Source: Oscillospiraceae bacterium (GTDB lineage: Bacteria > Bacillota > Clostridia > Oscillospirales > SIG519). From it: a DNA stretch of 45,782 nucleotides. The stretch is from the NCBI GenBank assembly GCA_015067255.1, contig SVMS01000015.1, positions 1-45,782 of the forward strand, in the 5' to 3' direction. The position numbers were made by a program, and so were the translations under genes. Under the pieces are notes generated by a model. It was not told the DNA's origin. It was given only the letters and a program-made list of their open reading frames with translations, and ran no database searches. Shown here piece after piece: positions 1 to 45,782 of the stretch. Positions within the stretch are counted from its first letter, which is position 1; each line of letters opens with the position of its first letter.

Positions 1-210
1 AAGAAAAATTGTTGAATATATTGAATTGTATTACAATTCAGAAAGATTGCATTCAGGTATCAATTATTCAGTACCAAATCAATTTTTCACTCTTTTATCT
101 GTCCGAAATTCTTGACAAGTTTCGAAATGGTTGCTTTTTGCCAAAGCAAAAAGCCTCATTTTCTCTTATCTTTTCTCTATTATCTCTTCTCTGTTGATAG
201 TATAAATCTT
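1..210. other. AT-rich flank without a recognisable gene
   Basis: I see no convincing gene here. The stretch holds small hairpins: one at about 24-42, and GCTTTTTG/CAAAAAGC at 133-140 and 147-154. A 14-bp perfect hairpin at 193-223 overlaps the end of queA. A TTGACA-like hexamer at 112-117 has no partner -10. The 62-codon open frame here is AT-rich, has no SD and resembles nothing I know. Confidence 0.5.
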
Positions 211-223
211 TTATACTATCAAC
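193..223 (-). terminator. Perfect hairpin across the queA stop codon
   Basis: GTTGATAGTATAAA (193-206) pairs perfectly with TTTATACTATCAAC (210-223) around a 3-base loop. It contains the queA stop codon. On the minus strand it is followed by purine-rich sequence, not a U tract, so it may be a 3'-end stabiliser or processing site and not a classical intrinsic terminator. Confidence 0.4.
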
Positions 224-1239
224 ATCGCATCTCCGAAGGAAAAAAATCTGTATTTTTGCTCTACTGCGTATTTGTAGGCATTTAGTACGTTTTCTTTGCC
301 TGCCAAGGCACTAACAAGCATTATAAGGGTGCTTTCGGGCAAATGGAAATTAGTTATAAGACAGTCGGTAGCCTTAAATTCGTAACCGGGGTAAATGAAA
401 ATTTCCGTATTGTCGCTGTCTGCGGTAATTTTGTTGTTTTTCGAAGCGCAGGCTTCAAGGGTTCTTGTACTGGTAGTACCTACACAGAATACCCTGCCGC
501 CGTTTTTATGGGTTTCGTTTATAATTTTGGCAGTTTCTTCGGGTAAAATGTAAAACTCAGAGTGCATTTTATGGTCAAGAATATTGTCCTCTTTAACGGG
601 ACGGAAGGTGCCTAAGCCTATATGTAATGTTACATAGCCGATTTTAATGCCTTTATCCTTTGCTTTTTGGAGAAGCTCTTTCGTAAAATGAAGGCCTGCT
701 GTGGGGGCAGCGGCGGAGCCGTCATTTTTGGCATAAACTGTCTGATATCTTGTTTTATCCTGTAATTTTTCGGTGATGTAAGGGGGCAAGGGCATATTTC
801 CCACTTTATCAAGAATTTCTAAAAATATGCCATCATAGGTAAAATGAAGAAGTCTGTTTCCCTCTTCGAGAATATCAATTATTTCAGCCTTTAAAAGACC
901 GTCGCCGAAAACTAATTTTGCGCCTATTTTTGCCTTTTTGCCGGGGCGTACAAGGGTTTCCCAGTTGTCGTTGCTGTGATTTTTCAAAAGCACGATTTCA
1001 ATATCTGCGCCTGTATCCTCTTTTTTTGCATGAAGACGGGCAGGGATAACCTTACTGTCGTTTAAAATAAGGCAGTCCTTTTCGGTTATATAGTCAAGAA
1101 TATCGTAAAAATGACGGTCGGTAATTTCTCCTGTTTTTTTGTCCATTACAAGAAGACGTGAGCAGTCACGCTTTTGCACAGGAGTCTGAGCTATAAGCTC
1201 CTGAGGTAAATCAAAATAAAAATCGCTTTTAAGAAGCAT
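211..1239 (-). CDS. queA: S-adenosylmethionine:tRNA ribosyltransferase-isomerase QueA
   Basis: This enzyme transfers and isomerises the ribosyl group of SAM onto 7-aminomethyl-7-deazaguanine in tRNA, giving epoxyqueuosine at the wobble position. The 342-residue product has the family's normal length. It starts with the typical FDLP-E-LIAQ-P segment and carries the signatures [10 protein letters not shown] (around residue 185) and [10 protein letters not shown] (around 212). The ATG at 1239 is the only plausible start. The best SD (AAAGGA) lies unusually far upstream, about 17 bases. The spoIID-like gene ends 24 bases upstream on the same strand, so co-transcription is likely. Confidence 0.95.
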
Positions 1240-1263
1240 ATTGGGTACTTTGGTTATCCTTTC

Positions 1264-3153
1264 TTACTGTAATTTTTCAATTTCAATGTTAAAATATGCT
1301 TTTAATATTTGCTCGTAGGTGTGTCCCGCTTTGGAACGGGCATACATACCGCTTCCCGAAAGACCTACATTGTGTCCGTAGCCCTCGGTTATAAAGCTTA
1401 TATAATCACCCTCAACCTTGATTTCTACAATGTTGGGAGTACGCAGTCCAAGACCGCTGCGAATATGGTCGCCGCCGGAAAATGTAATTTTTTTGCCGTT
1501 GTCGCAGATAAGCTCTACAGCTAAGGGAATATTAGCCGCATTTCTTTGAGTTACAGAGCCGCTTTCAACGGTTACGGTATCTGCAAGATAAGAGGGGTAT
1601 TCGTTTATATTTGAGTTGTTTGAGCCGTTTTGATAAAGCATATCCCTCAGCTCTTTTTTTGAATATTTAACAGTATATCTGTAATTTTTTTCAAGCCATG
1701 AGGGAACTCCTGCACGGTCAAATTCATCTATAACAGCTTTGACGTGGGGAAGGTCTACACCCTTGACATAGGTACCGTTTTTGTTTGTATACCAAGCTTC
1801 GCCGTTGGTGAGGGTGCCGCCGCCGTTGGTGGAATGATAAAAGATATCCGCAAGCTTTTTTGTGCCATTATCGGTATATACTGCAAACATTCCCTTTGTC
1901 TGCTCTGCGGCATCAAGAATAAGCTTCTTTTTGAGGGTTACCTCGGGCTCGTAGCAGTAAACCTGACAGTTTGTGGTATCGCATACGTCAATATCTATTT
2001 CAGAGCTTGAGCTGTTGTGCTTTGTGTTGGTAAGAGCAACATTTCTTTCGCAAATTGCATGAGCCTTGAAGGCTTCTATATAGCTGTCATAATCGTTGCC
2101 GTAGGTGTCTGTATAGATTTCTTTGGTAATGACACCTAAAACGTAATCCTGCATCTGAACATAGTTTATAGTGCCTACTCTTTTCTGGCTGTCCTGCTGG
2201 TCACGCTTGAAAATAATGTCGCCGCCTATCATTTTGGCAACGTTTTTGTTTGAAGCAAAGCTGTCATAATAGCGGTGGTAAAGATAGGTGTTTTCATTTC
2301 CCGAAGAAACCTGCAAATAATTATTGCCTGAATTATCATATTCAAAAATTATCTTGCCGTCAAGAGCGTTTACTACAGTCATACAGGTATCGGTATTTTC
2401 CGAAGCAATAAGCTCAACAGGCTCGGTTACTGTAAAGGTTTTTAAATTTCCGTCTTTATCTAAAACTGCAACGCCGCCGGGGAATTTTTGAATGTAGGTT
2501 ATTTTACCCTCACCGTTAATAACTGCCATAGGCTTTGAAGAAATAAAGTCTTTACGCTCAATAGCGCTCATAACCGAATAGCTTACCTGAGTATCGGAGG
2601 TTAAAAAAGAATATGTAGCTTTGTCGGCAAGAGCTTGCTGAGAATCCGAATAGCTGCCTAAACGGACACGGTATTTTCCGTTTACATAGGCAACAAAAGC
2701 TTTAAGTCCCTTTTTCTCAACCTCGGCAACTACTGCTTTTGCGCCGTCCTTTGTCATATCTGCATTGATTTCAAGATGGCTGTTTCCTATAAAGGTGCCG
2801 TTTCCTGCATCCTTGCTTTCTACCCAGATATCTTTAATGGCAGGACCTGCTTTATAATATAAATTCTGGTCCTTGCATACGTATAAAAAGCTTTGATTTT
2901 CACCTGTTGAGAAAATCTCATCTGAGGTTTTTTCGGTATCTCGGTCAAAGGAATAAAAAACAAGAAAAGAAGAGGCGTCCTCATAGTCCGAAGCGCGCAC
3001 GCACGAAGTGTCTCTCAAAACGGTGCCGCCCACATTGTCAATACCCACATATACATAGGGATTACTGTCCTTTGGAGGAGCTGCGGCAAAGGCACAAATG
3101 CTTGTTATTGCACTAATAATTAAAGCAGTTATGCAAATAATTGTTTTTTTCAT
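1264..3153 (-). CDS. Secreted SpoIID/LytB-domain protein with SPOR-like segment
   Basis: The product is a 629-residue exported protein. It has a signal peptide (charged MKK start, hydrophobic core, likely cleavage after AFA near residue 25). A middle segment around residues 155-190 (KAFVAYVNGKYRVRLGSYSD) resembles SPOR peptidoglycan-binding repeats. A SpoIID domain starts near residue 340 with YVLGVITKEIY, whose Glu corresponds to the family's catalytic Glu, and ends with GHNVGLSGSGMYARSKAG. SpoIID-family enzymes are lytic transglycosylases acting on denuded glycan during engulfment and spore germination. At 629 residues it is much longer than SpoIID itself (about 340), so it is a paralogue of LytB/SpoIID type. 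I chose ATG 3153 because the ATG at 3165 abuts the AAAGGA SD. Confidence 0.8.
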   Translation of the reverse strand: MKKTIICITALIISAITSICAFAAAPPKDSNPYVYVGIDNVGGTVLRDTSCVRASDYEDASSFLVFYSFDRDTEKTSDEIFSTGENQSFLYVCKDQNLYYKAGPAIKDIWVESKDAGNGTFIGNSHLEINADMTKDGAKAVVAEVEKKGLKAFVAYVNGKYRVRLGSYSDSQQALADKATYSFLTSDTQVSYSVMSAIERKDFISSKPMAVINGEGKITYIQKFPGGVAVLDKDGNLKTFTVTEPVELIASENTDTCMTVVNALDGKIIFEYDNSGNNYLQVSSGNENTYLYHRYYDSFASNKNVAKMIGGDIIFKRDQQDSQKRVGTINYVQMQDYVLGVITKEIYTDTYGNDYDSYIEAFKAHAICERNVALTNTKHNSSSSEIDIDVCDTTNCQVYCYEPEVTLKKKLILDAAEQTKGMFAVYTDNGTKKLADIFYHSTNGGGTLTNGEAWYTNKNGTYVKGVDLPHVKAVIDEFDRAGVPSWLEKNYRYTVKYSKKELRDMLYQNGSNNSNINEYPSYLADTVTVESGSVTQRNAANIPLAVELICDNGKKITFSGGDHIRSGLGLRTPNIVEIKVEGDYISFITEGYGHNVGLSGSGMYARSKAGHTYEQILKAYFNIEIEKLQ

Positions 3154-3320
3154 AGCTTTGACCATCCTTTTACAACAAATAAATCAGTTTTTGTCCGTTT
3201 TAACAAGCCAAAAGGCATATTTTTATAAAAAAGAAAGAATTTTTCAGCAAAAGCTCCTATATATTTACTTTTCGAAGCATATTCAAAGGAAATAAATGCT
3301 GTTTTTTTATAAGTATTCTG

Positions 3321-3349
3321 TTGACAAAGTAAGATATTTTTATTATACT
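3321..3349 (+). promoter_or_regulatory. Sigma-A promoter of the asd-dapA-dapB operon
   Basis: A perfect TTGACA (3321-3326) lies 17 bases from TATACT (3344-3349), close to the vegetative consensus. It predicts transcription starting near 3356 and a leader of about 80 bases before asd. Confidence 0.85.
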
Positions 3350-3384
3350 AAAGTGGAATTAGCATATATATTATATTACAAGAA

Positions 3385-3410
3385 CGGTGGTTTTTTCAAC
3401 CGCTTTTTTT
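3385..3410 (+). terminator. Terminator-like hairpin in the asd leader
   Basis: CGGTGG (3385-3390) can pair with CAACCG (3397-3402) around a T6 loop with one G-A mismatch, followed directly by CTTTTTTT. It sits between the promoter and asd, so it could be an attenuator. The stem is short. No upstream lysine (L box) aptamer or T-box is visible. Confidence 0.35.
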
Positions 3411-3439
3411 GATTTTTTGCAAAAAGGTAGGAATTGGAA

Positions 3440-4522
3440 TTGAAAAAGTACGATGTAGGAATTATCGGAGCAACAGGAATGGTTGGTCAGCGCTTTATTA
3501 CGCTTCTTGAAAATCATCCTTGGTTTAACATTAAAATTTTGGCTGCAAGCGCAAGAAGTGCAGGCAAAACCTATGCTGAATGTGTTGAAAACAGATGGGC
3601 TATGGCAACTCCCGTACCCGAAGCTTTAAAAGAAATGAAGGTACTTGATGCTGTAGCTGATCTTAATGAAATAGCTAAACAGGTAGATTTCGTTTTCTGC
3701 GCTGTAGATATGAAAAAAGATGAGATAAAGGCATTGGAGGAAAGCTATGCAAAGGCAGAGTGCCCTGTTATTTCAAATAACAGTGCGCACAGATTTACTC
3801 CCGATGTGCCTATGATTATCCCCGAGATAAATGCAGAGCACGCAAGAATTATAGATTCACAGAAGAAACGTCTTGGCACAAAGAGAGGCTTTATTGCAGT
3901 TAAATCAAACTGTTCATTACAGAGCTATGTGCCTGCGTTATCTCCTTTGGGCTGCTTTGGAATAGAAAAGGTTTTGGCTTGTACCTATCAGGCAATTTCC
4001 GGCGCAGGAAAAACCTTTGAGCGTTGGCCTGAAATGGTTGATAATGTAATCCCCTTTATTGGCGGCGAGGAAGAAAAGTCCGAGAAAGAGCCTCTTAAAA
4101 TCTGGGGAGAGGTTAAGGACGATGAAATTGCTTTGGCAACAGAGCCTCAGATAACAACGCAGTGTATCCGTGTTCCCGTTTCTGACGGACATATGGCTGC
4201 TGTATTTGTAAAATTCAAGGAGAAGCCTTCAAAGGAAACTATTCTCAATTGCTGGAAATCCTTTGCAGGAGAGCCTCAGGAGCTTGAGCTTCCCTCTGCT
4301 CCCAAGCAGTTCTTGCATTATTTTGAAGAGGATAACCGTCCTCAGACTAAATTTGAACGTAATTTGGAAAACGGTATGGCTGTTTCAATCGGCAGACTCA
4401 GAGAGGACAGCCAGTATGACTATAAATTTGTTTGTCTTTCACACAATACCTTAAGAGGCGCTGCAGGCGGAGCTGTTTTGATGGCTGAATTGCTTTGCGC
4501 AAAGGGATATATGGACAAATAA
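3440..4522 (+). CDS. asd: Aspartate-semialdehyde dehydrogenase, archaeal/fungal type
   Basis: It reduces aspartyl-4-phosphate to aspartate semialdehyde with NADPH, the branch point to lysine/diaminopimelate, threonine and methionine. Visible motifs are the Rossmann GATGMVGQRF near the N-terminus, the active-site Cys in KSNCSLQ (about residue 158) and the AISGAGKTFERWPEM stretch typical of the roughly 350-residue archaeal/yeast subfamily; E. coli-type enzymes differ here. I prefer TTG 3440, eight bases after GGTAGG; TTG 3434 is too close to that SD. It opens the operon with dapA 25 bases downstream. Confidence 0.93.
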   Translation: MKKYDVGIIGATGMVGQRFITLLENHPWFNIKILAASARSAGKTYAECVENRWAMATPVPEALKEMKVLDAVADLNEIAKQVDFVFCAVDMKKDEIKALEESYAKAECPVISNNSAHRFTPDVPMIIPEINAEHARIIDSQKKRLGTKRGFIAVKSNCSLQSYVPALSPLGCFGIEKVLACTYQAISGAGKTFERWPEMVDNVIPFIGGEEEKSEKEPLKIWGEVKDDEIALATEPQITTQCIRVPVSDGHMAAVFVKFKEKPSKETILNCWKSFAGEPQELELPSAPKQFLHYFEEDNRPQTKFERNLENGMAVSIGRLREDSQYDYKFVCLSHNTLRGAAGGAVLMAELLCAKGYMDK

Positions 4523-4547
4523 GAAAACAGCAGAGAGGATGACTACA

Positions 4548-5438
4548 GTGAAAAAGACAATTTTTACAGGCGCAGGCGTTGCTATTGTTACTCCCTTTAA
4601 CGAGGATTTAACAATCAATTTCGAAAAATTGGGAGAAATTATTGAGGAGCAGATAGCAAAGAAAACAGATGCGTTAGTTATTTGCGGAACAACAGGAGAG
4701 GCAGCAACTCTTACTGACGAGGAGCATAAAGAGTGTATTAAATATGCCGTTGAAAAGGTTAACGGAAGAATACCCGTTATTGCAGGAACAGGCGGTAACG
4801 ACACTGCATATTCCTTACAGCTTTCTCAGTATGCAAAGGAAGTAGGAGCAGATGCGCTTTTACTTGTAACTCCCTATTACAATAAAACTACACAGCAGGG
4901 TCTTATCAAGCATTTTGCATATATTGCAGAAAATGTTGACCTTCCTATAATTTTATACAATGTACCCAGCAGAACAGGTCTTAACATAACTCCTGCTACC
5001 TGTAAAGAGCTTAGCAAGTATGAAAATATAGTTGCAGTAAAGGAAGCATCGGGAAATATTTCTCAGATTGCGGAAATTGCGGCTCTTTGCGGTGATGATT
5101 TAGATATCTATTCGGGAAATGACGATCAGATAGTTCCTGTTTTGTCTTTGGGCGGAAAAGGAGTTATCTCTGTTCTTTCCAATGTTTTACCCGAGGAAAC
5201 ACACGATATATGTCAGCTTTACTTTGACGGAAAAGCAAAAGAGAGCACAGCTTTACAGCTTAAATTACTTAACTTTGTAAATGCACTTTTCTGTGAGGTA
5301 AATCCCATACCCGTAAAAGCGGCTATGAATATTTTGGGAATGAATGTAGGCTCTTTAAGACTTCCCCTTTGCGACATTTCCGAAAAGGGAGAAGAAACTC
5401 TTAAAAAGGCTATGGCTGAAATCGGTCTTATAAAATAA
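4548..5438 (+). CDS. dapA: 4-hydroxy-tetrahydrodipicolinate synthase
   Basis: It condenses pyruvate with aspartate semialdehyde, the first committed step to diaminopimelate and lysine. The TIM-barrel protein of about 296 residues shows GAGVAIVTPF at the start, CGTTGEAATL for substrate binding, YNVPSRTG with the proton-relay Tyr, and the Schiff-base Lys in IVAVKEASG. An ATG at 4539 is also possible but lies one base after the GAGAGG SD; GTG 4548 has normal spacing. It sits between asd and dapB in a compact operon. Confidence 0.95.
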   Translation: MKKTIFTGAGVAIVTPFNEDLTINFEKLGEIIEEQIAKKTDALVICGTTGEAATLTDEEHKECIKYAVEKVNGRIPVIAGTGGNDTAYSLQLSQYAKEVGADALLLVTPYYNKTTQQGLIKHFAYIAENVDLPIILYNVPSRTGLNITPATCKELSKYENIVAVKEASGNISQIAEIAALCGDDLDIYSGNDDQIVPVLSLGGKGVISVLSNVLPEETHDICQLYFDGKAKESTALQLKLLNFVNALFCEVNPIPVKAAMNILGMNVGSLRLPLCDISEKGEETLKKAMAEIGLIK

Positions 5439-5458
5439 AGGTTAAAAGGGTGTTTGAT

Positions 5459-6211
5459 ATGGTTAATATTATGCTTTCCGGCTGTAACGGAAAAATGGGC
5501 AGAGTTCTGACATCGCTCATTGAAAATGATGAGAAATCAACCGTTATATGCGGAGTGGATTTGAATACAGCAGGGGATAAATATCCTGTCTATGCAAAGT
5601 TTGACCAAATCAAAGAAAAGCCTGATGTTATAATAGATTTTTCTAATCCTGCAATTCTTTCAAGCTTGCTTGATTATGCAATTTCCAATAAAATCCCCGT
5701 TGTCGTTGCAACTACGGGATATTCACAGGAGCAAATAGAACAAATTAAAAAAGCTTCTGAAGAAATTCCTGTTTTCTTTACCTTCAATATGTCCTTGGGA
5801 ATAAATCTTCTTTCATTACTTCTTAAAAAATGCGCTGAGGTTTTGGGAGAAGGATATGACGTTGAAATAATAGAAAAGCATCACAATCAGAAAATAGATG
5901 CTCCAAGCGGTACAGCAATTATGCTTGCTCAGGCGGTGAGCGAGGCGCTTCCCTATGAGCCTGAATATGTATATGACCGTCATAGCGTAAGAAAGAAAAG
6001 AGAGAAAAACGAAATAGGTATTCACGCTGTAAGAGGCGGAACGATAGTGGGTGAGCACGAGGTTATATTTGCAGGTAAGGACGAGGTTATTACTCTTTCC
6101 CATTCCGCTGCAAGTAAAGAGGTTTTTGCAGTAGGTGCTTTAAGAGCTGCAAAGTTTATAGCATCAAAGCCTGCGGGAATGTATGATATGAATAAAATGC
6201 TTAAAAATTAA
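5459..6211 (+). CDS. dapB: 4-hydroxy-tetrahydrodipicolinate reductase
   Basis: It reduces the DapA product with NAD(P)H to tetrahydrodipicolinate. The protein is about 250 residues. The nucleotide-binding GCNGKMGRVL is near the N-terminus. The signature EIIEKHHNQKIDAPSGTA carries the catalytic His-His and the Lys/Ser-Gly-Thr substrate loop. ATG 5459 follows AAGGG by eight bases; an in-frame GTG at 5450 overlaps that SD. It completes the asd-dapA-dapB set. Confidence 0.95.
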   Translation: MVNIMLSGCNGKMGRVLTSLIENDEKSTVICGVDLNTAGDKYPVYAKFDQIKEKPDVIIDFSNPAILSSLLDYAISNKIPVVVATTGYSQEQIEQIKKASEEIPVFFTFNMSLGINLLSLLLKKCAEVLGEGYDVEIIEKHHNQKIDAPSGTAIMLAQAVSEALPYEPEYVYDRHSVRKKREKNEIGIHAVRGGTIVGEHEVIFAGKDEVITLSHSAASKEVFAVGALRAAKFIASKPAGMYDMNKMLKN

Positions 6212-6227
6212 AGGAGAGGATTAAACA

Positions 6228-6326
6228 ATGAAAAAGTTTTTTGCAGTTATGTGTATTATCCTTTCGATAATTGCGCTTATTTCATTGTTAGCATGCCTTT
6301 ATAATAAGCATAAAAATTTAAAATAG
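6228..6326 (+). CDS. 32-residue single-span membrane microprotein
   Basis: A very short gene lies 16 bases after dapB. It is preceded by AAGGAGAGGA, one of the best SD sites in the window, seven bases before ATG. The product starts MKKFF, has one hydrophobic helix (about residues 5-26, with a Cys in LLACLY) and a basic tail, KHKNLK. I do not recognise a family. The strong ribosome site and clean membrane-helix layout argue that it is translated. It may be a lipoprotein-like or regulatory membrane peptide; its function is unknown. Confidence 0.6.
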
Positions 6327-6335
6327 TTTATATTT

Positions 6336-6366
6336 CAGTACAGTAAGCCTTGCGCTTGCTGTACTG
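6336..6366 (+). terminator. Hairpin between the dap operon and glyQS
   Basis: CAGTACAGTAAGC pairs with GCTTGCTGTACTG over 13 positions with one G-T wobble and a 5-base loop. Only a short TTCT follows, so termination would be weak. It separates the microprotein gene from the glyQS leader. Confidence 0.45.
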
Positions 6367-6377
6367 TTCTACATTAC

Positions 6378-6434
6378 AAAGGAAAGGAATAGCATATGTA
6401 TTTTTGCATATGCCAAAACAAAAGTTATGAATAA
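6378..6434 (+). promoter_or_regulatory. glyQS translation leader: SD, hairpin and 12-codon ORF
   Basis: AAAGGAAAGG (6378-6387) is a strong SD, but the glyQS ATG is 39 bases further on. Directly after the SD, GCATATG (6392-6398) and CATATGC (6407-6413) form a hairpin. An ATG inside it opens a 12-codon frame ([12 protein letters not shown], 6396-6431, stop 6432-6434) that overlaps the glyQS start. Either the leader peptide is translated and couples to glyQS, or the hairpin brings the SD nearer to the start. Confidence 0.4.
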
Positions 6435-7800
6435 CACAGAAAAGACAATGGAAAAAATTGTAGCACTGTGCAAGGGTAGAGGCTTTGTTTATCCCGGCAG
6501 TGAAATTTACGGAGGACTTTCAAACTCTTGGGACTACGGTCCTTTAGGCGTTGAGTTTAAAAACAACGTTAAAAAAGCCTGGTGGAAGAAATTTGTTCAG
6601 GAAAACCCTTACAACGTAGGCTTGGACTGCGGTATTCTTATGAATCCTAAGGTATGGGTTGCATCGGGTCACGTTGGCGGATTTTCAGATCCTTTGATGG
6701 ACTGTAAGTCCTGTAAAACCCGTCACAGAGCTGACAAGCTTATTGAGGATACAGGTGTAAATCCTGCAGGCTGGACAAATGAGCAAATGTCTGCATATAT
6801 AAAAGAAAACAATATCTGCTGCCCCGATTGCGGAGCTTGCGATTTTACAGATATAAGAAAATTCAATCTTATGTTTAAAACCTTCCAGGGCGTTACGGAA
6901 GATGCTAAAAACGAAATTTATCTTCGTCCCGAAACAGCACAGGGTATTTTTGTAAACTTTAAAAATGTTCAGAGAACAACAAGAAAGAAAGTACCTTTCG
7001 GTGTTTGTCAGATAGGTAAATCCTTCAGAAACGAAATAACTCCCGGAAACTTTATTTTCAGAATAAGAGAGTTTGAGCAGATGGAGCTTGAATTCTTCTG
7101 CAAGCCCGGAACAGAGTTAGAGTGGTTTGACTATTGGAAGACATACTGTAAGAAATTCCTTCTTGATTTGGGCATTAAAGAAGAGAACATAAAAACCCGT
7201 GACCACGAGAAAGAGGAGCTTTCTCACTATTCAAATGCAACTACCGACTTTGAATTTTTATTCCCATTTGGCTGGGGTGAGCTTTGGGGCGTTGCAAGCC
7301 GTACCAATTTCGACCTTAATGCACATCAGAACACTTCGGGAGAAAATATGGAGTATTTTGATGCTGAAAGCAACGAGAAATATATCCCCTATGTTGTAGA
7401 GCCTTCCTTGGGAGCTGACAGAATAGCGCTTGCTCTTTTGGTTGACGCTTACGACGAGGAGCAAATCGGTGAAAACGATACAAGAACAGTGTTGAGATTG
7501 CATCCCACACTTTCTCCTTATAAGGCTGCTATACTTCCTCTTTCCAAAAAGCTTTCCGAAAAAGCAGCAGAGGTTTATACAGCACTTTCCAAGAAGTTTT
7601 CAGTTGAATTTGACGAGGCAGGCTCAATAGGAAAGAGATACCGCCGTCAAGACGAGATAGGAACACCTCTTTGCATAACATATGACTTTGACAGTCTTGA
7701 GGACAATCAGGTTACTGTAAGACTCAGAGATACAATGGAGCAGATAAGAATGCCTATCAGCGAGCTTGAAGCTTACATTGAAAAGACAATAGAGTTTTAA
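6427..7800 (+). CDS. glyQS: Glycyl-tRNA synthetase, homodimeric type
   Basis: It charges tRNA-Gly with glycine. At 457 residues it is the usual bacterial alpha2 form. It shows [16 protein letters not shown] at the N-terminus, a zinc-binding Cys pair region (CKSC ... CCPDCGAC), class II motif 2 ([18 protein letters not shown]) and motif 3 ([14 protein letters not shown]), then an anticodon-binding domain. No start codon lies in frame upstream, so ATG 6427 stands although no SD is adjacent. No T-box element precedes it, although many Firmicutes use one for glyQS. Confidence 0.95.
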
Positions 7801-7812
7801 GGAGTAAGAAAA

Positions 7813-8328
7813 ATGAAAAATCCTATAGTTACAATGAAAACCACTCAGGGAGAGATGAAAATAGAGCTTTACCCCGAAATTGCTCCCAATACAGTTAATA
7901 ATTTTATTTCTCTTATCAACAAAGAGTATTATAACGGTATAATATTCCACAGAGTAATACCCGGATTTATGATTCAGGGCGGCGACCCCAAGGGTATGGG
8001 AATAGGCGGACCCGGATATCAGATAAAGGGTGAATTTTCCTTCAACGGCTTTAAAAACGACCTTAAGCATACAAGAGGCGTTATATCAATGGCTCGTACA
8101 ATGGAGCCCAACTCTGCGGGAAGTCAGTTTTTCATAATGGTTGAAAATGCACCTCACCTTGACAATCAATATGCGGCATTCGGAAAGGTTATTGAGGGTA
8201 TAGAGGTTGCAGATAAAATAGTTTCAGTTGATAGAGACGGAAGAGACAAACCTCTGTTTGAACAAAAAATGCTCGAGGTTACTGTTGAAACCTTCGGAGA
8301 AACCTATCCCGAACCCGAGAAATTCTAA
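7813..8328 (+). CDS. Cyclophilin-type peptidyl-prolyl isomerase
   Basis: It catalyses cis-trans isomerisation of Xaa-Pro bonds. There is no signal peptide, so it is cytoplasmic. The 171-residue protein is a single cyclophilin domain with FHRVIPGFMIQGGDP (the catalytic Arg lies in FHR), GSQFFIM and LDNQYAAFGKV. The start follows TAAGGAG with good spacing, 12 bases after glyQS. It probably shares a transcript with glyQS and guaB. Confidence 0.93.
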   Translation: MKNPIVTMKTTQGEMKIELYPEIAPNTVNNFISLINKEYYNGIIFHRVIPGFMIQGGDPKGMGIGGPGYQIKGEFSFNGFKNDLKHTRGVISMARTMEPNSAGSQFFIMVENAPHLDNQYAAFGKVIEGIEVADKIVSVDRDGRDKPLFEQKMLEVTVETFGETYPEPEKF

Positions 8329-8364
8329 AAACTACTGAATGTGCAAAGTAAAGGAGAAAGAAAT

Positions 8365-9873
8365 ATGGCATATTTTTATGAAGAACCGTCAAGAACCTTT
8401 GGTGAATATCTTTTAGTACCCGGATATTCCTCTAAGGAATGTATTCCGTCGGCAGTCAGCTTGAAAACTCCCTGCGTAAAATTCAAAAAGGGAGAAGAGC
8501 CTGCAATTTCTATGAATATTCCTCTTGTTTCTGCTATTATGCAGTCAGTTTCAGGGGATAAAATGGCTATTGCTTTAGCAAAAGAGGGCGGAATTTCATT
8601 TATCTACGGCTCTCAGTCAATAGAAGATGAAGCAAATATGGTAAGGAGAGTTAAAAGCTATAAAAAAGGCTTTGTAAGCTCTGACAGTAACCTTACTCCT
8701 GAGCATACTCTTGCTGATGTGCTTGCGCTTAAAGAAAAAACAGGACATTCTACTGTTGCAATAACTGATGATGCTACTGCTAACGGACGTTTACTCGGTA
8801 TAGTTACAAGCCGTGATTACAGAATTTCCCGTACAAGCCTTGACACTAAGGTAAAGGAATTTATGACTCCCTTTGAGAAGCTTGTATATGCTGATGAAAA
8901 TACCTCTCTTAAGGTAGCTAACGATATAATCTGGGATAATAAGCTCAACTGCTTACCTCTTATAGACAAAGACCAAAGACTTAAATATTTTGTTTTCAGA
9001 AAGGACTATGACTCCCACAAGGAAAACAAAAACGAGCTTTTGGATAAAAATAAGAGCTATGTAGTAGGCGCAGGTATCAATACCCGTGACTTTGAGCAGC
9101 GTGTTCCCGCTCTTGTTGAAGCAGGTGCAGACGTGCTTTGTATAGACAGCTCCGAGGGCTTTACCGAATGGCAGAAAATCACTATTGATTACATAAGAAA
9201 AACCTATGGAGATACTGTTAAGGTCGGCGCAGGCAACGTTGTTGACAGAGAGGGCTTTTTATTCCTTGCCCAAGCAGGAGCAGACTTTATTAAGGTCGGT
9301 ATCGGCGGCGGTTCAATCTGTATTACCCGTGAACAAAAGGGTATCGGAAGAGGACAGGCAACAGCATTGATTGATGTTTGTAAGGCAAGAGATGAATATT
9401 TTGAAAAAACCGGCATATATATTCCTATATGCTCCGATGGCGGAATAGTTCACGATTATCATATTACCCTTGCACTTGCTATGGGTGCTGATTTCATTAT
9501 GCTGGGCAGATATTTTGCACGTTTTGATGAAAGCCCTACAAATAAGCTTAAAATAGGAAACACCTATGTTAAGGAATATTGGGGCGAAGGCTCTAACAGA
9601 GCAAGAAACTGGCAGCGTTACGATATGGGCGGAGCAAGCAAGCTTTCCTTTGAGGAGGGCGTTGACAGCTATGTGCCCTATGCAGGAAGCCTTAAGGATA
9701 ATGTAAATCAAACCTTAAGTAAAGTAAGGTCAACTATGTGCAACTGCGGAGTTTTAAGCATTCCCGATTTGCAGAAGAATGCTAAGATTACAGTAGTTTC
9801 TTCAACAAGTATAGTTGAAGGCGGAAGCCACGATGTAATTCTTAAGGATAGCAACAGCGGCTTTGGCAAATAA
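8365..9873 (+). CDS. guaB: IMP dehydrogenase of the divergent Tritrichomonas-like type
   Basis: It oxidises IMP to XMP with NAD+, the rate-limiting step to GMP. The 502-residue protein has a TIM barrel interrupted by a CBS-pair insertion (about residues 100-220). The catalytic loop is [18 protein letters not shown] with Cys319, and the flap holds NWQRYD with Arg418-Tyr419. From memory, the catalytic residues of Tritrichomonas foetus IMPDH are also Cys319, Arg382, Arg418 and Tyr419, and the length and local sequences match closely. Ordinary bacterial GuaB has GPGSICTTR at the Cys loop. ATG 8365 follows AAAGGAG; an in-frame GTG at 8341 lies before that SD. Confidence 0.93.
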
Positions 9874-9896
9874 TTTTTCTAAGAGGTGATAACCAC

Positions 9897-10799
9897 TTGA
9901 GCCTTATATTTTTGTTAAATCAATTAGGAGAAAACAGAATTAAGCTTTTGCTCAATGAGCCTATGAGAAACCATACAACCTTTAAAATAGGCGGCATTGC
10001 AAATGTAGTAATCTGCCCGTCTGATACAGGCGAGCTTGTTACAGCACTAAAGCTTTGCAAGGAAAATTCGCTTAGCTCCTTTGTTATGGGCAACGGTTCA
10101 AATCTTCTTTTTGATGACAACGGCACTCAAAAGGTTATCATTAAAACAAAGGATTGTAATAAGATAACTGTAAAGGGCGATACAATAGTTGCTCAGTGCG
10201 GAGTAATGCTTCCAAAGCTTGCATCGGTTGCTTGCGAAAATTCTCTTACGGGACTTGAGTTTGCGGCGGGAATTCCTGCCAGCGTCGGCGGAGCCGTATT
10301 TATGAATGCGGGAGCCTACGAGGGCGAAATGTCACAGCTTGTTGAAAAAACAACATATTGTGATAAGAATGGCAATATTTTCACCCTGAGTAAGAATGAG
10401 CACAATTTTTCCTATCGCCATAGCTTTTTTGAAGAAAATAAAGATTTTTGCGTTCTTGAAACAGAGCTTAAGCTTAAAGAAGGCAATAAAGCTCAGATAG
10501 AACAAAAAATGCAGGAGCTCAATACAAGGCGCAGAGAAAAACAGCCCCTTGATTTACCATCGGCAGGAAGTGCTTTTAAACGTCCCGAGGGAGATTATGC
10601 GGCAGCGCTTATTGACCAATGCGGTCTTAAAGGCTTTAAGGTGGGCGGCGCTAAGGTAAGCGAAAAGCACAGCGGCTTTATAGTTAATATAGGAAATGCC
10701 ACCTGCTCCGATGTTTTAGAGCTTATGAAATGCATAAAGCAAAAGGTTTACAACCAAAAAGGCATTGAGCTGACACCTGAAATAATATATGTAAAATAG
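9897..10799 (+). CDS. murB: UDP-N-acetylenolpyruvoylglucosamine reductase
   Basis: This FAD enzyme reduces the enolpyruvyl group to give UDP-N-acetylmuramic acid in peptidoglycan synthesis. The 300-residue protein has the type IIb layout: NHTTFKIGG near the start, FAD-binding MGNGSNLLF, GLEFAAGIPASVGGAVFMNAG, catalytic-region SYRHSFF and PSAGSAFKRPEGD, and a C-terminal GFIVN. The start is TTG 9897, eight bases after AAGAGGTGAT. A palindromic repeat begins two bases after its stop. Confidence 0.94.
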   Translation: MSLIFLLNQLGENRIKLLLNEPMRNHTTFKIGGIANVVICPSDTGELVTALKLCKENSLSSFVMGNGSNLLFDDNGTQKVIIKTKDCNKITVKGDTIVAQCGVMLPKLASVACENSLTGLEFAAGIPASVGGAVFMNAGAYEGEMSQLVEKTTYCDKNGNIFTLSKNEHNFSYRHSFFEENKDFCVLETELKLKEGNKAQIEQKMQELNTRRREKQPLDLPSAGSAFKRPEGDYAAALIDQCGLKGFKVGGAKVSEKHSGFIVNIGNATCSDVLELMKCIKQKVYNQKGIELTPEIIYVK

Positions 10800-10800
10800 T

Positions 10801-11155
10801 AAAAAGCACTTATGATAGTGAGACTTCTCATAAGTATATTTGGCAGCCACAGATTATTTAATCTGTAGCTGCCAATATTTTTTATACATAAGAAATGAGA
10901 GCCTTTCAAGTGATATTCCGACTATCGTCGGAGTGATATTTTTGATAAATCAAAAGTGATATTAAAACCTATGGTTTTAGTTGTATTTTATTCGCAACCA
11001 AAACTTGCAAAGCAAATACCACTCTTTTTTGAATATCTCTCCTTTGGCGAGGAATTCAAAAAAGAATAACACTGCAAAGCAATATCACTTGCCTTTTGGC
11101 GAATAAAACTGCGAGACTTCATTATGTGAAGTCTCGCTATCATAAGTGCTTTTTT
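10801..11155. repeat. MITE-like palindromic repeat element, non-coding
   Basis: About 355 bases lie between the convergent murB and ROK genes and hold no credible gene. The ends are inverted repeats: AAAAAGCACTTATGATAGTG... at 10801 mirrors ...CGCTATCATAAGTGCTTTTT ending at 11155, about 33 bases with few mismatches. Inside are nested palindromes: TTGGCAGC/GCTGCCAA (10840-10875), CTTTTTTGAAT/ATTCAAAAAAG near 11023-11066, TTTATTCGC/GCGAATAAA, GCGAGACTTC/GAAGTCTCGC (11111-11137), and AGTGATATT motifs repeated directly three times and once inverted. This fits a non-autonomous mobile or palindromic repeat family that also ends both flanking transcripts. Confidence 0.7.
10840..10885 (+). terminator. 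Intrinsic terminator of murB inside the repeat
   Basis: TTGGCAGC-C-ACAGATTA pairs with TAATCTGT-A-GCTGCCAA (one mismatch, 2-base loop), followed by TATTTTTTAT. It is well placed to end the guaB-murB transcript. Confidence 0.75.
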
Positions 11156-11166
11156 AAATATAAAAT

Positions 11167-12114
11167 TTATTTTTTGCAAAGCATAGCGGCACCGACGATG
11201 CCTGCATCATTTCCCAACTGTGCGCGGGTGATAGGGGGCATAGGAAGCCTTAATCCTGCAAAAGCGTGTTCAGACAAATATTTAAGTATGGGAGCAAAAA
11301 TATATTCGCCCTCGTGGCTTATTCCGCCGCCTACAAGAACTATTTCAGGTCTGAATACGTTTATAAAGTCAACAAGGCCCTCTGCTACGTATACAAGATA
11401 TGTATCAACAACCTTTTGAGCAACGGCATCTCCTTTTTTTGCAAAGTCAAAGGCTGTTCTTCCGCTTACAAGGGATAAATCGGGAGTTTCCTTAGCCATC
11501 ATACAGTCGGGGTTTTGCTCAATGGCTCTTTTTGTTTGCCTTATAAGAGCAGTTGCAGAGGCATAGCTTTCCCAACAGCCGTTTCTTCCGCAGGTGCAGG
11601 GCTCTCCACCCATTATAAGCATAGTATGGCCAAGCTCAGCTCCTGTACCGTTGGAGCCTTCGAAAATTTTGCCGTCAATTATTACGCCGCCGCCGACACC
11701 TGTTCCCAAAGTAATTAAAAGCACGTGCTTATAGCCCTTTGCAGCGCCTGCATAGGCTTCTCCCAAAGCGGCGCAGTTTGCATCGTTGCTTATATAGACA
11801 TTAAAGTCTATTTTTTCTTTTAATGCGGGCACCAAGGGGAAATTTTCCATTCTGATATTGTTTGAGTAAATAACAACGCCGTTTTTAGAGTCAATACTTC
11901 CGGGGCTTCCGATACCTACTCCGCCGATTTTTTCACGGGGAATATTATTTTGCTCCAAAAGAAGCTCTATTTGCTTTGACATTTTCTCAACAATATTTTC
12001 AACGCCCTTTTGCGCCTCTGTTTTAACGGAATTTTTGGAAATTATTTTTCCGTCCTCATCAACAATTCCCGTTGCGATATTTGTACCGCCTAAATCAATA
12101 CCGATGTAATACAT
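11167..12114 (-). CDS. ROK-family glucokinase
   Basis: It phosphorylates glucose, or a related hexose, with ATP. The 315-residue protein has the phosphate-1 motif GIDLGGTNIATGIVD, the catalytic Asp in SNDANCAALGE, LITLGTGVGGGVI, the ROK zinc motif CTCGRNGCWESYAS preceded by GAELGHTMLI (zinc-binding His), and a late IVLVGGGIS. No DNA-binding domain precedes it, so it is a kinase and not a ROK repressor. AAAGG lies eight bases before ATG. It follows the double glycosyltransferase by 16 bases in one operon; glucose phosphate feeding of glycolipid sugar supply is an inference. Confidence 0.88.
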   Translation of the reverse strand: MYYIGIDLGGTNIATGIVDEDGKIISKNSVKTEAQKGVENIVEKMSKQIELLLEQNNIPREKIGGVGIGSPGSIDSKNGVVIYSNNIRMENFPLVPALKEKIDFNVYISNDANCAALGEAYAGAAKGYKHVLLITLGTGVGGGVIIDGKIFEGSNGTGAELGHTMLIMGGEPCTCGRNGCWESYASATALIRQTKRAIEQNPDCMMAKETPDLSLVSGRTAFDFAKKGDAVAQKVVDTYLVYVAEGLVDFINVFRPEIVLVGGGISHEGEYIFAPILKYLSEHAFAGLRLPMPPITRAQLGNDAGIVGAAMLCKK

Positions 12115-12130
12115 AATTTAAACCTTTCAA

Positions 12131-14368
12131 TTATTCTTTTCCTTCAAGCTTTTTATTGTTTTGCGCTATAGCTTCTCTGTAAGTTTCACATATGGCTTTT
12201 CCGAAATTCTCTACGGAATATTTTTCAGCAACAGCTTTTCCCTGTTCGGAAAGCTGTTGTTTTTCTTCCAAAGAGGAATTTTTGATTTTAAGCAGCTTTT
12301 CAATATATTCGTCCTCGTCCTTGAATATATAGCCTGTTTGTCCGTCAATTACAATATCTTCAATACATTCGTCAAGCTTAGCAAGTACAGGTAAGCCCGA
12401 AGCCAAAGCCTCGATATAGGTAATACCCTGAGTTTCAGATTCCGAAGCGCTTGCAAAAACATCGGCGCACTGATAAATCAAAGGCACGTCCTCGTGATTT
12501 TGCTTGCCTGCAAAAATAACCTTGTCGGCAACGTTGTATTCCTCAGCAAGAGCCTTAAGCTCTTCTTCATAGGGACCGTAGCCTGCTATAAGCAAAACTA
12601 TGTTTTCATCTATTGTTGAAATCTTTTTCATAGCCTTAAGAAGAAAATCAATATTTTTCTCCTTGGCAAGACGTCCTAAAAATATAACTACAAATTTATC
12701 GGAAAGACCGTATCTGTCCCGAGCGTTTTCTATTTCTTCCTTTGAAAAGCTTGCGCTGCTGAAGCTTGAAAAATCAATTCCCGTAGGAATTACGGTGATT
12801 GGCTTATTTACTCCGTATTCAATAAGAGCACGCTTTGTTTTATTGGTGGGAGCAACCAAAAACGCACAGGTGTTGCCCATTACACGAGAAAGCCAACGGA
12901 CTATTTTTCTTGCCGTTTTTTCAAAATGACCTCTTGTTATATAGTGAGTATAGTCCTCATACATTGTGTGATAAGTATATATAATCGGAATGTGTAGCTT
13001 TTTAGCTATAAAGGAAGCAAAAGCACGCATTGTATATTCAGTATGAATATGAACAACATCAAGCTTAAGCTCAGATAAAATCTTCTGCGCCTTTCGGCTG
13101 TAAGGCTGAGAAAGACGGTAGCCGTAAAGATATTTAAGACGAACTCCCGGAATACGTAAAACTCCGCCGTCGTGGATAATGCCCATAAGCTTTGTGTTTT
13201 CTGTGGGGGCAATAACGTATACGTTATGACCTAATTTTTCAAGGGATTGACGCAAGGTTTCAACTGAAATTGCAACACCGTTGATATCAGGGTCATATGT
13301 ATCTGTAAAAAGAGCTATGTTAAGCTTTTGGTCAGGATTTTCAGCTTTTTTAGGCGCAGTAAGAGTACCGTTGTAAACGCCCTCGTAAACTTTCTTTAGG
13401 CTCTGACCGATAGCAGAGAGAGCTCTTTGCTCTGCTACCTGCCTTCCGCCGATAGTTAAATCTGCATATTTTCCGTTAACGGCATCTCTTATTACATTGG
13501 CAAATTCATCATTGTTGGTACATTTTTTACAGTTTACACCGTCCACAAGCCAAGGGTCATAAACGGGAATATCACGCACAATAGTAACCTGATTGGAAGC
13601 TAAAGCCTCCAGCACAACAATACCCTCATTTTCTTCATAAGAGGGGAAGAAAAAGGCGTTTGCACCTGTATATGCGCCCTCAAAAACGTCTCCGCTCATA
13701 TAGCCTGCAAAAATAACGTTGTCAGGGTGATTTTTTGTAACGGTATTTCTTATTTCGGCAGGTATACTGTAAAGGGGAGTTTCGCCAAACCAGATAAATG
13801 TTACGTCAGGAAGCTTTCTTGCAACCTCAACAAAATCAAGAATACCTTTTCTCTTAATCCAAAGTCCCGCCGCAACTACAACCTTATCCTCAGGCTTAAG
13901 GTTGAAATAATCACGGAACGCCTTTGCCTTTCGTTCGTCAGCTTTAAAACGGTCAATATCAATTCCGTTGGAAATAGGAAATGTAGGCACGCTTATACCG
14001 TAGCTTTTGATAAGCTTTTTGGTATAGGGGGTAGGGGTTATTATAGCATCTGATTTTGAATAGAGATATACAAGTATTTTTTTCAAAACAGGCGCAGCGG
14101 CATTGGATAAAAGAAAGGAGTTTTTAAAATCCTCCATTGTAGTATGCGCATGGTAAATTACCTTTGCCCCTTTTTTACGTGCTTTTTTAATTATATTTGC
14201 GCTGTTTGCGTAAACAGTATTTATATGAAGTATATCAAAATCGTCGTCGGGGTTTGTAGTATATTCCACTCCTGCCATATCAAGAGCCTTCATCTGATGG
14301 GACATAGCTTTTCCCACACCCGATTTAGATATAACCTTAATGCCTTCGAAATAGAGAAGAACTTTCAT
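12131..14368 (-). CDS. Double GT4 glycosyltransferase, fused glycolipid synthase
   Basis: About 745 residues hold two complete GT-B/GT4 enzymes in tandem. The N-terminal half (1-345) starts MKVLLYFEG, has SGVGKAMSHQMKAL, YHAHTTMEDFKNSF and ISNGID, and ends with EENEGIVVLEALA; it resembles streptococcal CpoA/LafB, which adds a second sugar to glucosyl-diacylglycerol. The C-terminal half (about 350-745) has ALFTDTYDPDINGVAIS, HIHTEY, YTYHTMYEDYTHY and SETQGITYIEALASG; it resembles alpha-monoglucosyl-diacylglycerol synthase (LafA-type). In streptococci these are neighbouring separate genes. I chose ATG 14368 by homology; ATG 14389 is possible. The acceptor is inferred. Confidence 0.82.
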   Translation of the reverse strand: MKVLLYFEGIKVISKSGVGKAMSHQMKALDMAGVEYTTNPDDDFDILHINTVYANSANIIKKARKKGAKVIYHAHTTMEDFKNSFLLSNAAAPVLKKILVYLYSKSDAIITPTPYTKKLIKSYGISVPTFPISNGIDIDRFKADERKAKAFRDYFNLKPEDKVVVAAGLWIKRKGILDFVEVARKLPDVTFIWFGETPLYSIPAEIRNTVTKNHPDNVIFAGYMSGDVFEGAYTGANAFFFPSYEENEGIVVLEALASNQVTIVRDIPVYDPWLVDGVNCKKCTNNDEFANVIRDAVNGKYADLTIGGRQVAEQRALSAIGQSLKKVYEGVYNGTLTAPKKAENPDQKLNIALFTDTYDPDINGVAISVETLRQSLEKLGHNVYVIAPTENTKLMGIIHDGGVLRIPGVRLKYLYGYRLSQPYSRKAQKILSELKLDVVHIHTEYTMRAFASFIAKKLHIPIIYTYHTMYEDYTHYITRGHFEKTARKIVRWLSRVMGNTCAFLVAPTNKTKRALIEYGVNKPITVIPTGIDFSSFSSASFSKEEIENARDRYGLSDKFVVIFLGRLAKEKNIDFLLKAMKKISTIDENIVLLIAGYGPYEEELKALAEEYNVADKVIFAGKQNHEDVPLIYQCADVFASASESETQGITYIEALASGLPVLAKLDECIEDIVIDGQTGYIFKDEDEYIEKLLKIKNSSLEEKQQLSEQGKAVAEKYSVENFGKAICETYREAIAQNNKKLEGKE

Positions 14369-14415
14369 TTTTATCACGCTCGAATTCATTTTTTAAAAAA
14401 TTATATATTTCTTTC

Positions 14416-14444
14416 ATTGTACCAATTTTTCGGGAAAAATACAA
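14416..14444 (-). promoter_or_regulatory. Promoter of the glycosyltransferase-glucokinase operon
   Basis: On the minus strand, TTGTAT (14439-14444) is followed after 17 bases by TACAAT (14416-14421), about 50 bases before the gene start. This is a near-consensus sigma-A promoter. Confidence 0.7.
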
Positions 14445-14493
14445 GAGGAAAATGAAAAAAATAAGCCTGTAAATTTAAGCTTTAAAATTTCAG

Positions 14494-14499
14494 TATAAT
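14494..14499 (+). promoter_or_regulatory. Possible -10 element of the EET plus-strand unit
   Basis: A perfect TATAAT lies 50 bases before the first TauE/SafE gene. No good -35 is seen at 16-18 bases (AAATTT instead), so the promoter would be weak or activator-dependent. Confidence 0.35.
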
Positions 14500-14549
14500 A
14501 CCTTTTTGTTTTGGCAAAAATAATTCTGAAAAAATATATGAGGACTTGT

Positions 14550-14912
14550 ATGGAAAATAAAAAAAATTTCATTAAAACTGTAGTTACAGGGGTAGTTACA
14601 GGCTTTGTAAATGGGTTTTTCGGGGCAGGGGGCGGTCTTATTTTAGTTCCGCTTTTAAAAAAGCTTTGTAATGAGAAAACGGCGCACTCAACCTCGGTAG
14701 CCGTTATTTTACCTCTTTGCGTTGTGGGATATTTTATTTATTCAAGCAATATAACTCAGCTTTCTGTTGAGGCGTTGCCCTTTATTATAGGCGGTGTTTT
14801 AAGTGCGCCGTTGGGAGCGTTATTTTTAAAAAAGCTGTCCCCGACGCTGTTAAAAAAGCTTTTTGGCGGCTTTATGATTTTTTGCGCACTCAGAATGATA
14901 TTTACAGGATAA
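14550..14912 (+). CDS. TauE/SafE (TSUP) permease, N-terminal half
   Basis: About 120 residues with four hydrophobic segments. It has the TSUP hallmark GFVNGFFGAGGGLILVPLL near the N-terminus, and a later PLGALFLKKLSP. TSUP proteins export or import sulfite, sulfonates or small organic acids, and normally have two such halves in about 250 residues. Here the frame stops at TAA 14910-14912, and the next gene, in the same frame, supplies the second half. ATG 14550 follows GAGG with six bases between. It opens the unit that continues into the NADH dehydrogenase. Confidence 0.75.
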   Translation: MENKKNFIKTVVTGVVTGFVNGFFGAGGGLILVPLLKKLCNEKTAHSTSVAVILPLCVVGYFIYSSNITQLSVEALPFIIGGVLSAPLGALFLKKLSPTLLKKLFGGFMIFCALRMIFTG

Positions 14913-14918
14913 AAAAGT

Positions 14919-15299
14919 ATGGATAATTTTTTGTATATTTTCATCGGATTTTTGTCGGGAATACTCAGCAGTATGGGCTTTGGCGGCGGCACCGTGCTTG
15001 TCTTGCTGCTTACAAGCTTTATGGGAGTTTCACAAATAAAGGCGCAGGGCATAAATTTGCTTTATTTTATTCCCGTTGCTGCGGCATCTCTTATTTTTCA
15101 TTTTAAAAATAATGCCGTTGATAAGGCTGTGGCATCACAGCTGATTGCGTGGGGAATTATAGGCTCATTCTTCGGAGCTTTAACAGCCAATTTTCTTGAA
15201 GGCAAAATATCGCTGAAATTTATTTTTGCCCTTTTTGTTTTAGCCTTGGGATTAAAAGAAATTTTCAGTAAAAAGAACGAGAAGGAAAAGGAAAAATGA
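14919..15299 (+). CDS. TauE/SafE (TSUP) permease, C-terminal half
   Basis: 126 residues repeat the TSUP pattern: GFLSGILSSMGFGGGTVLVLLL at the start, further hydrophobic spans, and a charged tail (KKNEKEKEK). It lies in the same frame as the preceding half, separated only by a TAA and two codons before its ATG; AGGA 14906-14909 could be its SD. The two may form a heterodimeric carrier, or be one gene broken by a nonsense change. Its stop overlaps the ndh2 start as ATGA, so it belongs to the EET operon. The substrate is unknown. Confidence 0.75.
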   Translation: MDNFLYIFIGFLSGILSSMGFGGGTVLVLLLTSFMGVSQIKAQGINLLYFIPVAAASLIFHFKNNAVDKAVASQLIAWGIIGSFFGALTANFLEGKISLKFIFALFVLALGLKEIFSKKNEKEKEK

Positions 15300-17215
15300 A
15301 AATAGTAATAATAGGTGGCGGTTACGCAGGAGTTTTGACAGCCAAAAAATTAGCAAAGCTATCAAAGAAAAGAAAAACCATTGACATAACTCTTATTGAT
15401 AAAAACTCTTATCATACTATGCTGACAGAGCTTCATGAGGTGGTGGGAGGAAGAGTTGAACAGGATAACATAAAAATTGATTTGAATAAAATTTTTTATT
15501 CAAGGCCGGTACGCATCGTACAGGACGAAATACTATCGGTAGATAAAGAAAAAAGAACAGTTTACGGAAAGAAAAAGGCATACGATTACGATATTCTTGT
15601 TGTTGCCACAGGCTCACAGCCCACATATTTCAATGTAAAGGGCGCAAAAGAAAACGCTTTCCCCCTATGGAGCTTTGATGATGCAGTAAGACTTAAGGAG
15701 CATATTGAAGGGCTTTTTTGCTCGGCTAAGAATGAAAATAATAAAATCCCGATATTTGTAATAGGAGCAGGCTTTACGGGAGTTGAAACAGCAGGAGAAA
15801 TAGCGGAATATGTGCCGATACTTTGTAAAAAATACGGTGTTTCCCGTGAAAGAGCAGAAATATATTTAATAGATTTACTGGACAGAGTTATTCCCACTTT
15901 ACCTCAAAAGCTTTCTTCAAAGGTGCAAAAAAGACTTGAGAAAATGGGCGTTAAGGTTATGCTTAAAACAAACGTAACCGAAATAAGCCAAAGCAAAATA
16001 TTTTTAGATAAAAAAAGCTTTGATACACAGACAGTTATATGGGCGGCGGGTATAGAGGGCGCAGAGATTAGCCAAAATATGTCTGAAAAAAATCTCAAAG
16101 GAAGGCTCAAAACAGATGCTTTTCTAAGATGTACAGATTATCCCGAAATTTTTGCAGTGGGAGATTGCCTTTATTATGAATATGAGGGAAGCTGTGTTCC
16201 CAGAATGGTGGAAAATGCAGAGCAAAGTGCGGAAATCTGCGCTCACAATATTTTTGTTACAGCTTTTAATAAAGGCTCTTTAAAGGAATATAAGCCCTCT
16301 TTTCACGGGGTTATGGTGTGTGTAGGCAGCCGTTACGGTGTGGCAAGGGTAGGCTTTAAAAACAAAATGTTTAATTTGCCTTCCTTTTTAGCTATGTTTG
16401 CAAAGCATTTTATAAATATAGTTTATTTTTGTGAAGTGTGTGGCTACAACAAGGTAGCAAGCTATATAAAGCACGAATTTATAGATATAAAACACCGCCG
16501 AAGCTTTTTGGGAGGACTTTTTGCAATTAAGCTTCCTGCAATTCTTTGTGTACCTCTGAGGGTATGGTTAGGTGCAGTGTGGGTTTTTGAAGGGGTAATG
16601 AAAATTGTCGGCGGTTGGTTTTCAACGCCTCAGTTAAAGTCATTTTTTGAAGGTGCAAACAGCTTTTATGACAGTATTCTAAATAATACTGCAAGGCACG
16701 TAAGCTTGACAACAGATGCCCTTTCCGCCGCAACAGGCGCAGGAGGTCAGGAGGCGGAAAGTATGGGAAGGGTTATTTTTAATTTACCCATATTCAATAT
16801 AGTCCGTTTTCTTTTTGTGTGCGGTGCCGACCTTTCAAAAGCAACGACGAATGACTTTGCATTTAAAATTGACGTTCCTCTTTTAGACGTTTTTATAAAT
16901 AATGTTGTTTTGCCCTCAGCCACAATGCAAATGACAATGCAGATTGTAATAGTTATAGCTGAAATTCTCATAGGCTTTGCAATTATGGGCGGACTTTTTA
17001 CCTTTTGGGCATTGTTGGTTTCCTTGATATTGCAAATGATGTTTATAACGACAACGGGACTTTATCTCAACACCTTTTGGATGATTTTTGCGGCAATAGC
17101 GTTGCTTATAAACAGCGGACGCTGTCTGGGGCTTGATTACTACGCTTCGCCTCTTTTGAAAAAAGGCTGGAAAGCGTTGCCCTTTGTCAGAAGGTGGTAT
17201 ATATATCATGACTGA
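15296..17215 (+). CDS. ndh2: Type II NADH dehydrogenase with C-terminal membrane domain (Ndh2, EET type)
   Basis: This single-subunit flavoenzyme passes electrons from NADH to a quinone. Residues 1-400 are the NDH-2 core: FAD-binding IVIIGGGYAGVLTAKKL, ATGSQPTYF, NAD-binding FVIGAGFTGVETAGEIAEY, and IFAVGDCLYYE. From about 402 to 639 there is an extra membrane domain, with a first hydrophobic block at about 405-435 and at least three helices from about 540 to 610, faintly DoxX-like. Ordinary NDH-2 is about 400 residues; Listeria Ndh2 of the EET locus has such a membrane extension. It overlaps both neighbours by 4-8 bases in the plus-strand EET operon. Confidence 0.85.
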   Translation: MKIVIIGGGYAGVLTAKKLAKLSKKRKTIDITLIDKNSYHTMLTELHEVVGGRVEQDNIKIDLNKIFYSRPVRIVQDEILSVDKEKRTVYGKKKAYDYDILVVATGSQPTYFNVKGAKENAFPLWSFDDAVRLKEHIEGLFCSAKNENNKIPIFVIGAGFTGVETAGEIAEYVPILCKKYGVSRERAEIYLIDLLDRVIPTLPQKLSSKVQKRLEKMGVKVMLKTNVTEISQSKIFLDKKSFDTQTVIWAAGIEGAEISQNMSEKNLKGRLKTDAFLRCTDYPEIFAVGDCLYYEYEGSCVPRMVENAEQSAEICAHNIFVTAFNKGSLKEYKPSFHGVMVCVGSRYGVARVGFKNKMFNLPSFLAMFAKHFINIVYFCEVCGYNKVASYIKHEFIDIKHRRSFLGGLFAIKLPAILCVPLRVWLGAVWVFEGVMKIVGGWFSTPQLKSFFEGANSFYDSILNNTARHVSLTTDALSAATGAGGQEAESMGRVIFNLPIFNIVRFLFVCGADLSKATTNDFAFKIDVPLLDVFINNVVLPSATMQMTMQIVIVIAEILIGFAIMGGLFTFWALLVSLILQMMFITTTGLYLNTFWMIFAAIALLINSGRCLGLDYYASPLLKKGWKALPFVRRWYIYHD

Positions 17216-18074
17216 AAAAATCAATATATCAACGCTGTTGTCAGAGGTAAGCGAAATTATAAAAGGAGCGCTGTTAGGCGCTCCCGAGCTTATATTGACC
17301 TATACTCAGCATCTTACAAATGCTACGGGGAAAATGTTCAGAGCAAGGCTTTTGCTTGTTTCGTCCTGGGAAGCTGATAAAGAAATATCGCAAGAGGCTA
17401 AAATTTTAGCGGCAGCCGCAGAGCTTGTGCATCTGGCAAGCCTTGTGCACGATGACGTTATGGACAGAGCCGACAAACGCAGAGGCATACAGACACTCAA
17501 CAGCAAATTTTCCGATAAAGAGGCTGTGATATGCGGTGATTATATTATAGCAATAGCAATAAAGCTTATTTCAAGGATTGAGCTAAAAGAGAAAAAGAAG
17601 AATTTTCCTGACTATGCTTCAAAAATGTGTGAGGGACAGCTCAGGGAATTTCTTAATATAAATAATGTAACAATGAGTGCCTATACCTATTTTAGAATTA
17701 TAAAAGGCAAAACAGCGGCGCTTTTTGAAGCTGTATGCTTTGCAGGGGCAAGTCTTTGTGAAGCAGAGGATATAAACAGATATAAAAAAATCGGGCATTA
17801 TTCCGGAATGGCATTTCAGCTTATGGACGATTACAGAGATGTAAAGCAAAGCACAGAGCTTAAAAATGCAAATTCCGATATAAAAAACGGAGTTGTTACT
17901 TTACCTCAAATTCTTGCCTTTTGCAAGGGACGGGAATTCGGAGAGGAAAAGACCTATGAATGTGCAAAAAAATATATACAAAAAGCAATAAAAGAAATAG
18001 AGCTGTTAAAGGCAACGGAGTCAAAAAAACAAGCTTTGAAGGATATCATTTTAAAAATACAGGAGAAAAAATGA
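17208..18074 (+). CDS. trans-Polyprenyl diphosphate synthase (DmkB-like)
   Basis: It builds the long isoprenoid chain for a quinone. The 288-residue protein has the first aspartate-rich motif in LVHDDVMDRADKRRG, the CxxQ-like helix region and the second motif in QLMDDYRDVKQS; GKMFRARLLL precedes them in place of the usual GK-RP-R substrate site. ATG 17208 lies inside the end of ndh2 (8-base overlap), with AGAAGGTGG ahead. The next gene is a UbiA prenyltransferase, as with dmkB/dmkA of Listeria, so a demethylmenaquinone-type product dedicated to EET is likely. Short-chain specificity cannot be excluded. Confidence 0.85.
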   Translation: MTEKINISTLLSEVSEIIKGALLGAPELILTYTQHLTNATGKMFRARLLLVSSWEADKEISQEAKILAAAAELVHLASLVHDDVMDRADKRRGIQTLNSKFSDKEAVICGDYIIAIAIKLISRIELKEKKKNFPDYASKMCEGQLREFLNINNVTMSAYTYFRIIKGKTAALFEAVCFAGASLCEAEDINRYKKIGHYSGMAFQLMDDYRDVKQSTELKNANSDIKNGVVTLPQILAFCKGREFGEEKTYECAKKYIQKAIKEIELLKATESKKQALKDIILKIQEKK

Positions 18075-18931
18075 AGGGCTTTTTAAAGTATGTAGAAATA
18101 ACAACTAAAATAACAAGCTTTTTCCCCTTTATAATGATTATAGTCTATCTTTTGAAATCGGGCTTTGAAATAGATATCACTAAAACTGCAGTTTTCTTTC
18201 TCTCAATGCTTTTATTCGATTTATGCACAACGGCAATAAATAATTATACCGATAAAAAAGAGCTTACCGTAAGCAAAAGGATAGCTCTTTTTACAATTAT
18301 TGTTTTACTTTTTTCAAGCACAGCATTGGGAATATGGCTAGTTTTTTTAACAGATATATCGGTGCTTATTTTGGGAATTATCTGCTTTTTTTGCGGATTT
18401 ATTTATAACTGCGGACCTATTCCTCTTTCGGCACTGCCCTTGGGAGAGCTTTTTTCAGGTTTGTGCTACGGCTTTTTTATTCCCCTTATTCTTATGTATA
18501 TAAACGTGCCGTCGGGATTTTTATATTCCTTTAAAGTGGGAAGCGAGATAATTCTCACTGTCAATACTCTTGAGCTATTAAAGCTTATTTTAATTTGTAT
18601 TGCGCCCATTTTTGCCACAGCGGGAATAATGCTTGCCAACAACATCTGCGATGTGGAATACGATATAAAAATAGGACGTTATACTTTAGCATATTATCTT
18701 AAAAATAAGGCTTTAATTCTTTTTAAGCTTTTATATTTTATAATTTTTATTTCCTTTATAATTTTAATTTTTTTAAAGAAAAGTTTTATTTTTTCTCTTC
18801 TCTTTTTTATACCCGTATATAAAAATATAAAGACTTTTGAAGAAAAACAGATAAAAGAAGAAACTTTTATTACATCTGTTAAAAATTATATACTTGTAAT
18901 GGTGGCGGAAATTTTATGTCTGGCGCTTTAA
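18071..18931 (+). CDS. UbiA/MenA-family prenyltransferase (DmkA-like)
   Basis: This membrane enzyme probably prenylates 1,4-dihydroxy-2-naphthoate to demethylmenaquinone. The 286-residue protein has about eight hydrophobic spans. The second aspartate motif is clear in NNICDVEYDIKIGR. The first, usually NDxxD-like, is reduced to TTAINNYTDKKE. It overlaps the preceding gene as ATGA with AGGAG upstream, and the following eetA by 16 bases. The context of ndh2, polyprenyl synthase and EetA supports an EET quinone. Confidence 0.83.
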   Translation: MKGFLKYVEITTKITSFFPFIMIIVYLLKSGFEIDITKTAVFFLSMLLFDLCTTAINNYTDKKELTVSKRIALFTIIVLLFSSTALGIWLVFLTDISVLILGIICFFCGFIYNCGPIPLSALPLGELFSGLCYGFFIPLILMYINVPSGFLYSFKVGSEIILTVNTLELLKLILICIAPIFATAGIMLANNICDVEYDIKIGRYTLAYYLKNKALILFKLLYFIIFISFIILIFLKKSFIFSLLFFIPVYKNIKTFEEKQIKEETFITSVKNYILVMVAEILCLAL

Positions 18932-19254
18932 ATAAATATCTCAAAGAATTTATTATAATAATTATAACGGTATTATTGCTCTGTGTTCTTTTATGGACTT
19001 TTTTGTTTCGTAAAGAGGGCGAAAAAGCCTTTGTATATAAAAATGATGAGCTTTTGTTCAGCCTGTCTTTAACAGACCAAAAGCTAATAGAAATAGAAAA
19101 TACACATATAGTTTTAGAGCTTGACGGCAAAGGAAATATAAAATTCAAAAGCTCCGACTGTCCCGATAAGCTTTGCATAAAAAAAGGCAAAATCTCAAAG
19201 CAAGGAGATTTTGCCGCTTGTATACCCAACGGAATTTTAATTCAAATTCAATAG
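18916..19254 (+). CDS. eetA: NusG domain II-like membrane-anchored protein EetA
   Basis: 112 residues: one N-terminal membrane helix (about 10-32), then an extracytoplasmic beta-rich domain ending SDCPDKLCIKKGKISKQGDF and CIPN, the Cys pattern (CPDKLC ... C) typical of NusG domain II-like proteins encoded with Gx-transporter proteins. In Listeria, EetA with EetB is required for electron transfer from the quinone pool to surface flavoproteins. It is the last gene of the plus unit; its last bases overlap the end of the convergent apbE gene by seven bases, so no terminator separates them. Confidence 0.8.
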   Translation: MSGALNKYLKEFIIIIITVLLLCVLLWTFLFRKEGEKAFVYKNDELLFSLSLTDQKLIEIENTHIVLELDGKGNIKFKSSDCPDKLCIKKGKISKQGDFAACIPNGILIQIQ

Positions 19255-20285
19255 CTTTTTATAATTTCTCCATTTTGTAATATCCATATGGCTTTTGCCT
19301 TTTTGTATTTTTTTAAAAGCTCTTTTCCTTCTTCTATACTAAGATTAAAAAGAGCAGTTGAAAGGCAGTCGCCGTCGGAAGCGTTTTGACTTATTATTGT
19401 TACGGCTCTGAAATTGCGGCAGGGATAAAGAGTTTTCGGGTCTATTATATGGCAGTAATTTATGTTGTCTACAGTATAATATCTCTGATAGTCACCACTT
19501 GAGGTAACGGCTGTATCGGCTTGTATTTTTTCGGTAAATATAATTTCATCTTGCTCAAAGGGGCTTTGAATGTCAACACTCCAGGGCTTACCGTTAAGCT
19601 TTGTGCCTATTGCTTTTACATTTCCGCCGACACTTACAATTCCGTTTTTAAGCCCCTTTTCTTTTAAAGCACTACATAGCATATCTACGGCATAGCCCTT
19701 TGCAACAGCGCCTACGTCAAGAGAAAGATGCTTGTCTGAAATATATACTGTGCTGTTTTGCACATCAATTTTTACATTGTCAAAATCAGTGTGCCTTGAA
19801 GCGCTTAGCAGGGCTGAATAATCAGGTAGACTCGCATTTTCGGGATTGTTTATCCCATTTTGTCTGTATTCGTGCCATATTTCTAAAACACTGCCCATAG
19901 CCGTATTTACATTTTTTTCGGTTTTTTCATAGGCTTCTTTGCAAAAAAGTAAAAGGTCAATAATTTCTTTGTCAACCTTTATTTCTTTTACTCCTGCATT
20001 TTCATTTATTGTTTTGATATTATTTGTTTCATAGCTGTTATAGATATCATAAAGCTGATGATATTTTTCTAAAAAAGCTTTAGAAAAGCTTAAATACTGT
20101 TCAAATTCAGCCTCATCTTTACAGTAAAAAACAACGCTTGTAACAGTATCAAAAGGGCCGATAAAAGAGCCTTGAAAGCGTTTTAAAGAGGGTTGACAGG
20201 AGCAAAGACACAACAAAAGCACCAAAGCAGATAAAATAAATCTGCTTTGGTGCTTAATATATGATAATTTAAAAATTTTTTTCAA
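19248..20285 (-). CDS. apbE: FAD:protein FMN transferase, lipoprotein (ApbE/FmnB)
   Basis: It attaches FMN covalently to Thr or Ser of extracytoplasmic proteins, using FAD. The 345-residue protein has a lipoprotein signal (LLCLCSC, lipid Cys near residue 29), FDTVTSVVFY, NTAMGSVLEIWHEY, LDVGAVAKGYAVD, VSVGGNVKAIG, TSSGDYQRYY and the nucleotide-site HIIDPKTLYPC. It starts at TTG 20285, four bases after the lipoprotein gene's stop, with no strong SD of its own, so translation is probably coupled. A 16-bp hairpin followed by U-rich sequence lies inside its signal-peptide codons (20217-20255). The obvious client is the neighbouring PplA-like lipoprotein. Confidence 0.9.
   Translation of the reverse strand: MKKIFKLSYIKHQSRFILSALVLLLCLCSCQPSLKRFQGSFIGPFDTVTSVVFYCKDEAEFEQYLSFSKAFLEKYHQLYDIYNSYETNNIKTINENAGVKEIKVDKEIIDLLLFCKEAYEKTEKNVNTAMGSVLEIWHEYRQNGINNPENASLPDYSALLSASRHTDFDNVKIDVQNSTVYISDKHLSLDVGAVAKGYAVDMLCSALKEKGLKNGIVSVGGNVKAIGTKLNGKPWSVDIQSPFEQDEIIFTEKIQADTAVTSSGDYQRYYTVDNINYCHIIDPKTLYPCRNFRAVTIISQNASDGDCLSTALFNLSIEEGKELLKKYKKAKAIWILQNGEIIKSY
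20217..20255 (-). terminator. Strong hairpin with U-rich tail inside the 5' part of apbE
   Basis: On the minus strand AAGCACCAAAGCAGAT pairs perfectly with ATCTGCTTTGGTGCTT (7-base loop), then TTTTGTTGTG. It looks like an intrinsic terminator for eetB-pplA, but sits about 30 bases into the apbE coding sequence. It could make apbE expression substoichiometric to the lipoprotein. Confidence 0.55.
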
Positions 20286-20289
20286 AAAA

Positions 20290-21318
20290 TCACATCGTTC
20301 CCGCTTTTTTGAAGGCTTGCTTGATTTTATCTATTGCTATTGTAACCTCTGCTTTGATGTCGCTTGAGGTGGGCTTTTTGCTGTCGTCAAGAGCAATATT
20401 TCCTATATCTGTTATAGTTTTTCCCTTAAGAAGCTTTTCAAGGCTCATAGCCTGTTCGTTCCATTCCTTGCCTATTGATGAGGCAGCCTTCATTCCGTAA
20501 TCTTTTCCAAGCTCTGTTTTTGTTTTAAGCTGTGTGGAAGGCTCTGAGGTTATTTTTCCGCTGTTGTCAAAATTGATTGCGGAGCGTATCTCGTCTATTT
20601 TGCTTGCCGTAACATTTCCCGCTGTTCCGTAGCTTACAGCAGTTACTGTAATATCAGCCTGTACGGTGCCGATGTCCTGAGAAGCGTCCTTTGAATTTTC
20701 AATGGTGCTTACAATTCCAAGACCTAACATATCGTCCTTTTTGGAGCCTGAATTTGTTGCGTTTTCAAAAGCTTTTTTTATAGCTTCCTTAAAATTGCCG
20801 ATTGAAATTGTAACTGAGCCTTTGAGGTCGCTGCCGGTGGGATACTGATTTTTATCTACAGCAATACCTTCAATCTCTTTTAAGGTTTTTCCTGTTACAT
20901 AGGTGCTGAAGCTTTTAGCCTGCTCATACCATTCCTTGCCTATTGAAGATGCTTGCTCCATATTATAGCTGTCTTTAAGCTCTGTTTTTGTTTTGGCTTG
21001 ATATGACAGGTCGCTTGTGATTTTTCCTGAGGCTGAAACTGTTGCTTTAACCTCTATTTCATCTACTATGCATTTGACGATTTTTCCTGCATCGTCTACG
21101 CAAATTGCGGCAACGGTACAGTTTGTTATACAAGAGCCGTCCTCTGAGGAGGCGGAGGTTGCCTTTTGACTTGCAACTATACCAAGACCGATTTTTACGG
21201 TATCGGAATTTGTAACCATATCGGAAATATCAGAGCTTATAGTCTGATTGTCTGCAGGGGAACAGGCACTCAAAGAAAAAATAAGAATTAAAAGACAAAT
21301 TGAAATAAATTTTTTCAT
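20290..21318 (-). CDS. Two-repeat surface lipoprotein, PplA-like candidate flavoprotein
   Basis: 342 residues with a lipoprotein signal (FSLSAC, lipid Cys19). Two tandem repeats follow: about 41-188 and 197-342. Both share KTKTEL-K-YxM, ASSIGKEWxEQA, GKT, and a P-T-SD-K--VTI ending. Each repeat ends with Asp and Thr spaced like the ApbE target motif (D-x-x-S-G-A-T): D164...T170 and D320...T326, but the central S-G-A is not kept. Lying between eetB and apbE, it is the best candidate for the terminal FMN-bearing electron carrier, analogous to Listeria PplA. Covalent FMN is inferred. The AGAAAGG SD is good. Confidence 0.72.
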   Translation of the reverse strand: MKKFISICLLILIFSLSACSPADNQTISSDISDMVTNSDTVKIGLGIVASQKATSASSEDGSCITNCTVAAICVDDAGKIVKCIVDEIEVKATVSASGKITSDLSYQAKTKTELKDSYNMEQASSIGKEWYEQAKSFSTYVTGKTLKEIEGIAVDKNQYPTGSDLKGSVTISIGNFKEAIKKAFENATNSGSKKDDMLGLGIVSTIENSKDASQDIGTVQADITVTAVSYGTAGNVTASKIDEIRSAINFDNSGKITSEPSTQLKTKTELGKDYGMKAASSIGKEWNEQAMSLEKLLKGKTITDIGNIALDDSKKPTSSDIKAEVTIAIDKIKQAFKKAGTM

Positions 21319-21336
21319 AATATAACCTTTCTGTAT

Positions 21337-21834
21337 TTAGTTTTTTATATGTGAAAGTGCGGGCATAATAAGCTTGAGAGAAACAGCCGTTATACTGCCG
21401 AAAATACAACCGAAAGCTATATAAACGGGCATGATTTTTAAAAAGAAAGGGTTTGAATAGATAAGGCTTATTACAAAAAGCTGGCCCACATTATGCATTA
21501 CACCGCCTATTATGCCCAGAAAAAGAGTTTTTGCATTGAAAAATTTAAAAATTATCATAGTAAATACTGCCAAAAAGCCTCCTCCTAAGCTTAAAAAGCA
21601 AGCTACAGCGCCTTTTGTAATAAATACAAATAAAGCTTTTAAAAAACAAATTGTTATTGCTCTTTTGGGAGAAAGCAATATTAAAGCATACATTGTTACA
21701 ATGTTGGAAAGACCTATTTTAACTCCCGGAAAAGCAGAAAAAACAGGCGGGAACAGGCTTTCGGCAAAGGAAAGCACAATAGCAAGGGCAAAAAGCATAG
21801 CAGAGAGAGAAAGAGAGTATATTTTATTTTTCAT
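21337..21834 (-). CDS. eetB: Gx-transporter-family membrane protein EetB
   Basis: About 165 residues, nearly all hydrophobic, with five to six spans. It has the family pattern ESLFPPVFSAFPGVKIGLSN, then GGVMHNVGQ near the middle (the Gx/HepI-like family, often labelled heptaprenyl diphosphate synthase component I). In Listeria, EetB pairs with EetA in flavin-based EET. It is the first gene of the minus unit eetB-pplA-apbE. The upstream sequence is extremely AU-rich and I see no SD; ATG 21834 is preferred over a TTG at 21870. Confidence 0.8.
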   Translation of the reverse strand: MKNKIYSLSLSAMLFALAIVLSFAESLFPPVFSAFPGVKIGLSNIVTMYALILLSPKRAITICFLKALFVFITKGAVACFLSLGGGFLAVFTMIIFKFFNAKTLFLGIIGGVMHNVGQLFVISLIYSNPFFLKIMPVYIAFGCIFGSITAVSLKLIMPALSHIKN

Positions 21835-21878
21835 ATTTTTAGTTTTTGTAAAAATTAAAAATATATGCAAAAAATATA

Positions 21879-22059
21879 TTCTTAGGGGATAGGAAAAAAT
21901 GTGCAGAATATGTCAATTTTGCGACGACAAAGCCTTGTCGTCGGTTACCCGACGGTGTACAGAGGTACTCCGAGGGCGAAATTGGCATATAGCATAAAAC
22001 GTGTATTTATAAGAGCCTAACCCGTCTACGCATTAAAAATGCGGACGGGGACCCTAGAA
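21879..22059 (+). ncRNA. Structured non-coding RNA candidate, family not recognised
   Basis: The stretch folds into several helices. A terminal stem pairs TTCTTAGGG (21879-21887) with CCCTAGAA (22052-22059), with one bulge. A long arm (21900-21919 with 21979-21996) encloses two hairpins: GACGACAA/TTGTCGTC (21923-21942) and CCC-CGG-GTAC/GTAC-CCG-GGG (21948-21976). A third hairpin, CCCGTC-CGCATT/AATGCG-GACGGG, lies at 22021-22049. Two G-U pairs in the long arm exist only on the plus strand, and TATATT (21875-21880) lies just upstream, so plus is favoured. On the minus strand it would be the eetB leader. It matches no riboswitch I know; a stand-alone RNA such as a 6S or raiA-type RNA is possible. 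Confidence 0.55.
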
Positions 22060-22076
22060 CCTTGTTGTTTCACAAT

Positions 22077-22112
22077 AAAAAAAGAACGAGCAAAAAACTT
22101 TCTTGCTCGTTC
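22077..22112 (-). terminator. Intrinsic terminator of the hydrogenase-sensor operon
   Basis: GAACGAGCAA (22084-22093) pairs with TTGCTCGTTC (22103-22112). On the minus strand it is followed by seven T residues (22077-22083). It lies 50 bases after the DUF3810 gene, the last of the minus-strand operon. Confidence 0.85.
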
Positions 22113-22165
22113 CTTAAAATCAGTAATTTATTTTATTAAAATGTTTTATGCGCTCTGCGCTTTTT

Positions 22166-23296
22166 TTACATCCCCACGATATTATCTTTTCGCATCTGGG
22201 CAATAATGAGTATTACCGCTTTGCTGTAGCTTATTATGCCGTCGCTTTGTCCTTGGGATATAAGATAGCTGTTGTTTACCGCATTTGAAATTTCAGTAAC
22301 CTTAGTTTCAAATTTATCGGCATAGTCAAAATAATTTTGCCATTCACTTTTAACATAAGGATTTACAGTTTTCATAAGCTGACTGTAAAGCTGCTTGTCG
22401 GTTTTATAAAGAGCATTTCTCACACAGTTAAAGGCGTACATATATCCGCTGTAATTAAAATAAATATCGTCGCTGTTAATGCAGGCAAGATAGCCTACAA
22501 ATTCTGCTTCGTTTTCCGGCATAAAGCCTCTTAAATGGGCAATTTCGTGGCACATTGTCTGAGGCAGAGAAAAGTCGGGGAATAAAATGTTTACGTTTGC
22601 TTCGTAGGTAAAGGGGGAATAAACTCCCGTAGTACCCATATAATTCATAACAATTGAGCTTATAAGCATTGGCTTTGCCCGTACACGCAAGCCTGAAAAA
22701 ATTCTGTTTTGCTGTGCAAGAATATCAAAGCTTTTGTTTCCCTGCTTTGACATTTCTAAAAAGCCGTCCTTATACTTTGATATTCCGTTTTGGTCAAATT
22801 CGATTTCTTGGCAGAGGACATTAAGCTCTTCTATAATATATTCAAGAGCGTCTGCAAGCTCTTCCTTTTGCGGATTTGAAGTATCAAGCTCAAGAGTATC
22901 TGCCGTTTTCACACGGCTGTAATTAAAGGAAAGACCCGTTGTGAATATACAAAAAAGCAAGGAAACAAGGGCACACAAGCCCGACAAAAGACGTACAAGA
23001 GGGGAAAGGGAATTGGTTACCGACGTTTTTCTGTAAGCTCTTATAAATAAAATAATAAGAATTACAGGCAATGCAATAATAAGAAGCTCACAAAGAGAGA
23101 AGGGCAAAAAATTCGTTACAAAACCAAAAGCACCCGAAATGTATTTATGAAAGATGCCTACAATATATTTTTCGGTAAAATAAGGGCAGGATTTAAGCAA
23201 AATATTCAAAAATATAAATATCGGAATTAAAGCAAGAGAACAAAAGCCTGCGATTACAAGGCCTTTTTTCTTTTTCTTCTGACGGTATTTCATCAT
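22166..23296 (-). CDS. DUF3810 membrane zinc metalloprotease-like protein
   Basis: 376 residues. A basic N-terminus (KKKKK) is followed by three hydrophobic segments (about 12-32, 65-87 and 98-122) and a soluble domain with a zinc-protease signature HEIAHLRGF and a later NEAEFVGYLACI, which together would supply two His and a Glu ligand. This is the DUF3810 pattern; no substrate is known. It starts 14 bases after the PHP gene with AAGGAATG ahead, as the last gene of the sensor operon, so membrane-level proteolysis may be tied to that regulation, or the linkage may be incidental. Confidence 0.75.
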   Translation of the reverse strand: MMKYRQKKKKKGLVIAGFCSLALIPIFIFLNILLKSCPYFTEKYIVGIFHKYISGAFGFVTNFLPFSLCELLIIALPVILIILFIRAYRKTSVTNSLSPLVRLLSGLCALVSLLFCIFTTGLSFNYSRVKTADTLELDTSNPQKEELADALEYIIEELNVLCQEIEFDQNGISKYKDGFLEMSKQGNKSFDILAQQNRIFSGLRVRAKPMLISSIVMNYMGTTGVYSPFTYEANVNILFPDFSLPQTMCHEIAHLRGFMPENEAEFVGYLACINSDDIYFNYSGYMYAFNCVRNALYKTDKQLYSQLMKTVNPYVKSEWQNYFDYADKFETKVTEISNAVNNSYLISQGQSDGIISYSKAVILIIAQMRKDNIVGM

Positions 23297-23310
23297 ATTA
23301 AGTACATTCC

Positions 23311-24033
23311 TTAAGCTTTGGATTTTATATATGCTATAACATTCTGAGCATCGGGAGCTTCAAGCTCCATAAAGTTTATATTTTCGTTTATATCCCAAAG
23401 ATAATGGGCATCTGAATTTGAAATATATACATAATCGTTTTTATAAGAGGGGTATTTTTCAAAAAAGAGGCTCTGATTACAGCTTTTTGACAGCTCAAAG
23501 GCACAAAAGCCCATATCCTTTTCAAGAGCACCCATAGTGGCAACCAATGAATTGGAGTCCTTGTCAATGTGGGCGGCAATAGCCACTCCGCCGTAGCTTT
23601 CCACTGTCTGACATACGCTGTAGGTGTCTATTCCCGAAGCAACAATAAGTAAATTCTCACGGCTGCCTGTTACCTCATCGTTTTCATTCATAATAAGCTG
23701 CTGTCCGTAAAGCTCTTCGTCATTTTTAATTTTCAACATTCCGTCATAAACGTAATCTTCAAAAGCCTCGGCTTTTTCAATATCGGCAAAAAGACAGAGA
23801 ATATGAATATCCTCAGAGCTTGTCAATTCCATAGCGGGAAGCACCGTAATTCCTACCTCTTGCCCCACCTTTATTGCGGCTCTGCAGTTTCTTACGCTGT
23901 TGTGGTCGCTTAATGCAATAATATCAAGCTCTTTGATTTTTGCCATATTTACTATGTTGTTGGGAGTCATATCATCGTCGCCGCAGGGGGAAAGACAGGA
24001 ATGAATATGAAGGTCGTAAAAATATTTTTTCAT
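23311..24033 (-). CDS. PHP-domain phosphoesterase
   Basis: 240 residues of a single PHP metal-dependent domain: DLHIHSCLSPCGDDD at the N-terminus (His-x-His metal ligands), ALSDHNSVRN, an AMELTSSEDIHILCLF segment with the ligand Glu and His, AAHIDKDSNS, and NSDAHYLWDI near the C-terminus. PHP proteins hydrolyse phosphoesters; this subtype is regularly found beside putative sensory [FeFe] hydrogenases with DRTGG proteins. It overlaps the DRTGG gene as ATGA without its own SD, so it is translationally coupled. The substrate could be a nucleotide second messenger, but nothing in the sequence shows it. Confidence 0.85.
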   Translation of the reverse strand: MKKYFYDLHIHSCLSPCGDDDMTPNNIVNMAKIKELDIIALSDHNSVRNCRAAIKVGQEVGITVLPAMELTSSEDIHILCLFADIEKAEAFEDYVYDGMLKIKNDEELYGQQLIMNENDEVTGSRENLLIVASGIDTYSVCQTVESYGGVAIAAHIDKDSNSLVATMGALEKDMGFCAFELSKSCNQSLFFEKYPSYKNDYVYISNSDAHYLWDINENINFMELEAPDAQNVIAYIKSKA

Positions 24034-24359
24034 TGTTGTAAAAGACTGTTGAGCTTTATAACGGCAGTTGCAGAGCTGTCATCGGTTTTGAAAATAGTAA
24101 TACCCTCTGTCACAGCTCTTTTTGTAAGAGCTTCGTCTGCATTTGTGCCTTCCGAAAGAATAATACAGCTGACATCTGTAAGCACTGCGACAGCGGCGCA
24201 GTTAACATTTCCTATAACCGTTATCCAAGCATCTGAGCTTTTTGCACGTCCCATTACAAGACTTAGCAAATCGCCGCAGAAAATACCTTCTATTTCTCTG
24301 TCCTCGCCCATATTTACAAGCTCGTATCCTAATTTTTCTTTAATCTCACTTACTTTCAT
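24030..24359 (-). CDS. DRTGG-domain protein (second copy)
   Basis: 109 residues form a single DRTGG domain (starts MKVSEIKEKLGYELV; central GDLLSLVMGRAKSSDAWITV; VLTDVSCIILSEG; ends with TIFKTDDSSATAVIKL). The domain is a small alpha/beta fold seen with CBS pairs or alone; in this setting it may bind a nucleotide. The start lacks an adjacent SD: a near-perfect AAAGGCGGTGAG lies upstream of a 9-bp hairpin (24365-24402), and the ATG follows five bases after the hairpin. Confidence 0.82.
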   Translation of the reverse strand: MKVSEIKEKLGYELVNMGEDREIEGIFCGDLLSLVMGRAKSSDAWITVIGNVNCAAVAVLTDVSCIILSEGTNADEALTKRAVTEGITIFKTDDSSATAVIKLNSLLQQ

Positions 24360-24364
24360 TACAA

Positions 24365-24414
24365 ACAGGCTGTCGCCCTGTAAAACAGAAAAAACAGCCT
24401 GTACTCACCGCCTT
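24365..24414 (-). promoter_or_regulatory. SD separated from its start codon by a hairpin
   Basis: On the minus strand AAAGGCGGTGAG (about 24404-24415) is followed by ACAGGCTGT pairing with ACAGCCTGT (24394-24402 with 24365-24373), then TTGTA and the ATG at 24359. If the hairpin is folded, SD and ATG come within about seven bases, the optimal distance. If unfolded, they are about 45 bases apart. Confidence 0.55.
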
Positions 24415-25664
24415 TATTTTAAATTTAAGGAATTTCTGTATAAAATAACGCAATCCTGTTCATCGGCAATTCCCGTAATAACGTCCTGAGCAAATGCACG
24501 GCAGGACGGAGCACCGCAACAGCCGCAGTCAAGTCCCGGTAAGCATTCAACAAACTGCTCAATTTGGTTTTCAATCTGTAAAGCTTTGCTTACATCGTTA
24601 GAAAGCTTTAATGCAGAATTGTATTTCAGGTCCTTTTTCCAATGATATCTTTCATCGGTATCAGATGCTAATTTATTACAGGATATAGGCAGATATTTTC
24701 TGAGTCTGTTAAGTCTTGTTCTTGCAACGAAGGGGTTTTCAAAGTTGAGAACACCGCCTACACAGCCGCCGGGACAAGCGTTAAGCTCAATAAAATCAAG
24801 ATTGTCAAGTCTTCCGTCCTCAACCTCTTCAAGCACCTTGGTAACATTCTCAATACCGTCTGCCGCCAAGTATTTTTCCTTGAGAAGAGCAGCGGACTCA
24901 CCGCCTGAGCCTGCCCAGCTTATACCCACTATACCTGAGCTTATTAAAGAGGGCGGGTTTTGAAGCTTGTTCATATGATTTACTATTTTTTTATAGACCT
25001 CTGTGGCGGAAATAGCGCCGTCTATAACATTATATGAAAAGCCGATGGGAGAAAATGCGTTTGTAACCTTTGCAGGACAGGGGGAAATAAAGAAAATACC
25101 TATTTCGTCCTCTTTAAAGCCCTTTTCTTCCATAGCCTTTTTTCTTGCTAAAATTGCCGCAAGCTCAACAGGAGCGATTATGGGAAGAACGTTTTCGCAA
25201 AGGTGGGGAAAACGCACCTGAATAAGACGCACTACCGCAGGGCAGGCAGAGCTTATGACAGGAGTACGGAGTTTTCCCGAGCTTAAAAGCTGTCTTGTAA
25301 GGTCGGAAATCATTTCCGCAGCCTTGCTGACTTCGTAAACATCGTCAAACCCAAGCTCGATAAGGCCTTGCAAAACGTAATTTATATCGTCTAAATTATT
25401 AAACTGTCCGTAAAAGGACGGAGCAGGAAGAGCAATTGACCATTTATAATTTTTAATACTGTCAAGACTTGTTGTTACTGCTTTTTTTGCGTGATTGGGG
25501 CATTTTCTTATACATTCTCCGCAATCGACACAAAGGTTGGGATTTATTGCAGCCTTGCCCTGACGCACTCTTATTGCCTCTGTAGGACATCCTCTCATGC
25601 AATGGATACAACCCTTGCATTTATCTTTGTCGAGGGTAACAGAGTGAAAAAGCTCGCTGTTCAT
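24414..25664 (-). CDS. Putative sensory [FeFe] hydrogenase (HydS-like)
   Basis: 416 residues. Two [4Fe-4S] ferredoxin motifs are at Cys16/19/22/26 and Cys45/48/51/55. The hydrogenase domain keeps the four H-cluster Cys: Cys141 (SSACPAV), Cys196 (SPCPAK), Cys297 and Cys301 (NACPGGC). The proton-relay Cys normally preceding Cys141 is Ala140, as reported for sensory HydS of Thermotoga. A C-terminal LPGLDCGCCGAPSC plus Cys405 forms another Fe-S site; no PAS domain is present. Neighbours (ATPase, DRTGG, PHP) match group C/D sensory systems. It probably senses H2 or redox state and is not a bulk catalyst. AAAGGAG precedes ATG. Confidence 0.88.
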   Translation of the reverse strand: MNSELFHSVTLDKDKCKGCIHCMRGCPTEAIRVRQGKAAINPNLCVDCGECIRKCPNHAKKAVTTSLDSIKNYKWSIALPAPSFYGQFNNLDDINYVLQGLIELGFDDVYEVSKAAEMISDLTRQLLSSGKLRTPVISSACPAVVRLIQVRFPHLCENVLPIIAPVELAAILARKKAMEEKGFKEDEIGIFFISPCPAKVTNAFSPIGFSYNVIDGAISATEVYKKIVNHMNKLQNPPSLISSGIVGISWAGSGGESAALLKEKYLAADGIENVTKVLEEVEDGRLDNLDFIELNACPGGCVGGVLNFENPFVARTRLNRLRKYLPISCNKLASDTDERYHWKKDLKYNSALKLSNDVSKALQIENQIEQFVECLPGLDCGCCGAPSCRAFAQDVITGIADEQDCVILYRNSLNLK

Positions 25665-25695
25665 TTTTGCACAGCTCCTTTCACTTATAAGTTAA

Positions 25696-26124
25696 TTACT
25701 GTTCTACATAGATTTTCATTGTTATTTTTGTGCCTTGACCGAGTTTTGTTTCTATATTCATTTCATCGGTATATTTTTTCATATTGGGAAGTCCCATTCC
25801 GGCGCCGAAGCCCAAAGAACGAACATTGTCGGGCGCAGTTGAAAAGCCCTCACGCATAGCAAGCTCTACATCAGGGATACCGGGACCGTAGTCGGTTAAA
25901 ATTATTTCAACGCTTTCGGGGGAAAGAATAACGTCAGCCTCTCCGCCGTTGGCGTGAATTACCATATTGATTTCACCCTCATACATAGCAATAGAGGTTT
26001 TTCTGATAGTTTCAGGAGAATAGCCAAGGCGCTTCATAACCTTTTTTACCTCTCCCGAAGCTTCGCCTGCCGACATGAAATCAGTGCCGTCAACTATGTA
26101 GTGAAGCTCAACATTATCAGCCAT
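25696..26124 (-). CDS. Anti-sigma-type ATP-binding protein (RsbW/SpoIIAB-like)
   Basis: 142 residues of a single GHKL ATPase domain. N box EGEINMVIHANGG, G1 box TDYGPGIPDVE and G2 box GFGAGMGLPNMKKY are all present. Such proteins are serine kinases/anti-sigma factors, or ATP-dependent regulatory switches. Next to the hydrogenase-like sensor it probably relays the signal by phosphorylation or partner switching. No obvious STAS-domain or sigma partner lies in the window. GGAGG precedes ATG, and its first bases overlap the end of the upstream DRTGG gene by eight. Confidence 0.85.
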   Translation of the reverse strand: MADNVELHYIVDGTDFMSAGEASGEVKKVMKRLGYSPETIRKTSIAMYEGEINMVIHANGGEADVILSPESVEIILTDYGPGIPDVELAMREGFSTAPDNVRSLGFGAGMGLPNMKKYTDEMNIETKLGQGTKITMKIYVEQ

Positions 26125-26470
26125 TGGAACCCGCCTCCCTAAGACCGTTAAGATATAAAATTCCGCAGGCAGGATACATTCTTTTTTCTGTTGAAAGAAT
26201 TACCATACCGTGATTTTCCGCAAGAGCAAGAACGTTTGCATCGGGTTCCTTTCCGCGAACAAACACGATACAGCACATATCCATCATTTCTGCTGTACGT
26301 ACTACCTGAGGATTACAAAGTCCTGTAAGAAGCACAGACTGGTTTTTAACGTATGCAAGCACATCGCTCATCATATCGCTTCCGCAAGCGGAGAAAACCT
26401 CCTTGTCCACATTAGCCGCACCTGCAAGAACCTTTGCATCCAAAAGCTCTACGATTTCTTTGATTTTCAT
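26117..26470 (-). CDS. DRTGG-domain protein (first copy)
   Basis: About 117 residues: MKIKEIVELLDAKVLAG, then CGSDMMSDVLAYVKNQSVLLTG, CCIVFVRGKEPDAN and HGMVILSTEKRMYPACGILY. It shares the fold pattern of the second copy at 24030-24359 but is clearly diverged, so it is an old duplication within the operon. I chose ATG 26470 because homologues begin at this point and GAAAGG lies about 12 bases upstream; the open frame extends to 26518. It is the first gene of the sensor operon, 70 bases from the promoter. Confidence 0.8.
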   Translation of the reverse strand: MKIKEIVELLDAKVLAGAANVDKEVFSACGSDMMSDVLAYVKNQSVLLTGLCNPQVVRTAEMMDMCCIVFVRGKEPDANVLALAENHGMVILSTEKRMYPACGILYLNGLREAGSNG

Positions 26471-26539
26471 AAATGAGTCAGCCTTTCTGCTAAAAAATTT
26501 AATTATTTTTGTTATCAAAAAAATTATATTTGCGCTATA

Positions 26540-26568
26540 ATTATATCATATATTTACAAAGTAGACAA
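26540..26568 (-). promoter_or_regulatory. Sigma-A promoter of the hydrogenase-sensor operon
   Basis: On the minus strand TTGTCT (26563-26568) is followed after exactly 17 bases by TATAAT (26540-26545). Transcription would start near 26533. It is divergent from the serC promoter about 58 bases away. Confidence 0.8.
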
Positions 26569-26625
26569 TATTTTTTTCATATATTATATTTTTTCTAAAC
26601 TACTTACAAAATTTAACGATTTTAA

Positions 26626-26654
26626 TTGACTTATTGAGCAAATAAAGCTATAAT
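26626..26654 (+). promoter_or_regulatory. Sigma-A promoter of serC-serA
   Basis: TTGACT (26626-26631) is 17 bases from a perfect TATAAT (26649-26654). The downstream leader is short and AT-rich (AAATTAAAATA repeats), with no obvious regulatory fold. Confidence 0.85.
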
Positions 26655-26701
26655 TAGATTAAATTAAAATAAATTAAAATATTATTTTGGGGGAATATCA
26701 A

Positions 26702-27778
26702 ATGCAAAGAGTATATAATTTTTCCGCAGGCCCTTCAATGCTTCCCGAAGAGGTATTGGAAAAGGCAAAAAATGAGATGCTTAACTATGGTGACAGCGGA
26801 ATGTCTGTTATGGAAATGAGCCATCGTTCAAAGGTTTATGAGAGCATTATAACCGGCTGTGAAGCTATGCTCAGAAAGGTTATGTCAATTCCTGACAATT
26901 ACAAGGTTTTATTTTTACAGGGCGGTGCTTCCTCCCAGTTTACAATGATACCTCAGAACCTTATGAAAAAGGGTAAGGCTGACTATGTAATTACAGGTAT
27001 GTGGGCTAAGAAGGCTCACGCTGAGGCTTCCCGTTACGGTGAGTGTAACGTTATAGCTTCCTCTGCTGACAAAACCTTCTCATACATTCCTGAGCTTGAC
27101 TCTTCTAAATTTGACAAGGATGCAGACTATTTCTACATCTGTTCAAACAATACTATTTACGGAACCCGTTTTACAAAGCTTCCCGACACTGGCGATGTTC
27201 CGATAGTTGCTGATATGTCCAGCTGTATTCTTTCAGAGCCTGTTGACGTTAGCAAGTACGGCGTTATTTTTGCAGGTGCTCAGAAAAATATGGGACCTGC
27301 AGGTCTTACAGTTGTTATCATCAGAGAGGACCTTTTGGGCTTTGCTCAGGACGGCACACCCACAATGTTCAAATATGATACTCACGCTGCTAACGGTTCT
27401 ATGTACAATACACCTCCTACATATGCAATTTATATCTGCAAGCTTGTGCTTGAGTGGGTTGACAGCTTGGGCGGTCTTGAGAAGATGGCTGAAATCAACA
27501 ACAAGAAGGCTAAGCTTTTATATGACTATCTTGATTCCTCTAAGCTTTTCAAAGCAACTGTTGAGGGTGAGGCTCGTTCTCTTATGAACATTCCCTTCGT
27601 TACAGGCAACGAGGAAATTGATGCTAAATTTGTTAAAGAGGCAACAGCGGCAGGCTTCGTTAACCTTAAGGGCCACCGTTCAGTCGGCGGTATGAGAGCA
27701 AGTATCTACAACGGCATGCCCTATGAAGGCGTTGTTAAGCTTGTTGAGTTTATGAAAGAATTTGAAAAAAATAACTAA
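26702..27778 (+). CDS. serC: Phosphoserine aminotransferase
   Basis: It transaminates 3-phosphohydroxypyruvate with glutamate to phosphoserine. The 358-residue PLP enzyme starts VYNFSAGPSMLPEEVL, has FLQGGASSQFTMIPQN, the PLP Lys in FAGAQKNMGPAGL and the closing GHRSVGGMRASIYNGMP. ATG 26702 has GGGGGA eight bases ahead. It is followed 23 bases later by serA. Codon choice is smoother here (many GCT, CTT, GTT), as expected for a well-expressed gene. Confidence 0.95.
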   Translation: MQRVYNFSAGPSMLPEEVLEKAKNEMLNYGDSGMSVMEMSHRSKVYESIITGCEAMLRKVMSIPDNYKVLFLQGGASSQFTMIPQNLMKKGKADYVITGMWAKKAHAEASRYGECNVIASSADKTFSYIPELDSSKFDKDADYFYICSNNTIYGTRFTKLPDTGDVPIVADMSSCILSEPVDVSKYGVIFAGAQKNMGPAGLTVVIIREDLLGFAQDGTPTMFKYDTHAANGSMYNTPPTYAIYICKLVLEWVDSLGGLEKMAEINNKKAKLLYDYLDSSKLFKATVEGEARSLMNIPFVTGNEEIDAKFVKEATAAGFVNLKGHRSVGGMRASIYNGMPYEGVVKLVEFMKEFEKNN

Positions 27779-27801
27779 CTTGAAATAAGGAGTATACAGT
27801 C

Positions 27802-28971
27802 ATGTATAATATTAAAACCCTTAATAAAATAGCTAAAATCGGCTTGGAAGAGCTTGATAAAGCACTTTTCACAGTAAGTGATGACGCAGAAAATCCCGAC
27901 GGTATTCTTGTAAGAAGCGCAGCTATGCACGATATGGAGTTCGGCAGCAATCTTCTTGCAATAGGCAGAGCAGGCGCAGGTGTAAACAATATCCCTGTTG
28001 ACAGATGCGCAGAAGAGGGCATTGTTGTTTTCAACACTCCCGGTGCTAATGCAAATGCAGTTAAAGAGCTTGTTATAGCAGGTCTTTTCCTTGCTTCAAG
28101 AAAAATAACAGCGGGTGTTGAGTGGACCAAAACCTTAAAGGGCAACGGCGCTGACATTTCAAAAATGGTTGAAAAGGGTAAGTCCAATTTCGGCGGCTGC
28201 GAAATCAAGGGTAAAACTCTCGGCGTAATCGGCTTGGGTGCTATAGGCGTTATGGTTGCAAATGCAGCTTGCCACCTTGGTATGAAGGTTATCGGTTATG
28301 ACCCTTATATTTCCGTTGATGCTGCCTGGAACCTTAACCACCACATTGTAAAGGCAAAAGCAATTAACGAGATTTATGAGAATTCCGATTATATTACAGT
28401 TCACGTACCTCTCAACAGCGAAACAAAGGGAAGCATCAATGCACAGGCATTTGAAAAGTGCAAGAACGGCTTAAAGCTTCTTAACTTCTCAAGAGGCGAG
28501 CTTGTAAATTATGATGACCTTAAGGCTGCTATGGAGAGCGGAAAGGTAAGCTCTTATGTAACAGACTTCGCAAGTGAAGAGGTTTTAGCTCTTGAAAACG
28601 CTGTAATAATTCCTCACTTGGGAGCATCAACAGCAGAGGCAGAGGACAACTGCGCAGTTATGGCTGCAAGAGAGATTTCCGATTATATCCTTAACGGAAA
28701 CATTACAAATTCAGTAAACTTCCCCAACGTTTCTCAGCCCAGAGTGGACGGCGGAGCAAGAGTTTGCGTAATTCATAAGAATATTCCCAAAATGCTTACT
28801 CAGATTTCTGCTTTAATGGGTGAGTACAATGCCAACATTGAAAATATGGTTAATAAGTCAAAGGGCGAAAACGCATACACAGTTCTTGATGTTATCGGCA
28901 AGGTTCCCGAGAACATCAAAGAGGATTTAGAAAAAATCGAAGGTATAATCAGAGTAAGAGTTATTCTTTAA
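27802..28971 (+). CDS. serA: D-3-phosphoglycerate dehydrogenase, short ACT type
   Basis: It oxidises 3-phosphoglycerate with NAD+, the first step to serine. The 389-residue protein has the D-2-hydroxyacid dehydrogenase core: NTPGANANAVKEL, Rossmann GVIGLGAIGVMVANAA, catalytic Arg in NFSRGELVNYDDL and His in IIPHLGAST. A C-terminal ACT domain (about 315-389, starting RVCVIHKNIPKMLTQIS) is a likely serine-feedback site. It lacks the extra ASB domain of long forms. AAGGAG precedes ATG. Confidence 0.95.
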   Translation: MYNIKTLNKIAKIGLEELDKALFTVSDDAENPDGILVRSAAMHDMEFGSNLLAIGRAGAGVNNIPVDRCAEEGIVVFNTPGANANAVKELVIAGLFLASRKITAGVEWTKTLKGNGADISKMVEKGKSNFGGCEIKGKTLGVIGLGAIGVMVANAACHLGMKVIGYDPYISVDAAWNLNHHIVKAKAINEIYENSDYITVHVPLNSETKGSINAQAFEKCKNGLKLLNFSRGELVNYDDLKAAMESGKVSSYVTDFASEEVLALENAVIIPHLGASTAEAEDNCAVMAAREISDYILNGNITNSVNFPNVSQPRVDGGARVCVIHKNIPKMLTQISALMGEYNANIENMVNKSKGENAYTVLDVIGKVPENIKEDLEKIEGIIRVRVIL

Positions 28972-28990
28972 AGAAAAGGACACGAGCAGA

Positions 28991-29500
28991 ATGAAGCAAA
29001 ATATTAAATCTGTACTTTCTATTTTCGGATGTCTTTTAGTAGCATCGGTATTATCTTTTATGAGCATTCCGATAACAATGCTTTTAAAAGGGGCTTTTTT
29101 TGGAATGATTATCAACGGAATAGTTCCAAGCCTTCTTTTGAGTATGCTCATATATTCGAAAATGTGGGAATTGGGTTGGAAAATACCCTCACGCAGAAAG
29201 CTTTATAACGAAAAACATTCGGATTATAAGGCTTTGGGAATTTGTGCGGCTGCTTTTGTTCCCTCTTTGATTTTGCTTTTAGCGTGGAAGCTTACAGATA
29301 ATTTTATTTTGCAGCTTATTTTCAGAATTACAAACTTTTACTGTATAGGCTTTTTCGATTATGCCCCCAACTATTTTAAGCTGATAGCTCTTTTAGTTAT
29401 GTTGGCTGAGATAGCGGTGGGTCAGGTTGCCTATACTCTCGGTACAAAAAGAATATCTCTTTATACCAAGGCAGTTTATAAAAAGGACAAGAAGAAATAG
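28991..29500 (+). CDS. Hypothetical four-span membrane protein
   Basis: 169 residues, with hydrophobic stretches at about 8-27, 30-54, 79-98 and 130-152 and a basic C-terminus (YKKDKKK). A conserved-looking loop holds SKMWELGWKIPSRRKLYNEKH. I recognise no family; 28991 follows AAAAGGACACG, and the gene is 19 bases after serA, so it is likely in the serC-serA transcript. A transport or serine-related role is only suggested by position. Confidence 0.7.
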   Translation: MKQNIKSVLSIFGCLLVASVLSFMSIPITMLLKGAFFGMIINGIVPSLLLSMLIYSKMWELGWKIPSRRKLYNEKHSDYKALGICAAAFVPSLILLLAWKLTDNFILQLIFRITNFYCIGFFDYAPNYFKLIALLVMLAEIAVGQVAYTLGTKRISLYTKAVYKKDKKK

Positions 29501-29514
29501 CAAAGATTTTAAAA

Positions 29515-29549
29515 GGGCTGATGCAGGCATCAGCCCGATATGTTTTTTT
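29515..29549 (+). terminator. Intrinsic terminator of the serC-serA transcript
   Basis: GGGCTGATGC (29515-29524) and GCATCAGCCC (29527-29536) form a perfect 10-bp stem with a two-base separation, followed by GATATG and seven T residues. Confidence 0.9.
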
Positions 29550-29554
29550 ACAAA

Positions 29555-29605
29555 AGGAGTGAAGGGGCAAAGTTTTTAAAAAAAGAAGCTTTTTGCCCGA
29601 TAAAA
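29555..29605 (+). promoter_or_regulatory. yicC leader: SD, hairpin, start
   Basis: AAAGGAGTGA (29553-29562) is a strong SD, but no start codon follows at normal spacing. GGGCAAAG (29565-29572) can pair with CTTTTTGCCC (29589-29598, two extra T), and the yicC ATG is at 29606. Folding the hairpin brings the SD to about nine to twelve bases from the ATG. Confidence 0.4.
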
Positions 29606-30484
29606 ATGCCAAATAGTATGACAGGCTACGGCAGAGCAAATCTTATTATAGATAATAAGGATATAACAGTTGAAATTCGCTCTGTAAATCATAGATTTTT
29701 TGATTTTAATGCAAGACTTCCCAGACTGTACGGCTTCTTGGAGGAAAAGCTTAAATCATATCTTCAGAAGAAAATAAACAGAGGCAAAATAGACCTTTTT
29801 GTATCAATAGTAAACTCAAACGATGAAAGTGTCAGCGTATCTCTTGACAAGCCTCTTTTAAACGGATACATCAAAGCCCTTGAAGAAATATCGGACAGCT
29901 ACGATGTTATTGACGATATTTCAGTTTCCTCCTTGGCAAGATTCAGCGATATTTTCAATGTTAAAAAAGAACAGGAAAACGCTGATGTAATATGGGAAAA
30001 CGTCAAAGAGGTAACAGATGCGGCATTGAATGACTTCTTGAAAATGAGAAAAGATGAGGGCAGAAGGCTCTATGATGATGTAAAGCAAAATCTTGAAGAG
30101 ATATCAAAGAATGTTAAGCTCGTTGAAGAGCGCTCTCCCAAAACAGTTGAGGAATACCGCGCAAGGCTTACTGCTAAGCTCAAGGAAATCCTTGAGGACA
30201 GAAATATTGACGAGGCAAGAATACTTACCGAATGTGCAATATATGCTGATAAAATTGCCGTAAATGAAGAAACGGTAAGACTTAATTCTCACATAAAAAG
30301 CTTTTCTCAACAGCTTGAAAAGGACGAGCCTATAGGTAAAAAGCTTGATTTTGTAGTTCAGGAAATGAACAGAGAGGTCAATACAATAGGTTCAAAATGT
30401 AACGATATAGAGATTACTGCTACTGTTGTTACAATGAAATCCCTTATAGAGCAAATAAGAGAACAAATTCAGAATATAGAATAG
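29606..30484 (+). CDS. yicC: YicC-family endoribonuclease
   Basis: 292 residues: MPNSMTGYGRAN at the start, EIRSVNHRFFDFNARLPR, a KINRGKIDLFVSI segment, and the conserved C-terminus ECAIYADKIAVNEETVRLNSHI and GKKLDFVVQEMNREVNTIGSK. E. coli YicC is described as a ribonuclease affecting RyhB. In Firmicutes it always precedes remA-gmk-rpoZ, as here. Family proteins begin at S-M-T-G-[FY]-G, so ATG 29606 is right although the open frame runs further upstream. Confidence 0.88.
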   Translation: MPNSMTGYGRANLIIDNKDITVEIRSVNHRFFDFNARLPRLYGFLEEKLKSYLQKKINRGKIDLFVSIVNSNDESVSVSLDKPLLNGYIKALEEISDSYDVIDDISVSSLARFSDIFNVKKEQENADVIWENVKEVTDAALNDFLKMRKDEGRRLYDDVKQNLEEISKNVKLVEERSPKTVEEYRARLTAKLKEILEDRNIDEARILTECAIYADKIAVNEETVRLNSHIKSFSQQLEKDEPIGKKLDFVVQEMNREVNTIGSKCNDIEITATVVTMKSLIEQIREQIQNIE

Positions 30485-30531
30485 TCTTGTGCTTTGAAAT
30501 TTCGGCAACAGGGAAATGAGAGGAAATAAAA

Positions 30532-30801
30532 ATGAAGTTAATAAATATCGGATACGGAAATATGGTATGCGCTTCCCGTCTTGTAGCAATTATAAGCCCT
30601 GACAGTGCGCCTGTTAAGAGAATAATTGCAGATGCAAAGGATTCTGCTATGCTTATTGATGCCACCTACGGAAGAAAGACCCGCTCGGTATTGATTACTG
30701 ACAGCAATCATATTATACTTTCGTCGATTCAGCCTGAAACTATCGGAAACAGGTATTCAGAGGAAAGCGGGGACAAAGCAGATGACAGCATCTCCGAATA
30801 A
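30532..30801 (+). CDS. remA: RemA-family DNA-binding regulator (DUF370)
   Basis: 89 residues: [20 protein letters not shown] near the start, [11 protein letters not shown], and [22 protein letters not shown], the complete RemA pattern. In Bacillus subtilis RemA activates biofilm matrix and osmoprotection genes as a ring-forming DNA-binding protein. A strong GAGAGGAAAT SD precedes ATG. Its end overlaps gmk by 20 bases, so it is coupled to gmk. Confidence 0.92.
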
Positions 30802-31351
30802 AAAAGGAACTCTTTTTGTGCTTTCAGGTCCTTCAGGGGCAGGAAAAGGAACGCTTATTCAGCGTGTTTTTGAGCTTGATAACAGCTTTTATTATTCTGT
30901 TTCCGCAACAACACGTGAAATGCGTGAGGGCGAGCAGGACGGAGTCAACTACTTTTTTCTGACACGGGAAAAATTTGAAGAGCTTATAAATAAAAATGAG
31001 CTTTTGGAATATACCGAGTTTTGCGGAAATTATTACGGCACACCGACAAGAATGATTGACGAAAAGCTAAATAACGGCATTTCGGTAATCTTAGAAATTG
31101 AAACAGACGGTGCTTCTCAGATAAAGAAAAAAAGACCCGACTGCAAAAGCATATTTATTTTACCGCCTTCATATGAGGTGCTTGCTCACAGACTGAAAAA
31201 AAGAAACACCGAAACAGAAGAAAAAATTCAGAGAAGGCTGGCAAGAGCAAAGGAAGAATTGCTTGAAGCGGAAAAATACGATTTCAAGGTAATAAATGAC
31301 GAGCTTGAAACAGCGGCACAGGAATTACTTGATATATTAAAAAACAATTAA
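30782..31351 (+). CDS. gmk: Guanylate kinase
   Basis: It phosphorylates GMP to GDP. The 189-residue protein has the P-loop [12 protein letters not shown], the GMP-binding [20 protein letters not shown] segment and the late [17 protein letters not shown] lid. It overlaps remA by 20 bases. With the IMP dehydrogenase elsewhere in the window it serves guanine-nucleotide synthesis. Confidence 0.96.
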
Positions 31352-31393
31352 CTATATATCCCGATAAGACGGGAGGAAAGGCAGAGGAATTTT

Positions 31394-31666
31394 ATGTTAC
31401 ATCCTTCAGCACAAGAGCTTATAAAAAACAATCAGAGCAGATATTCTTTAGTTATGGCAACTGCTAAAATTGCAAGAAAGCTGTCCTATGATGCAGAGCA
31501 AAACAAAGAAAGACTTGACCAGAAGCCTGTTAAATTGGCAGTTGAAATGCTTAAAAAAGGCGAAATGGATTTTGTTGAGTCCAAAAACGATGACATTACA
31601 GAGCTCAATGTAAGACAGTATCCTGTTATGTCAGACTCTTATGACGATAAGACAGAGGAAGAATAA
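31394..31666 (+). CDS. rpoZ: RNA polymerase omega subunit
   Basis: 90 residues with MLHPSAQELIKNNQSRYSLV, ATAKIARKL, and KPVKLAVEML; this is the normal omega pattern, with an acidic C-terminal tail (DDKTEEE). A GGGAGGAAAGGCAGAGG SD region precedes it. It follows gmk as in most Firmicutes. coaBC, which commonly comes next, is absent; priA follows. Confidence 0.92.
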   Translation: MLHPSAQELIKNNQSRYSLVMATAKIARKLSYDAEQNKERLDQKPVKLAVEMLKKGEMDFVESKNDDITELNVRQYPVMSDSYDDKTEEE

Positions 31667-31707
31667 GTAAAGTATAAAACCATACTTACAGGGGGAGGGA
31701 AAATAGT

Positions 31708-34161
31708 ATGTACGGCATCAGAATTGCGAAGGTTGCTGTTTCTGATATAGTTTATTCTGCTGACAAGCTGTTTTCCTACGTCATTCCCGAAGAATATGAA
31801 AGCAGTATTTGTGTGGGCAGCCGTGTAATAGTTCCTTTCGGAATTGGTAACAGGCAGAAAAATGCCGTTGTTATAGAGATTGACACAGCACAAAGCACAG
31901 CAAATTTAAAAAGTATTATAAGGATAGCTTCGGCAGAGGATAAAATCGGGCCGGAATTTATTGAGCTTGCAAAATTTATGAAGGCACGGTATTTTTGCAC
32001 TCTTTACGATGCTGTTAAAATAATGCTGCCCTCGGGAATGGGAATAAAATTCAAGGAATATTTTTTTACAGATGTAAATGCAGATATTTCTAATCTTTCT
32101 CCTCTTGAAACAGAGCTTTACGAAACCATAAATGCAACGGGTAAAATGAGCACCGAAACAATTAAAAGGCAATTCGGCGAAAAGGCGCTTGCTCATTGTA
32201 AGAAGATGGTTACAAAGGGTATTTTGCACTGTGAAACTCAGCACAAAAGAAAAGTTGGAGATAAAACAGTAAAAATAGTAACCCTTGCAAAAAAGGCAGA
32301 CGAAATTAAAGAAATTCTTCAAAACCCCAAGCTTAAAGATACACACAGACAAATTTTAGAGCTTCTTTTGGAGGGTGAATTGTCCGAAAAAGAGCTTATG
32401 TATCTGACAGGCGTTAAAAAGACGGTGCTGACAACTCTTTTAAAGAAAGAGTATATAGCGTATTTTGAAGAGCGTTTTTACCGTCAGCCCGAAACTATGG
32501 ATAATTCCCTTTATAATTCTTCCAAAACACAGCTTACTCAGCAACAGAAAAATGTTTTTGAAGGCATAAAGGAAAAAGCAGAGGAAGGCTTTGGAGTATC
32601 TCTGCTCCGAGGCGTTACGGGAAGCGGAAAAACTCTTGTTTTCATAGCGCTTACAGACTATTTAATAAGTAAAAATAAAAGTGTAATAGTTCTTGTTCCC
32701 GAAATATCTCTCACCTCTCAGATGGTGGTGCGTTTCCAAGCGCATTACGGAGAAAGGGTTGCCCTTCTTCACAGCGGTCTTTCCGCAGGAGAAAGGCTTG
32801 ACCAATGGCAAAAAATAAAAAACGGTATATGTAATGTGGTTATAGGAACTCGTTCTGCCGTTTTTGCACCTGTCAAGGATTTGGGAATGATTATAATTGA
32901 CGAGGAACAGGAGCATACCTATAAATCCGAAATGTCCCCCCGATACAGCACTAAGGACATTGCAAAGTTCCGTTGCAACTATAATAAAGCCTCTCTTTTA
33001 TTGGCATCTGCAACGCCGAGTATAGAGAGCTATTACAATGCAAAAACAGGCAAATATAACCTTTTTGAGCTTGACAAAAGATTTAACGAGGGTCAGCTTC
33101 CGCAGGTTACTGTGGTAGATATGCGTCAGGAGCTTAAAAACGGAAATATGGGAGTTATAAGCGACTGTCTGAGAGATGAAATAGCCTTAAATCTTGAAAG
33201 AAAAGAGCAGACTATTCTCTTTATAAACAGACGTGGCTTTAACTCAAACGTAAGCTGTCGAAGCTGCGGCTATGTGGCTGTATGTCCTAACTGCAATATA
33301 TCCCTTACCTATCATTCGGTAAACAACAGGCTTATGTGCCACTATTGCGGATACAGTATAAAAAATGAGCAGAGCTGTCCTAAGTGTTTTGAAAACCATT
33401 TCAGATATTTGGGAACAGGCACTCAAAAAATTCAGGCGGAATTGGAAATTCTTTTTCCCGAGGCAAGAATAATAAGAATGGACGCCGATACTACAACGAG
33501 AAAATCCTCATATAATACTATTATAACGGATTTTCAAAACTTTGAGTATGACATTTTGGTAGGTACTCAGATGGTGACAAAGGGACTTGATTTTAAAAAC
33601 GTAACTCTTGCGGGAGTTATATCGGCAGACCAATCCCTTTATTCAGATGACTTCAGAGCAAACGAAAAAACCTTTTCACTGCTCACTCAGATAACGGGAA
33701 GAGCAGGCAGAGGTGATTTGGCGGGACGTGCCGTTATTCAGACCTATAACCCCGACCATAAAATATTAAACCTTGCTTTTACGCAGGATTACAAGGCATT
33801 TTACGAGGACGAAATTAAGCTTCGGAAATCCTTGACCTATCCTCCCTTTTGCGACTTATGTCAGATTTTGTTCGAGGGCGAAGAGGAGAGCCAAACGGCG
33901 CAGTCATCAAAACGCTTTACGGAGCTTTTGTGTGAGTATTTAGAGGGCGAATTTTCCGATGTACCTATAAAAGGCTACGGCCCCGTTGAAGCTTCTATCC
34001 CTAAGCTTTTTAATAAATACAGATACAGATTGCTTTTAAAATGTAAAAACAACAGCCGTTTCAGAACAATGATGTCAAAGCTCAGCTTTGAGTTTTCGGC
34101 AGATAAGAGAAATCAAGGTGTTACGGCGGTTATAGATATAAATCCCGAAATTATACTTTAA
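31708..34161 (+). CDS. priA: Primosomal replication restart helicase PriA
   Basis: It reloads the replicative helicase at stalled forks. The 817-residue protein is somewhat longer than E. coli PriA (732). An N-terminal fork-binding domain is followed by the helicase: Walker A in LLRGVTGSGKTLVF (near residue 302), IIIDEEQEHTYKS as motif II, and LLASATPS as motif III. Two zinc sites (CRSCGYVAVCPNC and CHYCGYSIKNEQSCPKC) come next, then GTQMVTKGLDF and QITGRAGRG. GGGGGAGGG precedes ATG. Confidence 0.96.
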   Translation: MYGIRIAKVAVSDIVYSADKLFSYVIPEEYESSICVGSRVIVPFGIGNRQKNAVVIEIDTAQSTANLKSIIRIASAEDKIGPEFIELAKFMKARYFCTLYDAVKIMLPSGMGIKFKEYFFTDVNADISNLSPLETELYETINATGKMSTETIKRQFGEKALAHCKKMVTKGILHCETQHKRKVGDKTVKIVTLAKKADEIKEILQNPKLKDTHRQILELLLEGELSEKELMYLTGVKKTVLTTLLKKEYIAYFEERFYRQPETMDNSLYNSSKTQLTQQQKNVFEGIKEKAEEGFGVSLLRGVTGSGKTLVFIALTDYLISKNKSVIVLVPEISLTSQMVVRFQAHYGERVALLHSGLSAGERLDQWQKIKNGICNVVIGTRSAVFAPVKDLGMIIIDEEQEHTYKSEMSPRYSTKDIAKFRCNYNKASLLLASATPSIESYYNAKTGKYNLFELDKRFNEGQLPQVTVVDMRQELKNGNMGVISDCLRDEIALNLERKEQTILFINRRGFNSNVSCRSCGYVAVCPNCNISLTYHSVNNRLMCHYCGYSIKNEQSCPKCFENHFRYLGTGTQKIQAELEILFPEARIIRMDADTTTRKSSYNTIITDFQNFEYDILVGTQMVTKGLDFKNVTLAGVISADQSLYSDDFRANEKTFSLLTQITGRAGRGDLAGRAVIQTYNPDHKILNLAFTQDYKAFYEDEIKLRKSLTYPPFCDLCQILFEGEEESQTAQSSKRFTELLCEYLEGEFSDVPIKGYGPVEASIPKLFNKYRYRLLLKCKNNSRFRTMMSKLSFEFSADKRNQGVTAVIDINPEIIL

Positions 34162-34174
34162 GGAAGAGAGTAAA

Positions 34175-34645
34175 ATGGCACTGAGAGAAATACTTACTAT
34201 TGATAAATACGAAGAGCAGTTAAGAAAAAAGAGCAGAGAGGTAACTGAGTTTGACCAAAGACTCCATACTCTGTTAGACGATATGTGGGATACTCTTTAC
34301 AAATCAGGCGGAGTGGGACTTGCTGCCCCTCAGGTTGGAATTTTAAAAAGAGTTGTAGTTATTGACATTGATGACGTGCGCTATGAGCTTATAAATCCTG
34401 TTATAAAAAAGGCAAGCGGATGTCAGAAATCAGTTGAAGGCTGTCTTTCCTGTCCCGGACTTTCGGGTGAAACCAAGCGTCCCAACAAGGTTACAGTGGG
34501 CGCTTATGACAGAAACGGAAACTATTTTGAAGCGACAGGTAAAGAGCTTATGGCTAAATGCTTTTGCCACGAGATAGACCATTTGGACGGAATTTTATAC
34601 CTTGATGTATGCCTTAAAAATTCCATTGTTAAAGATAATTTTTAA
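34175..34645 (+). CDS. def: Peptide deformylase
   Basis: It removes the N-formyl group from nascent proteins. The 156-residue protein has all three motifs: SGGVGLAAPQVG, EGCLSCPG (metal-binding Cys) and CHEIDHLDGILY (two His ligands and catalytic Glu). It precedes fmt, which adds the formyl group to Met-tRNA, in the usual order. Confidence 0.96.
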   Translation: MALREILTIDKYEEQLRKKSREVTEFDQRLHTLLDDMWDTLYKSGGVGLAAPQVGILKRVVVIDIDDVRYELINPVIKKASGCQKSVEGCLSCPGLSGETKRPNKVTVGAYDRNGNYFEATGKELMAKCFCHEIDHLDGILYLDVCLKNSIVKDNF

Positions 34646-34666
34646 TGTGAAAGGACGGGAGAAAAA

Positions 34667-35599
34667 ATGAAAATTTTGTTTATGGGAACTCCCGATTTTG
34701 CCGTAAAAGGACTTGAAAAGCTTATAGAAAGCGGCTACGAGATAGTCGGCGCAGTATCACAGCCTGACAGACCTAAGGGCAGAGGTCATAAAATGGTGCC
34801 TACGCCTGTCAAGGAATGTGCTTTGAATAACAATATTGAAGTTTTTCAGCCCGAAACTCTTAAGGATGAAGCATTGCTTCCTCTTTTAAAAGAGAAAAAT
34901 CCGGACATTATAATAGTTATAGCATACGGAAGAATTCTTCCCGAATATATTTTGAATTATCCCAAGTATGGATGTGTAAATATTCACGCATCTCTTTTGC
35001 CTAAATACAGAGGCTCAGCGCCTATCCAGTGGAGCATTATCAACGGAGATAAGCTCAGCGGAGTTACAAGTATGTATATGGTAAAGGAGCTTGACGCAGG
35101 CGACATTTTAATTAAAAGAGAAATTCCTATAGAGGACGATGACACGGCAGGCACTCTTTTTGATAAGCTGGCTGATTTGGGAGCAGAGGTGCTTTTAGAA
35201 ACTCTTGAATTGTTGCCTCAGGGCAAAATAGAGCCTGTAAAGCAGGGGGATGATTTCACCCTTGCGCCAATGCTTACAAAGGCAAACACAGCAGTTGATT
35301 TTAATAAAGCTTGTCAAGAGGTATGTAACTTTGTAAGAGGGCTTAATCCCTTCCCCTGTGCATACGCATATCTCAATGACGAAAGTATGAAAATTCTTTC
35401 CTGTAAGCCCTCAGATTATACGGCAAAGGCGCAGACAGGTGAGATTGTTACTGAAAAAAATGCAGTTTACGTCAAGTGTGCCGACGGTTTTATTGAGCTT
35501 TTGCTTATAGTGCCAAACGGCAAAAGAGCTATGACAGCGGCGGAATATTTCAGAGGACATCCCGTGCAAAAGGGAGTATGCTTTAAGAAAGGAAATTAG
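34667..35599 (+). CDS. fmt: Methionyl-tRNA formyltransferase
   Basis: It formylates initiator Met-tRNA with 10-formyltetrahydrofolate. The 310-residue protein starts ILFMGTPDFAVKGLEKL, has the folate/catalytic segment NIHASLLPKYRGSAPIQWSI (Asn, His) and SGVTSMYMVKELDAGDIL, then a C-terminal tRNA-binding domain with FVRGLNPFPCAYAYL. GAAAGGACGGGAG precedes ATG. Confidence 0.96.
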   Translation: MKILFMGTPDFAVKGLEKLIESGYEIVGAVSQPDRPKGRGHKMVPTPVKECALNNNIEVFQPETLKDEALLPLLKEKNPDIIIVIAYGRILPEYILNYPKYGCVNIHASLLPKYRGSAPIQWSIINGDKLSGVTSMYMVKELDAGDILIKREIPIEDDDTAGTLFDKLADLGAEVLLETLELLPQGKIEPVKQGDDFTLAPMLTKANTAVDFNKACQEVCNFVRGLNPFPCAYAYLNDESMKILSCKPSDYTAKAQTGEIVTEKNAVYVKCADGFIELLLIVPNGKRAMTAAEYFRGHPVQKGVCFKKGN

Positions 35600-35600
35600 T

Positions 35601-36296
35601 ATGCTTTGGTATTATGACCCTGTAACTTATATTATTTTGATAGTGCCTTGTCTTATTTTTGCACTTATAGCGCAAGGAAAGGTACAAAGCTCATTTTCAA
35701 AATATTCAAAGGTATATTCAAGAAAAGCTCTTACAGCGGCACAAACAACAAGAATTATTCTTGATGAAAACGGACTAAACAACGTTGCAATAGAGCACGT
35801 AGCGGGAAATTTATCCGACCATTATGACCCTACTAAAAACGTTATAAGGCTTTCGGACAGCGTGTATAACAGCACCTCCGTTGCGGCAATAGGCGTTGCG
35901 GCTCACGAGGCAGGCCACGCAATTCAGCACGCAAGGCAGTATCTTCCCATAAAAATAAGAACTGCTATTATCCCTATTACACAGATAGGCTCAAATCTTG
36001 CTATGCCTTTAATTCTTATAGGACTTTTAATGTCAATTATGGGACTTGCTTATGTGGGAATAGTATTTTTTGCACTTTCAACGATTTTCCAGCTTGTTAC
36101 TCTTCCTGTAGAATTTAACGCTTCAAAAAGAGCTATGGAAATTTTAGAAAGCAAAGGTATGCTTGAAAGCGATGAGCTTAAGGGCGCAAAATCCGTGCTT
36201 TCTGCAGCAGCTATGACCTATGTTGCGGCGCTTGCTGTATCATTGGCAAACTTACTCAGATTGATTTTAATGGTATCGGGCAGGAGAAGAAGATAG
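35601..36296 (+). CDS. YugP-type membrane zinc metallopeptidase
   Basis: 231 residues: an N-terminal hydrophobic helix, the zinc motif in AAHEAGHAIQHARQYLP (about residue 95), two or three further spans around 118-165, a LPVEFNASKRAMEIL segment with the likely third ligand, and a last hydrophobic stretch before a basic tail. This is the PF04298 pattern. In Bacillus this gene is elsewhere; here it is placed between fmt and rsmB, as in many Clostridia. The physiological substrate is unknown. Confidence 0.9.
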   Translation: MLWYYDPVTYIILIVPCLIFALIAQGKVQSSFSKYSKVYSRKALTAAQTTRIILDENGLNNVAIEHVAGNLSDHYDPTKNVIRLSDSVYNSTSVAAIGVAAHEAGHAIQHARQYLPIKIRTAIIPITQIGSNLAMPLILIGLLMSIMGLAYVGIVFFALSTIFQLVTLPVEFNASKRAMEILESKGMLESDELKGAKSVLSAAAMTYVAALAVSLANLLRLILMVSGRRRR

Positions 36297-36300
36297 AACA

Positions 36301-37626
36301 ATGGAAAATATCCGACAGGCAGCTGTAAAAATACTTACAGACTGTGAAAAAAAGCGTAGCTATTCCAATCTTGTTTTAAAGGCATATAAAAATAACGGTG
36401 AAATATCAGACGCTGATTACAGATTGCTCTGCGCCATTGTAAACGGAACTCTTGAAAAAAGAGTTACTATTGATTTTTATCTTGAGCACTTTATAAAAAA
36501 AGGGCTTAAGAGGCTTTCTGCTACGGTGCTTAACATTTTGCGTATTGGAGTATTTCAGATTTTATATCTGGATAAGGTGCCTGACAGCGCCGCCTGTAAC
36601 GAGTGCGTGAAAATAGCTAAGAAAATGCAGGGAAATATATCGGGCTTTGTAAACGGCGTTTTGAGAAATATCAGCCGTCAGAAAGACAGCTTACCGCTTC
36701 CCGACAAAAAGGATAAAATCAAGTATTTAAGCGTAACTTATTCTGTGCCTGCGTGGATAGTTGAGCTTTGGGTAAAGGAATATCCCGAAGCTTTTGAAAA
36801 AATTCTGTCTTCAAAGGTAAAAAGAGATACAGTAATAAGAATAAACAGCACAAAAACAGATTTTGACGGCTTGGAAAAAGAGCTTTTAAAGCAGGGTGCT
36901 ACCCTTGAAAAGCTTGAATTTGACCACGCCGCAGTACTTAAAACAGATATAGATATAGAAAACTTGGAAGCCTTTAAAAATGGATTGTTTCACGTTCAGG
37001 GGTTGTCCTCGCAGATATGCTCTGCAGTATTAAACGCTTTGCCAAAGGAAAAAATTCTTGACGTGTGCGCCGCCCCCGGCGGAAAATCCTTTACAATGGC
37101 ACAAAATTCTCAGGCAAAGGCACATATAGTTGCCATTGACATATACGAGCACAGAACAAAGCTTATTGAAGAGGGCGCAAAAAGATTAGGTCTTGAAGGC
37201 TGTATTGAAACAGTTACTGCCGATGCTACAAAGGCATTGGGAAACAGGCGTTATAATAAAATACTTTGCGACGTTTTGTGCAGCGGCTTAGGTGTTATTT
37301 CCAAAAAGCCTGATATAATATTTAAAAGCAAAGAGGAAATTTCAGCTTTACCTTCAATACAAAAGGAGATTTTGTCCAATGCCAGCAAGCATTTGGAAAA
37401 GGACGGAATTTTAGTATATTCCACCTGTACTTTAAATCCCGCAGAGAATGAAAAGCTTGTAAAAGACTTTGTTGATAGTAACCAAAACTTTGAAATAATA
37501 GAAATTTCTGAAGATATTGTAGCCTCAAACTCTTGCATTGTGAGGGGTAAATGTGTTACAATATTACCTGATAATTACTGTGACGGTTTTTTCATAGCCG
37601 CTTTGAAAAGGACGGAAAATGATTGA
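36301..37626 (+). CDS. rsmB: 16S rRNA (cytosine-967-C5)-methyltransferase RsmB
   Basis: 441 residues. The N-terminal NusB-like domain (1-140) carries LEHFIKKGLKRL and NGVLRNISRQ. The C-terminal SAM methyltransferase has DVCAAPGGKSFTMAQ, DVLCSGLGVISKKPD (first Cys) and YSTCTLNPAENE (second catalytic Cys). Its stop overlaps the rlmN start as TTGA. Confidence 0.94.
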   Translation: MENIRQAAVKILTDCEKKRSYSNLVLKAYKNNGEISDADYRLLCAIVNGTLEKRVTIDFYLEHFIKKGLKRLSATVLNILRIGVFQILYLDKVPDSAACNECVKIAKKMQGNISGFVNGVLRNISRQKDSLPLPDKKDKIKYLSVTYSVPAWIVELWVKEYPEAFEKILSSKVKRDTVIRINSTKTDFDGLEKELLKQGATLEKLEFDHAAVLKTDIDIENLEAFKNGLFHVQGLSSQICSAVLNALPKEKILDVCAAPGGKSFTMAQNSQAKAHIVAIDIYEHRTKLIEEGAKRLGLEGCIETVTADATKALGNRRYNKILCDVLCSGLGVISKKPDIIFKSKEEISALPSIQKEILSNASKHLEKDGILVYSTCTLNPAENEKLVKDFVDSNQNFEIIEISEDIVASNSCIVRGKCVTILPDNYCDGFFIAALKRTEND

Positions 37627-38657
37627 TAAAAAGAGATATAAAATCCTTACCTTTGCAAAAGCTTTCAGATGAATTATCGCAGATGTCTTTGCCCTCCTTC
37701 AGAGCAAAGCAAATTTTTGAATGGCTTCATAAGGGCGTTTTGTCCTTTGATGAAATGAGCAATCTTTCAAAAGAGCTGAGAAGCAAGCTTTCCGAAAAAT
37801 ACTATATAAGCACCGTTAAAATTTCAAAAAAGCTTGTTTCTAAAATTGACGGCACCGTTAAATATCTTTTTGAGCTTGATGACGGGGAATGTGTTGAGTC
37901 TGTTGTTATGAAATACGAGCACGGACTGAGTATTTGTATTTCCTCTCAGGTCGGCTGTAAAATGGGCTGCCGCTTCTGTGCTTCTACCATCGGCGGCTTT
38001 GTAAGGCATTTGAGCGCAGGAGAGCTTTTAAATCAGGTTTTGTTTGCCACTCTTGATTTGGGAGAGCGTATTTCCAATATAGTTATGATGGGAATAGGCG
38101 AGCCCTTGGACAATTTTGAAAATGTTTGCGATTTTCTTGACATTGTTTCCTGTGATAAAGGTATAAATATCGGCGCAAGGCACATATCTCTTTCCACCTG
38201 CGGACTTGTTGATAAAATATATCAGCTTGCAGATATGAAAAAGCAGATAACCTTATCCGTTTCTTTGCACGCTCCCGACGATACCACAAGGGATAAAATA
38301 ATGCCCGTCAATAAAAAATATAATACAGACGAGCTTCTTGATGCGTGCAGATATTATATTGAAAAAACAAACAGAAGAATATCCTTTGAATATACGCTTA
38401 TCAGCGGTGTTAATGATTCAGACAATCACGCATATTCTTTGGCAAAAAGACTTAAGGGTATGCTGTGTCATATAAATATTATAAACGTAAACAACGTTAA
38501 AGAAAGAGAATATAAAAGCACTTCACGTAAAAGAGTGGACAGCTTTGTGGGAATACTTATAAAAGAGGGCTTGAATGCCACGGTGAGAAGAGTATTAGGC
38601 TCTGATATCAATGCTTCCTGCGGTCAGCTCAGACGGGACAGTGCCAAAAATCAGTAG
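37623..38657 (+). CDS. rlmN: Dual-specificity RNA methyltransferase RlmN
   Basis: This radical SAM enzyme methylates C2 of A2503 in 23S rRNA and A37 in some tRNAs. 344 residues with the cluster motif CKMGCRFCAST, GIGEPLDNF, LSVSLHAPDD, and the C-terminal catalytic Cys in SDINASCGQLRR. The start is TTG 37623, ten bases after AAAGGA and overlapping the rsmB stop; the nearby ATG at 37619 is in another frame. Confidence 0.95.
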   Translation: MIKRDIKSLPLQKLSDELSQMSLPSFRAKQIFEWLHKGVLSFDEMSNLSKELRSKLSEKYYISTVKISKKLVSKIDGTVKYLFELDDGECVESVVMKYEHGLSICISSQVGCKMGCRFCASTIGGFVRHLSAGELLNQVLFATLDLGERISNIVMMGIGEPLDNFENVCDFLDIVSCDKGINIGARHISLSTCGLVDKIYQLADMKKQITLSVSLHAPDDTTRDKIMPVNKKYNTDELLDACRYYIEKTNRRISFEYTLISGVNDSDNHAYSLAKRLKGMLCHINIINVNNVKEREYKSTSRKRVDSFVGILIKEGLNATVRRVLGSDINASCGQLRRDSAKNQ

Positions 38658-38724
38658 ATAACTTGCAAAAGATTTTCACGTAAGTAAAATTTTCTTTCGT
38701 GAGAAAGGACGGTAAGATAAGAAT

Positions 38725-39432
38725 ATGCTTCAGGGAAACTCCGATAAAGGCTTGGTAAGAGCCGAAAATCAAGATGCATTACTTATTGAAAAAATAAGCG
38801 ACAGCTCCGCTTTTATTATAGTTTGTGACGGAATGGGAGGAGCAAGAGGAGGTGCGGTTGCATCGGGTCTTGCCTCAGAGCTTATATTAAAGCATCTTAA
38901 AGAACAAGAGAATAAAGACATTGAGCAAATGCTTAAAGAGGCAATTTGTCAAGCTAATAAGGTTGTTTTTGAAAAATCCTTGGAAGAGGAAGAGCTTTCG
39001 GGAATGGGAACAACCGTTGTGGCGATAGTTTTGCAAAAGGACGAAGCCTTTATAGCTCACGTTGGGGACAGCCGTGCATATCTTGTGGGTAAAAATGAAA
39101 TAACTCAGCTTACAGTGGACCATTCCTACGTTCAAGAAATGGTTGATACAGGTAAGATATCGAAAGAGGAAGCAAGAAATCATCCTAAAAAGAATATAAT
39201 AACCCGTGCTTTAGGTGTTGCAGATAAGGTTGAGGCTGAAATAAGCAAGGTTAAGCTACAGGAGGGACAGGTTCTTTTAGCTTGTACCGACGGTCTTATA
39301 AATCACGTTTTAGACGAAGAAATTTTAAATATAGTTCAAAACAGCGAAGATAAGGTAAATGAGCTTATAGCACTGGCAAACAGTCGCGGAGGCAGTGATA
39401 ACATAACTGTTGCAATTGCCGACATACAGTAA
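38725..39432 (+). CDS. prpC: PP2C-type Ser/Thr protein phosphatase (PrpC/Stp)
   Basis: It dephosphorylates targets of the neighbouring PASTA kinase. The 235-residue protein has all PP2C metal motifs: GLVRAENQDALL, VCDGMGGARGG, AHVGDSRAYLV, LACTDGLINHVLD and GGSDNITVAI. The SD AAAGGACGG is 12 bases from ATG. A small TTTCACG/CGTGAGAAA hairpin lies just before it. Confidence 0.95.
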   Translation: MLQGNSDKGLVRAENQDALLIEKISDSSAFIIVCDGMGGARGGAVASGLASELILKHLKEQENKDIEQMLKEAICQANKVVFEKSLEEEELSGMGTTVVAIVLQKDEAFIAHVGDSRAYLVGKNEITQLTVDHSYVQEMVDTGKISKEEARNHPKKNIITRALGVADKVEAEISKVKLQEGQVLLACTDGLINHVLDEEILNIVQNSEDKVNELIALANSRGGSDNITVAIADIQ

Positions 39433-39475
39433 AATAGCTGTTGGCGCAGCATTCCAAGAAAGGAACGGTTTTAAT

Positions 39476-41413
39476 ATGAGCAAAAATATAGGAAAAGTTT
39501 TGAATGACAGATATGTGCTTAACGAAATTATAGGTGTTGGCGGAATGGCTGTCGTTTATAAAGCATACGACAAAATTATTGACAGACAGGTTGCTGTTAA
39601 GGTTTTAAAAGAGGAATTTACTCAGAATTCTATGTTCAGAAAGCGTTTCTTGAATGAGTCAAGAGTAATTTCTATGCTTTCCCACGTTAATATTGTTGAC
39701 GTTTATGACGTTAATTTTGAAGGTGAATTCCAATATATCGTAATGGAATATGTTGACGGAATAACCTTAAAGCAATATATAGATAAGCAGGGCGCACTTT
39801 CCTGGAGCGAAGCTATTTTCTTTACCGGTCAAATTCTGAATGCTCTTAAGCACGCTCACGAAAGAGGAATTGTTCACAGAGATATAAAGCCTCACAATAT
39901 TATGCTGCTTGAGGACGGAACAATCAAGGTTGCTGACTTTGGAATAGCAAGAGTTTCCAAATTTGATACTGTTACAATGACTGATAAGGCAATAGGCTCA
40001 GTGCATTATATAAGTCCCGAGCAGGCAAGCGGCGGAAAAACAGATGAAAAGTCTGACCTTTATTCCTTGGGCGTAATGCTCTATGAAATGCTTACAGGAC
40101 AGCTTCCCTTTGAAGGTGATACCCCCGTTACCGTTGCTCTGATGCAGGTGCAGGCAAAGCCTAAGAAGCTCACCGAAATAAATCCCTCAATTCCTATGGG
40201 ACTTGAGCAGATTACTCTTAAAGCGATGTCCAAGGACCCCGATAACAGATATCAGAGCGCAGTTGAAATGAACGCCGATTTGGACGAATTCAGAAAAAAT
40301 CCCGAAATTCTTTTCAACTATGACTTTTCTGTTGAGGACAGCGCAACAAAGGTAATAGACATTGTAAAAAAGGAAGAGGCTCCCGAGGAGAAAAAGAAGA
40401 ATATCTGGGACAATTTATTGCCCATTCTTTTGGGAATAGTAACCTCTTTGGTGCTTTTCGGAATAGGTGTAGGTCTTTTGTTCTTTATAAATTCAAAGCC
40501 TGACGGCGTTTTGGCGGCAGATGTTGAAGTGCCTGACTTTGTGGGACAAACCTACGAAAGCGTTATAAATGACGAAAAATATAAAACCAACTTCACTTTT
40601 ATTCAGGGCGCTACCGAGTGGAGTGATACCTATGCTGAGGGCATAATAATCAAATCAGACCCCAAATCAGGAGAAATGGTTAAGCCGGGCAGAGAGATTA
40701 CTCTTATTGTCAGCAAGGGAATGAAAACTGCTGAGCTTCCCGACGTGCGAAATCTTGACCAGGCGCAAGCATCTACTTTGCTCAGAAACAAGGGCTTCCT
40801 TGTAACTATCAAGTATGAATACAGCACAACCGTTAAGCAGGGCGCAGTTATAAGAACTGACCCTCAGGGTCCTACCGACGTTGCATATGAGTCAATAATT
40901 ACAATATATGTAAGCTCAGGTGAGCAGATAGAAAAGGTAGCTGTTCCCAAGGTGCTTAATCTTCCCGAGGTTGAAGCTATTGAAGCTATTACAGAGGCAG
41001 ACCTTGCATACGAAATCAAATATGAAAACAGCTCCAACGTTGCAAAGGGATATGTAATTTCTCAAAATCCGTCAGCTAATAAATACGTTGAAAAGGGCAC
41101 AAAGATTACATTAACTGTAAGCTTAGGCAAAGAGGAAGAAGATGTATCTTCCGATATAACAGAGCTTGAGGTTGAATCAATTGCTCTTAACGGCGGATAT
41201 AAGACTGTATATAAAGTCGGCGACGATATAGATTTAACAGGTATGCAAATTACTGTTACCTACGCTGATAAATCCAAGGAAACAATAGATGTAAAGAAAA
41301 GTATGATTTCCGGCTTCAATACTCAGGAGGCTACATTATCGGGAATGAGTATTGATGTTACCGTAACCTATAAAAACGCACAGACAAAATTTGAAATAAC
41401 GGTAGAAGAATAA
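39476..41413 (+). CDS. prkC: PASTA-domain Ser/Thr protein kinase with C-terminal Ig-like domain
   Basis: 645 residues. The kinase domain (about 10-275) has VGGMAVVYKAYD, VAVKVLKEEF, IVHRDIKPHNIMLL, VADFGIARVS and SVHYISPEQASGG. A membrane helix is near 320-345 (LPILLGIVTSLVLFGIGVGL). Outside are three PASTA repeats (starting VPDFVGQ, LPDVRNL and VPKVLNL) that sense muropeptides or lipid II, then an added 80-residue bacterial Ig-like domain (VGDDIDLTGMQITVTYAD). ATG 39476 follows AGAAAGGA; the open frame extends into prpC. Its stop shares a base with rsgA. Confidence 0.95.
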   Translation: MSKNIGKVLNDRYVLNEIIGVGGMAVVYKAYDKIIDRQVAVKVLKEEFTQNSMFRKRFLNESRVISMLSHVNIVDVYDVNFEGEFQYIVMEYVDGITLKQYIDKQGALSWSEAIFFTGQILNALKHAHERGIVHRDIKPHNIMLLEDGTIKVADFGIARVSKFDTVTMTDKAIGSVHYISPEQASGGKTDEKSDLYSLGVMLYEMLTGQLPFEGDTPVTVALMQVQAKPKKLTEINPSIPMGLEQITLKAMSKDPDNRYQSAVEMNADLDEFRKNPEILFNYDFSVEDSATKVIDIVKKEEAPEEKKKNIWDNLLPILLGIVTSLVLFGIGVGLLFFINSKPDGVLAADVEVPDFVGQTYESVINDEKYKTNFTFIQGATEWSDTYAEGIIIKSDPKSGEMVKPGREITLIVSKGMKTAELPDVRNLDQAQASTLLRNKGFLVTIKYEYSTTVKQGAVIRTDPQGPTDVAYESIITIYVSSGEQIEKVAVPKVLNLPEVEAIEAITEADLAYEIKYENSSNVAKGYVISQNPSANKYVEKGTKITLTVSLGKEEEDVSSDITELEVESIALNGGYKTVYKVGDDIDLTGMQITVTYADKSKETIDVKKSMISGFNTQEATLSGMSIDVTVTYKNAQTKFEITVEE

Positions 41414-42303
41414 TGTCTGAAAGAATATACGGAAGAATTTTAAAAGGCATAGGCGGTTTTTATTACGTCGAAGCTGAGCAAACTGTATATGAATGTAAAG
41501 CGCGGGGGCTGTTTCGCAAAAACGGAGCGGTCCCCGCTGCGGGCGATATGGTGTATTTTAGTCTGACGGGAGAAACTACGGGAAATATTGAGGAAATCTG
41601 CGAGCGTAAAAATTCACTTATAAGACCTCTTGTTGCCAATGTAGATATGCTTATAATAGTTGCAGCGGCTAAAAATCCCGACCCCAATCTTTTCCTTATT
41701 GATAAGCTTACTGTTATTGCAAGGTATAAAAATATGGAGCCTGTTATAGTTTTCAATAAAATTGATTTGGTGGAAAAATGTCCATATACCGATATTTATA
41801 CAAAAGCAGGCTTTAAATGCTTTGAAATATGCGCTGATGACGGACGTGGAACTGAAGCTTTAAGAGAATATATGAAGGGTAAGCTTTGCGTATTTACGGG
41901 CGTTTCGGGCGCAGGAAAATCAAGCATATTAAATAAGCTTTTAAAAGAAGATACAATGGAAACGGGAGCCTTGAGCAAAAAGCTTTCAAGAGGAAAGCAT
42001 ACTACCCGCTATACTGAGATTTTTTACAGTGCGCAGGATAACTTTTATATTGCAGATACACCGGGCTTTTCTCAGCTTGAAACAACGGCATATGCTAAAA
42101 TATATAAAGAGGAATTGGCAGAGCTTTTCCCCGAATTTGAGGAATATATGTACTCCTGCCGTTTTCAAGATTGCTCGCATACAAAGGAAAAGGAATGCGC
42201 TGTTATAGATGCTGTCAACAGCGGAGAAATTTCAAAAGAGCGTCATAATAGCTATGTTGCGCTGTATGAAGAGGCAAAGCTTTTGAAAAAGTGGGAGAAG
42301 TAG
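41413..42303 (+). CDS. rsgA: Ribosome small-subunit GTPase RsgA
   Basis: This circularly permuted GTPase checks late maturation of the 30S subunit. 296 residues: an OB fold at the N-terminus, G4 VFNKIDLVEK before the P-loop GVSGAGKSSILNKL, G3 ADTPGFSQLE, and a C-terminal zinc site (SCRFQDCSHTKEKEC). It starts in the stop of prkC (TAATG), showing translational coupling. Confidence 0.95.
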   Translation: MSERIYGRILKGIGGFYYVEAEQTVYECKARGLFRKNGAVPAAGDMVYFSLTGETTGNIEEICERKNSLIRPLVANVDMLIIVAAAKNPDPNLFLIDKLTVIARYKNMEPVIVFNKIDLVEKCPYTDIYTKAGFKCFEICADDGRGTEALREYMKGKLCVFTGVSGAGKSSILNKLLKEDTMETGALSKKLSRGKHTTRYTEIFYSAQDNFYIADTPGFSQLETTAYAKIYKEELAELFPEFEEYMYSCRFQDCSHTKEKECAVIDAVNSGEISKERHNSYVALYEEAKLLKKWEK

Positions 42304-42316
42304 AAGGAGACTTATT

Positions 42317-42934
42317 ATGAAAGGCGTTATTTTCACAGCCTTCGGACAGTATGAGAATATTGCGAAAAAGCTTTGTGATGATGCTCATTTTATTGTGGCG
42401 GCAGACGGCGGCTTTTTAAAAGCAAAGCAATTGAATATAGTGCCTGATTTGCTTATAGGAGATATGGACTCCTTTGACGGAGAAGCAGAAATTAAAACAA
42501 AAAAGGTAAATCCCATAAAGGACGATACAGATACATTACTCTGCATTAAGGAATGTATATCAAGGGGAATAAATGAAATTGTTATTCTCGGAGGCTTGGG
42601 CGGCAGACTTGACCATACATTAGCTAATATGCAAAGCTTAAAATTTATGTATGAAAAGGGCGTAAAAGGTGTTATTGCCGATGACAGCACTGAGGTAAGC
42701 TTTATTAAAAATGAAAAAATTGAGCTTGACAACAGCTATAAATATGTTTCCCTTTTCAGCGTAAATGAAAAGGCTTCGGGAATAACTCTTGAAGGCTTTA
42801 AGTATCCTCTTGAAAATGCTGTATTGACAAATTCTTTCCCCTTAGGCGTAAGCAACGAGGTTGTAGCTCAAAGGGCAACGGTTGATGTAACAGACGGCGA
42901 GCTTTATATAATCATTATAAAAGAAAGGCAGTAA
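42317..42934 (+). CDS. thiN: Thiamine diphosphokinase
   Basis: It converts thiamine to thiamine diphosphate with ATP. 205 residues with VAADGGFLKAKQLNI, LLIGDMDSFDG, KDDTDTLLCIKECISRG, ILGGLGGRLDHTLAN and a C-terminal beta domain with PLGVSNEVV. The AGAAGGAGA SD is strong. In Bacillus rpe lies between rsgA and thiN; here it is missing. Confidence 0.93.
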   Translation: MKGVIFTAFGQYENIAKKLCDDAHFIVAADGGFLKAKQLNIVPDLLIGDMDSFDGEAEIKTKKVNPIKDDTDTLLCIKECISRGINEIVILGGLGGRLDHTLANMQSLKFMYEKGVKGVIADDSTEVSFIKNEKIELDNSYKYVSLFSVNEKASGITLEGFKYPLENAVLTNSFPLGVSNEVVAQRATVDVTDGELYIIIIKERQ

Positions 42935-42938
42935 AAAA

Positions 42939-44549
42939 ATGCCCGATATTGCTCTTGTGGGAATAAATGCAAGGTTTTCTCATTCAAATCTTGCCATAAG
43001 ATATCTGAGAAATTCTTTAAATAAAGCAAATTTCAGCGCAGAAATTTTTGATTTTAATATAAATCAGAGAAAAGAAGAAATTTTAAGAGAGCTTTATTTT
43101 TGTAATACAAGCTGTTACGGCTTTTCTGCGTATATCTGGAATTTGGAAATTTGTCTTGATATTGCCCGAAATCTCAAAAAGCTCAAGGAGTGTAAGATTA
43201 TTTTCGGCGGCGCTCAGATGTACGGCTGTCAAAAGGATTTTTTAGAAAAGTACAGATTTATTGATACTGTTGTATCGGGTGAAGGCGAAAAGGCGATAGT
43301 AGATGTTTTAAAAGAAAATATAACGGGAATTTATAACGCGCAGGCTCAGGATTTTAAAGAAATTCCCTTTGCATATATTGAAGAGGATAAAGAGAGCACA
43401 AAAAATAAAATGCTCTATTATGAAAGCTCAAGAGGCTGTCCCTACAGATGTTCCTTTTGTCTTTCGGGGGACAATGTGAAAGTCAGAGCAAAGGATATAG
43501 AAACAGTTAAAGAGGAAATTGCAAAGCTTTTGGAATTTTCACCTCATACTGTAAAAATAGTTGACCGTACCTTTAATTTTGACAGGAAAAGGGCTTACGG
43601 GCTTATAAAATTTTTCGGGGAGCTTGATACCGAAGCTGTTTTTCATCTTGAAATTTGCGCAGAGCTTTTGCAGGACGAGGACTTTGAGCTTTTGAAGAAG
43701 GTCCCCAAAAACAGAATACAGCTTGAAATAGGAGTACAGAGTACAAACAAAAAAACTCTTGAAGCAATAAACCGAAATCCTGTAACTATCGAAAAGCTAA
43801 AAAAGCTTAAAGAGCTGAAAAACATACATATTCATCTTGATTTGATAGCAGGGCTTCCCTATGAGGATATAAATTCCTTTAAACAAAGCTTTAACGATAT
43901 TTTCCCCTATGCTTCAATGCTTCAGCTTGGCTTTTTAAAGGTGCTTCCTTCCACACAGATTAAAAGAGAGGCTGAAAAATACGGCATTGTAAGTAATGAG
44001 AAGCCGCCCTACGAGGTTTTAAAAACAAATTATCTTTCCTATGAGGATGTAAATTGTCTTAAAGAAATTGAAGAGTGTCTTGAAAGATTTCATAACAGCG
44101 AAAGCTTTAAAAGAAGTCTTGATTACGTTATAAAATATTTTTCTACGCCCTATGACTTTTTTTATGAGTTCAGCTTGTTTTTAAAAGAGAATAAGGCTTT
44201 ATTTGAAAGCCGTACAAAAAAAGACGATTTTTATATGCTGTATGACTTTATGAAACGCTTAGGCTGTGAAAGTAATGCCTTCGAAGCCTTGAAATATGAT
44301 TTTACAGTACTTTTCAGAGGCTATGACAGCCATTTTGAATATAATTATCCGCAGGATTTTAAGAAACAGTGTACGGAGCTTTTCAATAATGAGGAGTTTA
44401 TAGAAAAGTATCTTTGTGAGTATAAAGGCCAAAGTGCTAAAAATATAAACAAATACTGTGATATACATATATTTAATATTTGTGAGTATTCAGTATTGCT
44501 GTTTGAAAGAAATAATGGTAAAATAATTGAAGTAACAAAGTTTTTTTAG
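42939..44549 (+). CDS. B12-binding-type radical SAM protein with DUF4080 tail
   Basis: 536 residues. An N-terminal cobalamin-binding-like domain (about 1-125; LVGINARFSHSNLAIRYLR, FGGAQMYGC, VVSGEGEKAIV) is followed by a radical SAM domain with the cluster motif SRGCPYRCSFCLSG near residue 170 and LEIGVQSTNKKTLEAINR. A DUF4080-like C-terminal part (after about 370) is present. The product is likely an anaerobic modification enzyme, but the substrate is unknown. It starts four bases after the thiN stop with AGAAAGG. Confidence 0.85.
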   Translation: MPDIALVGINARFSHSNLAIRYLRNSLNKANFSAEIFDFNINQRKEEILRELYFCNTSCYGFSAYIWNLEICLDIARNLKKLKECKIIFGGAQMYGCQKDFLEKYRFIDTVVSGEGEKAIVDVLKENITGIYNAQAQDFKEIPFAYIEEDKESTKNKMLYYESSRGCPYRCSFCLSGDNVKVRAKDIETVKEEIAKLLEFSPHTVKIVDRTFNFDRKRAYGLIKFFGELDTEAVFHLEICAELLQDEDFELLKKVPKNRIQLEIGVQSTNKKTLEAINRNPVTIEKLKKLKELKNIHIHLDLIAGLPYEDINSFKQSFNDIFPYASMLQLGFLKVLPSTQIKREAEKYGIVSNEKPPYEVLKTNYLSYEDVNCLKEIEECLERFHNSESFKRSLDYVIKYFSTPYDFFYEFSLFLKENKALFESRTKKDDFYMLYDFMKRLGCESNAFEALKYDFTVLFRGYDSHFEYNYPQDFKKQCTELFNNEEFIEKYLCEYKGQSAKNINKYCDIHIFNICEYSVLLFERNNGKIIEVTKFF

Positions 44550-44560
44550 GAGGCTTTAAA

Positions 44561-45628
44561 ATGATTGATATTAAAATAACACTTACAGAAAATAAAAAAG
44601 TAAAGCCCGACCAGAACAGCTTAGGTTTTGGTAAGCACTTTACAGACCATATGTTTATTATGGATTATTCCCGTGAAAGCGGCTGGGGAAATGCACGTAT
44701 TATTCCTTTCCAGAACATTTCCTTACATCCTGCATCCACAGTGCTTCACTACGGCTCTGAAATTTTTGAGGGCTTAAAGGCTTATCGCAGAGCAGACGGA
44801 AAGGTTCAATTGTTCAGACCTATTGAAAATATCCGCCGTCTTAATAATTCAGCAGACAGACTTTGCCTTCCTCAGATTGATGAAGATGATGCTATGCACA
44901 TCTTAAATACCTTCGTTGCTTTAGAGCAGGAGTGGACTCCGTCAGCTGAGGGAACTTCTCTTTATCTTCGTCCTTTTATGTTCGGAAATGACGAAACCTT
45001 GGGTGTTCACGCAGTTCATAACGCTACTTTTGCAATTATCGCTTCCCCTGTAGGCAGCTATTATCCCGAAGGTATCAATCCCGTTAAGATTATGATTGAG
45101 GATGAGGACGTAAGAGCTGTAAGAGGCGGTACAGGCTATGCTAAATGCGGAGGAAACTATGCCGCATCTAACAGAGCAGGCGAAAGAGCTGAGCAAAAGG
45201 GCTATTCTCAGGTTTTATGGCTTGATGGTGTTGAGAGAAAATATATCGAAGAAGTAGGCGCAATGAACGTTATGTTCAAGATTGACGGCGAAATTATAAC
45301 ACCTATGCTTTCAGGCTCTATTCTTCCCGGAATTACCCGTAAATCCTGTATTGAAGTTTTAAAGAACGAGGGCTACAAGGTAAGCGAGCGTCTTTTAAGC
45401 ATTGACGAATTGGCTGATGCTCTTAAAAACGGCAAATTGGAAGAGGCTTGGGGCTGCGGAACAGCGGCAGTTGTTTCTCCCATAGGCGAGCTTTGCTATA
45501 AGGATGTTAAATATACTATTAACGAGGGTAAAATCGGAGAGGTTACACAGTATCTTTATGACACATTGACAGGTATTCAATGGGGCAGAAAAGAAGATAC
45601 TTACGGCTGGACAGTCGAGGTTAAATAA
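44561..45628 (+). CDS. ilvE: Branched-chain amino acid aminotransferase
   Basis: This PLP enzyme interconverts leucine, isoleucine and valine with their oxo acids. 355 residues of the longer, BCAT2-like subclass: LGFGKHFTDHMFIMDY, LHYGSEIFEGLKAYR, LYLRPFMFG, the PLP Lys in GYAKCGGNYAAS, LWLDGVERKYIEEVGAMN and the late WGCGTAAVVSPIG. TAGGAGG precedes ATG. No T-box or attenuator is present upstream. Confidence 0.95.
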   Translation: MIDIKITLTENKKVKPDQNSLGFGKHFTDHMFIMDYSRESGWGNARIIPFQNISLHPASTVLHYGSEIFEGLKAYRRADGKVQLFRPIENIRRLNNSADRLCLPQIDEDDAMHILNTFVALEQEWTPSAEGTSLYLRPFMFGNDETLGVHAVHNATFAIIASPVGSYYPEGINPVKIMIEDEDVRAVRGGTGYAKCGGNYAASNRAGERAEQKGYSQVLWLDGVERKYIEEVGAMNVMFKIDGEIITPMLSGSILPGITRKSCIEVLKNEGYKVSERLLSIDELADALKNGKLEEAWGCGTAAVVSPIGELCYKDVKYTINEGKIGEVTQYLYDTLTGIQWGRKEDTYGWTVEVK

Positions 45629-45629
45629 A

Positions 45630-45659
45630 ATGAAAAAATTAACGGACAGAGAATTTTGA
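45630..45659 (+). pseudogene. Possible 5' stub of a gene cut by the IS3 insertion
   Basis: GAGG inside the end of ilvE is nine bases before an ATG that opens MKKLTDREF and then stops (TGA at 45657-45659), two bases before the insertion sequence begins. It may be the surviving start of a gene displaced by the element. It may equally be chance; nine residues cannot identify a family. Confidence 0.25.
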
Positions 45660-45661
45660 AG

Positions 45662-45782
45662 TGAACCCCAAAGTTTAGACAAAAATAAATATTAAATTGC
45701 TTGTGAATGAGTTCGGTATTGTACTGGACTCATTCCTTTTAGTTTTAAGGAAATTCTTTCGTTGTTGTAGTAATAAATATAT
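45662..45782 (-). mobile_element. IS3-family insertion sequence, right end, cut by the window edge
   Basis: TGAACCCCAAAGTTTAGACA (45662-45681) begins with the TG dinucleotide typical of IS3-family ends and matches the terminal inverted repeat style of the IS150-like group. It is followed 10 bases later by the end of a transposase gene on the minus strand. Only 121 bases of the element are in the window. Confidence 0.8.
45692..45782 (-). CDS. IS3-family transposase OrfB, C-terminal fragment
   Basis: The last 29 codons of a DDE integrase-core transposase are readable: YYNNERISLKLKGMSPVQYR, then THSQAI and stop. The YYN-x-x-R-I-x-LKGMSP-x-x-YR ending is diagnostic of IS3-family OrfB proteins. 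The rest lies beyond the window. It is transcribed against ilvE. Confidence 0.85.
   Translation of the reverse strand, partial: YIYYYNNERISLKLKGMSPVQYRTHSQAI

Follow-up and report, generated by a model that had tools for sequence, protein, structure and literature searches.

A clostridial variant of the flavin-based extracellular electron transfer locus with its own ApbE clade and a putative flavin-carrying lipoprotein

How might an electron-export chain operate when all of its gene families match those of a Listeria-type locus by name, yet its lipoprotein lacks the usual flavin-attachment motif and its genome lacks the known genes for making a naphthoquinone head group? This question is raised by nine genes at positions 14550-21834 of the window, by which we mean the whole stretch of 45,782 nucleotides that was analysed (contig SVMS01000015.1, from an Oscillospiraceae bacterium). 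The original prediction, made from the sequence alone, was of a near-complete flavin-based extracellular electron transfer (EET) locus in two convergent operons, and all nine genes were confirmed in place with a clear family match in Pfam or profile searches. On the plus strand, two half-size membrane proteins, the TauE/SafE-like TSUP1 (14550..14912, 120 aa; Pfam TauE 5e-19, profile positions 3-108 of 237) and the TauE-like TSUP2 (14919..15299, 126 aa; TauE 4e-19, positions 2-113 of 237), precede ndh2 (15296..17215), which encodes a type II NADH dehydrogenase of 639 aa (Pyr_redox_2 3e-45) that matches NDH-2 structures in the PDB over residues 2-354 (e.g. 5na1, 2e-52) and has a C-terminal membrane extension with hydrophobic segments at 413-605. 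Next come a dmkB-like polyprenyl diphosphate synthase (17208..18074; PF00348 2e-50) with both DDxxD motifs intact (DDVMD and DDYRD), a dmkA-like UbiA prenyltransferase of the DHNA prenyltransferase type (18071..18931; UbiA 2.5e-15) with the prenyl-diphosphate-binding motifs NNYTD and NNICD, and an eetA-like NusG domain II (NusG_II) protein (18916..19254; PF07009 5e-21), which has one N-terminal membrane helix and matches the solved Listeria innocua Lin0431 at 2e-4. The minus strand carries apbE, for a lipoprotein FMN transferase (19248..20285; PF02424 1e-64), a two-repeat lipoprotein in the PplA position (20290..21318; lipoprotein signal with Cys19, no Pfam family above cut-off) and, in the same block, an eetB-like ECF-S component (21337..21834) with a weak ECF_trnsprt match and a match to PF07456 (Hpre_diP_synt_I) at 1e-28, or 100 bits against a cut-off of 30.

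Because the plus-strand genes overlap or nearly touch (4 bp for TSUP2/ndh2, 8 bp for ndh2/dmkB, 4 bp for dmkB/dmkA) and eetA and apbE overlap tail to tail, gene spacing suggests two convergent transcription units, as had been proposed. Within the order, 16 of 147 genomes have homologues of the lipoprotein, and a public genome set gave at least 548 stretches with one, 80 of which were kept for comparison. ApbE is present in 81 of 94 related loci, and 81 of 95 lipoprotein genes have an apbE on their own strand no more than 600 bp away. In these loci phmmer found 43 ndh2 homologues; ndh2, dmkB and the lipoprotein gene (lip) occur together in 42 of them, all clostridial. Among these 42, dmkA is kept in 37, and the commonest order, ndh2-dmkB-dmkA-eetA-eetB-lip-apbE on one strand, is exact in 21. 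The gene set recurs beyond chance, and strains in culture such as Ruminiclostridium sufflavum DSM 19573, R. hungatei DSM 14427 and Mobilisporobacter senegalensis DSM 26537 carry the locus. The window's own arrangement, found in none of the other loci among the 94 compared, is convergent because the block eetB-lip-apbE is inverted relative to the common order. The TSUP pair (14550-15299) had been called an addition and is indeed peculiar to the window's locus (0 of 94); both members match the N-terminal half of the TauE profile, and the pair is translationally coupled to ndh2. No other gene family, such as a quinone-precursor importer, is shared by more than 11 of the loci.

By the published operational definition of a flavin-based EET locus, a flavinylation-associated gene cluster that includes an NDH-2 with a transmembrane helix (PMC8238504), the locus is a genuine member of the family in a clostridial variant, for its NDH-2 has a membrane segment and an extracytosolic lipoprotein-type ApbE lies in the cluster. 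EetA alone proves nothing in this respect, since its deletion in Listeria gave no EET phenotype (PMC9973259). The predicted Listeria-type set is thus borne out as far as family membership goes, but the lipoprotein is not a plain PplA. It has two repeats, at about residues 40-190 and 197-340, and the canonical [ST]GA[ST] is absent from both; Pfam FMN_bind (PF04205) does not match it above gathering score and matches 2 of 11 relatives, with a best E of 0.011. Pfam matches to Baseplate_J and TnsD, below cut-off and scattered among relatives, were put down to chance. At the place corresponding to the motif, the pattern among 95 distinct homologues is [DE]Lx[SAT][SG][VC]T, and its Thr hardly ever varies, which makes Thr170 (DLKGSVT) and Thr326 (DIKAEVT) the candidate flavin sites of the window's protein. 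The Thr170 column holds Thr in 91 of these 95 and Ser in the other 4; among the 91 with a second repeat, the Thr326 column holds 89 Thr and one Ser. Conservation alone is no proof of attachment at these residues, since Thr145, outside the proposed site, is conserved about as well. The residues before the conserved Thr are mostly SSV, ASV, TSV, AGC or ASC, the AEVT of the window's second repeat being an uncommon variant, and the canonical motif appears at site 1 in one of the 95 family members and at site 2 in none.

Profile alignments place this variant motif on the standard one. The family profile matches 2KZX at 1.9e-5, and larger alignments do so at 2.9e-4 and 4.8e-4, with the conserved Thr on the last residue of SGAT; a match to 8P2B, in whose crystal structure Thr67 bears FMN (PMC10339131), aligns Thr170 with Thr67, at an E of 0.16 that is weak and insufficient by itself. 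AlphaFold2 models of the lipoprotein (pLDDT 92.4 and 93.3) have three strands followed by helices, with Thr170 just ahead of the final helix of repeat 1, a placement known from FMN_bind proteins. Foldseek searches of the PDB with the full model and with repeat 1, however, gave nothing below E 0.001 and no FMN_bind structure in the top 50. The company that the variant repeat keeps in other loci suggests that it may be a flavin-carrier domain. A related two-repeat lipoprotein just upstream of ndh2 in L115 has DAVTGAT and DAVTGPT, aligned with the variant motif column for column. Besides the variant lipoprotein, L092 encodes a PplA-like SGAT lipoprotein immediately after apbE, and so does L043, where the contig ends within the gene. 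A longer protein beside an ordinary ApbE in L139 includes a repeat of the variant type (DVVASVS) and has a first part that is FMN_bind-like by eye, and FMN_bind fumarate-reductase-like proteins lie near the lip-apbE pair in L073 and L087. A variant motif is plausible because Klebsiella fumarate reductase keeps about half of its flavinylation when the standard motif is changed from G to A or from A to V (review PMC12052999).

The window's ApbE has its best PDB match in Listeria FmnB (7esa, 5e-38), keeps the catalytic Ser, His and Asp, and scores as an FAD:protein FMN transferase in the domain test. In its HxIxDPxTGxP motif, Leu286 replaces Gly. This Leu is found in 72 of the 78 ApbEs linked to the lipoprotein, whereas all 18 unlinked ApbEs of the same genomes, and FmnB, have Gly, a contrast that does not amount to 90 independent events since it follows a single deep split in the ApbE tree. 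One branch of the FastTree phylogeny, with support 100, separates linked from unlinked ApbEs; the window enzyme falls with the former and FmnB with the latter. Several further positions distinguish the two groups, among them 127 (Asn for Asp) and 129 (Ala for Thr). Only one ApbE is encoded in 25 of the 46 genomes that bear the lipoprotein family. From these sequence comparisons we infer that the window's ApbE and lipoprotein form a dedicated transferase-acceptor pair that still attaches FMN covalently. In the very feature by which PplA and FmnB are recognised, the putative electron carrier and the transferase of the locus are different, and the locus counts as a distinct clostridial variant.

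Other flavin-related genes lie elsewhere in the genome. In Listeria, EetB is the S-component for FAD export and RibU serves uptake (PMC9973259). The riboflavin/FAD transporter (fmnA/ribU), noted in the original prediction as lying outside the window, is partly accounted for: an ECF-S gene at C1:21325-21813, just downstream of an FMN riboswitch (L120:1456-2245 for gene and riboswitch), is likely RibU, but the genome has one ECF-T gene and hence no separate FmnA. Also present is an Rnf complex; its RnfG carries a canonical VSGAT and is the only FMN_bind protein found in the genome. An ordinary-type ApbE at C25:17149-17958 lies beside a second EetB-like gene, in divergent orientation (L135:6078-8010), which suggests a separate FAD-export and flavinylation pair for Rnf, and RnfG would be the natural client of this ordinary enzyme. 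Four related loci (L027, L028, L032 and L033) combine the lipoprotein-ApbE pair, here with the motif AGCT, with EetA and EetB but have, in place of NDH-2, an RnfB-like ferredoxin protein (about 265 aa), so that the pair apparently also serves Rnf-type chains. The C25 contig carries, in addition, a full-length OLE RNA (L135:10407-11030; Rfam RF01071, 460 bits), a large noncoding RNA that is unusual in a clostridial genome of 1.84 Mb; a gene for a membrane protein comes next. Within the window, a Fe-hydrogenase-like sensor with an Fe-S domain, adjoined by small HATPase and DRTGG/PHP proteins (24414-26518), looks like a redox-regulatory cluster.

The original prediction also held that electrons pass through a dedicated demethylmenaquinone. 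The synthase and the DHNA-type UbiA enzyme are present, but MenD, MenB and MqnA-type genes are absent from the genome, which is 97.6% complete. MenD (PF16582) is missing from all 46 lipoprotein-bearing genomes, the window's included, as is MenB over its cut-off; neither MqnA-type nor MqnD genes were found in the window's genome, nor a convincing futalosine gene in the 46. MenB matches that stayed below cut-off (158.7 bits at best, against 342.7) occur in 21 genomes and were judged from score to be other enoyl-CoA-hydratase-family enzymes, and the only three matches to PF02621 (31-42 bits) were taken, likewise from score, as solute-binding proteins. Because MenD was also not detected over cut-off in 293 other sampled members of the class, by a model that found its positive controls, its absence is a trait of the class and not peculiar to this genome. 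Demethylmenaquinone could therefore come only from an imported head group such as DHNA, and we think that the head group is probably scavenged. A quinone-dependent chain without head-group synthesis would have to rely on import, as in Lactiplantibacillus plantarum, or on a head group of an unfamiliar kind. Quinone-auxotrophic L. plantarum performs EET with exogenous DHNA, and dmkA and dmkB are not strictly needed for it (PMC10746273). The TSUP pair was considered as a DHNA importer and set aside, as it occurs in no related locus.

On balance, we think it reasonably probable that the locus encodes a clostridial flavin-based electron-export chain with a scavenged head group, its own ApbE and a doubly flavinylated variant lipoprotein. 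NDH-2 would oxidise cytosolic NADH and reduce a prenylated naphthoquinone that the polyprenyl synthase and the UbiA enzyme build in place from a head group, most likely DHNA, supplied by other microbes. EetB, working with the general ECF-T and ATPases of the cell, would export FAD, and the locus ApbE would link FMN by a phosphoester bond to the adjacent lipoprotein at Thr170 and Thr326, attachment sites of the type [DE]Lx[SAT][SG][VC]T in place of Dxx[ST]GA[ST]. The doubly flavinylated protein could hand quinol electrons to extracellular acceptors, presumably surface flavins or iron. The evolutionary side of this proposal, that Clostridia evolved a dedicated ApbE clade together with an acceptor domain and a motif of their own, distinct from the cell's general, Rnf-serving ApbE, seems to us somewhat the better bet.

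Other readings of the lipoprotein deserve consideration. It may not be flavinylated at all and may instead act as a structural or FAD-handling partner of ApbE and EetB, in which case the locus ApbE would modify other substrates, such as RnfG and RnfD, and electrons would leave quinol through those proteins or through free flavin shuttles. The missing canonical motif, the Foldseek result and the presence of an RnfG with a canonical VSGAT in the same genome all fit such a role. However, the second, ordinary ApbE with its EetB-like neighbour can serve Rnf, both repeats retain the motif Thr throughout the family, more than half of the family-bearing genomes have a single ApbE, and the 2KZX profile match puts SGAT on the variant motif, so we regard this reading as unlikely. 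That the locus is an ordinary Listeria-type one with a standard PplA is highly improbable, even though every gene family matches by name: besides lacking an FMN_bind match and [ST]GA[ST], the lipoprotein is paired with an ApbE on the opposite side of the 100-support branch from FmnB, and L092 and L043 carry PplA-like SGAT proteins downstream of apbE in addition to the variant lipoprotein.

The two ends of the chain are open to alternatives as well. Its carrier could be a prenylated compound with a different, self-made head group. Consistent with this idea, none of the 46 genomes has MenD, MenB or a convincing MqnA, dmkA is kept in most loci with ndh2, dmkB and lip although MenD is missing over cut-off in the sampled members of the class, and the UbiA enzyme falls below the cut-off of every DHNA-prenyltransferase model (213 bits against 289 for PRK06080.1-4, E 6e-63). 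DHNA prenyltransferase is nevertheless its best family by a wide margin, and lactic acid bacteria that have these genes but lack men are known to draw on exogenous DHNA; that DHNA-dependent EET of L. plantarum can dispense with dmkA and dmkB also speaks against a different head group (PMC10746273), and we consider it rather improbable. At the outer end, the chain might feed a dedicated secreted reductase of the fumarate or urocanate type, or serve redox sensing, and not reach minerals or electrodes. The same chain is stated to power an extracellular fumarate reductase in Listeria (PMC9973259), and the fumarate-reductase-like neighbours in L073 and L087 point the same way, but the window's genome yielded RnfG as its sole FMN_bind protein and so offers the chain no flavinylated fumarate reductase of this kind. 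We would grant this outlet a minor chance here and continue to favour electron export through a doubly flavinylated lipoprotein.

If correct, this proposal would extend the range of ApbE substrates by a new class, one that belongs to EET chains with a scavenged head group and that searches for FMN_bind and [ST]GA[ST] would miss. Surveys of flavinylation count substrates by exactly these features, and some ApbE genes are still without a known substrate (PMC8238504). The variant lipoprotein family, which lies beside ApbE in many clostridial loci, is a concrete candidate for such an orphan substrate; it offers two specific threonines as candidate sites and an enzyme clade to match. The consistent absence of head-group synthesis in its bearers predicts that electron export by these anaerobic bacteria depends on cross-feeding of DHNA, and a transferase-acceptor pair with a different motif would lend itself to two-colour flavin tagging.

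One of the closest known systems is the Listeria monocytogenes FLEET locus (ndh2, dmkA, dmkB, eetA, eetB, pplA, fmnA, fmnB), with which the window shares an NDH-2 with a membrane tail, a DHNA prenyltransferase, a polyprenyl synthase, EetA, EetB and an ApbE beside a two-repeat lipoprotein. It differs in that the lipoprotein has neither an FMN_bind match nor SGAT sites, the ApbE belongs to another clade, there is no local ECF-T (FmnA) gene, no men genes were found in the genome, the last three genes are inverted and a TSUP pair stands in front. With L. plantarum the window shares ndh2 and dmk genes without a complete quinone pathway, and EET of that organism depends on exogenous DHNA (PMC10746273); L. 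plantarum, however, has a standard pplA and belongs to the Bacilli. At the level of the domain, CbFMN4 domain 1 (PDB 8P2B) and 2KZX resemble the variant repeat in that the SGAT Thr falls on its conserved Thr in profile alignment, although similarity is low and neither is among the top Foldseek matches of the lipoprotein model. PplA/cAD1 orthologues carry one or two SGAT motifs (PMC7074142), and the window family departs from these PplA/cAD1 precursor lipoproteins and FMN-bind2 two-domain proteins (PMC7074142, PMC11334425) in having [SA][SG][VC]T for SGAT and a different core, YGM..S.IGKEW..Q...GKT, while sharing with them two homologous domains of about 150 aa, an adjacent ApbE, and a C-terminal helix that comes after the Thr of the attachment position.
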